Origin: Terriglobia bacterium
GTDB lineage: Bacteria; Acidobacteriota; Terriglobia; Terriglobales; Acidobacteriaceae
NCBI GenBank assembly: GCA_021325035.1
Contig: JAJPHW010000062.1
Coordinates: 1 to 64,000, forward strand
Length of the DNA: 64,000 nt
Reading direction: 5' to 3'
Position numbers and translations under genes: made by a program
Shown here: piece by piece, positions 1 to 64,000 of the stretch
How positions within the stretch are numbered: position 1 is the stretch's first letter
Layout: each line of letters starts with the position of its first letter
The notes under the pieces: model-generated
Told to the model about the DNA's origin: nothing
Databases searched by the model: none
What the model saw: the letters and a program-made list of their open reading frames with translations, nothing else

Positions 1-693
1 CTGGAGCCGCCACTCGATTTCTTTGATCGCGTGAGGAAGTTCGCCAATACGTTCCCCTCGAAAGTGGATGAATATGAAAATCTGCTGACGGGAAATCCGA
101 TTTGGGTGATGCGTACGAAGGGCGTGGCGAAGATGACCGCCGAAGATGCCTTAGCATTGGGCGCCAGTGGGCCGACCCTGCGCGGCAGTGGCGTGGATAT
201 TGATTTGCGGCGCGATAATCCCTACACGGGTTACGAAAACTTCAAGTTCAAAGTGCCGACTGCGACCGAAGGTGACGTTTTTGCGCGGTATATGTGCCGT
301 GTGGCTGAGTTGCGGGAATCCATTGGGATTGTGCAACAGGCTTTAGATGGCATGCCTTCAGGCCCAGTAAAAGCCGACGCGCCAAAAGTTGTGCTTCCAG
401 ATCGCGAGAAGATGAAGACGCAGATGGAAGCGCTCATCTACCACTTCAAGATTGTGACCGAAGGCTTTGCGGTACCGGAGGGCGAGGTTTACCAGGCCGT
501 CGAATCGCCGCGCGGAGAGATGGGCTATTACGTGGTCAGCGATGGATCGGCGAAGCCATATCGAGTGCACATGCGTTCGGCGTGTCTGGCGAACCTACAA
601 ACTTTGCCCAAATTGTGTGAAGGAAGATTGCTGGCGGATGTGGTGGCAGCGATTGGTTCCATTGATATCGTTCTCGGAGAAATTGACCGATGA
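1..693 (+). CDS. nuoD: NADH-quinone oxidoreductase subunit D, 3' part (5' end outside window)
   Basis: Frame is open from base 1 (LEPPLDFFDRVRKFANTFPSKVDEYENLLTGNPIW...); NuoD C-terminal features (SPRGEMGYYVVSDGSAKPYRVHMRSACLANLQTLPKL...GSIDIVLGEIDR); followed by nuoE. Confidence 0.96.
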   Translation: MEPPLDFFDRVRKFANTFPSKVDEYENLLTGNPIWVMRTKGVAKMTAEDALALGASGPTLRGSGVDIDLRRDNPYTGYENFKFKVPTATEGDVFARYMCRVAELRESIGIVQQALDGMPSGPVKADAPKVVLPDREKMKTQMEALIYHFKIVTEGFAVPEGEVYQAVESPRGEMGYYVVSDGSAKPYRVHMRSACLANLQTLPKLCEGRLLADVVAAIGSIDIVLGEIDR

Positions 694-1169
694 GATTTTC
701 CGATCAATTCGAGAAGCGCTTCGCGGAAATGCTGACGCATTATCCGACGAAACGTTCTGTACTCGTTCCGACGCTGCTCTACGCGCAGGATGAGGCTGGA
801 TTTCTCTCAGATGAAGTGATTGCGGAGATCGCGCAGCGGCTGGAATTGACCGAACTCGACGTAAACAACGTGATCAGCTACTACTCCATGCTGACGACGA
901 AGCCACGCGGGAAATATAACGTGCAGGTTTGCACCAATATCGCGTGCATGCTCCGCGGTGGAGAAGAATTACTCGAGCAATGCAAGGATCGCCTCGGCAT
1001 TGGACATAAAGGCACGACTTCCGATGGACTGTTTTCGCTGGAGGAGGTTGAGTGCATTGGCGCATGCAGTTGGGCGCCGGCGATTCAGGTGAACTACGAC
1101 TTCCACGAAAATTTGGACGAACGAAAGATGGATGCCGTTCTCGACAGTTACAGAAAGAAAGCAATTTAG
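690..1169 (+). CDS. nuoE: NADH-quinone oxidoreductase subunit E (2Fe-2S)
   Basis: Thioredoxin-like 2Fe-2S protein with VCTNIACML and CIGACSWAP cysteines; 4-bp overlap with nuoD. Confidence 0.95.
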   Translation: MRFSDQFEKRFAEMLTHYPTKRSVLVPTLLYAQDEAGFLSDEVIAEIAQRLELTELDVNNVISYYSMLTTKPRGKYNVQVCTNIACMLRGGEELLEQCKDRLGIGHKGTTSDGLFSLEEVECIGACSWAPAIQVNYDFHENLDERKMDAVLDSYRKKAI

Positions 1170-2492
1170 ATGGCAGATCTCGTTTCCCATCCCGATGAGG
1201 TAAGGGTCGTCTCGAAGCGCTTCGGTAAAGGCGCGACGAATATCGACCGTTACATCGAGCTAGACGGCTACAAGGCTGTGCGTAAAGCGTTGACCATGGA
1301 GCCGGATGCCATCATTAACGAGGTCAAGAATTCCGGTCTGCGCGGTCGCGGCGGCGCAGGATTTAGCACCGGGCTGAAGTGGTCGTTCGTGCCCAAGCAG
1401 GCGAGCAAGCCGAAATACATTCTGTGCAATGGCGATGAAAGCGAACCGGGCACCTGCAAAGACCGCCTGATTTTTGAGCACGACCCCCATGCCGTGATTG
1501 AAGGTGTGATGATCGCGGCGCTCGCGGTAGGCGCGACCAAGGGCTATATCTATATCCGTGGCGAGTATCGCTATCTGTCGGAGATTATGCAGAAAGCCAT
1601 TGCTGATGTTTATGCCAAGGGGTTTGCCGGCAAAAATATCTTCGGCAGTGGTAAAGATCTCGATATTTATTGGCACGGCGGAGCCGGCGCTTACGAAGTC
1701 GGCGAAGAGTCAGCGCTGATGGAATCTCTGGAAGGCAAACGCGGCATCCCGCGCATTCGTCCACCATTCCCTGCTGTGGTCGGATTGTGGGGTGGGCCGA
1801 CTGTTATTAACAACGCCGAAACTTTGGCCAGCGTCCCTCACATTCTTCTTGGTGGCGCGGAATGGTATGCCAATCTTGGGCCTCCAAAAAATGGCGGTAC
1901 GCGCTTGTTTTGTCTTGCCGGAGATTTAGAGAAGCCCGGCGTTTACGAACTGCCCATGGGCTACAACCTCAAGAAGATGATCTATGAGGTTGGAGGCGGC
2001 ATTCCGAATGGACGAAAGTTAAAAGCGGTCGTCCCCGGCGGATCGAGCACTCCGATTTTGCTTCCCGAAGAAATTGATGTCGCGATGGATTTTGATTCCG
2101 TAGCGAAAACCGGCTCCATGCTGGGTTCTGGAGGAGTAGTCGTCCTTGATGACACGGTTTGCATGGTGAAGTTCGCGCTTCGCACCATCAAGTTCTACCA
2201 GCATGAAAGCTGCGGATGGTGCATACCCTGCCGCGAGGGCACGGACTGGCTCAAGAAGACGCTAATTCGTTTCCATAATGGCGCGGGGCTGAAAAAAGAC
2301 ATTGATAACATGTATTACTTGTCGGAAAACATGCTAGGCCGCACGTTTTGTCCGCTTGGCGACGCCGCGGCGATGCCGATGATGGCGTTCGTCAAGAAAT
2401 TCCGAAAAGAATTTGAAGATCATCTGGACGGCAAGCCTTGCCCGTATGAGAAGGCCTCCGAAGAAATTAACCGCGAATTGGCGGTCCTGTAA
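1170..2492 (+). CDS. nuoF: NADH-quinone oxidoreductase subunit F
   Basis: LRGRGGAGFSTGLKWSF, GEYRYL, ESCGWCIPCREGT and TFCPLGDAAA motifs. Confidence 0.97.
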   Translation: MADLVSHPDEVRVVSKRFGKGATNIDRYIELDGYKAVRKALTMEPDAIINEVKNSGLRGRGGAGFSTGLKWSFVPKQASKPKYILCNGDESEPGTCKDRLIFEHDPHAVIEGVMIAALAVGATKGYIYIRGEYRYLSEIMQKAIADVYAKGFAGKNIFGSGKDLDIYWHGGAGAYEVGEESALMESLEGKRGIPRIRPPFPAVVGLWGGPTVINNAETLASVPHILLGGAEWYANLGPPKNGGTRLFCLAGDLEKPGVYELPMGYNLKKMIYEVGGGIPNGRKLKAVVPGGSSTPILLPEEIDVAMDFDSVAKTGSMLGSGGVVVLDDTVCMVKFALRTIKFYQHESCGWCIPCREGTDWLKKTLIRFHNGAGLKKDIDNMYYLSENMLGRTFCPLGDAAAMPMMAFVKKFRKEFEDHLDGKPCPYEKASEEINRELAVL

Positions 2493-2496
2493 TTTC

Positions 2497-4821
2497 ATGG
2501 CTGACGCACCCAAACTCGTAAACCTCACGGTGGATGGCAAGAAGCTCACCGCTCCGGCAGGATCGTTGCTGATTGATGCCTGCAAAAACGTTGGCATCGA
2601 AGTTCCTTCGTTCTGCTATTACCCGAATCTGTCTCTGCAGGGCGCGTGCCGCATGTGTCTGGTCCGTGTGGAGAAGATGCCCAAACTGCAAACGGCCTGC
2701 ACCACGGTCGTGGCTGAGGGCATGGTCGTCGCAACCGACAACGAAGAAATCAAACAGGCACGTAAAGCCATGGTCGAGTTGCTGCTGGGAAACCATCCGC
2801 TCGATTGCCCGGTTTGCGACGCAGGCGGCGAGTGCGAGTTGCAGGACATGACGTTCTCCTACGGTGCAGCGGAATCGAAGTACATGGAGCCGAAGAACCA
2901 CAAAGACGAGCAGCAATGGTCGCCGGTGGTTTTCTTCGACCGTCCGCGCTGCATCTTGTGCTATCGCTGTGTGCGTGTCTGTGGCGAAGGCATGGATGTC
3001 TGGGCACTCGGTGTGCAGAATCGCGGCGTGAGCTCGATCATTGCGCCAAACAAGGAAGACCATTTGGAGTGCGAAGAGTGCGGCATGTGCATTGACATTT
3101 GCCCCGTTGGCGCGCTCACCTCCGGCGCTTACCGCTACAAGACTCGTCCCTGGGAGATGAACCATGTGGGGACGACTTGCGCTCACTGCGCAGACGGCTG
3201 CAAAACGACTTTGGGCGTGCGACGTGCCGACGAAGGCATGGAGATCGTTCGCGGCGACAATCGCGACAAGAGCGGCATCAACAACGACTTCTTGTGCATG
3301 AAGGGCCGCTACGCTTTTGACTTTGCCAATCATGAAGACCGCCTGACCCAGCCCCTGATTCGCAAGAACGGCAAGCTCACACCCTCGACATGGGAAGAGG
3401 CGTTTGAGCTGGTAGGGAAAAAGCTGAATGAAGTTCGCATGCGCGATGGCGGATCAGCCATCGGTGTAATTGGCTCAACCCATACCACGAACGAAGAAAA
3501 TTATTTGCTCCAGAAGTTTGCCCGCGCGGTACTCGAGAGCAACAACATTGACCACCATCGCACCGCTGACTTCCCTGCCCTGGCCGCAGTACTCAGCGGC
3601 AAACAGGAAATCACCGCCAGCATGCGCGATGTGTACAACGCACCGGCGATTCTGCTGATTGGGAACGATCCGACCGAGCAGCATCCGTTGCTTGCCTGGC
3701 AAATTCGCAACAATGTCCGTCTCCACGGCGCGAAGCTTCACATTATCAATTCAGAGCCGATCAAACTGCGCCGTCAGGCAACAAGCTTCACACAGATTCC
3801 TGTAGGTGCGGAACTGAACGCAGCTTCATTCCTTGCCGGAGATGATTCTGCCCTGAATGCAATCACCGCTTCCGCCAGCCGCGAAAACTGGGCTGCATTG
3901 CGCAACCAACTCCGAAACACGGAGAACCTCGTCATCATTTTTGGTTCCGAGATTCGCGGCGCAGCCGTAACGGCTGTAACGCATTTAGCTTCGAGCATTT
4001 CTGGCGCAAAAGTAATCGCTCTCGCTGACTACGCGAACTCTCGCGGGGCTTCCGACATGGGTTTATATCCCGATTTGCTTCCGGGATATCATCCGGCAGC
4101 CAAGAGCGGTCTGACGCTGCCCCAAATGGCAGAGAATGCAAAATCTGGCAAATTGAAGGCGCTCTACGTGGTTGGCTCGAATCCGCTGGCGCGGTTTCAT
4201 CTCGACTCGCAGATTTTCGCGGGAACATTTGTAGTGGTGCAAGACATGTTCCTGACTGAAACTGCGACGATTGCAGATGTGGTTTTACCGGCCGCCAATC
4301 TTTACGAGAAAACGGGCACGATCACCAACACTTGCGGCGACGTACAGATCGTGAAAAAAGCCAGCGAAGTCAACGGGCCGAAATCGGATTTTGAAATGAT
4401 CGTCCGCATCGCGGACGCCATGGGTTACGATGTACGCAATCTTGTTCCTTTCGGACGGGGCGAGACCGCGGACATGGGCCAATCGCGCGGAGCGCAATCC
4501 GGCGAGGCTGACCGTCATGCGGTATGGCTCCAGGCCAATAATCTTGAACCAAAGCTCAGCCCGTTCGATCCGATGGCGATTTTTGATGAGATTCAACGGC
4601 TTGTGCCGGGATATCGCGTATCACGCCTGAATCTGTTGTCGGGCAATGACGAGCACACACAGCTTTCGCAAAGCGGGCCAGGCGCAAAGCACGATCCCGC
4701 GCTGATTGTTCCCGCGCATGACAATTTATTTAGTTCGGGCACGCTGGGACGTTACTCGCGCGCCTTGAATTCCGTGATGGAAAATCGCAACCCGCAACCG
4801 GCAGAAGTGGCTGCCGACTAA
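2497..4821 (+). CDS. nuoG: NADH-quinone oxidoreductase subunit G (molybdopterin oxidoreductase family)
   Basis: N-terminal 2Fe-2S ferredoxin domain (CYYPNLSLQGACRMCLV), HPLDCPVCDAGGECELQ, 4Fe-4S motifs, molybdopterin domain. Start placed at ATG 2497 (MADAPKLVNLTVDG) rather than the longer ORF start 2413, which overlaps nuoF. Confidence 0.95.
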   Translation: MADAPKLVNLTVDGKKLTAPAGSLLIDACKNVGIEVPSFCYYPNLSLQGACRMCLVRVEKMPKLQTACTTVVAEGMVVATDNEEIKQARKAMVELLLGNHPLDCPVCDAGGECELQDMTFSYGAAESKYMEPKNHKDEQQWSPVVFFDRPRCILCYRCVRVCGEGMDVWALGVQNRGVSSIIAPNKEDHLECEECGMCIDICPVGALTSGAYRYKTRPWEMNHVGTTCAHCADGCKTTLGVRRADEGMEIVRGDNRDKSGINNDFLCMKGRYAFDFANHEDRLTQPLIRKNGKLTPSTWEEAFELVGKKLNEVRMRDGGSAIGVIGSTHTTNEENYLLQKFARAVLESNNIDHHRTADFPALAAVLSGKQEITASMRDVYNAPAILLIGNDPTEQHPLLAWQIRNNVRLHGAKLHIINSEPIKLRRQATSFTQIPVGAELNAASFLAGDDSALNAITASASRENWAALRNQLRNTENLVIIFGSEIRGAAVTAVTHLASSISGAKVIALADYANSRGASDMGLYPDLLPGYHPAAKSGLTLPQMAENAKSGKLKALYVVGSNPLARFHLDSQIFAGTFVVVQDMFLTETATIADVVLPAANLYEKTGTITNTCGDVQIVKKASEVNGPKSDFEMIVRIADAMGYDVRNLVPFGRGETADMGQSRGAQSGEADRHAVWLQANNLEPKLSPFDPMAIFDEIQRLVPGYRVSRLNLLSGNDEHTQLSQSGPGAKHDPALIVPAHDNLFSSGTLGRYSRALNSVMENRNPQPAEVAAD

Positions 4822-4840
4822 AAGTTAGGACATTCGCAAC

Positions 4841-5884
4841 GTGAGCGTTGGACTCTTCATTCTCGTTTCGCTGGTCAAGATCGCGCTGGTGTTCTTTATT
4901 TTGCTCACCGCGGTTGCCTACACGGTCTGGCTGGAACGCAAAGTTGTCGGCCACATGCAAAACCGCTGGGGCCCCACGCGTGTCGGTCCGTTTGGTTTAT
5001 TGCAGCCGGCTGCGGATGGCGTGAAGTTTCTGTTTAAAGAAGACCTGACGCCGCCTCACGTTCATAAGACGCTCTACATCGCCGCGCCGATGATTGCCGT
5101 CATGTTCGCTTTGACTTCCATTGCCGTCATTCCATTCGGCAACTGGGTGGCGATTGGCGACACGATCTATACGCCGTTGCAGATTACTGACGTCAACATT
5201 GGCCTGCTCGTCATTTTGGGAGTGACTTCGCTTGGCGTTTACGGGATCGCTCTTTCAGGCTGGTCGTCGAACAACAAATATTCGCTGCTGGGCGGATTGC
5301 GCGCCAGCGCGCAGATGATCAGCTACGAAATCTCGCTCGGGCTTTCGCTAGTCGGCGTATTGATTCTTTCCGGCAGCTTCAGCCTGCGAGAAATCGTGCA
5401 AGCGCAATCCGGCCATTTCTGGGGATTCATTCCCAAGTGGAACATTTTCTATGGCGGCCAGTTTGTGGCGTTTTTTGTTTACTTGATGGCCGCGTACGCG
5501 GAAACGAACCGCATTCCATTTGACTTGCCGGAAGCGGAGACTGAACTCGTCGCCGGCTATCACACGGAATATAGCGCGATGAAGTTCGCCATGTTCTTTA
5601 TGGCGGAGTACGCCAACATGGTTACCGTCGGCTGCCTGGCAACATTGCTCTTCCTCGGCGGATGGAGCGGACCCATTTTCGGGCCTTATATCCTTCAGGT
5701 TCTGTTGCCGGTTTTCTGGTTCGTCGCCAAAGTATTTGTTTTCATGTTTATTTACATTTGGGTGCGCGGTACGTTGCCGCGCTTCCGCTATGACCAGCTC
5801 ATGGCCTTCGGATGGAAGTTTCTTTTGCCGGTGGCGATTGCTAACGTGGTCATTACTGCATTGATTGTCGCGCTTAGGTCTTAA
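4841..5884 (+). CDS. nuoH: NADH-quinone oxidoreductase subunit H
   Basis: VWLERKVVGHMQNRWGPTRVGPFGLLQPAADGVK and PFDLPEAETELVAGYHTEYS motifs. Confidence 0.97.
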   Translation: MSVGLFILVSLVKIALVFFILLTAVAYTVWLERKVVGHMQNRWGPTRVGPFGLLQPAADGVKFLFKEDLTPPHVHKTLYIAAPMIAVMFALTSIAVIPFGNWVAIGDTIYTPLQITDVNIGLLVILGVTSLGVYGIALSGWSSNNKYSLLGGLRASAQMISYEISLGLSLVGVLILSGSFSLREIVQAQSGHFWGFIPKWNIFYGGQFVAFFVYLMAAYAETNRIPFDLPEAETELVAGYHTEYSAMKFAMFFMAEYANMVTVGCLATLLFLGGWSGPIFGPYILQVLLPVFWFVAKVFVFMFIYIWVRGTLPRFRYDQLMAFGWKFLLPVAIANVVITALIVALRS

Positions 5885-5918
5885 TTAAGAATTGCATGAG
5901 TTGTTAGAAGCTCAGAAT

Positions 5919-6431
5919 ATGCACCTGATCCTATTTCTGATTTTCGGAGCGGTCTGCGTGGCGGGAGCGGTGAACCTGCTCTTGCAGCACCATCCCATTG
6001 ACAGCGCGTTGTCGCTGGTCGTGGTGATGGGCGCGCTCGCTGCTGAGTATCTTTTACTAGGCGCGGAGTTCGTCGCGGCCGTACAGGTGATAGTTTATGC
6101 CGGCGCCATCATGGTGCTGTTTGTTTTTGTCATCATGCTTTTGAATGCGGGCGAGGAAGCCCGCTCCGGCGGTAGCCGCATAGCATGGGTGATTGGCGTC
6201 CCGGGAATGTTGCTGGGCGGCATACTCATGTCTTGGGTTCTATTGAAACATTCGGGCACCGGCCAGGTCGAGGTCGGCTCTCTTCCCGGATCTCCGCAGG
6301 ACATCGGCTGGCTTTTATTTCATGACTTCCTTCTTCCCTTTGAAGTCACATCCATTCTTGTGCTGATTGCCATCATGGGCGCAGTGGTTCTCGCCAGCCA
6401 TGCGCAGTCAGCGGAAAAGAAGGAGGGTTGA
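5919..6431 (+). CDS. nuoJ: NADH-quinone oxidoreductase subunit J
   Basis: Multi-TM protein with NuoJ motif [20 protein letters not shown] 5919 preferred over TTG 5892. Confidence 0.93.
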
Positions 6432-6733
6432 TGGTCCCGCTTTCCTACTACCTGATTTTGAGCGGCATTCTGTTCGCCTGCGGCGTGACCGGGTTTCTTA
6501 TCAAGCGCAACATCATCACGATTTTCATGTCGATCGAGTTGATGTTAAACGGAGTGAACCTTTCCTTCGTCGCTTTTGCAGCGCAATGGCACGCGCTGAG
6601 CGGACAAATTTTCGTTTTCTTTGTGATGGTCGTTGCTGCCGCTGAAGCGGCCGTCGGCCTCGCCATCATCATCGCGGTGTATCGCACCCGTGAAACTTTG
6701 AACGTAGATCAGGTGAACCTGCTCAAACTATGA
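6431..6733 (+). CDS. nuoK: NADH-quinone oxidoreductase subunit K
   Basis: Small 3-TM NuoK ([17 protein letters not shown] ... [18 protein letters not shown]); TGATG overlap with nuoJ. Confidence 0.95.
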
Positions 6734-8736
6734 CGCCGCATTTGCATCTCTGGCTGATTCCGCTGCTGCCGCTGGCTGGCGCGGCTATCAACGGCTTTTT
6801 CGGAAGGCGCTTTTCGCGCCAGGCCGTTTCGACGGTCGCCCTACTGTTTTCCGGCGCAGCATTTGCCATGGCGCTCTGGGTTGCGGGCCAATTCTCGTCC
6901 CTGACTTTGCCCTATATCGAAACTCTCGCGCCTTGGATGCGGGCCGGCTCGTTCCAGGTGGATTTCGCCTTCTACTTCGATCAGCTTTCATTAGTTATGC
7001 TGATGGTGGTTACGGGCGTCGGTTTCCTGATTCACATTTACTCTGTGGGCTATATGTGGACGGAAGGCGGCTTCTACCGCTTTTTCACTTACCTGAATCT
7101 GTTCATGTTTTTCATGCTGACGCTGATTCTGGCCAGCAACTATCTGCTGATGTTCATCGGATGGGAAGGGGTCGGCCTTGCATCGTATTTGCTGATCGGT
7201 TTCTTTTTTTTGAAAGACTCGGCAGCAGCCGCGGGAAAGAAAGCTTTCATTGTCAATCGCGTGGGTGATTTCGGGTTCCTGATTGCACTTTTCTTGCTGA
7301 TTAAACACTTCGGTTCACTGAATTACGCAGACCTGGCAGGCAGCATCTCTCCTCTACATATCGAAACATCGGCTGGATTGCTCACGGCGATCGGAATTTT
7401 GCTGATGGTTGGCGCAGCCGGCAAATCGGCGCAGATTCCTCTATATGTCTGGCTACCCGACGCGATGGAGGGCCCAACGCCGGTTTCTGCTTTGATTCAC
7501 GCGGCCACCATGGTCACGGCGGGCGTGTATATGGTTTCGCGTTCCCACGTAATTTTCGAACGCGCGCCGATTGCGATGACCGTCGTGGCAATTATTGGAA
7601 CATTGACCGCGTTTTTCGCCGCAACCATTGGCATTACCCAGACCGACATTAAGAAAGTTCTCGCTTATTCGACGGTATCGCAGCTCGGCTACATGTTCAT
7701 TGGCTGCGGCGTGGGAGCATTCTCGGCGGGAATTTTTCATTTAATGACGCATGCCTTCTTCAAAGGCCTGCTATTTCTCGCTGCTGGTTCGGTAATCCAC
7801 GCAGTGGGCGGCGAGCAGGACATGCGCAAGATGGGCGGCCTACGGACTAAGATTCCCTGGACGTTCTGGACGATGACCGCGGGAACTTTTGCCATCGCTG
7901 GAATTCCGCCGCTCGCTGGATTCTTCAGCAAGGACGAAATTCTGTGGCAGGCGTCACGTGTGAGCATGATTTATTGGGCGGTCGGAATTCTGACGGCATT
8001 CCTGACTTCGTTCTACATGTTCCGCCAGTGGTTCATGACGTTTTTCGGCGAATATCGCGGAGAACAGCATGGTCACGGCTCGCATAGTCATGGTTCTCCC
8101 GGCCATGATTCCCACGATAATCACGGGCACGGCGGAGTTCATGAGAGCCCAGCGGTCATGCTCGCTCCCTTGGTTATTCTCGCGATTTTGTCTGTAGTCG
8201 GCGGATGGGTCGGCATTGGCAATCGCTTTGAAAACTTCCTCGCGCCCGTTTTTCACTCCACGGCAACCATCAGCGCCGACAGCTTTGACGCGCCTTCCAT
8301 GTCCGCCGAACCGAAAAATGAAGAGGCCGGAAAGAGCACTGAGCTTCTCTTCACCGAAATTTCCGTTGGCGTAGGCGTGCTCGGCTTTCTGCTGGCCTGG
8401 CAGTTGTACTATCGCCGTCCCGAACTGCCGGCGGAAATAGCACTAAAGCTCAACGGTCTCTACCACACGGTTCTGCACAAGTATTACGTGGATGAAATCT
8501 ATGCTGCCATCATCGTCAAGCCTTTGATCGCGATTTCAACCGTAGTCTTCTGGAAAGGAATTGATCGCGGCATGATAGACGCGACGCTGGATGGCTCGGC
8601 GGAAGGCGCTCGCGAGGTTTCCGACACGATGCGGCATATGCAATCCGGCAACATTCGTTCTTATGCGGGATGGGTGGCCGCAGGCGCAGCTTGCATTATT
8701 GTTTTCATGACTTGGATGGCGGTGGGAACGCGGTGA
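6730..8736 (+). CDS. nuoL: NADH-quinone oxidoreductase subunit L
   Basis: Proton-translocating subunit family ([47 protein letters not shown]); ATGA overlap with nuoK. Confidence 0.97.
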
Positions 8737-8738
8737 AT

Positions 8739-10262
8739 ATGAACGCCTTAAATCCCATGATTTTAACGCTGGTCACTTTCGTTCCTCTTGCCGGGGCGTT
8801 GCTTCTGACGATCTTTCCGCGTCGCGATCGCGACATCCGGGTATTTGCACTCGCCATCTCGCTCATTGATTTCTTTTTGTCGCTTCATTTGCTGGCGCAC
8901 TTTCATCGCAATCTTGCCGGGTTTCAATACGAGATTGACCGCGTTTGGATTCCGCATCCCAACATTCACTATCACCTGGGGATTGACGGCATCTCGCTCT
9001 GGCTGGTGGTGCTGACAACGTTCCTCACACCGCTCTGCGTGCTGATTTCGTGGCATTCGATCCATGACCGGGTAAAAGAATTCTTTATCCTGCTGCTGAT
9101 TCTGGAAACGGCGATGATCGGCGTGTTTGTCACGCTTGATCTGTTCGCGTTCTACTTCTTCTGGGAAGCCACGCTGATTCCGATGGCGTTGCTCATCGGC
9201 ATGTACGGCCACGGACGCAAAGTTTATGCTGCGGTCAAATTCTTCCTGTACACGATGATTGCGTCAGTTTTCATGCTGGCTGCGATTCTATGGCTCTATG
9301 CCCGCGTGGGCAGCTTCGATTTCGTCACAATCCAGAATGCGGCCCGAAGCGGACAGGTCGCAGACTTCTCATCGGCTTCACTCTGGCTGTTTCTTGGTTT
9401 CTTCATCGCCTTTGCCGTCAAAGTTCCGCTCTTTCCGTTCCACACCTGGTTGCCGGATGCCCACGTAGAAGCCCCAACGGCTGGTTCTGTCCTACTGGCT
9501 GGCGTTCTTCTGAAGATGGGCACGTACGGCCTGTTGCGCTTTAATCTAGGTTTATTCCCCGAGCAGGCGCGCGCCAATGCCCCCTGGATCATGGTGCTCG
9601 CTCTCATCGGCATTATCTATGGTGCGCTGGTAGCGATGGTGCAACCCAATATGAAGAAGCTGATCGCGTATTCCTCGATCAGCCACCTCGGCTTTGTGGT
9701 CCTCGGCATTTTCAGCTTCACGCAGGCGGGGCTCGACGGCGCAACTTACGTCATGCTTGCGCACGGCATCTCCACCGGCGGATTGTTTATGCTGGCTGGC
9801 ATTCTCTATGAACGCCGCCACACTTACGAAATTTCCGAATACGGCGGATTGGCTACGTCCATGCCGATCTATTCCACATTCTTCTGTTTCGTGATGCTCG
9901 CCTCAGTTGGCCTGCCATTGCTCAACGGCTTCGTCGGCGAATTTCTGGTGCTCAGCGGCGCATTTCAAGCGCGGCCCATTTACGGCATCCTTGGCGCTAC
10001 AGGCGTGATTTGGAGCGCCTGCTATCTGCTCTGGATGTATCAGCGCGTGTTTTTCGGTCAGATTAAACACAAAGTGAACGCGACGCTGCCCGATATGAAT
10101 TTCCGCGAGCAACTGGCGCTGTGGCCGGCGTGTATTGTCGCACTGATTATGGGAGTTGCGCCGTTGCTCTGGCTCAATGCGATTGACCCCGCGGTGCATG
10201 CGGCGCTCACGCCGTACGTTAATTTTGCCGGACAATTCGCTAGCAAGGTGGTAGGCCAGTGA
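8739..10262 (+). CDS. nuoM: NADH-quinone oxidoreductase subunit M
   Basis: FPFHTWLPDAHVEAPTAGSVLLAGVLLKMGTYG; start ATG 8739 (MNALNPMILTLVTF). Confidence 0.97.
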   Translation: MNALNPMILTLVTFVPLAGALLLTIFPRRDRDIRVFALAISLIDFFLSLHLLAHFHRNLAGFQYEIDRVWIPHPNIHYHLGIDGISLWLVVLTTFLTPLCVLISWHSIHDRVKEFFILLLILETAMIGVFVTLDLFAFYFFWEATLIPMALLIGMYGHGRKVYAAVKFFLYTMIASVFMLAAILWLYARVGSFDFVTIQNAARSGQVADFSSASLWLFLGFFIAFAVKVPLFPFHTWLPDAHVEAPTAGSVLLAGVLLKMGTYGLLRFNLGLFPEQARANAPWIMVLALIGIIYGALVAMVQPNMKKLIAYSSISHLGFVVLGIFSFTQAGLDGATYVMLAHGISTGGLFMLAGILYERRHTYEISEYGGLATSMPIYSTFFCFVMLASVGLPLLNGFVGEFLVLSGAFQARPIYGILGATGVIWSACYLLWMYQRVFFGQIKHKVNATLPDMNFREQLALWPACIVALIMGVAPLLWLNAIDPAVHAALTPYVNFAGQFASKVVGQ

Positions 10263-11758
10263 ACCCGATACAGATCATTCCACACGCTGCCGACTACGTT
10301 CGCATTTTGCCTGAACTTGTTCTCTCGGTTTTCGGCATGATCATCATGCTGATTGATCCGTTGCTGGATGACCGCCGCAGCCGCAGTCTTTCAGGTGCGC
10401 TGGCGCTGGTAGGTTCTCTTGTTGCCATCATAGCGACCTGGATGCAGTCCCAGTCTCCCGGCCTCGGCTTTTGGAACATGGTGCGGGTGGATTCTTTCAG
10501 CATATTTTTCCATTTCCTCATCGCTTCCATCACTGCCATCGTTATCCTCATGTCTTATGAATACATGTCCGTGCAGGAAATTCGCGGTGGAGAATATTAC
10601 GGACTTATCTTGTTCGGCGCTTGCGGCATGATGTTGATGTCCTCCGCGGTGGAACTTGTGCTGGTCTTTATCGCGCTTGAAATTTCCTCCATCTCGACTT
10701 ACGTGCTCGCCGGATTCCGGCGTCGGGCCGCCATCAGCGCAGAATCTTCGGTCAAATATTTCCTGCTCGGGTCCTTCGCGACCGGTTTTTTCCTTTACGG
10801 CGTCGCTTTGATGTTCGGAGCAACTGGTTCCACAACGATTGATGCGATCGGCAACGTGTTGCGATCGGGGCACATTCCTGTGCTCGCGTATATGGCAATC
10901 GCGTTCATGTTTGTAGGACTCGGATTCAAAGTAGCTGCCGCACCCTTCCATATTTGGACGCCTGACGTATACGAAGGAGCGCCTTCTCCCGTTGTGGCGT
11001 TCATGTCCACAGCGCCAAAGGCCGCTGTCTTTGCCGTTTTGCTGCGCGTCCTGTTTGAAGCCAATGCGCCTGGCAGAATTTGGTTGATCTGGGTGACAGC
11101 CGCGCTATCCATGACACTGGGCAATATTGGCGCTCTAGTGCAGGACAACGTCAAGCGCCTGTTGGCTTATTCCTCGATTGCACATGCCGGATATTTGCTG
11201 GTTGCCTTCGCTGCTTTGCCGGAAAATGGCATACCCGCGGCGATGTTCTACACGGCCGCATACGCTTTCACCAACATCGGGGCATTTGCAGTCGTAAGCC
11301 ACTTTGGCGGCGCCGGTGAACGGCGTGTGACCATGGAAGACTATGCCGGGCTGGGCAAACGTTCGCCGCTTCTCGCCGCTACCCTGACTTTGTTTCTGCT
11401 GTCGCTGATTGGGATTCCCATGACGGCCGGCTTCTTTGCCAAGTTCTACGTCTTCAGCGCGGCAATCAAAGCGAACCTGGTCGGGCTGACTGTGATCGGC
11501 TTCCTGAACAGCGCCATCGCGGCGTATTACTATCTGCGAATTATAGTGGTGATGTACATGCGCGAGGAACGCGACGACTCTCCAGTGGCCCCAGTGCCGT
11601 TCGCCCTGGGAATGGCGCTCGCGCTGAGCCTTTTCGCTACGATGTACTTGGGAATCTTGCCGGGAAGAATGCTCGATTACGCTTCAAGTTCGGTCAGCGA
11701 TCTTGTGGCGCCTGCCATGCAAACAATGCCGGTGCAAGGAATCGCACAGGTCCACTAA
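10259..11758 (+). CDS. nuoN: NADH-quinone oxidoreductase subunit N
   Basis: PFHIWTPDVYEGAPSPVVAFMSTAPKAA, YSSIAHAGYLL; GTGA overlap with nuoM. Confidence 0.96.
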   Translation: MNPIQIIPHAADYVRILPELVLSVFGMIIMLIDPLLDDRRSRSLSGALALVGSLVAIIATWMQSQSPGLGFWNMVRVDSFSIFFHFLIASITAIVILMSYEYMSVQEIRGGEYYGLILFGACGMMLMSSAVELVLVFIALEISSISTYVLAGFRRRAAISAESSVKYFLLGSFATGFFLYGVALMFGATGSTTIDAIGNVLRSGHIPVLAYMAIAFMFVGLGFKVAAAPFHIWTPDVYEGAPSPVVAFMSTAPKAAVFAVLLRVLFEANAPGRIWLIWVTAALSMTLGNIGALVQDNVKRLLAYSSIAHAGYLLVAFAALPENGIPAAMFYTAAYAFTNIGAFAVVSHFGGAGERRVTMEDYAGLGKRSPLLAATLTLFLLSLIGIPMTAGFFAKFYVFSAAIKANLVGLTVIGFLNSAIAAYYYLRIIVVMYMREERDDSPVAPVPFALGMALALSLFATMYLGILPGRMLDYASSSVSDLVAPAMQTMPVQGIAQVH

Positions 11759-11764
11759 CTGCGA

Positions 11765-11992
11765 TTACAGTAATCCACCGGTTTTCACCGTTAAAATGCT
11801 CAAAGCCATCTCGAGCTCGGTGATGGCCTCTGCCAGTTCAGGATGTTCTCCAATTTTCTCTTTTAATGATGTTAAAAGCTGGTGGGCTCCAGAAACGTGG
11901 CCTACCACAGGCTCGTGGGAAGAACTTGCTGGTTGCGAAGATTTTCCTTCATCGCTCATAAATTCATTGTAACCTGCCGTCGTTTCGTCCAT
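11765..11992 (-). CDS. Small DUF4404-like hypothetical protein
   Basis: Short acidic/helical protein ...HQLLTSLKEKIGEHPELAEAITELEMALSILTVKTGGLL; family guess from memory; start uncertain (11992 or 11959). Confidence 0.5.
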   Translation of the reverse strand: MDETTAGYNEFMSDEGKSSQPASSSHEPVVGHVSGAHQLLTSLKEKIGEHPELAEAITELEMALSILTVKTGGLL

Positions 11993-12097
11993 CCCAGCAT
12001 TGCTCGACCGTGTAAAATGGTGCGCTATAAATAAGGACTTAAAGTTAATCCACAAGTAATTGAGAACTGGCTGCTTACTTCAAGTGCGAGGAAATCT

Positions 12098-12715
12098 ATG
12101 AATGCGCAAAAAACAATAAGCATCATCGCGATTACGATTCTCTGCTGCATCATTCCCAGTTGCGGCGGCAGCAGCAACTCAGGCAGTGGTCTGTCAGGCA
12201 TCAACCTCACCCCTACCAGTCCCACGACAACTGTCGGCAATTCGGTTCAATTCACAGCCATGGCTACGTATAGCAATGGAACGCCCAACCAGGACGTCAC
12301 CGATACGGCCTCATGGGCTTCCAGCGTGACTTCGGTCTCCACAGTCAGCACTGGCCTGGCAACGGCGCTTTCCGCAGGACAGAGCATGATTAGCGTCACA
12401 TTCGTTCAAGGCACAAGCGTGGTTTCTGAATCTACGGATCTCACCGTGAATGCCTCATCCATTCAGACGCTATCTGGAATGGCCAAAGTTATTGTGGTCA
12501 ATTCAAGTACGACTGACCTGGCGATGAGCATGGACGGCCGCGGAATGGGTGACCTCACGCATGGAAATTCTTTGACCATGGAAGTGCCTTCCGGCGTGCA
12601 TCGTTTCGTCTCGCCGGATGGAAAACATTCGTTCTTGCTGAATTTGCGCGGACAGTGGACTTACAATTTCAAGGTTTCGTCACCTAGCAAAGTTTCTCTC
12701 ACTGAGAACGAATAA
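12098..12715 (+). CDS. Lipoprotein with bacterial Ig-like (BIG2) domain
   Basis: Signal peptide and lipobox-like IPSCGG; GINLTPTSPTTTVGNSVQFTAMATYSNGT...VTDTASWASS BIG2-like repeat. Confidence 0.8.
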   Translation: MNAQKTISIIAITILCCIIPSCGGSSNSGSGLSGINLTPTSPTTTVGNSVQFTAMATYSNGTPNQDVTDTASWASSVTSVSTVSTGLATALSAGQSMISVTFVQGTSVVSESTDLTVNASSIQTLSGMAKVIVVNSSTTDLAMSMDGRGMGDLTHGNSLTMEVPSGVHRFVSPDGKHSFLLNLRGQWTYNFKVSSPSKVSLTENE

Positions 12716-12724
12716 ATACGAAGG

Positions 12725-13441
12725 CTATTCGGCCTCGGCACGGATCCGGGCTTTTAACGCTCCGGGCAACCGCCCCGCAGCCAATAGATCACTTACCACC
12801 TGCGCAGGCAACGAACGTGCCAGACGTAATGCTTGTTCGATGGGAGTTCTAGGGTTTTGTAGAAGGGCAATCTGAATCTCCCGGCGCGTATGCCACTTGA
12901 AGTGCTTACTCACGGCTTCAATCAGTATCGCGGTCGAACGGGAATTCATCAGCGACTTGACGACGATTGCTTCAGTCACACGCGGATTTTCCAGCGCAGC
13001 ACGCATTACGCGCACATCTGCGTCTAACAATAGCGTGCCGGCTACGCGCCCAGAGGCACGTTTGGCCAGCGTGGTTCTCTCGCCGATGGAAATAGTTTCC
13101 AATCGGTTGATTAGCGTTTCTTCTGCGGCTATGCGAAGGTCGGCGGCAACCGATGGCATCAGTGCAACTTGCATAAGATCAAAGGTGAATAACTGCCGAA
13201 GCATGGGCAGAGAGAGATGACGCGGCGTTCCGGGATGCCCAACTACCGAGACGCGCACCTTGCGGCTTTTAGCCAATAGCGAACGGTGGTCGCGGCAGAG
13301 ACCCTCAATAACACCGGATGGTAAATCTCTTGTTTTTAATTGATTAAGGACAATTTCTTCGGTAACGGTTAACGCTTCAGAGCTTGAGTCTGACCGCGGC
13401 TTCTCGGTCTTGGATTGATCAACTTCTGAAATTTCGCTCAC
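12725..13441 (-). CDS. Hypothetical protein (helical-repeat-like)
   Basis: 238-aa uninterrupted frame, no recognised catalytic motif; convergent with upstream lipoprotein gene. Confidence 0.7.
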   Translation of the reverse strand: MSEISEVDQSKTEKPRSDSSSEALTVTEEIVLNQLKTRDLPSGVIEGLCRDHRSLLAKSRKVRVSVVGHPGTPRHLSLPMLRQLFTFDLMQVALMPSVAADLRIAAEETLINRLETISIGERTTLAKRASGRVAGTLLLDADVRVMRAALENPRVTEAIVVKSLMNSRSTAILIEAVSKHFKWHTRREIQIALLQNPRTPIEQALRLARSLPAQVVSDLLAAGRLPGALKARIRAEAE

Positions 13442-13474
13442 AGAAAACCATGCCGATACGATGAAATCGTTAAA

Positions 13475-14407
13475 TTACCTTGCAGCGCCTTTGCCCGACT
13501 TTCGCTGCGCATTTTTGCGGGCTAATGCCAGCGCCCCACTGACCGGTTCGGCAACGGCAGCTTGAATGTTCGCATCGGGATAAGCATCTTTGACGGTATC
13601 ACGGAAAGCCTCCCGCACGATGTGGCTGTGAACGAAAACACTTCCCGCCATACCGATTTGCACGTTGCTTTTGCCGTCAAATAAGCGGCGCACAACGATT
13701 TTGCCGAGCGCACCAAGCTCTTCTCCGGCGCGAGCAAGAACGCGGCGAGCTGTGCCATCTCCCAAGTCAGCGGCCAAACACACAGCGGTGCAAAGTCCGG
13801 CGAAATCAGGCGCGGGAGAAGCATTGGCCGTCATCACGATCTGCGCGTGCGTTTCCACCTGCCAGGGCTTCATGACCGCGTCCAGCAATAACGTTTGCTG
13901 GCCTTCGTCAAAGCCGCGCAATGCCGCGGCCACGGCGGCTTTTCCGATCCAATATGCCGAACCTTCATCGGATACTACTGGCCCCCAACCGCCTACACGC
14001 ACGGTTTGGTCGTGGGCATCGCGGCCATAGGCGATGGAACCGGTACCAGCGATAACCACTACGCCGGGCTCACCGCCAAATGCCGCTTCCAGGGCAATTA
14101 CCATATCGCCGACGACATCCAGACGTGAATTCAGAACTTCCCCAAGGATGCGGCGCACAGCGGCGCTAACTTCCGGGCGGGCTGCGCCTGCAAGGCCCAC
14201 GCAAGTATGATTAATTTCGTCGGGAATGATTTTTGCGTCGTTGCACGCGAGCTCAATGGCACGGAGCAATGCCTGCCGCGCTTTCGCTTCGCCCACGCGG
14301 ATAATATTGCTGCCTTCCGCACGTCCCTGCCCGATCACGGAGTTTTCATCCCCGATCCAACAGGAAGTCTTGCTGCCGCCGCCGTCAATTCCTAGATAGA
14401 TGGCCAC
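13475..14407 (-). CDS. N-acetylglucosamine kinase-like, BadF/BadG/BcrA/BcrD ATPase family
   Basis: MAIYLGIDGGGSKTSCWIGDE phosphate-1 motif; VVVIAGTGSIAYGRD; GGWGPVVSDEGSAYWIG. Confidence 0.9.
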   Translation of the reverse strand: MAIYLGIDGGGSKTSCWIGDENSVIGQGRAEGSNIIRVGEAKARQALLRAIELACNDAKIIPDEINHTCVGLAGAARPEVSAAVRRILGEVLNSRLDVVGDMVIALEAAFGGEPGVVVIAGTGSIAYGRDAHDQTVRVGGWGPVVSDEGSAYWIGKAAVAAALRGFDEGQQTLLLDAVMKPWQVETHAQIVMTANASPAPDFAGLCTAVCLAADLGDGTARRVLARAGEELGALGKIVVRRLFDGKSNVQIGMAGSVFVHSHIVREAFRDTVKDAYPDANIQAAVAEPVSGALALARKNAQRKSGKGAAR

Positions 14408-14522
14408 TGCGTAGTTTTACCACAATGGGAAAAGAGCAAGCCAAGCGCGAAAGTTCAGGCTCTTTCGGCAGGAAAAGAACAGATACTTTGGATTGCCGGA
14501 AAGCACACGCGCTGAAACTCAA

Positions 14523-16256
14523 TCATAATGTTGGACTTGTATCGCCCAACATGGTTTCGCGCACAACCTTCACCGGCGGAAAGCCTTGTTTCAAAAATGT
14601 ATTGTGGAAATCTTCGAGATTGAACTTGTCCCCCATTTTTTTCTGGTAGTCGGCGCGTAACTTCATAATTTCCAGCTTTCCCAGCGTGTACACAAGATAG
14701 GTTGGATCGCTGGTTCCACGCTTGGTTTCGACTTCCGCGACGGCTGAGGTTTGATATCCCTCTTTCTGGAAGAATTGGATGGCTTCGTCGAAGCTCATCC
14801 GCCCAGTGTGCATGGAAATGCCGGCAATGTAACGTGCATCGCGCAGTAAAGCATCCATCAACTGGCCGAGGCGCAGCATGGGATCATTGTTGCCGTAGCC
14901 TTCATCCAGCATCATTTGCTCACTGTAATGGGCCCAGCCCTCGGCATTGGAACCGCAACCGAGAAGCTTGCGGACTTTCGATGGTGCGGAAGGGACCCAG
15001 AGGAATTGTACGTAGTGACCGGGATAGACTTCATGCACGGCAACCGCAATCATGGTGGAGCGATTGAATTGCCCCATGAATGATTCCACTTTGTCTTTTG
15101 ACCAATCCGACTCGGGAAGAGTCACGTTAAAGAACGCTTCGGTGGCGACTTTTTCATAGGGGCCGGGCGTGTCCATCGAGGCGAAGGTTAAAGCGCGGGC
15201 AAAGGGCGGTGTTTCCTGCACGATGGGTGGAACTGGCGACGGAACGGTCACGATGTGCTTATCAATCAAATATTGCCGGATACCACCGAGGTCGTCGCGA
15301 AATGCTTGCAATAGTTTGCCTGGATCGGGGTGGTCTTTTTCCAGTTCTTCGCGGATTTGCTCCGGAGTTTTCCTGGAGTCCACTTGTGCCGCAACTTTCT
15401 TGAACCACTCCTGGTTACGATGCAAATCGTCGTAGCCAATCTGCAAAAGATGATCAATCGGGACATCCACCATTTCGTTGTAAAGCAGTTTCTTACGGTA
15501 GTTCTCCGCGCCGATGCGGAAATCACCCTTCGAAAGCGGCAACAAATCTTTCTTCAGAAAATTGCCATAATCCTGTAACGCGGTGATGACGGCTTGATTG
15601 CTGCTGTGAAACTCTGCCAGCAGGTTGGCATCTTTGACGTCGCTAAAGGCCGAAGGAACGTCGTTCTGGAAGAAGCTGATATTGCCATCTAACTGCTGAA
15701 TGGCGACTTCGGTAAATACGCGAGGAGGATTCTTGAGATTCACTTTTCCCGCCGCCAGCGCCGCAGGCATCTTCTTCTCACGCTCAATCAGGGAGCGCAA
15801 TCGTTGTTCCGGTGGGGCAAACTTGCGCGACATGATGGAAAATGCACTTTGCGTCAGCCCGCTTGAATATTGATCGGGATTTTTCTCCCAACCGCGAATT
15901 TCCTGCAATTCCAGCAACGTGGATTTCAAATTGTTTACGACCAATTCATAATCCTGACGCTCCTCCAATGGGAGACGTTTGCTGTTGAATTTATCCAGTT
16001 GAGTTAAAAAGCTTTGGGCAAACGTTATTTGCTCTTCCACGCTTCGGCGAGAATAGTCCTCGAATTCCGGGTCATATTGATGAAATCCTGACAAGGTTCC
16101 CTGCGTCGGATTAAATTTGAAATACGCGTCAAAAAATTTATCTACTAATTTGTTCCACTCAGCGCTGGTTCCATTTGCAGGCTGCACGCCGGGCGATGTT
16201 TGCGCCAATAGCAACATTGGCAACGCAAGTGCGATTAGAAGGAGAACAATTTTCAT
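14523..16256 (-). CDS. DUF885 family secreted protein
   Basis: Signal peptide at MKIVLLLIALALPMLLLAQ; AVHEVYPGHYVQFLW (HExxxGH) and EGWAHYSEQMMLDEG typical of DUF885; start moved to 16256. Confidence 0.9.
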   Translation of the reverse strand: MKIVLLLIALALPMLLLAQTSPGVQPANGTSAEWNKLVDKFFDAYFKFNPTQGTLSGFHQYDPEFEDYSRRSVEEQITFAQSFLTQLDKFNSKRLPLEERQDYELVVNNLKSTLLELQEIRGWEKNPDQYSSGLTQSAFSIMSRKFAPPEQRLRSLIEREKKMPAALAAGKVNLKNPPRVFTEVAIQQLDGNISFFQNDVPSAFSDVKDANLLAEFHSSNQAVITALQDYGNFLKKDLLPLSKGDFRIGAENYRKKLLYNEMVDVPIDHLLQIGYDDLHRNQEWFKKVAAQVDSRKTPEQIREELEKDHPDPGKLLQAFRDDLGGIRQYLIDKHIVTVPSPVPPIVQETPPFARALTFASMDTPGPYEKVATEAFFNVTLPESDWSKDKVESFMGQFNRSTMIAVAVHEVYPGHYVQFLWVPSAPSKVRKLLGCGSNAEGWAHYSEQMMLDEGYGNNDPMLRLGQLMDALLRDARYIAGISMHTGRMSFDEAIQFFQKEGYQTSAVAEVETKRGTSDPTYLVYTLGKLEIMKLRADYQKKMGDKFNLEDFHNTFLKQGFPPVKVVRETMLGDTSPTL

Positions 16257-16373
16257 GACGCTCCCTGGAGTTTTTGTTTGCGAGAATCTTGTTCGCGAGA
16301 ACTCAAGATTATATCCATCTTCCGCCGGGAATATGTGAACGACCCACATAGCGTTTATACTCGCAGTTCCAAT

Positions 16374-17726
16374 ATGCCCGCGCAGCCAGAACTCTCCCGC
16401 GATCTAGGCGTTCGCCATGCGATTGCCGTTGTGATCGGAACGATTATCGGCAGCGGAATTTTCCTCGTTCCCACGGAGATGATGCAGGCTGTGGGTTCGG
16501 CCCGTCTGGTCTATCTGGCGTGGGTTGTGGGCGGGCTGTTATCTTTTTTCGGCGCGCTTACCTACGCCGAGCTCGGCGCGATGAAGCCGCAAGCGGGTGG
16601 CGAGTACGTTTATGTCCGCGACGGTTATGGGCCCCTTGCCGGATTTCTGTATGCATGGACGTGGTTCGTCATTGCCAAACCTGCCTCGATCGCAACGATT
16701 ACAACTGGGCTGGTCCGCATTTTGGAAACATTTCCAGCGCTTTCTTTTTTATCGAATCGTCTGGGCACAGGTCTTCCCTTCACCTACGGACAACTACTCG
16801 CAATCACAGCCACCATTGCGATTTCCGTCATTAACTATCTTGGCGTGAAAAAAGCGGGTGAATTTCAAGTTGTGTTCACCGTACTCAAAGTGGCCGTCAT
16901 TCTCGGCATTGTTGTTCTTGGATTTACTTATTCCTCGGGTTCGTGGTCAAACTTCGCCAGCAGCTTTGCAGCGGCAAAAGGCGGAATGGTTGGTTTCATG
17001 GCGGCGTTGGTTGCCGCCTTATGGGCTTACGATGGCTGGAATGATCTCAATATGGTTGCGGGTGAAATCCGCAGACCAGAACGAAATATACCGATTGCGT
17101 TAATCGCCGGAGTGGCTGCTGTTGGGGCACTCTACATGCTGGTCAATGCCGCCGTGCAATATGTGATGCCGGCCGCTGCTATTGCAGCATCGCCCCGTCC
17201 TGCATCAGACGCTATGACACTTGTTCTTGGGCGGTTTGGAGGAAGCATCGTATCCATCGGTATGGCCATATCCATGCTAGCCACGCTGAATGGCACTATC
17301 ATGAGCGGCGCGCGCGTTCCCTATGCGGTTGCGCGAGATGGCTATTTCTTTTCTGCGCTTGGCGAGGTGCATCCAAAATTTCGCACGCCGTCAGTTGCCA
17401 TTTTTGTGCAAGCGATTCTCGCGATTATTTTGCTCCTGCTTGGCGGCAGCTTCCGCCAGTTTTTCTCGCTGGCGATTTTCGCAGAATGGCTCTTCTACAT
17501 GATTGCGGGCAGTACGGTGTTTGTTTTCCGGTATCGCCAACCTGGGCTATTGCGTCCTTACCGTGTTTGGGCTTATCCTGTGGTTCCTCTCCTGTTTGTG
17601 CTGGCCTCCTCCGTGCTTTTATGGTTCACATTTACCGATAACCTCCCCAATTCTGCGTATGGCGTGCTTGTGATTTTGGCTGGGATACCGGTTTTTTACG
17701 GTTTTTCCCGGCAGCGCATGTACTAA
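16374..17726 (+). CDS. APC family amino acid permease
   Basis: RHAIAVVIGTIIGSGIFLVPTEMM; ~12 hydrophobic segments; start at ATG 16374. Confidence 0.92.
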   Translation: MPAQPELSRDLGVRHAIAVVIGTIIGSGIFLVPTEMMQAVGSARLVYLAWVVGGLLSFFGALTYAELGAMKPQAGGEYVYVRDGYGPLAGFLYAWTWFVIAKPASIATITTGLVRILETFPALSFLSNRLGTGLPFTYGQLLAITATIAISVINYLGVKKAGEFQVVFTVLKVAVILGIVVLGFTYSSGSWSNFASSFAAAKGGMVGFMAALVAALWAYDGWNDLNMVAGEIRRPERNIPIALIAGVAAVGALYMLVNAAVQYVMPAAAIAASPRPASDAMTLVLGRFGGSIVSIGMAISMLATLNGTIMSGARVPYAVARDGYFFSALGEVHPKFRTPSVAIFVQAILAIILLLLGGSFRQFFSLAIFAEWLFYMIAGSTVFVFRYRQPGLLRPYRVWAYPVVPLLFVLASSVLLWFTFTDNLPNSAYGVLVILAGIPVFYGFSRQRMY

Positions 17727-17906
17727 CGACTAAAAAGGCCCCAATCCTTCCTGTTTTGGGTGTGTTACTGAATTAGGAAGGGTCACAGTTACTTGAGGAC
17801 AAGGGCGGGGGACATTTTACTCATGATTACTCGTACCGTACTTTAAACCTTGAGTTTCCCGCGCAATCCCCCAGGCCGGGCATAAAAGTTTGGAGCGTTG
17901 AAAGGG

Positions 17907-18920
17907 ATGGCTACGCCTGCCGAGTACAATTTAGGACTTCTCCCCGAGCGCAAGCTGAACTGGCGCGCATTTGCCGGCAGTTATGGCTTTGTAGCCTTGT
18001 TGCTGCTACTGCTCCTAAGCTTCGGATTGCTCTTCCCGCAGCACATGCAGCTCGCCCGCAACTATATGGTTACGGAGCTGATTGCACGTCCGGATGTTGA
18101 ACCGAAACCGGTTGAAGTCCAGCAGCCGAAGATCAAAGTAAAACCGCTGCCTCCGCCTCCGCATTTTGACGCTCCCAAGCTGGTCGTCCCTCCGGAAGTG
18201 CACGTGCAAAAACCACCGGCCCCCGAGATTGAGCCGCCAAAAATTGCGTCGAATTTTACGCCGCCCGTACTTAAAGACGTATCTACGTCGAAGCCCATTC
18301 AGGCAGTGCATACAGGGGACTTTGGCGGCGCATCTTCTCCAACGCTCAATGCGCCCATACAAAAGGTTCAAACGGGCGGATTCGGCGATCCGAACGGAAT
18401 TAAATCGGACGGCAAGACTGCCCATCTGGTCGCAGCAAGCACAGGCGCTTTTGATCTGCCACAGGGCGCGGGCAACGGCAATGGAACGGGCGGCACCAAA
18501 GGTTTGAAAGGAACGATTGCCAGCGCCGGCTTCGGCAGCGGCATCGCACAGCAGGGTAACGGAACGACTGGGCACGTGCAATCTTCAGCGTTCGGGTCCA
18601 CCGAAGTCGCGGCTGCGAACAAGCCGCGCGCACTGGATAACGGCCCCGCAACGACACCGGTCGAAATTCTTTACAAGCCGAATCCGGTGTACACCGATGA
18701 GGCAAAGCAATTGCAGTTGCAAGGCGAAGTCTTGCTGGAAGTTTCTTTCGGGGCGGATGGCAAATTGCAAGTAAATCGTGTAGTGCGCGGGCTTGGCCAT
18801 GGTCTTGACGAAGCTGCTGTCGCCGCTACGAACAAGATCAAATTCAAGCCGGCTTTGCGCAGCGGATTGGCTGTGGATTCGACTTCGATCGTGCACGTAG
18901 TTTTTCAATTGGCGATGTAG
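17907..18920 (+). CDS. Energy transducer TonB
   Basis: N-terminal TM, Pro-rich region, C-terminal TonB domain (PVEILYKPNPVYTDEAKQLQLQGEVLLEVSFGADGKLQVNRVVRGLGHGLDEAAVAA). Confidence 0.9.
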   Translation: MATPAEYNLGLLPERKLNWRAFAGSYGFVALLLLLLLSFGLLFPQHMQLARNYMVTELIARPDVEPKPVEVQQPKIKVKPLPPPPHFDAPKLVVPPEVHVQKPPAPEIEPPKIASNFTPPVLKDVSTSKPIQAVHTGDFGGASSPTLNAPIQKVQTGGFGDPNGIKSDGKTAHLVAASTGAFDLPQGAGNGNGTGGTKGLKGTIASAGFGSGIAQQGNGTTGHVQSSAFGSTEVAAANKPRALDNGPATTPVEILYKPNPVYTDEAKQLQLQGEVLLEVSFGADGKLQVNRVVRGLGHGLDEAAVAATNKIKFKPALRSGLAVDSTSIVHVVFQLAM

Positions 18921-18968
18921 TGGTTGTTTCTGGGAAAAGATTTCTTTTTGGGGAAAGAGGATTCGGTT

Positions 18969-20759
18969 ATGCGTCACTGGAATTACATTTTCGCAGCCAG
19001 CCTGCTGATTTCATTATCAGCATCTGCGCAAAACACACAAACCACCGCTCAAGCAACGCCTCAGGCAAGCACGCAGGATGCTGCGCAGACGACGAATGCC
19101 GCTCCCGTGCAGCAGGCTGCCACTAAAACCTCAGCCGCACCCCAAGTTCCCAGCGCCCAACTCACGCCGCCGCGCACGATGGATGAGGTTGTGGATCGCG
19201 CCATTGCCCGCGAGCACGCGCTTATGGCCTTTCTGAAGGACCGCACGCCGCTGGTTGAGACCTATTTGCAGAACTTGAAGCCAGATAAGGATCTCGGCTC
19301 CGTTCCGGCAGAAGACCACTACTTTCTCGGCCGTATGGATATGGGCGAAACGGTGGATCGCCGCGATTACCTCGCCAAGCAGTCGAGCCTGCAAAGCACA
19401 TTGATGGGTGGCGTCACCAAGCTGTTCAAGTTCGAATACCGCCCTATGGGATTTTCCTGGATGGTCTATGCCGACCGCTGGGATTTCGACCGCCAGCATT
19501 ATGACTTCAAATATGTTCGACGTGATTTTCTGGGCGATGTTCGTTGTATCGTATTCGACGTTACCCCTAAGAAAGGCACTGGCCGTGGCCGCTTCCTCGG
19601 GCGTATCTGGGTCGAGGATCAGGATTACAATATCGTCCGGCTGAACGGAACTTATTCCGAACGCTCTGCGCGTGCGCTCTTTTTCCACATGGATAGCTGG
19701 CGCCTGAATCTGGTCTCCGGTTATTGGGTACCTTCTTACATTTACAGCGAAGAAGGCGACTTCAGCTATGGCGCGAAAGACAAAATGGCGTTTAAAGCGC
19801 AATCCCGCATCTGGGGCTATAACGTAAACAAAGAAGAAAAAGAAGACGAACTTTCGCAAATCAAAGTTGATTCTGTAAAAGATGAAAGCACAGCCGCGCA
19901 GGACGCTACCCCGCTCGAAGCGCAACGTGAATGGCAGCAACAGGCCGAAGACAACGTGATCGCGCGCTTACAGGAATCAGGTCTGCTGGCTCCCGAAGGC
20001 GATCTCGATAAGATTCTGGCAACCGTTATCAATAATCTCGAAGTCACAAATAATATTGATCTGCCTCGCCCGGTTCGTGCCCGCGTTATGCTAACGACCC
20101 CGCTCGAAACGTTCAGCGTAGGCAACACCATCATTATTAGCCGTGGCTTGATCGATGTTCTTCCCGATGAAGCCAGCCTGGGTATGGTGCTTTCGCATGA
20201 ACTGGCGCACATCGTTCTGGGACACAACCTGGGCAGCCGCTATGCATTCAACGACCGCTTGCTGTTCTCGGATGAATCCACTTATCAGAACCTCGGCTTC
20301 CGCCACAATCCTGATGAGGAAACAGCAGCCGAGAAGAAATCCATCGAGCTCATCAAAAACTCGCCTTACAGCCAGAAACTGGACACAGCGGAACTTTTCC
20401 TAAAGCAGTTGCAAGCGAGATCAACAGCTATTTCCGCCCTGCTCACGCCTCACTTGGGCAATCCGTTTGTAGATCAAGGAGGCAAGTTGGTGCGCTTTGC
20501 GGACTTGTTAAATCAAGGGCCTGCGCTCGACCCAACCAAACTGAATCAGATCGCTGCTTTGCCGCTGGGTGGCCGCGTGAAGATGAACCCTTGGGATGAC
20601 CGCGTTGAGATGATTAAGTCGGCACCAGTATCCATCGTTTCCGCTCGCGATAAGATGCCGCTGGAAGTCACACCTTTCTTCCCGCATCTATCGCGGTTGA
20701 ATGCAACCGACAGCGTGAACGGCGCAACCACGGCAGCCAATAATTCACCAACAAACTAA
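18969..20759 (+). CDS. M48 family metalloprotease with N-terminal outer-membrane lipoprotein-sorting-like domain
   Basis: HELAHIVLGHN (HExxH) in an M48-like context; signal peptide at MRHWNYIFAASLLISLSASA. Confidence 0.85.
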   Translation: MRHWNYIFAASLLISLSASAQNTQTTAQATPQASTQDAAQTTNAAPVQQAATKTSAAPQVPSAQLTPPRTMDEVVDRAIAREHALMAFLKDRTPLVETYLQNLKPDKDLGSVPAEDHYFLGRMDMGETVDRRDYLAKQSSLQSTLMGGVTKLFKFEYRPMGFSWMVYADRWDFDRQHYDFKYVRRDFLGDVRCIVFDVTPKKGTGRGRFLGRIWVEDQDYNIVRLNGTYSERSARALFFHMDSWRLNLVSGYWVPSYIYSEEGDFSYGAKDKMAFKAQSRIWGYNVNKEEKEDELSQIKVDSVKDESTAAQDATPLEAQREWQQQAEDNVIARLQESGLLAPEGDLDKILATVINNLEVTNNIDLPRPVRARVMLTTPLETFSVGNTIIISRGLIDVLPDEASLGMVLSHELAHIVLGHNLGSRYAFNDRLLFSDESTYQNLGFRHNPDEETAAEKKSIELIKNSPYSQKLDTAELFLKQLQARSTAISALLTPHLGNPFVDQGGKLVRFADLLNQGPALDPTKLNQIAALPLGGRVKMNPWDDRVEMIKSAPVSIVSARDKMPLEVTPFFPHLSRLNATDSVNGATTAANNSPTN

Positions 20760-20814
20760 TTGATCACTTCGCAGGCGGACGAGAGTCCGCCTCATCAAGG
20801 TGCAGAAAGCAGAG

Positions 20815-20839
20815 CCGGAGCAAGATTTATTCGCTCCGG
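20815..20839 (+). terminator. Putative intrinsic terminator after M48 protease gene
   Basis: CCGGAGC-N11-GCTCCGG stem followed by ctttgtgttttt T-rich tract; another perfect stem AGGCGGAC-GAGA-GTCCGCCT lies at 20773-20792. Confidence 0.55.
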
Positions 20840-20871
20840 ACTTTGTGTTTTTGACGCTGTTTTAACAGGCT

Positions 20872-22125
20872 TTACTTTTTGTCTTTGTCGCCGAATGTAC
20901 TGCGTAACTCCACTGGGTTTTCGTGAGTTCGCTCACGGAATCCGCCTTTTATGCCAGCGGCCAGGGATACGCTGGATTCCCCAAACTTATCGCGCATGCG
21001 ATCCACCGCCAGCATGGCGTTCCGCCAACGCTGACGCCTGCCTTGATCCAAAAGATCAGCTTGTGCGTTATCTTCGTCGAACGCCGCCGCCTGCACTCCA
21101 AGCAGACGCACTTCAGAAAATTTTCGCCAGTTCTTGTGAAATAGCCTGCGGATCTGCTCAAAGATTTCAGTATCCAGCTGAGTGGCCGCAGGGAGTGTCT
21201 GCGCCCTGGTAATGGTCGTAAAATCTTTGTAGCGCAGCTTGAGTTGGATGGTCCGTGCCGATAGATCGGCCTCTCGCAAGCGTCGGCCGACCATCTCCGA
21301 AAGCCGCATCAGCGTAGCTTCGATTTTTGCGACATCCGCGGTGTCCTGGTTGTAGGTATGTTCATGGCTTATGGATTTCGGCTCAGAATCCGCGCCGACC
21401 TCTGAATCAAACCAACCGCCGGCATCTTCGCCGCGGGATTTTCCTGCTAACGCCAGCCCCCATTTGCCGAAGTGCTCTTCCAGAAAGGCCTCGTCGTAGC
21501 GGGAAAAATCGCCGATGTAGCGAATCCCGAAATTTTGCAAATTCTTTTCTGTCACTTTCCCCACTCCCGGAATATCACGCACATCCAAAGGCGCAAGAAA
21601 AGTTTTCTCGTGACCCGCGATCGCCCAAAGCAGTCCATGTGGTTTGGCCTTGGCAGAGGAAATTTTCGCCATCAAACGCGAACCGCCAATACCGATGGAA
21701 CAATTTAGTTTTGTTTCGCTCTTGATGCGGCCATGCAAAGCATCAGCTGCGCGCAGGGGCGGGCCGTGCAACCGCTCGGTCCCTGTCATGTCAATGTAGG
21801 CCTCATCAATCGAAGCCATTTCCACCGCAGGTGAGAACGAAGTGAGAATTCGGTGAACGGCTTGGGAATACTCGATATATCGTTCACGATGACCATTCAC
21901 GAAAATGGCATGCGGGCATAGCTTTTCCGCTGTGCGTAGCGGCATGGCGGAATGAACACCGAACTTTCGCGCTTCGTACGAAGCGGCAGCAACAACGCCT
22001 CTTTCGCCGCGCTGGCCACCAACAACAACAGCTTTTCCCTTGAGGGAGGAATCAAATAGCTCTTCCACGGACACGAAAAACGCATCCATATCCACGTGGA
22101 AGATTGTGCGGGGAAAGGCGCTCAT
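20872..22125 (-). CDS. dinB: DNA polymerase IV (Y-family)
   Basis: IFHVDMDAFFVSVEEL, SIDEAYIDMTG and VRDIPGVGKVTEKNLQNFGI; start placed at 22125 (MSAFPRTIFHVDMDAFF). Confidence 0.95.
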   Translation of the reverse strand: MSAFPRTIFHVDMDAFFVSVEELFDSSLKGKAVVVGGQRGERGVVAAASYEARKFGVHSAMPLRTAEKLCPHAIFVNGHRERYIEYSQAVHRILTSFSPAVEMASIDEAYIDMTGTERLHGPPLRAADALHGRIKSETKLNCSIGIGGSRLMAKISSAKAKPHGLLWAIAGHEKTFLAPLDVRDIPGVGKVTEKNLQNFGIRYIGDFSRYDEAFLEEHFGKWGLALAGKSRGEDAGGWFDSEVGADSEPKSISHEHTYNQDTADVAKIEATLMRLSEMVGRRLREADLSARTIQLKLRYKDFTTITRAQTLPAATQLDTEIFEQIRRLFHKNWRKFSEVRLLGVQAAAFDEDNAQADLLDQGRRQRWRNAMLAVDRMRDKFGESSVSLAAGIKGGFRERTHENPVELRSTFGDKDKK

Positions 22126-22165
22126 GGCTGAAACCCAGTAATGCTCAATCCTAACTCTAAGCTGC

Positions 22166-23635
22166 TTAGACCACTTCGGGCACGATAAGGCCTCGCGTCT
22201 GCCGGGCGCGTTCATAAACGCGAACGTATTCTTTGGCAGACTTTTCCCAGGAAAAGTCTTTTTTCATGCCATTGCGCATAATAGTTTGCCAGGCTGCTTT
22301 ATCCCGGAAGGCGTGTAAAGCGTGCTTGATGGCCAGCAGCAACGATTCTCCGTTGTAGTCTGCAAATTTGAAGCCGGTTCCCTTGCCGTGTCGAGCATCC
22401 CAGGAATCCACAGTATCGTCTAGGCCGCCAGTCGCGCGAACGATCGGTACGGTCCCATATTTCAAGCTGTACATTTGGTTCAAGCCGCAGGGTTCGTAAC
22501 GCGAAGGCATCAGAAACATATCGCTGCCCGCTTCAACTTTATGGGCAAGAGCGTTGTCGTAGGCAATCTTGACGAGGACTTTAGCAGGAAAGTGTTTTTG
22601 GATGCGTAAAAACATCTCCTCATACCGTTTTTCGCCGCTTCCAAGAACAACGAGTTTCATATCTTCCTGCACGAGCCGGTCTATGATTTGCGCGAATAGG
22701 TCGAACCCCTTCTGTCCGGCAAAACGTGAAACAATTCCGAGGATGGGGCTTCCGGTATCTTTATCGGTAAAACCAAATGCTTTAAGCAGATCAACGCGAC
22801 ACTTTTCCTTGCCACTTAAATCCTTTGCCGAATAGTTTTTCGCAATCAAGGGATCTGTCGCGGGATTCCATTGTTCGTAGTCCGCGCCATTGAGAATTCC
22901 CACAACCGTGGATGAACGATCGTGCAAAACACCTTCCAGGCTGAAACCATATTCGGCGGTTTGAATTTCCTGTGCGTAACGCCGGCTAACAGTGGTGACG
23001 ATATCGGAAAAGATCAATCCACCTTTGAGGAAGTTCACATTCCCGAAAAATTCCAGTTTCGAAATCGCAAGCAAATCCCAGGGCAATCCAATCAGCGGTA
23101 AAGTCTCGGGAGGAAAGACGCCCTGGTAACCCATATTGTGGATGGTGAATACGGTAGCGACATCTTGCAGCGCCGGATCTTCCGCGTATTGCGAACGAAG
23201 AAATACTGGAATTAGCGCAGCCTGCCAGTCATGGCAGTGAAAAATGTCTGGAACACCGATAACTTTCGATGCTTCCAGCACCGCACGGCAGAACAAAGCA
23301 AAGCGTTCGGCATTGTCGGGATAATCACCCACCGGACTCGAGTAGATGCCGTCGCGGTCAAAATAAGGAGCATACTCGACAAAATAATGGTCCACACCGG
23401 CGTGATTTCCGCCTGCCAGAATCGAGCAAAAGCGATACCGGTCGTCAAAAGGAATGGTGATGCTGCGTACGATAGGCTCTGTAGTGTTGAGATGGGTTTC
23501 TTTATAACGCGGAACAAATACGCTAACGCGGTGGCCAATCGCGGCCAATGCACGCGGCAAGGCCCCGATAACGTCGGCCAAGCCCCCAGTTTTTGAGTAC
23601 GGCACACACTCCGAAGCAGCAAAAACTATGTGCAT
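22166..23635 (-). CDS. glgA: Glycogen synthase (GT5)
   Basis: MHIVFAASECVPYSKTGGLADVIGALPRALAAIGH; MPSRYEPCGLNQMYSLKYGTVPIVRATGGLDDTV. Confidence 0.97.
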   Translation of the reverse strand: MHIVFAASECVPYSKTGGLADVIGALPRALAAIGHRVSVFVPRYKETHLNTTEPIVRSITIPFDDRYRFCSILAGGNHAGVDHYFVEYAPYFDRDGIYSSPVGDYPDNAERFALFCRAVLEASKVIGVPDIFHCHDWQAALIPVFLRSQYAEDPALQDVATVFTIHNMGYQGVFPPETLPLIGLPWDLLAISKLEFFGNVNFLKGGLIFSDIVTTVSRRYAQEIQTAEYGFSLEGVLHDRSSTVVGILNGADYEQWNPATDPLIAKNYSAKDLSGKEKCRVDLLKAFGFTDKDTGSPILGIVSRFAGQKGFDLFAQIIDRLVQEDMKLVVLGSGEKRYEEMFLRIQKHFPAKVLVKIAYDNALAHKVEAGSDMFLMPSRYEPCGLNQMYSLKYGTVPIVRATGGLDDTVDSWDARHGKGTGFKFADYNGESLLLAIKHALHAFRDKAAWQTIMRNGMKKDFSWEKSAKEYVRVYERARQTRGLIVPEVV

Positions 23636-23742
23636 GAAGACGGACTCCTTCCGCCTGCTTACAGCCCGCGCACGCTATGATAGAACGTAGTCGAAAAACC
23701 ACGCTTGCGCGGACAAAATCCGCCGACTGAACTTCAGTCTAA

Positions 23743-24630
23743 ATGCCGGAAAGAAACGAGGTCAATGTGCCGAAAGTTGCGGCGAAACACGTGGTAAAAA
23801 GCAAGCCGAAGCTGGGCCAGCACTTCCTGAGCGACGAATCTGCCGCAATACAGATCGTAGATGCCCTCGGAGATATTTCACAATGCACGGTACTGGAAAT
23901 TGGGCCAGGACGCGGCGCACTTACCGGATTGTTGGCCAGGCGCGCGCGCCGGTTGATTGCAGTTGAAACCGATCGAGTTCTTGCTGCGCAGTTGCGCATG
24001 ATTTATGGCTTATCCAACAATGTCGAGATCATCGAAGGCGATGTTCTGGCAATAGACCTGAATGCCTTATTCGGTCCCAAACCAGGCACTACAAGACCCG
24101 GATTAAGCCTGCCTAACGAAATTGTGCGCGTGGTTGGAAATATTCCGTATTTCCTTACATCCGACATTTTGCTTCGGCTTTTTGAGTTTCGGAAATATTT
24201 TGAGAGCTTGGTGTTGATGGTGCAGCGCGAGGTCGCCGACCGACTGGTGGCACAACCGGGCAAGAGCGACTATGGATTGCTTTCCGCTACAGCGCAGCTT
24301 TACGGGCGCGTCGAAAAATTATTTACTTTGCCCCCGGACGCATTTAGTCCTCCGCCCAAAGTGCATTCCAGTGTGATTCGGATCACTTTGGATTCACAAA
24401 TTGAAAAGCTCCAAGTGGATGAAGGCCGCTTTATTCAATTTTTAAAACACAGCTTTAGTCAAAAGCGTAAAACGCTGTGGAATAACCTGAAGTCAGCATA
24501 TCCCACGGCAACATTGAAAAGAGCTTTGGAAAAAGCCAATGTAAAACCAACCTTGCGGGCAGAGGCTTTGTCGCTGGAAACCAGCGCAAAAATTTTCAGA
24601 GCTTTAACGAACGTATCAGTCAACAATTAG
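23743..24630 (+). CDS. rsmA: 16S rRNA (adenine(1518)-N6/adenine(1519)-N6)-dimethyltransferase
   Basis: KPKLGQHFLSDESAAIQIVDAL, VLEIGPGRGALTGLLARR, VVGNIPYFLTSDILL. Confidence 0.96.
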   Translation: MPERNEVNVPKVAAKHVVKSKPKLGQHFLSDESAAIQIVDALGDISQCTVLEIGPGRGALTGLLARRARRLIAVETDRVLAAQLRMIYGLSNNVEIIEGDVLAIDLNALFGPKPGTTRPGLSLPNEIVRVVGNIPYFLTSDILLRLFEFRKYFESLVLMVQREVADRLVAQPGKSDYGLLSATAQLYGRVEKLFTLPPDAFSPPPKVHSSVIRITLDSQIEKLQVDEGRFIQFLKHSFSQKRKTLWNNLKSAYPTATLKRALEKANVKPTLRAEALSLETSAKIFRALTNVSVNN

Positions 24631-24675
24631 TAGGGCTACACTATCCTTTGTCCGCTTGCATGAGGGAGGAACACC

Positions 24676-25497
24676 ATGCCGGGCAAAATTCGCTTCCCCG
24701 CGGTCGCTGGGCGTTTTTACCCTAGTGATCCTAAAGAATTACTCGATAGTATTCACTCCTATCTTGAACCTTCGATTGCCGGCGATCTTATCCCTGCGAT
24801 CGGCTGCATAGTTCCTCATGCCGGGTACGTATATTCGGGAGCTACGGCAGGCGCGGTATTCAGTCGCATCGTAATACCGAATCAATGCATTCTGCTATGC
24901 CCGAATCACACAGGGCAAGGCACTCCACTTTCCATCATGACTGACGGAACATGGCAGACTCCATTAGGAATGGTGCAAGTAAACGAAGGATTGGCGGCCG
25001 CACTGAAGGAACATTTCCCTGCTCTCAACGACGACCGATTGGCGCATCACAACGAACATGCCATCGAAGTCGAGCTCCCTTTTTTGCAAGTATTGACGAA
25101 AAACGACTTCACGATTGTGCCTATTGTTCTTGGAACGCAGCGTTACGACGTGCTACGGGCCTTAGGTGAAGTGATGGCTGGCGTTGTGGCTACGCAGCCG
25201 GGCAAGACCTTGATTATTGCCTCAAGCGATATGAATCACTACGAAAGCGATGCAATTACGAGAGTGAAAGACAGCAAAGCACTTGAGTACATTCTTGCCA
25301 TGGATGCTCAAGGCCTCTCGGAAGTGGTTCTTCGCGAAAATATCAGCATGTGCGGCATGGCCGCGGCCGTAGTGATGCTGACGGCAGCGCGGCGCCAGGG
25401 CGCTACGCAGGCAGAACTCATCCAGTACGCGACTTCGGCTGATGTTTCGGGCGACCGGACCCATGCAGTGGGCTACGCCGGGGTAGTCGTTCGCTAA
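24676..25497 (+). CDS. amrB: AmmeMemoRadiSam system protein B / MEMO1 family
   Basis: RFPAVAGRFYPSDPKEL, IVPHAGYVYSGATAGAVF, CPNHTGQGTPLSI, ASSDMNHYES; GGGAGGA RBS before ATG. Confidence 0.93.
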   Translation: MPGKIRFPAVAGRFYPSDPKELLDSIHSYLEPSIAGDLIPAIGCIVPHAGYVYSGATAGAVFSRIVIPNQCILLCPNHTGQGTPLSIMTDGTWQTPLGMVQVNEGLAAALKEHFPALNDDRLAHHNEHAIEVELPFLQVLTKNDFTIVPIVLGTQRYDVLRALGEVMAGVVATQPGKTLIIASSDMNHYESDAITRVKDSKALEYILAMDAQGLSEVVLRENISMCGMAAAVVMLTAARRQGATQAELIQYATSADVSGDRTHAVGYAGVVVR

Positions 25498-25526
25498 ATC
25501 GAGATCGGCATACTTTAGGGACCAGA

Positions 25527-25625
25527 GTTACACCAGTAACATGACTCGAGGTAACCCTTGATGTCTAATAACCCTAGACAACTGAGGTTGGGCCAACCTT
25601 ACACTAGCGGCCGGTATTTTCCGGC
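25527..25625 (+). ncRNA. Candidate structured 5' leader (five consecutive hairpins) upstream of the histidine kinase
   Basis: Adjacent short inverted repeats: GTTAC-acca-GTAAC (25527-25540), TCGAGG-N4-CCTTGA with one G-U (25546-25561), TGTCTA-N7-TAGACA (25562-25580), AGGTTG-GGC-CAACCT (25585-25599), GCCGG-N6-CCGGC (25610-25625). No known class recognised. Confidence 0.35.
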
Positions 25626-25639
25626 AAGCTGAGATATTA

Positions 25640-27709
25640 ATGTCCACCCAAGCGCGAACAAGCCGTTACGAAGCCGGGCAGCATATCGCTGAAACCATGC
25701 TCGGCCTTATTAGCGCGCGTGCGCCTTTACCCACCGTGCTCGATGCCTTGTGCCGCGGCATCGAAAAACATGATCCGGATTTACTATGTTCCGTTTTGTT
25801 GCTGGATAAAGATGGCGTCACGCTTCATCATGGCGCTGCCCCCAGTATTTCGCAGGAATACATAAAAAAGATCGACGGCTCGCAAATTGGACCAGATGTG
25901 GGGTCTTGCGGCACTGCTGCATACTTGAATCGCCCAGTCATCGTTTCCGATATCGCCAATGACCCGTTATGGGCAAATTACAGGCATCTGGCTTTACCGT
26001 ATGGGTTGCGAGCCTGCTGGTCATCGCCGATCACGAGCACAGAAGGCAAGGTGTTGGGCACTTTTGCGGTGTACTACCGGGAACCACGCAGCCCGGAACC
26101 ACGTCATCTTGACATCATCAGCCGAGCCGCACACCTGGCGGTATTGGCTATCGAGCATGATCGCGCCCGCTCCGAGCTCGCCTCCGCACAGGTCCGATAT
26201 CAAACGCTCGTGGAACGATTGCCGGCAATCACCTACATCGCAGAGCTTGGGACCAACGGTCCGTGGCATTATGTAAGCCCACAAATTGAATCAATTCTTG
26301 GCTTTACGCCGGGAGAGTGGCTTTCAAACCCCAACAATTGGATCGAACACATTCATGCGGAAGACCGTGGTATTGCGATGGCCGCCGAAGATTCCTTCGA
26401 GAGAAATCGCAAAGTATTCTTTGCCGAGTACAGGATGTTTGCCCGGGATGGGCGAATACTTTGGTTCCGTGATGAAGCTGTCCTGCTCGAACACGGGCCG
26501 GGACAAAAAACCACGATGCAGGGCGTTCTCTATGACATTACGGAACACAAAAATCTGGAAGAACAGCTTCGTCATTCCCAAAAGATGGAAGCGATCGGCC
26601 AGTTGGCGGGCGGCATCGCACATGATTTCAATAATCTGCTGATGCTTATTCAGGCCCATAACAGCCGGTTGCGAGAACGAATATCGTCCGATTTTGAAGC
26701 ACAACAAGATGCCCAACAAATCGAGCAAGCGGTGATTCGCGCGGCGGCCTTGACACGGCAATTACTGGCTTTCAGCCGCAAACAAGTGTTGCAACCTGCG
26801 GTGATCAACTTGAATACGATTGTGACAGATTCCGCGAAATTGCTGGAACGCCTGATTGAAAAAGGCGTTGAAATGGAAATCAGACTCGATCCAGCGCTCA
26901 ATCAAGTCAAAGCTGATCCAGTGCAGATGGAACAAATTATTTTTAACCTGGCGGTCAATGCGCGAGACGCGATGCCAAAAGGCGGCAAGTTAATTTTAGC
27001 GACCCGCAATACGGAAGTTAGTACATCCCGTGACCGGCGTGGTATGCCGCCGGGAGACTATGTTGTTTTGACCGTAACGGATACCGGAATCGGAATGGAT
27101 GCCTCGACGCAGGCGCACATCTTCGAACCATTTTTTACAACGAAAGACCCGGGGAAAGGCACGGGGCTAGGGCTGGCAACGGTATATGGCGTTGTACAGC
27201 AAACGGGCGGCTGGATATGGGTTTCGAGCGAGCTGGGGTTGGGAACAACTTTCGAAATTTTCTTCCCGCGTGCCGATGAGGCGCCCGAGCCGAAACCCGT
27301 AAAAACCTCCACCGGCATCAAGACTTCCATCAACGGCACGGAGACGATTTTATTAGTTGAAGATCAAGATGGGATTCGCGATATGGCCGCCGAGTTCCTA
27401 CGACGCAGCGGCTATCGAATTTTGAATGCAGAAGATGGAGCTAGAGCAATGGAAATCGCCAAGCAGCACAATGGCGACATACATCTCTTGATCACGGACA
27501 TGTCCATGCCAAACATGGGAGGCCGTGAGCTTGCTGCTCAACTCAGGCATTTGCGCCCGCAAACCAAGGTTTTATTCATGTCGGGCCATCCAGATCATAC
27601 TTCGCCAACGAACATCGCTTCTACCGATGCTCCCGTTTTGCAAAAGCCGTTCGCGCTTGACGAACTAGGGCAAAAAATTCGTGCGTTGCTCGATGCTGAG
27701 CCGCGGTAG
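25640..27709 (+). CDS. GAF-PAS hybrid sensor histidine kinase with C-terminal receiver domain
   Basis: GAF region (SCGTAAYLNRPVIVSDIANDPLW), PAS, HisKA (AGGIAHDFNNLL), HATPase (NLAVNARDAMP, GTGLGLATVYG), REC (ILLVEDQDGIRDMAAEFL ... LLITDMSMPNMGG). Confidence 0.95.
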   Translation: MSTQARTSRYEAGQHIAETMLGLISARAPLPTVLDALCRGIEKHDPDLLCSVLLLDKDGVTLHHGAAPSISQEYIKKIDGSQIGPDVGSCGTAAYLNRPVIVSDIANDPLWANYRHLALPYGLRACWSSPITSTEGKVLGTFAVYYREPRSPEPRHLDIISRAAHLAVLAIEHDRARSELASAQVRYQTLVERLPAITYIAELGTNGPWHYVSPQIESILGFTPGEWLSNPNNWIEHIHAEDRGIAMAAEDSFERNRKVFFAEYRMFARDGRILWFRDEAVLLEHGPGQKTTMQGVLYDITEHKNLEEQLRHSQKMEAIGQLAGGIAHDFNNLLMLIQAHNSRLRERISSDFEAQQDAQQIEQAVIRAAALTRQLLAFSRKQVLQPAVINLNTIVTDSAKLLERLIEKGVEMEIRLDPALNQVKADPVQMEQIIFNLAVNARDAMPKGGKLILATRNTEVSTSRDRRGMPPGDYVVLTVTDTGIGMDASTQAHIFEPFFTTKDPGKGTGLGLATVYGVVQQTGGWIWVSSELGLGTTFEIFFPRADEAPEPKPVKTSTGIKTSINGTETILLVEDQDGIRDMAAEFLRRSGYRILNAEDGARAMEIAKQHNGDIHLLITDMSMPNMGGRELAAQLRHLRPQTKVLFMSGHPDHTSPTNIASTDAPVLQKPFALDELGQKIRALLDAEPR

Positions 27710-27717
27710 CCCCACTC

Positions 27718-28389
27718 TTATTTTGCTTGTTCAGGCTTTTTCATAACTGCCAATAATCGCTGCGCCCGGGCTCGTGCCACATTCACGAGAGACGAATCCG
27801 CGGAAATTTTTTGCAAAACTGGAGTAAGGATATCTAATTCCCCAAGGCTTCCCCTGCTATTTTCCTCTTCTACAGTTTTGAGTTCGTCATCCAGCGCCAG
27901 CTTCTGATAGCGAAACGCATATTCCAGCCGTCTTTGGGACTCCAGCGTCATCGCAATCGATTGGAAAATCCGCGTCAAATCCTGTACTGCGGATATCGAG
28001 GAATAGTTGTAAGTCGCCGCTGTGCTGCGCCGCGAGTCTTTGTAGGTCAATGTTTTCTTGCCCATGACGGCGAGCTTCTTACCAGAATCAATTTGCCCCT
28101 CAAAATACTTTGCCTGGACTGCAAGCGCGAAAATACGCACACGCGTTTTCTCGCTGACGACAAAATCAAACCGATAAGGATCATCATCCGAATCTTTGGT
28201 GAGCTTACCGGTCGAGTCATAAGACGCCGCACCATCATCGGCAACGGAAAGAAAATAATGATCGGGATTTGAACCGGGAAAATCGCAAGTAAACGTTACG
28301 GTGGCTACATCCTTCTGTAGGGTTTGTTGGGAAAAAGATGCTGAGCAGAGTAAAAAAGTAAAAACTGCAACGGCCAATCGGCAACGCAT
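27718..28389 (-). CDS. Secreted hypothetical protein
   Basis: Signal peptide MRCRLAVAVFTFLLCSASFS; no recognised domain; start uncertain. Confidence 0.7.
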   Translation of the reverse strand: MRCRLAVAVFTFLLCSASFSQQTLQKDVATVTFTCDFPGSNPDHYFLSVADDGAASYDSTGKLTKDSDDDPYRFDFVVSEKTRVRIFALAVQAKYFEGQIDSGKKLAVMGKKTLTYKDSRRSTAATYNYSSISAVQDLTRIFQSIAMTLESQRRLEYAFRYQKLALDDELKTVEEENSRGSLGELDILTPVLQKISADSSLVNVARARAQRLLAVMKKPEQAK

Positions 28390-28403
28390 GAACTCAAATC
28401 CCA

Positions 28404-28907
28404 TCACAGCACAACAGCATGCTGTCGGGCCAGCGTAGCGGAGGTATGCAAATGGCAAATCGCAATCGCCAAGGCGTCAGCCGCATCCGGCGGTTCCGGA
28501 ATCTCCACCAATCGCAACAACCGCGCTACCATGTGCTGGACCTGCTGCTTCTCCGCGCGCCCATAACCCACTACGGCGGACTTGATGGTGAGAGGGGCAT
28601 ACTCCGCAACCGTAAGCCCCGCCGACGATGCGGCCAGCATGGCAACGCCCCGAACCTGCCCCAGCTTCAAAGCTGATTTTGCGTTCAGCGCGTAAAACAC
28701 ATCTTCAATGGCAACGTTGTCGGGCTGATGTTCCACAATGATTGCTCCCAATCGTTGAAAAATTGTGGACAGACGTTCAGGCAAGGATGTGCGCGAAGAA
28801 AGCTTTATAGCGCCGCAGGTCAGGCAGATCAGGCGATCATCATGACCGAGTTCGACTACACCGTAACCTGTATATTCCGTGCCGCAATCAATTCCAAGAA
28901 CCCGCAT
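28404..28907 (-). CDS. ruvC: Crossover junction endodeoxyribonuclease RuvC
   Basis: MRVLGIDCGTEYTGYGVVE, AIEDVFYALNAKSALKLGQVRGVAMLA, DAADALAIAICH. Confidence 0.96.
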   Translation of the reverse strand: MRVLGIDCGTEYTGYGVVELGHDDRLICLTCGAIKLSSRTSLPERLSTIFQRLGAIIVEHQPDNVAIEDVFYALNAKSALKLGQVRGVAMLAASSAGLTVAEYAPLTIKSAVVGYGRAEKQQVQHMVARLLRLVEIPEPPDAADALAIAICHLHTSATLARQHAVVL

Positions 28908-28961
28908 CAGGAAAAGTCTAGCACTATAGCGTGCATTGCTTCGTGCAAGTTATGGTTATAC

Positions 28962-31163
28962 CTAGTTGTTCTGATCAAACAACTCAGAGCGGTCGATTTT
29001 CTCGCCCTTAAAAAATACGTCCGACACTCGTTCAATCGCGTTGATGTCTTCCAGAGGGTTTCCATCCACCAGCACTAAGTCTGCATCGTGCCCAGGCTGA
29101 ATTATGCCGATGTGATCATCGGCTCGAAGTGCGCGGGCTGCGTTGTAAGTTGCCGCCTGCAACGCTGCGGGAGCAGGAATCCCAGCACTGACCCACAACT
29201 CTACTTCATGTTGAACGGTAGGCCCGTGGATCACCAGATAGTTTCCCGCATCGCTCCCAGTTATCAGCGCAACACCCCGTTTATAGGCGTTTAGCAGGTT
29301 CTGCGTACCTATTTTCAAATCGAAGGGAAATTTTGCGATGCGTTCCCGCATTTCTTTCGACTCGTCGGAAGTCAAATCCTTTTCAGTTTGCGATAACAAT
29401 CCAGCCGGCCCCACTTGCTGCACCAGCGAACGTTTCAAGAGATCAGATTTCCCTGCCGCCAAATCTCGGAATGCTTCGCCCACACTCAATGTTGGATCAT
29501 AAAACGTCTTCTGAGCCACCATCTTGTCGAGCAGAGCTTCCGGAATCTGATCCCGAAACGATCCATGCTCAATCGAATCCGCTCCAGCCGCCAGAGCATC
29601 TCCCACGTCTCTGGTATCGCCGGTATGTACAGCCGCTGGAAGATGATCCGCGTGCGCCTGCTGAACAATGGCGTCCAGTAGCGCCACATCCATGCGGTTG
29701 TACACGATAGATCCGCCGCCCGATTCCATGATGGATTTCACACAATCCACACCCGCCTGCCGTACCTCATCCACCATGCGACGGGCCTCGTCTGCCGTCT
29801 TGGGTAAACGTACAAACTGCGCTTCAAATTGAGTTCGCATCGTTTGTGGCAGAGCTTTGAAGTATTCCGTCCCATGACCGCCCTCGGTCGTAAAAAGAGG
29901 CCCACAGGCATAAAGATACGAGCCTAGTCTCTCTCCACTGTTTACGATCGAGCGTACTTTGAGGCTCGCATCCAGAGGATCGCCCACGCTCCGCACGGAG
30001 GTGACGCCGCTATAAAGGTACGCGGCCAAGTGCCGTTCCATCTCCGCATTGATGTCGAACTTGTAATCGTCGGGATAGGACCCGCCCGGCGCCGCCAAGT
30101 GTACGTGAACATCAATTAAACCCGGCAGTACCGTCTTGCCTGCCGCTTCCAGCGGTGTTGCATTCACGCTTTTCGGATCAGGTCCAGATCCTTCATAAAC
30201 TTCAGCAATTTTTCCGCGGCGAATGAGTATGGCTCCTTGCTCGATGACACGGCCATCGCCGACGAAAATTCGCGCGCCACGAATCAGGTAATTCTCATTG
30301 CGCGCAAGCTGGCGTGCCAGGATCTTGGTTTTGGCAACGTTCTGCTTGGTGTGAGCCTGCCATGTGCCAAGCAAGAAGAAGGGCAGCAGCACCGCGACAA
30401 TCCACAGCTTTGCGGAGCCCTTAATTTTCTCTTCTTTTTCCCAGCGAAATAGTTTGTAGGAGATGAACAGGCCTAAAATAATCGTCAGAACCAGTGCGCC
30501 GGCAGCCTGATAGTTCGCAAAGAAATTCTCGCCACGCAACATCATGCCTTGCATACCCGAAACAAGATAAGTCGCGGGCAAAAACTGCGTCAGCGTCAGC
30601 AACCACGATGGAAATAGAGACGATGGAAATGTGGCACCGCTCAACAGCAGCATGGGCAAGTAAATCAGCTGCACGATGATCTGGCTTTCCTGCATCGAGT
30701 TGGCTACTGAAGCCAAAATCATCCCAATGGCGCGAAAGGCCATGATGCCCAGAGAAATAAAGAAGAAAATCGAAAGATAGCTCTGCGGCCAGGGCATGTT
30801 GTAGCCGAAATGCGCCACGGCAAACATGAACATCACGAATGGCATGAAGAGCAACCAGCCCGTGATGGTTGCTGCGACTAGAATCGGAGCCGGCGTGATG
30901 GGAGTAACTTTGTAGCGGCGCAAGACGTTGGCTTCGCGCTCCTGCACCGCGCGCATACCGGCACCAAACAAGCCATTTCCCAGAATTCCGAGGATCGTCA
31001 CCATGGTGACCACTTGCGTCATCGCACCGCCGCGGTCGCCGTGTAGAATCTGGCCAAATGTAACAAGAAAGATTAACGGAAAAAGATAGTTAAAGAAGAT
31101 GACGGACTTCTGGCGAAGCGCCAGCTTCAGATCCATCCTCGTAATGGCAAGATAACTTTTCAT
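28962..31163 (-). CDS. ABC-2 type transporter permease fused to amidohydrolase (imidazolonepropionase-like)
   Basis: Single 733-aa frame: N-terminal six-TM ABC-2 permease (residues ~1-240), a further TM (~251-270), then amidohydrolase with HVH, KSIMESGG, HTGDTRD, EHGS and GSDAGN metal-site motifs. Confidence 0.9.
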   Translation of the reverse strand: MKSYLAITRMDLKLALRQKSVIFFNYLFPLIFLVTFGQILHGDRGGAMTQVVTMVTILGILGNGLFGAGMRAVQEREANVLRRYKVTPITPAPILVAATITGWLLFMPFVMFMFAVAHFGYNMPWPQSYLSIFFFISLGIMAFRAIGMILASVANSMQESQIIVQLIYLPMLLLSGATFPSSLFPSWLLTLTQFLPATYLVSGMQGMMLRGENFFANYQAAGALVLTIILGLFISYKLFRWEKEEKIKGSAKLWIVAVLLPFFLLGTWQAHTKQNVAKTKILARQLARNENYLIRGARIFVGDGRVIEQGAILIRRGKIAEVYEGSGPDPKSVNATPLEAAGKTVLPGLIDVHVHLAAPGGSYPDDYKFDINAEMERHLAAYLYSGVTSVRSVGDPLDASLKVRSIVNSGERLGSYLYACGPLFTTEGGHGTEYFKALPQTMRTQFEAQFVRLPKTADEARRMVDEVRQAGVDCVKSIMESGGGSIVYNRMDVALLDAIVQQAHADHLPAAVHTGDTRDVGDALAAGADSIEHGSFRDQIPEALLDKMVAQKTFYDPTLSVGEAFRDLAAGKSDLLKRSLVQQVGPAGLLSQTEKDLTSDESKEMRERIAKFPFDLKIGTQNLLNAYKRGVALITGSDAGNYLVIHGPTVQHEVELWVSAGIPAPAALQAATYNAARALRADDHIGIIQPGHDADLVLVDGNPLEDINAIERVSDVFFKGEKIDRSELFDQNN

Positions 31164-31176
31164 GAGTACGCAGACA

Positions 31177-32100
31177 TCAATCCCTTAACCGTTTTCCTGT
31201 CATTTCGATAAAAACATCTTCCAATGTAGGTTTCTTCAACTGAACATCCACCAACTCCAGCCCGGCTTGATCAATCCATTTGATCAATTCAACCAGGGTG
31301 GTGGCTGGACGCTTCGAAATGACTACCAACGTTCGGCCAGTGTCATCCACGTTGCTCTCGATCATTTCGGCAAAGGCGGGACGTTGTGCCGGAATCGGCT
31401 TATCGCATGTGACCGAAATATGCGATGCGGCGCGGCTCTGCTGCTGCAAATTTTTCGGAGTGTCGAGTGCAATGATTTTTCCGGCATCCACAATCGCCAC
31501 ACGATCACACAAACGCTCTGCCTCTTCGATGTAATGGGTGGTCAGCAACACAGTGCGCTTCTCGCCACGCTGCTGCTCCAGCAATGTATGGATCTCGGCT
31601 CGTACCTGCGGATCAAGTCCTGTTGTCGGCTCATCCAGAAACAGCATGGATGGATCATTCACCAACGCCAAAGCGAGCGCCAGGCGCTGCTTTTGCCCGC
31701 CCGAAAGAGTTTCGTAGTAAGCATCGCGCTTTTCTTCGAGCTGCAAGCGCTTGAGCAGATCGTTCGAGTTCACTGTGCGGCTATAAAACGCGGAAAAAAG
31801 ATGGAGCGCTTCCTGCACACGCATCTTCCCCGGCAAATTGGTCGCCTGAAGACAAACGCCGATTCGGTCTTTAAGTTTTAGTGTCTGCTTTTCCGGGTCA
31901 AACCCTAGCACTCGCACATTTCCTGCCGTTCTCGGACGCAGCCCTTCAAGGATTTCGACTGTGCTGGTTTTTCCCGCGCCATTCGGGCCGAGCAGCCCAA
32001 ACACTTCGCCAGGCATGATCTCAAAATCAATGCCTTTTACAGCTTCGACATCTCCGTAGGCCTTGCGCAGACCCTGGACCACAATGGCTGGTTCACTCAT
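31177..32100 (-). CDS. ABC transporter ATP-binding protein (CcmA/DrrA-like)
   Basis: Walker A GPNGAGKTS, signature LSGGQKQRLALA, Walker B MLFLDEPTTGLDP; immediately upstream of the permease fusion. Confidence 0.96.
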   Translation of the reverse strand: MSEPAIVVQGLRKAYGDVEAVKGIDFEIMPGEVFGLLGPNGAGKTSTVEILEGLRPRTAGNVRVLGFDPEKQTLKLKDRIGVCLQATNLPGKMRVQEALHLFSAFYSRTVNSNDLLKRLQLEEKRDAYYETLSGGQKQRLALALALVNDPSMLFLDEPTTGLDPQVRAEIHTLLEQQRGEKRTVLLTTHYIEEAERLCDRVAIVDAGKIIALDTPKNLQQQSRAASHISVTCDKPIPAQRPAFAEMIESNVDDTGRTLVVISKRPATTLVELIKWIDQAGLELVDVQLKKPTLEDVFIEMTGKRLRD

Positions 32101-32265
32101 GGGGAACTTCCCAGCCTACCGAACACTGCGTCTCCCGTCAAAAATATAGTCAATTTTTCTTCTCGCCAACTTTGATGACATGATGCAAAATTACAAGCTG
32201 TCCAGCGAATGGAGGAAATTTGCGACTCATCGGTGGATTTCTTTTGATAAGGCTGGCCCGCTAAT

Positions 32266-32712
32266 ATGCTCAAAACGCCAACTAAATCTGCTGTCAACGT
32301 TAGGCAGGTCGTGCCCTTCTTTCACGTGTCCAATATGGAGCAGTCGGTACGTTACTACACGGACGGCATCGGCTTCACCATGAAACACAAGTGGATCGTT
32401 GACGGCCAGCTGCGGTGGTGCTGGCTGGAACTCGGGGGCGCAGCCATCATGCTTCAGCAATTTCGTACCGAAGGCCATGACTCGTGGAAGCCTACAGGCA
32501 AGGCCGGCGAAGGCGTGGCTCTTTATTTCAATTGCGATGATGCCATCGCTTTTTATCACGACGTCAAATCTCGCCGAATCGAAGCATCGGAACCGCAAGT
32601 CGGCAATTCTATGTGGGAGACTTCCCTCTCCGACCCGGACGGTTATCGCATTAATTTCGTGAGTCCCACCGACGTGCCGGAAGATACGAAGCTATCGGAG
32701 ATAAAAGGCTGA
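32266..32712 (+). CDS. VOC (glyoxalase/bleomycin resistance) family protein
   Basis: VVPFFHVSNMEQSVRYYTDGIGFTMKHKW ... DPDGYRINFVSP. Confidence 0.88.
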   Translation: MLKTPTKSAVNVRQVVPFFHVSNMEQSVRYYTDGIGFTMKHKWIVDGQLRWCWLELGGAAIMLQQFRTEGHDSWKPTGKAGEGVALYFNCDDAIAFYHDVKSRRIEASEPQVGNSMWETSLSDPDGYRINFVSPTDVPEDTKLSEIKG

Positions 32713-32717
32713 ACAAC

Positions 32718-33083
32718 ATGCCTCCAACTTTGGCAAACGGAAAAATCTGTTATATCCAGATTCCGGCTACGGATATCGCGCAATCAGTGGAGTTTTACAA
32801 GAACGTCTTTGGCTGGGAGATCAGACAGCGGGGAGATGGATCATACGCCTTTGACGACGGCGTCGGACAAGTCAGCGGAACCTGGGTTCTCAATCGTCCG
32901 CCATCAACGCAACCCGGCCTGCTGATTTATGTAATGGTGGACAACGTTGCCGCCACCATACAACTCATCATCGCCAACGGCGGCGAAATTGCCCAGCCCA
33001 TAGGGGCCGATGCACCTGAAATTACGGCAAGATTCCGCGATCCGGGAGGGAATGTGCTTGGACTCTATCAAGAGCCCGGATGA
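32718..33083 (+). CDS. VOC family protein
   Basis: ICYIQIPATDIAQSVEFYKNVFGWEIRQ ... FRDPGGNVLGLYQEPG. Confidence 0.9.
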   Translation: MPPTLANGKICYIQIPATDIAQSVEFYKNVFGWEIRQRGDGSYAFDDGVGQVSGTWVLNRPPSTQPGLLIYVMVDNVAATIQLIIANGGEIAQPIGADAPEITARFRDPGGNVLGLYQEPG

Positions 33084-33129
33084 TAACTAGACAGCAAGTC
33101 TAATCACCAAGTTATTTCTCGAAAAATCC

Positions 33130-33294
33130 CTAGCAGCATTTGACTTTGCTCGCCAATTTCGTTTCTCTTTCTCGGAGAAACGCGGCATAACTCTCCTGCG
33201 TTACTTGCCCATCCTGTCCCAAAAATCTTGCATAGGCAGCCTCATCAAAAATCTCGCGCAGAGTGGCCACTAAAATCTGCCAGGCTCGTCTCAT
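33130..33294 (-). CDS. YbdD/YjiX-like CstA-associated small protein (Cys form of the KCU-terminal group)
   Basis: [27 protein letters not shown]...[13 protein letters not shown] overlap with cstA stop at 33291-33294. Confidence 0.85.
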
Positions 33295-35309
33295 GCTTCC
33301 TCCACAAACGCTGTCATCACAAATGGCGCCTCGCTCACCCGGGCCGCTTTCTTGCCGGAGAGCACGCGCATCCACTCCTTCGCCGACTCAAACAGAATCA
33401 GCGTCACCAGAAAAATCAGAATGCCCGTCACCCAGGCGTCGAGGCAGTCGTTGAAGATGAGCCGAGGATTGGTCACGGTGCGGGCGTGCGCCAGAAACCC
33501 AATCCGCGGATTGACATCAAAAATCTTGTGCCAGGATGCTGTGAACGTCACCGCCACCAGCCAAACCAGCGGCATCAGCGTCACCCAGGCGTAGCGTACC
33601 CGTCCCATCTTGATGACGATTGTCGTCGCGACACATAGCGCAACCGTTGCCAGCAATTGATTCGCGATGCCAAACAAAGGCCATAGCGAATTAATTCCTC
33701 CCAACGGATCTTTCACTCCCTGCCAAAGAAAATATCCCCATGCGCCCACGATCAGCGCACTAGTGGCTAGAACCGACGGATACCAACTTGTCCGCCCAAA
33801 CGGCTTCCATACATGTGCCAGCGCATCCTGCACCATGAAGCGTCCGACGCGCGTACCCGCATCAAGCACCGTCAAAATGAACAATGCCTCGAACATAATC
33901 GCGAAGTGGTACCACACGGCCATCACCGCTTGTCCGCCAAGGCTGTTAGAAAAAATATGCGCCATTCCCACGGCAAAGGCAGGCGCACCACCCGTCCGGT
34001 TATAGAGTGTCTGTTCGCCGACTGCGAGCGCCAACGCGTGCATATCGGCAGCCGAGGCCGGAAATCCCCAGTTCGTAATCGTCGCCGCAGCAGCTTCCGG
34101 TGTCTGCCCCACAATTCCCGCCGGACTGTTAATCGAAAAATAAATGCCTGGCTGCATAACGCACGCGGCAATTGTCGCCATGATCGCCACCATGGACTCG
34201 GCCATCATCGCGCCATAGCCGACCATGCGCGCTTCTGTTTCTCTACGAATCAATTTCGGTGTAGTACCGCTCGAAATCAGGGAATGAAATCCGCTAATCG
34301 CTCCGCAAGCGATCGTGATAAACGCGAACGGAAAAACGTTGCCTGCGAAGACCGGGCCCGAGCCGTCAATAAACCGCGTCAGCGGCGGCATGTGGAGTAC
34401 CGGATGCAACGCCAAAATTCCCAGAGCTAGCAACGCAATCGTTCCCAGCTTCACGAACGTGCTCAGATAATCTCGCGGAGCGAGCAGCAACCAAACTGGC
34501 ATGGCTGACGCTGCATAGCCATAAACGATAATCACGATCGCCAGTGTCGAAGCACTGAGAGTAAACCAAGGAGCAATATGTGAATTCTGAGAAACCCACT
34601 GCCCACCAAAGATCGCCAGTATCACCAGTAAAAAACCCAAGGCCGAAGTTTCCAAAACTTTGCCCGGACGCAATCTTCGCAAATACCATCCCATCAGCAG
34701 CGCAATGGGAATCGTCATGGCTATTGTGAACGTACCCCACGGACTCCCCTTAAGCGCATTGACGACGATCAGCGCTGCGACGCCGAGCAGAATCACGATG
34801 ATGGCGAGCACCGAAACATAAGCAACGAATCCACCAATCTTCCCAATTTCATCACGCGCCATCGCGGTCAAAGACTTTCCATTTCGCCGCACGGAGAAAA
34901 GCAATATGACGAAATCCTGCACGCATCCGCCAAAAACAGCGCCAGCTAAAATCCACAGTGTTCCCGGCAAATATCCAAACTGCGCTGCCAGCACCGGCCC
35001 CACCAATGGTCCCGGCCCGGCAATCGCAGCAAAATGGTGTCCGAAAACAACCCATTTGTTCGTCGGGACGAAATCCCGCCCATCTTCGAGCCGCTCGGCT
35101 GGAGTGGCTCTCATGGGATCGAGCGCCAGCACTTTCGCAGAAATAAACGCGCTATAAAAGCGGTACGCCAATGCATAGGTGCAGACGGCTGCTACCACCA
35201 GCCAAAGTGCATTGATTTCTTCACCGCGATGCAGCGCGATCGTCGCCAAAGCCAACGCCCCAGCGGAACCAACCAGCAACCAAATAAACCAGCGCAAATG
35301 TTTAGACAT
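33291..35309 (-). CDS. cstA: Carbon starvation protein A (CstA-family peptide/pyruvate transporter)
   Basis: [56 protein letters not shown]; many TM segments. Confidence 0.96.
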
Positions 35310-35512
35310 GTGGACTTTAGAAGTTGTTAATCAAACCCTCGATCACTCTCTACATAACAATTAATAATCGCGCAATAAAATCGTTATTCTACGGCCAAAT
35401 TCACTCACTTTAGTGATAACCTAAAAGCTCCGTGAGAAGAAAGAGTTGCGCGGCCGTGTATCCGCGCGTCGAATTTTAACTTCCAACTGTACTACCTTTC
35501 CAGGAGCGGGAA

Positions 35513-36577
35513 ATGAAAATTGGCATCCTCACCGGTGGGGGCGATTGCCCAGGACTCAACGCAGTCATCCGTGCAGTCGTTCGCAAAGGATACTTCCATT
35601 ACGGCGATCAATTTGTCGGATTTCTGGAGGGCTGGCGTGGCGTACTGGAAAACAAGACCATGACGCTTGACCTCTCGGCGGTCGGCGGAATTCTACCGCG
35701 AGGCGGGACGATTCTTCGCACTTCCCGCACCAATCCCGCCAAGCGCGAAAATGGCCTCGACACCTGCATTGCTACTCTAAAGAAAAATAGTTTGGATGCG
35801 CTCATCGCGATCGGCGGCGACGACACGCTTTCTGTCGCCAAGAAGCTCCACGACAAGGGCGTAAGCGTAGTGGGCGTGCCCAAGACGATAGACAACGATC
35901 TTGCTGGCACCGATTACACCTTCGGCTTCGATACCGCGGTTCAAATCGCGACCGAAGCCATTGATCGTGTTCACACCACAGCCGAAGCCCACAATCGTGT
36001 GATGATCGTCGAAGTCATGGGAAGGGATGCCGGATGGATCGCAATTCATAGCGGCATCGCAGGCGGAGCTGACGTCATCCTGATTCCCGAGCAGCCCTTC
36101 GACATCGACGATATTGCCGAAACCATCCGTCAGCGGCACGCCCGCGGCCGTTACTTCAGTATCATCGTCGTCGCTGAAGGTGCACGCTTCTCCAGCAACA
36201 ATCAATCGTTAATTGCAGACGCGCCCAAAGACGAATTCGGTCACTCCCGGCTCGGCGGCGTCGCCACTACGCTGGCACAAGAAGTGGAAAAACGTACTGG
36301 AATCGAAACCCGCACTGTGATTCTTGGCCACGTGCAACGCGGCGGTTCACCCAGCGCCTTCGACCGCGTTCTCGCGACGCGTTATGGTCTGGGCGCGATT
36401 GAGATGGTCCATCGCGGAGAATTCGGGCGCATGGCAGCCCTGCGCGGAAATAAAATCGTTTCCGTGCCCATCGCAGACGCCATCGCCAAGAACCGCACCG
36501 TGGACCAGGAAATGATGAACGTGGCCGAAGGGATCTTGGAAAAACTTCCCGTGGAGCGGCAGCCGCAGTCAGCGTAG
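35513..36577 (+). CDS. 6-phosphofructokinase family; active-site residues predict PPi-dependent enzyme
   Basis: MKIGILTGGGDCPGLNAVIRA; GGDDT at residues 101-105 and PKTIDND with Lys124. Confidence 0.94.
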   Translation: MKIGILTGGGDCPGLNAVIRAVVRKGYFHYGDQFVGFLEGWRGVLENKTMTLDLSAVGGILPRGGTILRTSRTNPAKRENGLDTCIATLKKNSLDALIAIGGDDTLSVAKKLHDKGVSVVGVPKTIDNDLAGTDYTFGFDTAVQIATEAIDRVHTTAEAHNRVMIVEVMGRDAGWIAIHSGIAGGADVILIPEQPFDIDDIAETIRQRHARGRYFSIIVVAEGARFSSNNQSLIADAPKDEFGHSRLGGVATTLAQEVEKRTGIETRTVILGHVQRGGSPSAFDRVLATRYGLGAIEMVHRGEFGRMAALRGNKIVSVPIADAIAKNRTVDQEMMNVAEGILEKLPVERQPQSA

Positions 36578-36625
36578 GACAGCTTCCGGTTGACTTGTAG
36601 CTGAACGACATAGAATGTTATTGGG

Positions 36626-38347
36626 ATGAGGGATTTTCTCGCTCAGCTAACCTTTTCGTGGTTCCTAGTAGCGATTGAGTGCCTTCTACTTTTCGCCGGA
36701 GTGGTTCTCATCTGGCGTTCACGCGAGAACCCAACCAAGCACAATCGTTTGGAGCGCTGGCTGTGTATTTTCGCCCGCAAAAAATCTGCGGCATGCGTTT
36801 CCATTGGAGTCCTTGTTCTTGTCGTGCGTGCGACACTGATACCGGTGATCGGGATCCCTCAACCTCGGTGGGACGACGAATACAGCTACATCCTCTCTGG
36901 CCAGACATTCGCAATGGGTCGTCTGACGAATCCGACTCATCCAATGTGGAAATACTTCGAGACCTTTCACGAGATTCAACGCCCCACTTACTCATCCATG
37001 TATCCCCCGGCGCAAGGACTCTTTCTGGCTTCGGGAATCATCCTCGCAAAAAATCCTTGGATCGGGGTTTTATTGGCAAATGCGCTGATGTGCGCAGCGG
37101 CTTGCTGGATGCTGCAAGGCTGGCTGCCACCAGGCTGGGCGCTCTATGGCGCATTCCTATTGGCTATGCGGCTCAGTATTCTCAGTTACTGGATGAACTC
37201 ATATTTTGCGGGCGCCGTTCCATCCCTGGGGGGCGCCCTCGTCTTGGGAGCATTGCCGCGAATTCTGCGCAAAGTGCGATTGATCGATTCTCTGCTGTTA
37301 GCTGCTGGATTGGCTGTGCTCGCGAACAGTCGCCCCTATGAGGGCATGGTGCTTAGTATTCCTGTGGCTGTTATGTTGCTGTTTCAGCTTTTCCGACACG
37401 GTCGTTCTGTCTCTCTTTCACTGATGCGCGTTGTACTCCCGCTGATTTTAGTCTTGGGCTTATGTGGCGCGGGAATGATGTATTTCTTTTACAGAGTAAC
37501 CGGCAATCCCTTCGAAATGCCCTATCAAGCGAATCGGGCCACATACGCGGTCGCGCCTTACTTTATCTGGCAGAAACTGCGACCCGACCCACCCATCGGC
37601 AACCCGCAGATGCGCGATTACGTGCGTTGGGAGCGGACCGATTTCGCGGAAACGCAGACCCTCCCTCGATTGGCCAAGCGAACCTTAAGAAGAAAACTTC
37701 CAAATATCTGGGCCTTTTACTTGGGGCCAATTCTCTCCGTCCCTCTTCTCTGGGGTGGCCTGGCATTTCGGGATAGAAGAATGCGCCTGCCCCTTTGGAT
37801 CGCTGCAGCAGTTATCGCTGGTTCGATAGTTGAGACTTGGACATTCGCCCACTACCTCGCGCCCGCTGCCTCTTTGTTATTCCTCCTACTGGTGCAGTGC
37901 ATACGTCATATGCATTTGTGCTCTTGGCGTGGGTTTCCGCTTGGTCGGCAATTGGTTCGCGCCATTCCTGCGCTTTGTCTCGCACTCTTCGCCGTGCGCG
38001 TGGTGGCTGCGGCGGGTCATCTGCCCATCGAACCACCATGGCCTCGCGGAAATCTTGAGCGGTCAGCCATTATTGGTGAACTCAAGAGTATTCCCGGCGA
38101 TCACCTTGTGATTGTAAACGACAGCCCCCACTGGACTGGCAACGATTGGATATTCAACGGCCCTGACATAGATCACGAGAAGATTGTTTGGGCTCGGGAT
38201 ATGGGCGAAGGCGCGGACCACGAACTATTGAATTATTTCCATGACCGACAGGTCTGGTGGCTCGACCCTGACCACAAACCCATTCAGCTCTCGCCATACC
38301 GAACAGGTTCCGGCATGACTACTCGGGGCAGCGGTACCTCACAATAA
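36626..38347 (+). CDS. Multi-TM membrane protein, GT39/PMT-like glycosyltransferase
   Basis: ~10+ TM segments; IGIPQPRWDDEYSYILSGQTFAMGRLTNPTHPMW resembles GT39-type first loop. Confidence 0.7.
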   Translation: MRDFLAQLTFSWFLVAIECLLLFAGVVLIWRSRENPTKHNRLERWLCIFARKKSAACVSIGVLVLVVRATLIPVIGIPQPRWDDEYSYILSGQTFAMGRLTNPTHPMWKYFETFHEIQRPTYSSMYPPAQGLFLASGIILAKNPWIGVLLANALMCAAACWMLQGWLPPGWALYGAFLLAMRLSILSYWMNSYFAGAVPSLGGALVLGALPRILRKVRLIDSLLLAAGLAVLANSRPYEGMVLSIPVAVMLLFQLFRHGRSVSLSLMRVVLPLILVLGLCGAGMMYFFYRVTGNPFEMPYQANRATYAVAPYFIWQKLRPDPPIGNPQMRDYVRWERTDFAETQTLPRLAKRTLRRKLPNIWAFYLGPILSVPLLWGGLAFRDRRMRLPLWIAAAVIAGSIVETWTFAHYLAPAASLLFLLLVQCIRHMHLCSWRGFPLGRQLVRAIPALCLALFAVRVVAAAGHLPIEPPWPRGNLERSAIIGELKSIPGDHLVIVNDSPHWTGNDWIFNGPDIDHEKIVWARDMGEGADHELLNYFHDRQVWWLDPDHKPIQLSPYRTGSGMTTRGSGTSQ

Positions 38348-39572
38348 CCGGTAGGCGTGTGGCAAGCAGCCCAATCCCACCCTTTGCGAGTATCTGGACC
38401 GCGTAGACTCCCATGAGCACCATAATCGGCTCAATCGGATGGCGGTACGTGGGCCACGGGTGGGTAACATAATAAATAATTGGAAATATGACCAGGACAA
38501 TCGCGAACGGCACTCCGTCGATGGCCTTCTTGCGGAGTGCGAAGATCGCTCCCAAACCAGCTAAAGTGCTTATCGGAAACCACATTCTCCAATTCGGCGC
38601 GGTCCAGTAGGACACAAAACGCTGGGCAGAAAAATGAAGAAACGAGATGGGATGTTGCCAAATAAAACGAAGTGCGATTTCTCTCTTCACATCCATGAAC
38701 TGTATTTCGCCTAAGCGGTTGAATTCGGTTGGGTTAAGTAGCGGAAAGTCGGGGGCAAAATCGTATAGGTAAGTCACACCGTCGTGATTCCCAATCCATA
38801 ATTCCAAGCCCAGATTGTCTCGGATAGGGATGATCCGATGGAAAACTTCATAATTACGAATGGTCCACGGAAGCAATGCCAACAGAAAAACTCCGATGGA
38901 CACAAATAAGGGCTTTGCGCAAGGTTCTCCCTGACGACGGTGGCGAAGCCACAGCCACAACCAGAAGAATCCGAATAGCGGGAGAAGCGAAGTGTCGGTC
39001 ATGGCCGCGATTGCCGCTAATATCCCGAAGCCCGCCCCGTAGACACTTCGCAAGGTGTGAGCCAAACTGAACAAACATATTAAAGAACATGAAAGCAAAA
39101 ACGCTGAGACGCTGCTTGACCATAGGCGAATTGAAACGACAGCTGCGTAAAGCCAACACGCCCAGATCCAGGCGGCCACGACTCCTACGCCTTCCCCTAG
39201 AGTCCGCCTACCTAATTGAAGAATCAACACCCCGGTAAATGCCGAAAACACGACATTGATTCCCACAGCGATTAAAAGCGACGGGTAGCTATAACGGCCG
39301 GCGAATTTGAAAATGAGGGCTATGAGGTAGGGGTAAGCCGGAGGCTGCTGCGCAGTAGGCGCAAGAAGCGTATGAGGCCAGGGAGAACTATAGCCATAGC
39401 CTGAGGCAATCGCCCATCCAATTCGCGCTGGTTCATTCGCTTCATAAAACCCATTTTGCATGTGTCCCGGCACGAGTTGACCAGCCACGACCAGACGCAT
39501 TGCCAAACCGACAGTAAAAATCACCCAAGGCGAATTCAGAGCTGCACTGTATCTCGAGTGATCGTTGCGCAT
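38319..39572 (-). CDS. GT39/ArnT-like membrane glycosyltransferase
   Basis: Multi-TM; paralogous to 61183-62451 (PPAYPYLIALIFKFAG, P(I)RDNLGLELWIGNHDG, YRHPIEPIMVLMGVY). Confidence 0.75.
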   Translation of the reverse strand: MRNDHSRYSAALNSPWVIFTVGLAMRLVVAGQLVPGHMQNGFYEANEPARIGWAIASGYGYSSPWPHTLLAPTAQQPPAYPYLIALIFKFAGRYSYPSLLIAVGINVVFSAFTGVLILQLGRRTLGEGVGVVAAWIWACWLYAAVVSIRLWSSSVSAFLLSCSLICLFSLAHTLRSVYGAGFGILAAIAAMTDTSLLPLFGFFWLWLWLRHRRQGEPCAKPLFVSIGVFLLALLPWTIRNYEVFHRIIPIRDNLGLELWIGNHDGVTYLYDFAPDFPLLNPTEFNRLGEIQFMDVKREIALRFIWQHPISFLHFSAQRFVSYWTAPNWRMWFPISTLAGLGAIFALRKKAIDGVPFAIVLVIFPIIYYVTHPWPTYRHPIEPIMVLMGVYAVQILAKGGIGLLATRLPVIVRYRCPE

Positions 39573-39711
39573 AATTGTAGAAGTATAGCGTCCTACGAAT
39601 CGCGCTCTCAGAAACCTAGATTGTCGTGGTTGGAATATGGCTGCTCGATCCTGATCAATCTCCGGTCCAGTTAAAACCTTCCGGAACGAGCACCGAAATC
39701 ACTACTAAGAA

Positions 39712-40974
39712 CTAAATCGAACTATCCCGAACTGGCATTACCGATTGGTTCCTTAGGTTTGCTGCCAATACCACGGCGAAACAGAGAATCACTGGGAACA
39801 TCAAGTAAATCCGGCTGTTCCACCAATAGTGTCCGCCAAAGGCAAGCAGAATAAGAGGCCAGATAAATACAGCGGCGCAAGCCCCCAAAGTCACTCCCCT
39901 CATGACGCCAGCTACGCGGCCTGTAATGACCGTATCCATGGCCAAATACAACGGCAGCAACAACAAAGTCGCATCCTGAAAATATGCGTATGGAGAAATG
40001 ATGATTGCAATCACAACGCAGAACGAAACGAGGGTTCCAAGATTTTCTGTCGAAGTAGAGCGGCTCACGGTCGCAATCCCAAATGACAATGAAAACAGCG
40101 ATCCCAATGCCGCAAGCAAGTGAAGATGACTCATCCAACCCATGCCGGCAAAAAAACCGCGCCAATTGATCATTTGCGCGAGATGAATGGCCCCGTATCC
40201 GTCGTGCGCGTTATAGTCACGCACAAATCCGGCATATTGCATCAATCCATCCACCCCGATGGTGAAGATCGAAATACCTAGCAGCACAACACATCCAAGA
40301 ATGAACCCTGCGAATAAACGGTATTTACGTTTGAGCAATAGCAAGCCAACAATGACGAACACGTATTGAAATTTGATCGTTGCCAAGGATAAAACCAACC
40401 CGGCAAAAAGGTTCTTATCCCTACTTAGCAACAAATATCCCATCGTCAGGATAAACACCAATAAGATCGAATCTTGCCCCAAAGTAAGTGTGGTTAAAAC
40501 GGGAAAGAAAATAGCGCCCACCAGTCCGAAGTACGGCTTTCTGGCGACAAAAACCACGCACTTACTAAGCAAAAGAGGCATGGCTCCGACGAGGAGCATA
40601 TTCAATAAAGTCCATAGAATGAAAGCATGCTCAATACTCAGATAGGAAAATGGAACAATGGCTGCCGCAAAAAATGGCGGGTGTAAAAAATAATCATGCG
40701 TGTTGCGGCCGAGAATCGAAAATAATACCGGTGCTTGCGTCGCTGCACTATATAGAGTGGAGCCGTGCCCATCCCGCATAATCTGAGCCGCCGCGTAGAA
40801 GTTTATAAAATCGGTTGTGCGAATGTGGTCAAAGTTTCTCCACGGCAGCAGACCGACAAACATCGTAATTTCAATGACAACTATGCCTGCGAAAACAAGC
40901 CACTTCCTATTGAGCCCATCGCCTAAATGGTCTTTCGCGATAGCGTGGTTGGTAGGCATATTTCTATCGCCCAA
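39712..40974 (-). CDS. GT87 family (DUF2029-like) membrane glycosyltransferase
   Basis: Multi-TM; FINFYAAAQIMRDGHGSTLYSAATQ and FLHPPFFAAAIVPFSYLSIEHAFILWTLLN typical of DUF2029/GT87. Confidence 0.8.
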   Translation of the reverse strand: MGDRNMPTNHAIAKDHLGDGLNRKWLVFAGIVVIEITMFVGLLPWRNFDHIRTTDFINFYAAAQIMRDGHGSTLYSAATQAPVLFSILGRNTHDYFLHPPFFAAAIVPFSYLSIEHAFILWTLLNMLLVGAMPLLLSKCVVFVARKPYFGLVGAIFFPVLTTLTLGQDSILLVFILTMGYLLLSRDKNLFAGLVLSLATIKFQYVFVIVGLLLLKRKYRLFAGFILGCVVLLGISIFTIGVDGLMQYAGFVRDYNAHDGYGAIHLAQMINWRGFFAGMGWMSHLHLLAALGSLFSLSFGIATVSRSTSTENLGTLVSFCVVIAIIISPYAYFQDATLLLLPLYLAMDTVITGRVAGVMRGVTLGACAAVFIWPLILLAFGGHYWWNSRIYLMFPVILCFAVVLAANLRNQSVMPVRDSSI

Positions 40975-41809
40975 ATAGAAACTTCAGCGCTTCTGGAAAT
41001 CTCTTCGCCCACTCACCCTCATTGTGCCCGGCGCCATCGGCGATCTTCACACGCATACGTTCTTCGCCAAGCCCTGCCTTGCGCATCATAAACTCAAGCC
41101 GCAACACATCTTCCAGTACTTTCCGGTCCCTTTCGGGATTCCCCGCCTCCTGCGTTCCCATTCCTACAAAAATCTTTTCCGGCCACACATGCGCCGATCG
41201 CACATATTTGAAAATTCGCCGATTCGACACCCATAGGGACGGACTCTCCACCAATACCCGCCCGAACACTCCCGGCTGCACCATCGCTGTGTAAAGAGAA
41301 ATCAAGCCCCCGAGCGATGATCCTCCCAGCCCAGTGTTTTCCGGCCCTCGCGCTATGCGATACTTCGCTCCGACAAAAGGCATTACTTCGCGTAACAAGA
41401 AATCCGGATATTTCTTTCCCAACGGCCGCAACACGGGCGGACTATACGAGCGATACGGCAAAAATTCTCTGATGCGCTCTGCTTGCGCATTATCAATTCC
41501 CACAAAAATCATCGGGGGCACGATTTCCTGCCGGATCAACCGGTCTGCGGCCTCATCCACTGCCCATTTCACACCCGCAAATGAAGTCGCCGGATCAAAA
41601 AGATTCTGCCCGTCATTCAAATAAAAAACGGGATAATGACGCTCTGCATTCTCTGCCGCGTCGTATCGTGGCGGCAGCCACACCCGCAGAAAGCGCTGAT
41701 TGCGAAAGACTTCGCTTTTGAACTCATGCAGCCGCAAATCTCCCGTCACGCCCAGGTTGTGCGTATCAACATTTTCGACAACTGTCTGTATTGGGTTCTC
41801 TTTTTCCAT
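40964..41809 (-). CDS. Alpha/beta hydrolase, putative esterase (Fes/IroE-like)
   Basis: YPVFYLNDGQNLFDP; nucleophile elbow GLGGSSLGGLIS; GAGHNEGEWAKRFPEAL. Confidence 0.88.
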   Translation of the reverse strand: MEKENPIQTVVENVDTHNLGVTGDLRLHEFKSEVFRNQRFLRVWLPPRYDAAENAERHYPVFYLNDGQNLFDPATSFAGVKWAVDEAADRLIRQEIVPPMIFVGIDNAQAERIREFLPYRSYSPPVLRPLGKKYPDFLLREVMPFVGAKYRIARGPENTGLGGSSLGGLISLYTAMVQPGVFGRVLVESPSLWVSNRRIFKYVRSAHVWPEKIFVGMGTQEAGNPERDRKVLEDVLRLEFMMRKAGLGEERMRVKIADGAGHNEGEWAKRFPEALKFLFGR

Positions 41810-41842
41810 GAAAATTTCGCGTGTAACTAAGATTCTACTTCG

Positions 41843-42748
41843 TCACGCGACTACATTTAGCGCGGAGGACATCACGTCCAGAGTCTGGCAACGCAAAGTC
41901 AGAACTTCTCCATCCACCATTACATCCACCGGCCAATCCATTTCAAAATCAATTCGTTTCGCCGTACGCCGCTCCGCCAGTGGATGATTAATATGCGTGC
42001 CATCGTACAAGGTCGGCAAATTACGAATGAGGCCCACACGCCCAATCGGTCCCCAACGAACATACTCGATGAGCCCATCATTTACATCAGCTTTTGGAGC
42101 AATCATCATCGTCCCGCCGGTGAACTTGCTGTTGCTAAATGTCAGAAAAAGACACTGGCGCTCATCCGCTTTGGATTCCCCATCCACTCGCAGCGGGAAC
42201 GGGCGGCGGCGGAATCGCGCCAAAGTCAATAAAATCGCAGTCTGGTAACCAATTTCACCCCAAGCGCTAAAACGACGAGCCCGCAGGGTCGCAACATCCG
42301 CGCTAAATCCGACACTCAAAAGATTGATGTAATAAATGGTTCCGGAACTGTGTTTCAGCCGCAAGACATCACACGGACGAGATTTCCGAGTAAGCAGTGA
42401 TTCCATGGCGTACTCGATACCACGATCGCTGAAATCTCGCAAGAAAGAATTTCCCGTACCCAGCGGGAGAAATCCCAAAGTCGGTGTTTCCCCAGCCTGT
42501 GCTTCAGGGAACAATCCATTGATAATTTCGTAGGATGTACCGTCTCCACCGACGGCAATAAATTTTCTATGGCCTTGCTGATAGGTTTCGCGCGCAATTT
42601 CCGCCGCGCGTCCCGGACCATCAGTTTCGCGCACTTCAACCGCCAAACCACCGGCCCGTAACCTTTCCAACGCAGCGGGAAGAAGATTCCGGAACCTGCC
42701 TCCACCTGCCGCCGGATTCACAATCGCAAGAAAAACATCGCTGCTCAA
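41843..42748 (-). CDS. Diacylglycerol/lipid kinase family protein (LCB5/YegS-like)
   Basis: [48 protein letters not shown] overlap with the upstream gene. Confidence 0.93.
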
Positions 42749-44454
42749 AGCGTTGTGACCGCCGTTCGATCGATTGCCTTTCCCATGTCACGCGCCAGAT
42801 CATCGCGCTTGATTTTCATGGAAGCGGTGCGTGGAAAATCCTTTTCCCATACGATGTATCCGCCGACACGCTTAAAGTCCGGCCACTTCCGGTTTCGTCC
42901 GATAATTTCTTCTTTGAGCGCATCCGTAAATTCCTGCTTCTCCTCAAGCCGTAGTACCAGTATCAACATCTCCTTGCCCAAGCTCTTGGATGGCCACACG
43001 TAGTTCGCGGCAAAAATGCAGTACTCCTTGACCGGCAAGCCATCGAACGCATTCTCAACATCTTCTGGATATATATTCTTCCCACCCTCGGTCACAATCA
43101 TGTTTTTCTTGCGCCCGAAGAGTTGCAAATGCCCGTCAACGTCAAACTTTCCCAAGTCTCCTGTCAATAACCATCCATCCACAATCGTTGCTGCCGTCAA
43201 TTCCGGATCATCCAGGTAATGCGACATTACCGTTTTGCTGTGTGCCGCGACTTCACCGATTCCCTCCGCATCCGGATTCAAAATCCTCAACTCCACTCCC
43301 GGCAGGGGCTTGCCCACGGTATCCGCGCGAAATGGCTTGAGATCGTTGAGCGTGAGCGCTGTCCCAGCTTCGGTAAGCCCATATCCATTGATAACCGGGA
43401 CGCCGAGATCATAGAAAAACTGCATCGTGGAAGGCTCCATAAATGCCCCGCCTGTAATCAGCGCCTGCAACTCTCCACCAAATCCCGCATGAACCTGCGA
43501 TAACAATTTCCTGCTGCGTTCCACTTTCGCGTTTTTCTTTGTCAGCATCTTGTTGAGTCCGATGAACCTATCCAGAACAAACCTCTTCACCGGAGAAAGC
43601 TCAGCAAATTTTGCCCGCAGCCCGCGCTCCAAATTCTTGACAATCAGTGGAACTAAAGCGGCGTATGTGATCTTGTATTTCACAAACGCATCCCGCACAA
43701 ACTCCGGGCGCAGCGTGCGTAAATGCACTACACAAGCTCCACACACAAACGGCCCAATAAATCCAACCATGAAATCAATTGCATGGTTTGTCGGCAGGAT
43801 ACTCAAATAGCGCACACCCGGCCAAAACGGATACCATGCAGTCAGCGCCTTGCATTGCTCCAGATAATTCTCATGCGTCAACACGCATCCCTTTGGACGA
43901 CCGCCGGTTCCTGACGAATACACGATGCACGCCGCATCATCCCGGCGCCGGGAATGAAACTGTGGCTCACCCCGCCGACGAAAATCCTCCCAGCGATGCG
44001 CTCCCGCCAAATCTGCTTTCAGCGGAGCTTCCGTTACCAACACTCTGGATGTCAGCTCTTTGCACTCTGGCAACTGTGACATCGCCCGCCACAGGTAATA
44101 CTCAATAATTAAAACTTGCGGCTTCGAGTGCTTAAGCAGTTGCAACTGTTCGCTCGCCGTCAGTTTGTAATCCAGCGGAACCAGCACGCCGCCGCAATAA
44201 AAAACCGCATACGCCGAGATCAGCCACTTCGACTGATTCGTCATCAAAATTGCCGCCCGCTGGCCCGGATCAAACTCTGCATCCTGCAATGCCCGCGCCA
44301 GCGGCAGCGCCATCTCTTTAAAGTCAGAATAAGTAAGCCGGGTCTTCTCGCGATCGCGATCGGCTTCAATCAGGCAGGTTTCATTGGGCCAGCGGTCAAG
44401 CGCAGCCTTCAGCGCTTCGCCCAGACAGCTATATTTATCGAGGTCTAGCATCAA
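42745..44454 (-). CDS. AMP-dependent synthetase/ligase (fatty acyl-AMP/CoA ligase-like)
   Basis: [65 protein letters not shown]. Confidence 0.93.
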
Positions 44455-44557
44455 AGAACTATTTCACCACAGTGCGGGAGGACGACGGCGAAGCGATTGT
44501 TGATCATTTTGATTTCTTCACTGCAATATTGAACACTCTCTGTGATTCTGTGGCTAG

Positions 44558-44812
44558 TCACAATCTCGCCTGAATTCGCTCCGCCAGTGTTCGAAAATCC
44601 GTCACGCCCTGCAATTCATAATCCGGCAATTCGACCCGAAAGTGGTTCTCCAGCTTCGTCAGCAAATCCAGCGCTTGCAGGCTGTCAATTCCCAGTGTTT
44701 TGAAAAAATCATCATCCGGAGTAAGTCTCTCGCGTGGCACCTTAAAATGCGTTGAAGCCAGTCCGAGAATGTCGTCCAAAGTCTTGTTCGAATCCATTTT
44801 CATCCCCACCAT
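44558..44812 (-). CDS. Acyl carrier protein
   Basis: Phosphopantetheine site TLGIDSLQALDLLTKLE in an ~80-aa protein. Confidence 0.93.
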   Translation of the reverse strand: MVGMKMDSNKTLDDILGLASTHFKVPRERLTPDDDFFKTLGIDSLQALDLLTKLENHFRVELPDYELQGVTDFRTLAERIQARL

Positions 44813-44833
44813 TCCTAAACAAGTCGAGAATCC

Positions 44834-45640
44834 TTACGGCAAATAGGGCTGCGCGTCGGTACTCTCGACAAATTTTCTCAGTCCCGCCTGCACCGCGGGC
44901 CGTTCAAACAGGTCACAAAAAATCTCGATCTCCTGTTTTAATTCTTCTCTCGGAATCGGTTTAATAAACCGCTTTGCCGCCAACGCTGTTGCTTTATCAA
45001 ATTTCCGCAACTGCGCGGCCGTTCCGCGCGCAGCGCGCAGTGCCTCGCCTTCCCCCACAACCTGGCTGACCAATCCCGCAGTCTGGGCTTTGATTGCGTT
45101 AAAACTCCGCCCCGTCAGCAGAAGATCGCGCACCACTCCGTTTCCCATATCGCGCTTCAAACGCGGAATTCCGCCAAATCCCGGAATCAATCCCAATCTC
45201 AATTCTGGAAAGCAAAATCGCGCCATCTTGTCCGCAATGATTAAGTCACACACCAGAGCAAGTTCTAAGCCGCCACCGAACGTCACGCCGTGCACCGCCG
45301 CTATCGTCGTTAAAGGCGCATCATCAAGAGCATTCATTACGGCATGGATACGCTCTAAATAATCCCTCACACCTCGCACCGCATCTACTCTGTTCATCTC
45401 TTCTGACCGCCGATACAATTCCCGGAGATCAGCGCCAGCACAGAACCCAGACTTCATTGCGCTGTAGATGATGAGCGCATGGGTATCCTCGCTCATCTTA
45501 GGAAGCGCTGCCACAAATTCCTCGAGCTCCGCAAGCGTCAGAGAGCCAATTTCATTGCATGGATCTCGATGCAGCGCCAGTTCAATGACGCCGTCTCTCA
45601 ACTCCCAGGAAACCGCCTGCCCTTCGTGCTTGTTAGCCAA
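44834..45640 (-). CDS. Enoyl-CoA hydratase/isomerase family protein
   Basis: HALIIYSAMKSGFCAGADLREL; AAVHGVTFGGGLELALVCDLIIAD crotonase motifs. Confidence 0.95.
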   Translation of the reverse strand: MANKHEGQAVSWELRDGVIELALHRDPCNEIGSLTLAELEEFVAALPKMSEDTHALIIYSAMKSGFCAGADLRELYRRSEEMNRVDAVRGVRDYLERIHAVMNALDDAPLTTIAAVHGVTFGGGLELALVCDLIIADKMARFCFPELRLGLIPGFGGIPRLKRDMGNGVVRDLLLTGRSFNAIKAQTAGLVSQVVGEGEALRAARGTAAQLRKFDKATALAAKRFIKPIPREELKQEIEIFCDLFERPAVQAGLRKFVESTDAQPYLP

Positions 45641-45648
45641 GTGACAAC

Positions 45649-47304
45649 CTATCCTGCCCTTCTCACGGCATACATCTCTTCGATTTCCTTCTTATATCGC
45701 GCAGCAATCAAATCCCGTTTCAGCTTTCCATTCGCGGTCAGTAACCCGTTTTCAATGGAAAATGGTTCTACGCCAACCACAAAGGCGCGTACTTGCTTGT
45801 AATGCGGCTTGCCGGCATTCAAGCCATCCAATACCGTTTGAACTTGTTCCTGCGTTACCTTTCCCGTCACGATCGCAGAAAGATATCCGCGACCGTTCCC
45901 CATCAATACCACCTGCTGCGCTCCCGCGATTCCCTGCAAAATTTCGTCTTCTATCGGTTCTGGCGCAATATTATGCCCGGAGCCAAGAATGAGCAGATTC
46001 TTGATCCGCCCAATGATCCGCCAATTCCCCGCAGAATCGATTTCGCCCTGATCGCCGGTGTGAAACCATCCTTCGCGCAGGGCCTTCGCCGTCTCTTGTG
46101 GGCGGTTCCAATATCCCGAAAAAATATTCGGGCCGCGCACGATGATTTCATCGCCATCGCTCAGCTTCATTTCAATCCCGTCAATTGCCGGCCCCACATG
46201 TCCGGGCACCGACTTTCCCGGCACATCCATCGTGCATATTGCCGTCGTCTCTGTCAGCCCGTACACCTGCAAGACTTGAATACCCAGGCTCATGAAATAA
46301 AGCTGTGTATCTAAAATCAGCGGGGCTGAGCCGCAGATCATCGCGCGTAAACTCCCACCCACCATCTTCTTGCGGATAGCCGGAAACACCAGCGCATTCC
46401 CGATTGCAAGCCACATTCGATCGCCCAAGCTCGCGTTTCGCTCGCGCTTCTTTATCCACGCGGCTCGCGCGTTCGTATAAACCTTCAGGACAAGTCCACC
46501 TTTAGCCGTAATCTGCTCATCCACGGCCTTCCGTGTGCGTTCGAGCAACTGCGGCACATTCAGAAAATAATCAGGGGCTACTTGCGCCATTTCTACGGCA
46601 ATCCGGTTCAAGTCGGTATTCAATGAAAGCAAACTTCCGCGCTGCAAACATGTCAATAGCAGAATCCACGAACCAGCAAAGCAAAAGGGCAGATAATGAT
46701 ATACACGATCCTGTCCCGTATGATCCTCCATCAGCAAATCAAGCCTTCCCGACGTGCATCTCAACATGTGTGTCAGATTGTTCGCATCCAACACCACGCC
46801 CTTTGCTTCGCCCGACGTGCCCGACGTGTAAATAATCGCCACTGGATCGGTATCATCCAATCTCAGTTCGCCAGCCCTGCTCGCGCTGGCAATGCGGGAT
46901 TCGAAGACATCCGCCAACTGCACTCGCTCCGGCGCATCGGGCCATTCCCGCTCAACTGCATTCCGAAGCGCCTCGTCACCGCAAACAATGAGCGATGGAG
47001 TACAGTCTTTCATCATGGCCACTAATTCGGCGGGAGCTTGCCTTGAGTACAGAGGAACGACAATGAACCCCTCCGCCATAATCGCCAAATCGATTGCAAC
47101 CCAGCGAATACTGTTCGCTGCCAGCAGCGCGACACGATCGCCACGCCGTATTCCGCGGGCAGCCAGGAATGTCCTCGCTTGCTCGACCATTTGCAGCAAG
47201 TTCACGCCGGTCGCATCAACGTGCCCGTTCTCCCGAAGCTCTCGCAAGAACACTGCATCGCTCGATCGCTCCAGCTGCGCGAAAATGTCGCTTAAAAAAC
47301 TCAT
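45649..47304 (-). CDS. AMP-binding long-chain fatty acid ligase
   Basis: IIYTSGTSGEAKGVVLD, VYGLTETTAICTM, GWFHTGDQGEID, GRIKNLLILGSGHNIAPEPIE. Confidence 0.94.
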   Translation of the reverse strand: MSFLSDIFAQLERSSDAVFLRELRENGHVDATGVNLLQMVEQARTFLAARGIRRGDRVALLAANSIRWVAIDLAIMAEGFIVVPLYSRQAPAELVAMMKDCTPSLIVCGDEALRNAVEREWPDAPERVQLADVFESRIASASRAGELRLDDTDPVAIIYTSGTSGEAKGVVLDANNLTHMLRCTSGRLDLLMEDHTGQDRVYHYLPFCFAGSWILLLTCLQRGSLLSLNTDLNRIAVEMAQVAPDYFLNVPQLLERTRKAVDEQITAKGGLVLKVYTNARAAWIKKRERNASLGDRMWLAIGNALVFPAIRKKMVGGSLRAMICGSAPLILDTQLYFMSLGIQVLQVYGLTETTAICTMDVPGKSVPGHVGPAIDGIEMKLSDGDEIIVRGPNIFSGYWNRPQETAKALREGWFHTGDQGEIDSAGNWRIIGRIKNLLILGSGHNIAPEPIEDEILQGIAGAQQVVLMGNGRGYLSAIVTGKVTQEQVQTVLDGLNAGKPHYKQVRAFVVGVEPFSIENGLLTANGKLKRDLIAARYKKEIEEMYAVRRAG

Positions 47305-47346
47305 CTACTTTTACAGGTCCCGGCGAATACGGTTGATCTTTAATTG

Positions 47347-48756
47347 TTAGTTGTACTGTGCAATCAGTTGATGCAGGCCCGAACTCATTGGCGGCAAATA
47401 GTCTTCCCAACTCCACTCGCCTTTGCGCGTCTCAAACTCTGGGTATCTTCTCTGAACCTCTTCTTCGAAATGCACCCCCATACGCGCCATCACCTTCAAA
47501 TTCTTGACGACGGTACGCCCAATCCCATCCGCAATGCGCTCACCATCGCGTTGCAGGGTCTCCAGTGACTTGAACAATTTGGCCTCGAGATCTGGATCGT
47601 CCACATTCATCAGCAACTCTTCATGCCCGCGCTCTTTCATCAAATTGCGGATGCGCTCATCCATCGTGATCCCGGCCGATGGCACCAACGCAGGCATGGA
47701 AGTCACAATTCCGTGGTAGCGCGACGAAACCATCATGTGGCAGGCTCGCAAAATGCTTACCAGTTCGTACATGTTGTAATCATCGGAACTTAATACCGGC
47801 ACTCCACCCAGGCGCTCGGCGATCTTGCGCGCCGGACGCGCATCCAATCGCTCCGTGGCCACCATGATTACAAATACATTGTGTTGCTTGCGGAACGCGG
47901 CCACCGCATTCGCAATCGAGGATAAATAGTGTTCGTAAGCCCGGTCGGCCGCTGGGCCCGAGTTGTGAAAATATACAGAACGGTAATGGCTTTTTTTGTA
48001 TGCGCCGGTTAACCCGTGGAGCGCAAACTTCCCTATGGAAGCCTTCACAGGCCACTCAAACGGATTAATCGGGCAAACTACCAATACGGGAGTTTCACCA
48101 TCCCAACCCACGTCACGCAAGGCTTTTCGTCCATATTCGGCAGGAGCCGGTTCAAATGTCCACGCGGTATCCGTCCCCAATTCTGTGGGCACACCCAATT
48201 CCCGCAAAACAGTTCGCGATTCTTCGTTTCTCGTAATCACAAAAGAATCTCTGCAATATCGTCCGCACATTTTCCTTACGAGCGGATCCATATGCCCGGC
48301 CTCCGCTCCATATCCAACCGACAATTTATTTTGCGCCGCGGCAATGCCAAGCGAGCCAATCATCATCGTTGTCAAGGCATTGGCGAATTTACTCTTGAAC
48401 ATGGAGCCTTCACACGCGACCACGCCGTGGTGCTGTGGCACTTCATGCGACAAAAAAGGCGGGAAAATATCAGGGAGAAATACCTGCTTTGTGTCGTCGA
48501 AATATCCCTGAGAACGTTTAAAACTCTGCGACATCACGCTGAATTCGACCCGACCAGCGCCCAGTACATGCCGAAGTTGCCGCAGCATCTCCTCAACGCG
48601 CACATCGGAGCCGGTATTGCGCGTACCGTTATACCCCGCAAACAGCAGCTTTAACTTCTCGCCGGGGCGCCACGCCTTGCCGCTGCCCAGCATCCATCCC
48701 AACTTTGTTTTCTCAATGATGGCGCTGACCCAAGCCTCTAACATTAAATCCATCAT
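47347..48756 (-). CDS. Polysaccharide pyruvyl transferase family protein
   Basis: [23 protein letters not shown]-terminus; [26 protein letters not shown]. Start set to 48756 (ATGA overlap with upstream gene). Confidence 0.88.
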
Positions 48757-49883
48757 GCGGCTGTTCCTCGCTGCACGGGCCACTCCTGATAGGGATAGCG
48801 GAATTTCGTATCACGGCTGAACTTCAGCAACGGGAAGCTGTACTGCGAAAACATTGCCGGCTTGCGTCCCAATTCACTGGTCACTCGCGTGTTGTCGAAG
48901 ACAGTGTTCCATGTGAGATAGGGCATAAACACTTTCAACAATGCCGCCCCATGTCCCACGCCGCCTCGCTGGTTGGCGAGCATATTCACCGTGGAAGAGA
49001 ATGGTTTTTCGAGAGCGGGTAAAAATACGGGTGCACGTTTGTTTTGCGCTGCTGCCAATGCAGAAGTCAATTCTTTAAACGTCTGCGAGCTGCGACCCGA
49101 TGAAAGATGATAGGTGTCGTACTGTGGCTGCGCTTTTTGATGCAGGGTTGCAATCGCATCCGCCACGAAGTCCACGTTCACGATGTCAATCTTGTCGGTC
49201 GAGCGAAATGGCAATACAGGCAGCCCCGCAAGAAACACAAATGAGCGCACCATGTCGAACTGTGTCGTCTCCGCTTTGCGGCTGTCACCCAGCACAATAC
49301 TGGGACGGAAAAACGTCAGCGGGACTTCCGGCAGCAATTGCCGAATCATGTGCTCGTTAAATTTTTTCGTTCGCGCATACGGATCATAATCCGAGCGTTC
49401 CCAATCAATGGAAGCATCTTCCGTGACGACTTCATTCGACCGCTTCCCGCACACTGCCACCGTACTCACCTGGCTGAAACGCCGCAGCCCGTGATAATAG
49501 TGCGCGCGCATCCCCAGTTGCACCACTTCCAGCGCCCCGCGCAAGTTCACATTCAGGCAGCTTTTTTCTGATTTCCGGTTCAACGACGCCGCGCAATGAA
49601 TCACGGAATCCGTGGTATGAATCAAGCGGTCGTACGCATCTTTGTCCAGTCCAAAAAATTGCGTCGTGATGTCGCCGCGAAATACCCGGATGCGCGTTTG
49701 CAAATGTTCATAGAAGGTCGGGAAATCCATGTGCAATTGCAAACCCTGCCACAAACGCACTTCCGCTTCATGCGGATCCTTCGCACGCACCAGCAGATTC
49801 AACGCAGCGCCGTGCTGGCTGAGAAGGTTTGCCGCCACATGCGCGCCGATGTACCCCGTCGATCCTGTTAAGAAAATCGCCAT
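48753..49883 (-). CDS. SDR / thioester-reductase-like (NAD-binding domain 4) protein
   Basis: [39 protein letters not shown] (YxxxK); start at 49883. Confidence 0.9.
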
Positions 49884-49931
49884 GAATTTATTCGGGAAGC
49901 CTCTTCGCATTGCAAAGGCCGGGACACAAAT

Positions 49932-52235
49932 CTATCCCGCCTTCACCGCCTCATTTCTCTCAAAACTCCGCTCCGGGCGCGCCTCCAAAGGCCTACCCTC
50001 GATCAGTGGATATGTCCACTTTCGCAATGCCGGGATGTGGACATTGACCCAATAGTTCCACCAATCGAGTGATCGCGTGTCATATCCGAAATCCGCGCGT
50101 TCTTCGGGAACAAGCGCAAAGGTCAGCTTCTCAATGTTATCGGCTTCAAAATCGTGCTCGTTCAGCAAAATGAACGGTTCAAACAATTCAATCAGTTTGC
50201 CCACCTTTTCCAGGCTGCGCTCCGCTTTCACCAGCGGGGTTTTCTTAAGCGGCAGGGGCGCCATAATCTTCTGAATTGCCTTCACCATCGCCATCTGCGC
50301 TGGAGCTGACATTCTCCGGTAACGTTCCTTCGACACGGAGATCGCATCCAACCGCAATCGCAACCAATATTCCAAACCCTCCTGCGCCCTGTAATGCTTG
50401 CGATGGGCCAACGAAGTCAATTCAATGGAGCGCCTCATGTCGCAAGGGTTCGTGACCGAGGTTGCCAGCTGATAGACACGGTCGTTTCTCCGTTGAATAA
50501 TCGCCGCCGCAATCAGCGTCATACCATCACAAACAGCATCCACCGGAATGATATCCAGCCGCTTTCGCTCATTGGATGGCAACTGGCGGAATGAAGTTCC
50601 GAGCAAATAAGACAAGGACGCGGAAGTATTGATCCCTTCATTCCAACCCAGGAAAGGTTTAGTCACCGACGTTTCCACAATGGAAGGACGAACCAGCGCA
50701 ACCGGCAGCCCCTCACCGTACTTCGCGATCAGAGATTCTGCGAGGCTCTTGGTCAGCGTATATGTATTCGGCCAGCCTAATTCCTTCGCACGCTTCGATC
50801 CTGCTTCGGTGAGCGTATTCCGCAGCCAGCGCACGCGGTTCTTGCGAATCTGGTTTTCTAATGCCTGTCCGTGCAAATCTTTGGCGGCGTGTTCTTTTTC
50901 AAGCGCTTCTTTGCGCAACTGCGCCGTAACTTCTTTGCCTTCAGCGCTCGCCTCTGTTTGCTGAATCAGTTTATGGAGCCTTTGCCATTCCGCTTCGGCG
51001 TCAAAGTCCTTGATACCCGCCGGAGTGTAATTCGGCCGCAAAGTTTCGTTTACCCGCCCATCACGGGCGCCCGCCACATAGCAAGTCGAAAGATGCAGCA
51101 ACCCTGCATGGTCCGTGCTGCGGACAAAATCAAGTACATACATCGCGGCGTCAACATTTGTCGCCAACGCGTCTCTCAGATCAGGGTTAAAATCCGTCAA
51201 CCCCGAGCTGTTAATTACCAAATCCAGCCGCCCGCGCAAACGCTCCAGGATCGCTGGATCAATCCCTAGCCCTTCCTGACCAACGTCGCCTTCCACCACT
51301 TCCACCCGCTGGTCCAAAAATCGTCCTAGAGCTGGCCCATAGATTTCATATAAGGGATCGAATACAGGCGACTCCGCGACCAGCTTTTCCCATCGTCGAA
51401 TTGCAGGATTCGACTTCTGCCGCCGAATCAGCAAGTAAATTCGCCCAATATCAGGCAACTGCATCAAGGTATTCACAAGCCATACCTTACCGATGAATCC
51501 GGTCACGCCGATGAGCATGATGTGGCGGCCTTTTAGCGATGCCGTCACTGACAGCGATGGCAAGTGCGCCGTGCGGTCAAAGTGCACCACAGGAGCTTGA
51601 GGAATCAGGCGCTTGCGGTCTGCGGAGATTACCGCATTTTGCAGCTCAGCCTCGTTCTCCAATCCAAGATCACGGACCAGTCGCTCTTTAGATTGCTGCC
51701 CGTCGCCGCGGGTCGTGGTAAATCGCGCAAATACACCCCTGGGCCGAATGACTGGATTCAACAAACGTCCAGTCGCCCGCCCGTCACGAAACTCCATGCG
51801 GTTTGCAATGATCCACCGGACGCCAAGGAACTTAGCCAATGGCCCCATCACCTGCTCAAGTCCCTGACTCACCAACACGACCGGCGCCCCGGAATCCACC
51901 AATGCCTTCAACTTCTGCACGCCTTCCGGCTTCAAGTAGGGCTTTAACTTATAGAGGAAATCCTCTTCCCCCAGGGACTCCAATCGATCTCGACTGACCC
52001 CGCGTAAAACCGTGTGCATCACGCGTGTGGCGAACTTGCGGTTCATGGCGTAAAGAAAAGGCCGAAGGAGCGCCATTGCCATGACAAGTCCCCGCCTCGC
52101 CCAGCGTTCGCTGAACTTCTGCGAGTTCCAAGTGAAGAACGCGACAGGGCGGACAGTGGTCCATTCGAGCAGGCTACCCTCTACCCGCCAATAGACGTAA
52201 TCCGACGATCTCACTTTGTGGTTGGGATTATCCAA
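49932..52235 (-). CDS. Fatty acyl-CoA reductase-like protein (SDR) with N-terminal degenerate HAD-IB-like domain
   Basis: HIMLIGVTGFIGKVWLVNTLMQLPDIGRIYLLIRR, YTLTKSLAESLI (YxxxK), VALVRPSIVE, C-terminal sterile-like region; residues ~12-170 resemble HAD-IB but read WRVEGSLL at the DxDGT position. TTG start, may be revised. Confidence 0.88.
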   Translation of the reverse strand: MDNPNHKVRSSDYVYWRVEGSLLEWTTVRPVAFFTWNSQKFSERWARRGLVMAMALLRPFLYAMNRKFATRVMHTVLRGVSRDRLESLGEEDFLYKLKPYLKPEGVQKLKALVDSGAPVVLVSQGLEQVMGPLAKFLGVRWIIANRMEFRDGRATGRLLNPVIRPRGVFARFTTTRGDGQQSKERLVRDLGLENEAELQNAVISADRKRLIPQAPVVHFDRTAHLPSLSVTASLKGRHIMLIGVTGFIGKVWLVNTLMQLPDIGRIYLLIRRQKSNPAIRRWEKLVAESPVFDPLYEIYGPALGRFLDQRVEVVEGDVGQEGLGIDPAILERLRGRLDLVINSSGLTDFNPDLRDALATNVDAAMYVLDFVRSTDHAGLLHLSTCYVAGARDGRVNETLRPNYTPAGIKDFDAEAEWQRLHKLIQQTEASAEGKEVTAQLRKEALEKEHAAKDLHGQALENQIRKNRVRWLRNTLTEAGSKRAKELGWPNTYTLTKSLAESLIAKYGEGLPVALVRPSIVETSVTKPFLGWNEGINTSASLSYLLGTSFRQLPSNERKRLDIIPVDAVCDGMTLIAAAIIQRRNDRVYQLATSVTNPCDMRRSIELTSLAHRKHYRAQEGLEYWLRLRLDAISVSKERYRRMSAPAQMAMVKAIQKIMAPLPLKKTPLVKAERSLEKVGKLIELFEPFILLNEHDFEADNIEKLTFALVPEERADFGYDTRSLDWWNYWVNVHIPALRKWTYPLIEGRPLEARPERSFERNEAVKAG

Positions 52236-52382
52236 TTTCTCTATTTTCGCAGCTTACTCTCTTGTTTCCAATAGCGTGCGAAGCCATCTATTGTAAACAA
52301 TTTATTCTGCAAATGAATGACTCAGCACGCGTTCATTAATTTCAAGGATGCGCAAGCGTAGAATAACCAACATTCTTCTCAT

Positions 52383-53831
52383 ATGCTGAAGACTTTACGG
52401 CTAATCACTACTTTTCTCGTTTCCCTGAGCTACGTACCGGCGTTTAGCCAGGCTGCGAAAGATTCCGCTCCATTCGACCCAGCCCCGTGGCTTGAAGATT
52501 TCCAGCAGCTGCAAGCCGAGATGTCTTCCCATTATGCCGGACTGGAATTTGCCATCACAGAGCGCAAGATGGACTTGCCCGCCCTCCGCATCCAGACCGA
52601 AGCGAAACTACGTGCAGCCAAAGACGATCAGGAATCCCGTCGCATCATCGAAAAATTTCTTGCCTCTTTTGGGGATGGACACCTGAACGTTCATTGGAAA
52701 TCCAGCGCAGCAACCACCAAATCACTCGAGCCCGCAAATCTTTGTACCCGTTTGGGATACGTATCTTTTTTGAAACCCGGCCTCGATTTTTCTAATTTTT
52801 CCAATTTCACACCACTGAACCACGGCGACGGCACGTTTTTCTCCGGCGGGCTCCTTCACCTCGCCAACGACAAAACCGTTGGCGTCATTCGCATTGGATT
52901 GTTCTCCGAGCACACTTATCCAGAGTTATGCGAGCAGGTGACCAAGACTCTTCACTTATCGAATACCGACAAATGCGATGACGCCTGCTCGGACAAAGTA
53001 GAATTTGCCGTCGCCGATCTTTTAACCGCAGCTGTTTCCCGGCGTGCTAGTGAACTCAAATCCGCGGGTGCAACATCTCTGCTGATTGATATCACGCGCA
53101 ACGGAGGAGGTTCTGATTGGGTCGAACCGGCCATGCGCACGTTAAGCCCGGTGCCGCTGGCCTCAGCGCGACTGGCATTTCTAAAACATCCCCATTGGAC
53201 GCAAAATCTTCAAGATGAACTTAAAGATGTCGAAGCAGATATTAAAAATGGCAAGGAACCGAAACCTCTTCTAGCCGAGGCTGAGAACAAACTCCAGGAC
53301 GCCATCGCGGCAACCAAACAGCCCTGCTCTCTTGCCGATATATGGCAGACCGGGAAGTTTTCCTGCTCGATGCTGGTTCGTTATATGTTGTACGCCTCTG
53401 GTGTACTCGATTACGCCAAACCGGGAAGCTACGGCGCTTTGCAAGCGAAAACAACGCTGTTCTATCCCCTCGGCTACACCTACACCGAAGGCACAAACCA
53501 TCTGCCTTTGTATGTCTTGGTAGATGGCGGTACCGGGTCCGCTGCGGAATACTTCGCCTCTCTCCTGCAGGACAACCACGCCGCCGTTATTCTAGGCGAA
53601 AGCACCGTGGGGGCAGGGTGCGGCTACACTAATGGCGGCATTCCGACAACCTTGAAAAATTCACAAGCTGAGGTGCAAATGCCCGATTGCATTCGCTTTC
53701 GGGCTGACGGCTCGAACGAAGTGAATGGCGTCATGCCTGATGTGTCCGTTCCTTGGTTCCGGCAGGCTTCTGACTATCAACGGGCAGTCAAACTCATTCC
53801 CGCTTTGGAGAAACTCACGGCAAGCCAATGA
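52383..53831 (+). CDS. S41 family (tail-specific protease-like) peptidase
   Basis: Signal peptide; LLIDITRNGGGSDWVEPAM; VDGGTGSAAEYFASLLQ (catalytic Ser context); ILGESTVGAG. Confidence 0.85.
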   Translation: MLKTLRLITTFLVSLSYVPAFSQAAKDSAPFDPAPWLEDFQQLQAEMSSHYAGLEFAITERKMDLPALRIQTEAKLRAAKDDQESRRIIEKFLASFGDGHLNVHWKSSAATTKSLEPANLCTRLGYVSFLKPGLDFSNFSNFTPLNHGDGTFFSGGLLHLANDKTVGVIRIGLFSEHTYPELCEQVTKTLHLSNTDKCDDACSDKVEFAVADLLTAAVSRRASELKSAGATSLLIDITRNGGGSDWVEPAMRTLSPVPLASARLAFLKHPHWTQNLQDELKDVEADIKNGKEPKPLLAEAENKLQDAIAATKQPCSLADIWQTGKFSCSMLVRYMLYASGVLDYAKPGSYGALQAKTTLFYPLGYTYTEGTNHLPLYVLVDGGTGSAAEYFASLLQDNHAAVILGESTVGAGCGYTNGGIPTTLKNSQAEVQMPDCIRFRADGSNEVNGVMPDVSVPWFRQASDYQRAVKLIPALEKLTASQ

Positions 53832-54232
53832 GTCTTTTGTTGGTTGCAAGATATAAATAAATCGCACACACATTGACGTTGGAGAACGACTTATAAAGGC
53901 CTCAGGCGTAAAACCTTTGCGAGAAGCAATCGTTTTCCAAGCTTTCTGAGCACCATGCAGAAATATCCTTCCTCAGCGTAAGTCATTGAAGTTTCGTGGA
54001 AGTTATTGATTCTTCGTTGGTACTATTTCCTGCACTTCTCAGATCGGTTCGGCCACCTTCGTAATTGCTCTTTTTTGCGCATCAGGAAGGCCCCTGAGCG
54101 GCGATCGTCTCCCCAGACTACCCTGAGGCCATCTTTACGCTAAAATGCACCAGAGGGGCCGCAAAACGCAATGCTGTATGTTTCCCAAAATGGGACATTT
54201 TTGTACGTATATTTGGAGAATCTCGTTTCGCC

Positions 54233-54532
54233 ATGCCTTATCACATTGTAGCTTTGACCATTGCTCAAGTCCGCGGCGGTTCGCTCCAATTCCAGCGCGT
54301 TCTCGGCGGCCTGCTCGAACAACCCGACATCAAGGTTTATTCGGCAAGTCCTTTCGATCTCGATGAACGCAAACGCCTTAAAGACCGTTTCGGTGGGGAT
54401 ATTGTTTATTTCTTTAATGATGCGGCTCATCTAGCTGCACTTGCCAGCGATCTTGATCTCAGCTTCTCCGCCGAAATTCCGGATTCCGAGCTACCCCGCC
54501 GCCGCACCGTCGTCGTGGGACGGCCTGAATAA
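54233..54532 (+). CDS. Small hypothetical protein (99 aa)
   Basis: ATG ORF with plausible composition between non-overlapping genes; no recognised family. Confidence 0.6.
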   Translation: MPYHIVALTIAQVRGGSLQFQRVLGGLLEQPDIKVYSASPFDLDERKRLKDRFGGDIVYFFNDAAHLAALASDLDLSFSAEIPDSELPRRRTVVVGRPE

Positions 54533-54565
54533 ATTTCGGAGCGCTCGTTTATACTTCTCTCGTTC

Positions 54566-55351
54566 ATGCGACCAGTGCTCGACAATCCCGTCACGCTATT
54601 TCTGGTAAGCATGTTCTTACTCATTCTTGCGATTGAGTTTGGCATCCTTCTGGCCCGGCTCACTCATGCCAGTCTCGATGATGTCCGCCGCCAGCAGATT
54701 TATTCCACGCGAGATGCGATGCTCGTACTGCTCAGCCTACTTCTCGGTTTCACACTAGCGCTCGGTGAGCCACGCTTTGAACGGCGCCGCCAGCTTGTGG
54801 TGGACGAATCCAATGCCATCGGAACCACCATTCTCCGTGCGGAAATGTTGCCCGAGCCTGCGCGCACCAATGTAGAAAACCTTCTTCGACGCTATGTGGA
54901 CTCGCGTCTTGCCTTTTTCCGCGCCGCCAATGACTCAGAGCAAATTAAAGCCGCGCTTGATGACTCGGACGCGGTTCAAGCTCAATTATGGCAACAGGCC
55001 GTTTCTGTTTCCCAGAGCAACCCCACACCCATTACGGCCCTTTTCGTCTCAACTCTCAATGACACCATAGACTTGGACGCCAAGCGCCGCGAGGCCCTCG
55101 AAGACCATATCCCTACTACTGTCTGGGTGATGCTCGCTTCTATCTCTCTTCTCACGAGCTTTACCGTCGGATTCGCCATGCCACGGCGGTTCTGGTTCTC
55201 CATCCTGGTTACCCCACTCATGATTTCGGTGGTACTCGCCCTGATCGCCGATGTTGATGCTCCGCGCAGCGGTTTCATCCAAATCAGCCAGCGAAGTATG
55301 GAACGACTGCAATCCAGCCTTCATTCCGGGACGGAGCCTACAAAGAAATAG
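54566..55351 (+). CDS. DUF4239-like (bestrophin-like) membrane protein
   Basis: Two N-terminal and two C-terminal hydrophobic segments around a soluble helical domain; LLLGFTLALGEPRFERRRQLVVDESNAIGTTILRAEML. Confidence 0.8.
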   Translation: MRPVLDNPVTLFLVSMFLLILAIEFGILLARLTHASLDDVRRQQIYSTRDAMLVLLSLLLGFTLALGEPRFERRRQLVVDESNAIGTTILRAEMLPEPARTNVENLLRRYVDSRLAFFRAANDSEQIKAALDDSDAVQAQLWQQAVSVSQSNPTPITALFVSTLNDTIDLDAKRREALEDHIPTTVWVMLASISLLTSFTVGFAMPRRFWFSILVTPLMISVVLALIADVDAPRSGFIQISQRSMERLQSSLHSGTEPTKK

Positions 55352-55416
55352 CACCACAGCATGACCAAATTCTGTCACTAGCGGTGTGTGGGTAGGCTCA
55401 CGGTACAATTCTTCCT

Positions 55417-55965
55417 GTGCTAAGACGAACTCGAGTTTCCGCTTTGGTCAGCCTTGCTCTTGCTTTGGTGACCTCTGCCGCTTGCCGCAAACACCATAAT
55501 TCGGAAGCGGACGGGCCGCTCGCTGTACGTGTTTACCGGGACCCCGCGAGTCCTTCTTCCGCATTGTTGGTTCAGGCGACAAAACAATTTGTTTCCAGCC
55601 ACCCGCATGCAGCCAATAATCGGAAGCTAATGATTTCGCTTTCAGCATCCACTTCCTACACTTCGGGTTTGTCATCACTCGAAGAAATTCGTCCCCAAAT
55701 CGTAATTCTCAATGCTGAAGCTGATTTGCCATCAGATTCTCCTGTGCGCAGCCATTTAGGCGATGCCGAGACTATATGCGGATCAAATCCCGCATATCTC
55801 CCGGATTGGAATACTCCCGAAGAACGCGATTCTGCCCTACAATTTCTGCAATTTCTACGTGACCACTGTGTACAGCCAGCACCGGCTTCTCAGCCGGCTG
55901 CGCCTTCGCAGAACGCCCCCACTCCCACGTCACCGACCCACACACCAGCTCCCACAAATCCGTAA
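55417..55965 (+). CDS. Lipoprotein, hypothetical
   Basis: GTG start; lipobox TSAAC; Pro/Thr-rich C-terminus. Confidence 0.65.
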   Translation: MLRRTRVSALVSLALALVTSAACRKHHNSEADGPLAVRVYRDPASPSSALLVQATKQFVSSHPHAANNRKLMISLSASTSYTSGLSSLEEIRPQIVILNAEADLPSDSPVRSHLGDAETICGSNPAYLPDWNTPEERDSALQFLQFLRDHCVQPAPASQPAAPSQNAPTPTSPTHTPAPTNP

Positions 55966-56020
55966 GTGGATTAATCCAGTAGAACTAGGTTGTTAAGGTG
56001 ATAGTTTGGCGGAAACAACA

Positions 56021-56050
56021 TTCACGGGACGCCCCCCAGCGTCCCGTGAA
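56021..56050. repeat. Perfect 12-bp inverted repeat with 6-nt loop
   Basis: TTCACGGGACGC-CCCCCA-GCGTCCCGTGAA; in the intergenic region 55966-56363; no clean U-tract on either strand. Confidence 0.75.
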
Positions 56051-56285
56051 CAAAAAATGTGTGATGACGAAGGGTTGTCTGTCCACACATCTTCCGTCCT
56101 TGCGCTTTCCTTGAAGCTCGCCGGAGGGACTCGGTCCGCAGATTCAAGAAAAAGCAAGAGACGAGCTTTTAAATATCAACAAAGTGTTTGTTTACAATCA
56201 CTTGACAGCGAAATCCGCGATGCGGCTTACCCCACTACTAGCCGCGCTCATAAAACTTATGGTCACAGTTCTCGCGATTGTCAGC

Positions 56286-56291
56286 TATAAT
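56286..56291 (+). promoter_or_regulatory. Possible -10 box (TATAAT) upstream of the HTH-TPR gene
   Basis: Exact TATAAT 73 nt upstream of ATG 56364; no strong -35 at ideal spacing. Confidence 0.3.
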
Positions 56292-56363
56292 GTATGAGTC
56301 TCCCCTCCCCCCGAGCAAGGGACAACTCAGGTCAATACAGGGCAAAACAGGGCAGATTTAGGC

Positions 56364-57869
56364 ATGTCAGCCATTAGTGATCCGCTCGCGGGGAAAAAAC
56401 GTCTCGACTCTTGGAAGGAAATCGCTTCTTTCTTTGGACGAGACGAACGCACCGTCAAGCGTTGGGAAAAAGAACGCGCACTTCCCGTCTATCGCGTGCC
56501 AGGCAGCGCACGTGGCGGAGTCTTCGCCTATGCCGATGAACTTACGCGTTGGCTGGAGGGATCCGAGAATGGCCATGATACCTCCAATGGCATTTCGCAG
56601 GTAACGTCAGCGAGTTCTTCTTCACACAAATCAGAGGGGTCTTCCTCACACAAACTAGTCCAAATGGCTAGCCCGTTGGTTGGCATACCACGTTTGGCAG
56701 TGCAACAACCTACTTCAGAATCGGCCGTTACACCAAAATCGAAATCATTCAGCGTCGCGAATGCAAAAACTCTACTTTGGCTGGCGTCAGGGGTGGCAGC
56801 CGTCTTAGCTATAGTTTTTTTCGTGGGCAGCCACCGTTCTATCCTTTTCAGGACGGCGCTGGCCGCTCCGCATCGCCCCATCGCGGAAGCGCAGGATTTA
56901 TATCTGGATGGACGGTACCACTGGAATAAGCGCACTCCCGACGACCTCAATCAAGCCGTAGATCTGTTCACGCAAGCGATTGTGCGCGACCCCAGCTATG
57001 CGCAGGCCTATGTGGGCCTTGCCGATTGCTACAACTTGCTCCGCGAATTCAGCGTGATGCCGCCCGGCGAAGCTTACCCACGAGCATTAGCGGCGGCGCA
57101 AAAGGCAGTTGAGCTCGACCCCAACTCGGCTGACGCTCATACATCATTAGCTTTCGCGCTTTTCTGGGGAAAAATGGACGTGGCGGGCGGTGAGCGCGAA
57201 TTTCAGCGGGCGATCGCGCTCGATCCCAACAACACCAGAGCGCATCACTGGTACGGGACGTTTTTGAACGAAATTGGACAGCGCCAGCGAGGACTGGAAG
57301 AACTTAGTCGTGCGCAACAGCTTGATCCTTCTTCGCCGGCGGTTCTGGCGGACAAAGCACTGTTGTTATATGCGGTTGGACGCGCCGATGACGGCGTAGC
57401 GCTCCTCAAACAAATCGAAACCAGCGACCCGGCGTTTCTTTCGGCGCATAACTATTTAAGCTGGATTTATTTCGACCGGCATGACGCTCATAATTACTTC
57501 CGTGAAGCAGAGATAGCATCTCGCATTCAACATAACACCGAGGCTCAAAGCGACTTAGCCAATCAGGAAAAAGCCTTTGCGTCGAAGGGATTTCAAGGAG
57601 TGCTCGAATACAAACTGCGTGAAGATCAGAAGTTGCTCGCTCATGACCGGGGAAGCGAGTATGCAGTCGCCATCGATTTCGCCCTTCTGGATGATAGTTC
57701 CGATGCGCTCAAGCACCTAGCCGCAGCCGTTGACCGGCATGAATATGCGGTAACTTCGATCACGACCAACTTTTCGCTGAACAGTCTGCACAGCAGCCCG
57801 ATTTTCAACCAACTCGTTGCCAAAGTCGGACTTCCGCCGGTGGCTCCCATGACCAATCCAGTTCACTAA
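56364..57869 (+). CDS. Membrane-anchored HTH-TPR protein
   Basis: N-terminal HTH-like DSWKEIASFFGRDERTVKRWEKERALPVYRVPG, central TM (TLLWLASGVAAVLAIVFFVG), C-terminal TPRs. Confidence 0.88.
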   Translation: MSAISDPLAGKKRLDSWKEIASFFGRDERTVKRWEKERALPVYRVPGSARGGVFAYADELTRWLEGSENGHDTSNGISQVTSASSSSHKSEGSSSHKLVQMASPLVGIPRLAVQQPTSESAVTPKSKSFSVANAKTLLWLASGVAAVLAIVFFVGSHRSILFRTALAAPHRPIAEAQDLYLDGRYHWNKRTPDDLNQAVDLFTQAIVRDPSYAQAYVGLADCYNLLREFSVMPPGEAYPRALAAAQKAVELDPNSADAHTSLAFALFWGKMDVAGGEREFQRAIALDPNNTRAHHWYGTFLNEIGQRQRGLEELSRAQQLDPSSPAVLADKALLLYAVGRADDGVALLKQIETSDPAFLSAHNYLSWIYFDRHDAHNYFREAEIASRIQHNTEAQSDLANQEKAFASKGFQGVLEYKLREDQKLLAHDRGSEYAVAIDFALLDDSSDALKHLAAAVDRHEYAVTSITTNFSLNSLHSSPIFNQLVAKVGLPPVAPMTNPVH

Positions 57870-57918
57870 TCGAACCGCTGAATGCTAATTCAAGAACCTG
57901 TGAACGTTGTTTGTAATT

Positions 57919-58734
57919 TCAAAACATTGCGCTGATATCGCGAAAGCTTACAGCTTCATCGGCAAAGTTGAACGTTCCGCGTTCCTTCATCTCCTTTGCC
58001 GCGCGCAGGAAAGCACCCAATGCGGCGCGACATAAGGCACTGCCCACACTAATGCGCTTGACTCCAATTGCTTCAAGCTCTGGTTTCGTGAACCGCACGC
58101 CCGCCAATCCCATCAAGACGTTCACAGGGCGATCTACAGATTTCACGACGGTCGCGATATCTTCTTTGGTGGTGAGTCCCGGCGCATAAAGGACGTCTGC
58201 TCCCGCTTCCTGATACGCCTGCAAACGTTCAATCGTATCTTTCAAATTGAGCCGCCCATGCAAGTAGTTCTCCACACGTGCGGTTAGCATAAAAGGAAAT
58301 TTTTGAGCGTGGGCTGCTTCCGCAGCGGCCCGTACTCGTTCGGCTGCGTGCTTTAAGTCATAGATCGGATTGTCGGACTTTCCTGTTGCATCTTCAATCG
58401 AGCCGCCAGATGCGCCGGCAGCCGCCGCGAGCCGAATGGTCTCGGCAGCAACTTCGGGAGCGTCGCCGAATCCATTTTCGAGGTCTGCATTCACAGGTAG
58501 GTCGGTGGCCGAGGAAATCGCTGCGATATGCTCAAGAACTTGATTGCGGCTGACCGCGTTATCACGCTGGCCGATACTGAAGGCATGGCCCGCACTCGTG
58601 GTGGCCAATGCTTCAAATCCCAAGTGCGCCAGTATGCGCGCAGTGCCTATATCCCAGGGATTGGGCAAAAGAAACACTCCCGTGCGCTCGTGTAATTTGC
58701 GATATGCGTTTGCTTTTTCCGACTGATTCAACAT
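57919..58734 (-). CDS. Isocitrate lyase/phosphoenolpyruvate mutase family protein
   Basis: FLLPNPWDIGTARILAHLGFEALATTSAGHAFSIG; LPVNADLENGFGD; GGSIEDATG. Confidence 0.93.
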   Translation of the reverse strand: MLNQSEKANAYRKLHERTGVFLLPNPWDIGTARILAHLGFEALATTSAGHAFSIGQRDNAVSRNQVLEHIAAISSATDLPVNADLENGFGDAPEVAAETIRLAAAAGASGGSIEDATGKSDNPIYDLKHAAERVRAAAEAAHAQKFPFMLTARVENYLHGRLNLKDTIERLQAYQEAGADVLYAPGLTTKEDIATVVKSVDRPVNVLMGLAGVRFTKPELEAIGVKRISVGSALCRAALGAFLRAAKEMKERGTFNFADEAVSFRDISAMF

Positions 58735-58737
58735 TCA

Positions 58738-59076
58738 TCACGCTTTCTGTGCCGGCAGAATTCCCAGCGTTCCATCCACGAGCTCGACAAAGTTTCTCTC
58801 TTCGCGCAGGATGAGACGCTTGCTCTGCGCCATCGCGAAATTTTCGCAAGCTTCCGCGTCTGTTTTCAGAGATGCTCTATAACGTTCATACGACGCAAGA
58901 CTATCGAAGGCAATCAATCCCCAGGCGATGTCATTTGTGCCTTCGTGGGGCAGAAAATATCCGATCAGATGGCCGCCACATCGGGGAATGATTCGGCCCC
59001 AATTTTCTGCATACTTTCTGAATTCTTCCTTTTGGAACGGATCGATTTGGTAGCGAATGACGCAGGTGATGGCCAT
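58738..59076 (-). CDS. NIPSNAP family protein
   Basis: [45 protein letters not shown]; start at 59076. Confidence 0.9.
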
Positions 59077-59178
59077 GAACGCTCCTTTACCGGACAAGAT
59101 GGCACCCATTATGCCAACTCACAGGCCAGAACAGTTCATGAATTAACGAACTATGGATGCAAGAGATAATGCAACTTC

Positions 59179-61053
59179 CTACTTCGAGGGACTTGCTTGC
59201 AGAACCTTCAATCGTTCTTGCGCTTTTGCGGCGGTGGCGGCATCTGGCTGTTCTTGCAAGACGATTTGATACTGGGCGATGGCTTTTTCCCTTTGCTCAG
59301 GAAGAGTCGCCAGCGTATCGGCGTAATACATGTGAACTTCGATATTTTTTGGATCAATCTTGAGCGCTTTTTCATATTCTGCCAATGCGTCCTGCATACG
59401 GCCCGGCGTCTGTCCCAGGGAAATCGCCAGCAGTTCATGTGTTTTCGCGTCTTTAGGCTTCATCTTCACCGCTGTCTCGAATTCTGAAACAGCTTCTGGC
59501 ATGCGCCCCGGGATCTGAGCAAAAATCATGCCTAAATTGGTATGCGCGATGGCAAGGCTTGGGTCATACTGCAGCGCGAGATGATATTCCGCAACAGCAT
59601 CCTGCAAACGTCCAGCCATCTGCCAGTAAGCATTGCCCAAGTTCAAATGTGCATTGGCGTGATCGGGTTTGATTTCAAGTGACTCTTGAAACTGCTCCGC
59701 CGCATCGGGTAAACGGCCGGGAATTTGGGCCAAAACAATGCCCAAATTGTTGTGCATCATCCAGCTATCCGGATTCCGTTTCAACATGGCTCGATACAGG
59801 GTTTCGCTGTCACGATACAAACTGCTCTGCTCGAAGGTCTGAAATCCGAGAATGAGCAACAGCCCTCCACCGACCGCATAAACCGCTGAGTTACTCGACG
59901 TAATGGACTGAGTACCTTGCGTAATCAGCCACGCTGCCGGTACGACCATTCCCAGTAATGCCAGGTATTGAAAGTGGTCAGCCACGTAGGAATATCGAAA
60001 GGGGTAAACGTGCAAAAAGCCGAGCACTGGGAACAACGTTCCAGCGAAAAATAAAAATCCAGCAAGCGGTCCCCGCCACGATCGGCGAACAGCCAAAAAG
60101 ATCAATCCGGCAGCCGCAACAATCACCAAGAACAGGTATGAGTATTGCCACCATGCTCCCGTGTCAATCTGCCAATGTGGGTAAGAAAAAATCAGATCGA
60201 CAGGCCATAGCGCCTTACCGACGTAAAAGCAGAGGATTCTCCCAGCCAAAAGAAGATGCTGCAAAAGGGACAACTCATATCCCCCGCCCTTCGCGCCGAT
60301 ATAGGTGCGCTCCACCCATGCCGTAAACAACCCAGCGCCTGCGCCTATCACAAACCACGGCAACAAAGGCGTGACATCCCGCTTCCACTCAAGCCTTCCT
60401 CTTTTCCACCAAAACACAACCAGCAAAGCGGCCGGCAAGGTCGCCGTGACCGATTTACTCATCAGAGCCAGAAGAAATAACCCTAGTGCCGCAAAATATT
60501 GTGACTTTTTCCTGCTTTGATCGAAGCTTAAGTACACCAATGCAGCCGCCAGATAAAATACGCCGGACAGCGTACTCTTTTGTTCAGAGATCCAAGCCAC
60601 GGCTTCAACGCATACGGGATGCAGCGCAAAAATCCATCCCGCCAGCCAGGCGCCATTTACTTGCAGCTTGCGCACGATCAAGACAACCAGACACGCGGAA
60701 ATACAATGCTGGAGTAAATTTGTCAGGTGATACCCAATGAGCGCGTCGCCCCACAATCGGTGTTCGATCCAAAATGCGCTGTGTAGCAGTGGGTAATATT
60801 GCTGCGTTGCTCCCAGTTCAAACCAAATACGCCACAATCCATGCAGAGAGCGCATTTCGGGAGAAGTAATGTGGGCAATGTCGTCCCATAACATGCCTCC
60901 ATGCAACATCGGCCAGTAGGCGATGAAAGCCGAGACGAATACGGCGGCGAAGCCGGCGATATCGCGAGTAGATATCCCAAAGGCTGGGATTTCAGCATAA
61001 GATCCCTGCTCACGTTTCACATCATTTTTAGGATTTTTAGCCGAGACTTTCAA
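59179..61053 (-). CDS. TPR-containing multi-TM protein, TMTC/GT39-like glycosyltransferase
   Basis: N-terminal ~10 TM region with LHGGMLWDDIAHITSPE and YPLLHSAFWIEHRLWG...GYHLTNLLQH (TMTC-like), C-terminal TPRs with repeated PGR(L/M)xDA. Confidence 0.85.
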   Translation of the reverse strand: MKVSAKNPKNDVKREQGSYAEIPAFGISTRDIAGFAAVFVSAFIAYWPMLHGGMLWDDIAHITSPEMRSLHGLWRIWFELGATQQYYPLLHSAFWIEHRLWGDALIGYHLTNLLQHCISACLVVLIVRKLQVNGAWLAGWIFALHPVCVEAVAWISEQKSTLSGVFYLAAALVYLSFDQSRKKSQYFAALGLFLLALMSKSVTATLPAALLVVFWWKRGRLEWKRDVTPLLPWFVIGAGAGLFTAWVERTYIGAKGGGYELSLLQHLLLAGRILCFYVGKALWPVDLIFSYPHWQIDTGAWWQYSYLFLVIVAAAGLIFLAVRRSWRGPLAGFLFFAGTLFPVLGFLHVYPFRYSYVADHFQYLALLGMVVPAAWLITQGTQSITSSNSAVYAVGGGLLLILGFQTFEQSSLYRDSETLYRAMLKRNPDSWMMHNNLGIVLAQIPGRLPDAAEQFQESLEIKPDHANAHLNLGNAYWQMAGRLQDAVAEYHLALQYDPSLAIAHTNLGMIFAQIPGRMPEAVSEFETAVKMKPKDAKTHELLAISLGQTPGRMQDALAEYEKALKIDPKNIEVHMYYADTLATLPEQREKAIAQYQIVLQEQPDAATAAKAQERLKVLQASPSK

Positions 61054-61182
61054 AAGCGCCTGGATTCCTCACTATTCGACGAATTCTTCTTGATCCTCAA
61101 ACTGCAATATTTGCTGGTGACATTGTATAGTGGGCGACTTCAAGCCTTGCAAAGAACATCCGGATGATGCAACCTCGTTGAA

Positions 61183-62451
61183 ATGGCCCAGTCCCGGCGA
61201 GTCCCCAAACACAGGTTAACCACAGGCTATGGGATCGTTCTCGTCGCCCTTATCTTGCGCATTGGCTGGATACTCCTTGCCCATACCTACCGATTTAAAA
61301 CCGTGGACGACAATTTTGGCTTCGGATTTGAAATGGGCCGGATTGGACGTTCGCTGGCTCTAGGAGGTGGATTTGGCAACCCATTTGATGGCATCACTGG
61401 CCCGACAGCCTGGGAACCTCCGCTCTACCCGTATTTAATCGCGGGCATATTCAAAGTTTTTGGAATTTATACGCGCGCCTCGGCCATCTTCCTGTTGTGC
61501 ATCAGCAGCATATTTTCAGCGCTGACGTGCATACCGATCTTGCTAATCGGCAAGCGGTGTTTTGATGAACGAGTGGCAAAATGGAGCGCATGGGCCTGGG
61601 CAGTGCTTCCTCCGGTGATTTTTTGGTGCACGCGCTGGGTATGGGAGACAAGCCTGGCGGCCTTGCTGCTTGCGTTAATTTTCTGGTTGACGCTCAACCT
61701 CGAACAAATGAACGGATTCACGATCTGGGCTGGATGGGGGTCGCTATGGGGGATTGCAGCACTAACAAATACTTCCCTATTGGCATTTTTGCCGGCCGCC
61801 GGCCTTTGGGCTGGGTATCAGCGTTCAAAAAGTTCAAAACAGTCTTTTAGCAGGGTACTTTTGGCTGCGTTGATGTTCACTTTGTGCATAGGCCCGTGGC
61901 TGATACGGAATCAACGCACATTTGGGCAGTTTATTTTTATCCGTTCAAACTTCGGCGCAGAGCTTCGACTGGGCAATGGGCCGGGAGCGACGGGCACGTG
62001 GATGGATTACCTCCACCCTACAAAAAATCCCGAGCAACTAGAGCTTTACCAGCAGATGGGTGAACTCGCCTACGTTGCCGAGCGCAAGCGCGAAGCGATG
62101 ACATTTATCCGCGAGGACTATGGAAGATTTCTGTGGCTTAGCTCAAAGCGCTTTGCTTATTACTGGGGTGGGTTGCCACAGCCCGATAAAACCTTGCCGC
62201 AAACCCTGCTTAAGAATTCATGGCTGTTTGCGACATCTTTGCTGGCTTTTTGGGGGCTTTGGCGCGCAATTCGCGAACAGAGACCTGGCGCATGGTTGCT
62301 TCTTTTGCTGATCTTGTCTTATCCGACCATTTATTACATCACTTTTGCCCATCCACGGTACCGGCATCCCATTGAGCCAGAAATCGCCCTGCTGATTGTT
62401 TATGGCCTGACATCTCGAGGAAAAAGCGAGGGCCATGAAATTCAAGATTGA
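61183..62451 (+). CDS. GT39/ArnT-like membrane glycosyltransferase
   Basis: Multi-TM; WEPPLYPYLIAGIFKVFG, RSNFGAELRLGNGPG, HPRYRHPIEPEIALLIVYG; paralog of 38319-39572. Confidence 0.78.
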   Translation: MAQSRRVPKHRLTTGYGIVLVALILRIGWILLAHTYRFKTVDDNFGFGFEMGRIGRSLALGGGFGNPFDGITGPTAWEPPLYPYLIAGIFKVFGIYTRASAIFLLCISSIFSALTCIPILLIGKRCFDERVAKWSAWAWAVLPPVIFWCTRWVWETSLAALLLALIFWLTLNLEQMNGFTIWAGWGSLWGIAALTNTSLLAFLPAAGLWAGYQRSKSSKQSFSRVLLAALMFTLCIGPWLIRNQRTFGQFIFIRSNFGAELRLGNGPGATGTWMDYLHPTKNPEQLELYQQMGELAYVAERKREAMTFIREDYGRFLWLSSKRFAYYWGGLPQPDKTLPQTLLKNSWLFATSLLAFWGLWRAIREQRPGAWLLLLLILSYPTIYYITFAHPRYRHPIEPEIALLIVYGLTSRGKSEGHEIQD

Positions 62452-64000
62452 GCGGGCGCGCAAATACTGGCTGCAAATTCTAGTATTCATGCTCGCTCCC
62501 CTCTTGGCCGCGCAAACCAACACGGGCGAGTTACGACTTCGCGTCACGGACCAGACCGGCGCAGCCGTCAAAACCGCCGTCAAAATTAGCAGCGAAGCCA
62601 ATCAATATCGGACAAACTTAAGCACGAACGATGACGGGCGGCTCACCGTGCAGCACATGCCATTCGGCGTTTACCAGATTCAAATCGAGCAGGAGGGACT
62701 CGCAGAAATAACAAAAAACGTCGAAATCCATTCGTCATTGCCTATAGACCTCACGCTCGCGTTAAAGCTTCAGCCTGTGAAAGAGGTAGTCAATGTCAAT
62801 GCGAAGGCGGCATTGATCAATCCCGAACTTGCCGGATCAGTCAGCCAGATTAGCGAAAGTGAAATTCAGAATCGCTTAACAGCCCTGCCCGGGCGATCTC
62901 TTCAAGACTTGATCAACACGCAACCGGGATGGCTTTACGAAGGAAATGCGGTTTTGCATCCTCGTGGTTCGGAATATCAGACGCAATTTGTCGTTGATGG
63001 CATTCCCTTGACGGACAATCGGTCCCCCAGTTTCGGTCCGGAGCTTGGGGCTGAGGAAGTGCAGTCGTTGAGCATTTATACAGCGGGCATTCCAGCCGAA
63101 TATGGACGAAAAATGGGTGGTGTGGTGGAGTTGAATTCACAACGTGATCCGCAATCGGGTTTCCACGGGGATGCGGTTTTCTCCGGCGGAAGTTTTGCTT
63201 CGGCAGGAGCATACGCGCAAGGCCAATATGCATGGAAGCACTCTACCTTGGGCGCCAGCGCGAGCGGCAGTATGACGGACCACTATTTGAATCCAGTAGT
63301 CCCTCAGAATTATTCCAACACGGGCACGCTTGGTGACTTTTCTGTCCAAAGTGAAACCGAATTGAGACCCAATGATCGTCTCAATCTCAGCGTCCGCCAC
63401 GAGATTGCGCGGTACGACATCCCCAACGAATTTGTGCAGCAATCCGCAGGCCAGAGACAAACGGCGGACAACATTGAAACAATGGGCATTGTTTCTTACG
63501 AGCACATATTTTCATCGCGTGTGGTGGCCGATTTTCGCGGAATGGTGCGTGACAATGGGCATGATTTCGACTCAAACCAGAATTCAACGCCGATTGAAGT
63601 CTTTCAAAATAACGGATTTCGCGAAGGCTATTTTAAAGGCACAGTTGTTGCAGACAAGAAATCGCAGGAGTGGAAATTCGGTATCGAGTCAGACAATACA
63701 TTTTTACGGGAGAATTTCCGCTACAACATCACAGATGCAAGCCAGTTTGACCCGAATACTCCGTTGAAGTTCAGTTTTGGCGGAACCCGCCCTCAATTGG
63801 AACAATCGGCATTCGCACAGGATTTATTGCGATGGGGGAATTGGACAATCAATCTGGGGCTGCGATGGGACCACTATCAACTGTTGCTCAACCGGCAGGC
63901 TGCGCAGCCGCGCATCGCCGTAGCACGGTATTTTCCGCGATCGGATTTTGGCCTGCACTTTGCTTATGACCGCGTCTTTCAGACTCCAGACTTCGAAAAT
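62435..64000 (+). CDS. TonB-dependent receptor with N-terminal carboxypeptidase-regulatory-like domain (5' part; runs off window)
   Basis: Own translation from ATG 62435 (MKFKIERARKYWLQILVFMLAPLLAAQTNTGELRLRVTDQTGAAVKTAV...) stays open for 522 codons to base 64000; plug region QDLINTQPGWLYEGNAVLHPRGSEYQTQFVVDGIPLTDNRSPSFG. Absent from the ORF track because it has no stop in the window. Confidence 0.92.
   Translation, partial: MKFKIERARKYWLQILVFMLAPLLAAQTNTGELRLRVTDQTGAAVKTAVKISSEANQYRTNLSTNDDGRLTVQHMPFGVYQIQIEQEGLAEITKNVEIHSSLPIDLTLALKLQPVKEVVNVNAKAALINPELAGSVSQISESEIQNRLTALPGRSLQDLINTQPGWLYEGNAVLHPRGSEYQTQFVVDGIPLTDNRSPSFGPELGAEEVQSLSIYTAGIPAEYGRKMGGVVELNSQRDPQSGFHGDAVFSGGSFASAGAYAQGQYAWKHSTLGASASGSMTDHYLNPVVPQNYSNTGTLGDFSVQSETELRPNDRLNLSVRHEIARYDIPNEFVQQSAGQRQTADNIETMGIVSYEHIFSSRVVADFRGMVRDNGHDFDSNQNSTPIEVFQNNGFREGYFKGTVVADKKSQEWKFGIESDNTFLRENFRYNITDASQFDPNTPLKFSFGGTRPQLEQSAFAQDLLRWGNWTINLGLRWDHYQLLLNRQAAQPRIAVARYFPRSDFGLHFAYDRVFQTPDFEN

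Follow-up and report, generated by a model that had tools for sequence, protein, structure and literature searches.

The window analysed here (64,000 nucleotides of contig JAJPHW010000062.1 from a Terriglobia bacterium) carries on its minus strand a single open frame of 733 aa (28962-31163) with matches to two Pfam domains, ABC2_membrane and Amidohydro_1. The frame opens with ATG, and its translation runs through 733 codons with no internal stop. A DrrA-like ABC ATPase gene (31177-32100, minus strand, 307 aa, Pfam ABC_tran), predicted to be the cognate one, lies upstream, with 13 bases between its end and the start codon of the fusion gene; an ATPase gene adjoins the permease gene in nearly every related locus with known flanks. 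Both basic claims of the first-pass annotation, that one 733-aa ORF joins an ABC-2 permease to a complete amidohydrolase and that the cognate ATPase gene is adjacent, are thus borne out.

The permease half (residues 1-245; 30429-31163, minus strand) comprises six DrrB-like TM helices and is matched by ABC2_membrane over residues 4-208 (70.1 bits against a gathering threshold of 26.9, E = 2.5e-19). The best NCBIfam models are drrB (TIGR01247) for the permease half and drrA for the ATPase, with both scores below the respective cut-offs (51.1 vs 223 and 256 vs 312). The protein combines six TM helices and a separate, adjacent ATPase gene with a seventh TM detected by hydropathy and AlphaFold2. 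The permease therefore appears to be DrrB-like in its working, without formal DrrB (TIGR01247) membership.

The fusion protein is single copy in its own 3.86-Mb genome, where the remaining matches are weak paralogs; the same genome encodes an amidohydrolase paralog (L003:346-2376) with an N-terminal extension of 265 residues. Directly downstream of the fusion gene, on the same strand, is a RuvC gene (28404-28907) that overlaps a 246-aa ORF (27718-28458) matching neither Pfam nor NCBIfam models. The window also encodes a hybrid histidine kinase (25640-27709) that combines GAF, PAS, HisKA, HATPase and response-regulator domains in one protein, and two adjacent glyoxalase/bleomycin-resistance-like genes (32266-33083) that are divergent from the ATPase gene. 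A gene of the DJ-1/PfpI family is found near the ATPase gene of the exporter in about 20 loci of family f6 (e.g. L098:5488-6012). Among the flanks of the related loci, no operon partner from which the cargo could be deduced is common across lineages.

Distribution of the fusion

Full-length in-frame matches, from about residue 1 to about residue 730, were identified in 51 of the 399 genomes of the class sample, including that of the window, and about two dozen further class matches cover the permease plus the first part of the hydrolase within a longer frame. The carriers in the same family (f1) are G766 (71% identity), G858 (67%), G773 (65%) and G770 (58%), and in another f1 genome, G808, the fusion is split over two contig ends. 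Identity is 44-61% in family f6 and 36% in family f5, and one genome from another class of the phylum (G732) has the fusion at 35%. Two families of the class carry the fusion widely. The f1 and f6 permeases (81 rows) form a single supported clade, in which the fusion occurs throughout and the domain-less members are nested; this rules out a one-off fusion. The G732 hydrolase is sister to the f1/f6 hydrolases, and those of f5 fall apart from it, in a tree with long branches. At one locus (L103 of G213, 2546-4737), the fusion is interrupted mid-hydrolase and falls into two ORFs, through either a sequencing error or fresh pseudogenization. None of 72,556 plasmid records covers 80% of the fusion protein in one place. 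A single wider contig scan yielded 2 matches and was insensitive, missing relatives at 60% identity that were found in the class sample.

These relatives also bear on whether two genes were joined by an assembly or sequencing artefact, an explanation to which we give practically no credence. The genome assembly is fragmented (232 contigs), and no support for an artefact was found, whereas the same in-frame joint, with identical linker length, recurs in more than 50 genomes; homologs with the same full-length frame rule the artefact out. Two of the caveats raised in the first-pass annotation fall away: a hidden stop or frameshift is answered by the uninterrupted frame and the recurrent joint, and the possibility that relatives always encode two separate proteins by the full-length frame in 50 other class genomes.

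The seventh helix and the hydrolase domain

Between the two domains lie a seventh TM helix (TM7, residues 249-272; 30348-30419, minus strand), conserved across the family, and a linker helix (residues 274-288; 30300-30344, minus strand) that carries R284 and R288. The family-mean hydropathy profile contains six TM regions and a seventh at about 251-269, and the AlphaFold2 model of the window protein (pLDDT 93.1, pTM 0.88, from an alignment of 62 relatives) has a helix at 249-272, a second one at 274-288 and then the hydrolase. Accordingly, the extra hydrophobic segment noticed in the first reading at about 251-268 is real. At this position, a score of 1.6 KD or more over 18 residues is reached by 82 of the 91 family members, among them domain-less permeases; because permeases with no fused domain have TM7 too, this helix is independent of the hydrolase. 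The linker (269-292) is 24 residues long in 72/72 fused members, with R284 present in all of them and R288 in 71/72.

Lysine and arginine residues are most frequent in the N-terminus (4.3 per protein in residues 1-20), the TM2-3 loop (about 5) and the TM6-7 loop (about 5.7), with 1-2 in the others, a pattern that places the N-terminus inside and, given the odd number of helices, would take the C-terminus out through TM7. Lysine and arginine are also frequent at 271-290, just after TM7, an ambiguous signal, so that the last loop cannot be placed by charge alone. Inspection by eye shows signal-peptide-like N-termini in 11 of the 15 free-standing amidohydrolases of these genomes. From sequence and model together, we strongly infer that the hydrolase domain most likely lies on the outer face. 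The earlier suggestion that a seventh TM places the hydrolase outside is thus retained as the most likely topology, but TM7 is not specific to the fusion protein. The K/R-rich stretch that directly follows segment 249-272 would also suit a re-entrant or membrane-surface helix and a cytoplasmic domain that processes cargo before export, in the manner of peptidase-containing ABC exporters; this arrangement is very improbable, given that the segment is a 24-residue hydrophobic helix in the AlphaFold2 model, conserved throughout the family, and that the relatives of the domain have signal-peptide-like N-termini.

The amidohydrolase domain (residues 291-733; 28965-30293, minus strand) consists of a beta-sandwich and a (beta/alpha)8 barrel, and is matched by Amidohydro_1 over residues 344-721 (109.2 vs 25 bits, E = 3.5e-31). 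The first-pass assignment to imidazolonepropionase-like enzymes has to be replaced: the TIGR01224 score is 47.6 vs a cut-off of 298, and the nearest structures in a Foldseek search are 2qs8, an Xaa-Pro dipeptidase (TMt 0.86), ADH3 (0.84) and Cc2672 (0.82), with which the sequence search concurs. The nearest named model, Xaa-Pro dipeptidase (NF051886), is below its cut-off as well (172 vs 500), and its substrate is not transferable. The domain is thus best described as a predicted prolidase/carboxypeptidase-like hydrolase, with Xaa-Pro dipeptidase and Arg/Lys carboxypeptidase as the nearest solved folds.

The subtype-I ligand set of such enzymes consists of HxH, a carboxylated Lys, His, His and Asp (PMC11342369), and all six are present in the window protein, so that the metal site is intact as originally claimed. 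By alignment, these are H353 and H355 of the HxH motif (30105-30107 and 30099-30101), K476, the predicted carboxylated bridging lysine (29736-29738), H513 (29625-29627), H533 (29565-29567) and D638, a metal ligand or catalytic residue (29250-29252), all on the minus strand. In addition, H430 of a GGH motif (29874-29876, minus strand) is a candidate contact for the substrate carboxylate, by analogy with His191 of AnOTA, which has this role among the related enzymes (PMC11342369). Known substrates in this group include Xaa-Arg/Lys or hydrophobic dipeptides, N-acyl-Pro and ochratoxin (PMC11342369). Because the site is complete, cleavage of an amide bond is the most likely reaction of the window protein, and we have moderate confidence in an amide substrate, as predicted from these residues.

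Repeated loss of the metal site and exchange of the putative outer domain

Of the 92 permease rows, 45 retain all six ligands (window included), 30 have lost at least one, 11 lack any extra domain, 3 carry a CIA30 domain, 2 carry an amidohydrolase and CIA30, and 1 is split. The CIA30 domain occupies the position of the hydrolase in relatives from f5 and f2, and follows the amidohydrolase in two f5 genomes; G732 also encodes permease, amidohydrolase and CIA30. Individual loci with CIA30 after TM7, alone or behind the amidohydrolase, are L052, L053 and L054 (f5 and f2) and L045, L046 and L067. Exporters of this permease family thus appear to have acquired a variety of predicted outer domains. 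Some relatives with no domain keep TM7 and the ATPase. In the window's own family, four loci (L040-L042 and L085; genus g11 and G762) retain TM7, have no hydrolase and are nested within the fused clade; these are most readily read as whole-domain losses.

Of the 30 ligand-losing rows, two differ at just one or two ligands; the other 28 (L047-L051, L068-L083, L086, L096, L101, L102, L104, L105 and L110) are clearly degenerate and remain in frame with no metal ligands. Most of these have the middle of the barrel deleted, for a total length of 564-733 aa. The losses mostly affect H353, H355, H430, K476, H513, H533 and D638: among the 28 members, H353 is kept in two, H513, H533 and D638 in one each, and H430 in none. 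R284, R288, T344, P347, G386, Q583, G647, G701 and G720 are kept in 28/28. On a quick tree built without bootstrap from 511 columns (the two HxH columns and 421-640 left out), the degenerate state requires 11 changes, of which well-supported branches impose at least 9; we read these changes as losses because six ligands are hardly ever regained. Hence the metal site has been lost in at least 9 independent lineages, with the fused domain kept in frame.

The degenerate domains show signs of constraint. In close pairs, dN/dS (Nei-Gojobori) is 0.09-0.41 for the degenerate hydrolase domain vs 0.06-0.25 for the intact one, values that are rough given that dS is often near or above 1; avoidance of misfolding could be the sole cause of this purifying selection. 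A shortened degenerate member (L049, 586 aa) is modelled by AlphaFold2 with pLDDT 85.7 and pTM 0.80, and its nearest folds are still amidohydrolases (TMt about 0.5). The loss of the metal site in 28 relatives that retain the linker, the arginines and the sandwich under purifying selection indicates that hydrolysis is generally not what keeps the fusion, and the pump probably gains something other than chemistry from the fused domain. A second role, independent of catalysis, is suggested by the rigid link and sandwich that these relatives retain. Conversely, every active-site residue is conserved in the 44 intact clade members, at 44-71% identity, which says that catalysis would be useful in these members without being a general need of the exporter.

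Two non-catalytic readings have to be weighed here. One is that the domain is a structural gate or cargo receptor with optional catalysis, turned into a pseudoenzyme at least 9 times, the barrel often partly deleted and the sandwich, linker and TM7 kept; this is a genuine possibility that we hold tentatively. The stricter one, that the domain is mainly a non-catalytic outer receptor or structural gate and that the activity of the intact members is a relic of their ancestor, would draw on the same independent losses with the fold, linker and sandwich retained, on the confident models of shortened versions and on dN/dS below 1. However, a relic would not explain the full active site of the 44 intact members, and whole-domain losses have occurred too, so that we regard it as quite improbable.

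Proposed working and relation to known systems

Many Acidobacteria encode a membrane export pump and a metal-dependent hydrolase in a single gene. We propose that its product serves as membrane component of a DrrAB-type ABC-2 exporter, which would be assembled from two fusion subunits and two molecules of the neighbouring ATPase, and that TM7 would bring the C-terminus to the outer face, tethering a metallo-amidohydrolase of the prolidase/carboxypeptidase/ochratoxinase group at the exit. The predicted-active hydrolase of the window protein may cleave an amide bond, probably freeing a C-terminal amino acid, in the exported or a nearby compound. The domain might also act without catalysis: relatives that lack the metal site keep the rigid TM7-helix-sandwich connection, through which it could serve in docking, dimerisation or gating. 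Such a DrrAB-type exporter, with an outer-face amidohydrolase likely active here and an additional catalysis-independent role, has in our estimate slightly better than an even chance of being correct. Confidence is weak to moderate that the hydrolase acts on the transporter's own cargo, as suggested by its fusion to the exporter, and that the domain has a structural role. The first-pass proposal that export is coupled to periplasmic hydrolysis gains no support in its stated form: the 28 degenerate relatives keep the domain under purifying selection with no catalytic residues, and others have shed it entirely, yet retain TM7 and the ATPase. Metal-site loss in many lineages argues against a central role of catalysis.

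Uncoupled co-localisation should also be considered, with the hydrolase an independent periplasmic scavenging dipeptidase and the exporter merely its membrane anchor. The free-standing relatives are mostly secreted-looking enzymes, permease-only relatives persist with no domain, and repeated loss of catalysis suits a dispensable rider; a loose anchor, however, needs neither a linker of constant length nor the near-invariant R284 and R288, which are present even in dead members, and we consider this explanation unlikely. The proposed exporter with a dual-role outer domain remains the preferred reading.

The open-licence literature searched describes few enzyme domains on ABC-2 permeases and yielded no account of an ABC-2/amidohydrolase fusion. 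The architecture can be called unusual, as the first-pass annotation had it, in this published sense, but not within the class, where it is widespread in two families. What is new is the ABC-2/amidohydrolase fusion itself, with the pseudoenzyme series as the more surprising part. The permease alone, with an active enzyme, with a dead and shortened enzyme, and with CIA30 in the presence or absence of the enzyme form a natural series that separates catalysis from mere attachment for an exporter, with natural instead of engineered variants. It also offers a definite substrate class to test (an amide or peptide with a C-terminal amino acid) for orphan exporters of soil bacteria.

Several known systems share parts of this organization. 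DrrA/DrrB-type ABC-2 drug exporters have the same two-gene layout of ATPase and six-TM permease, to which the fusion protein adds TM7 and the enzyme domain. The prolidase, Arg/Lys carboxypeptidase and ochratoxinase group (2qs8, 3mtw Cc2672, 3be7, 8ihq ADH3 and 4c5y) is alike in fold and in all six subtype-I metal ligands, and 2qs8 and ADH3 also have the GGH motif, whereas the enzymes compared are 22-28% identical in structural alignments and have no transporter attached. In peptidase-containing ABC exporters, a hydrolase and an exporter likewise share one chain; the C39 domain of these proteins is N-terminal, cysteine-based and cytoplasmic, and the exporter has another ABC exporter fold, in contrast to the C-terminal metalloenzyme, predicted to lie outside, on an ABC-2 permease in the window protein. 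The nearest precedent is the ABC-2/peptidase M1 fusion of Myxococcus: exporters of TC 3.A.1.145, such as Q1D520 of Myxococcus xanthus, have 13 predicted TMs, and an amino-acid-like export product has been suggested for them (PMC3924187). The two systems are alike in combining an ABC-2 permease and a C-terminal hydrophilic metallopeptidase in one chain, and differ in that the window protein has 7 TMs and an amidohydrolase in place of 13 predicted TMs and an M1 domain, with no Pfam match to Peptidase M1 at E 0.001.
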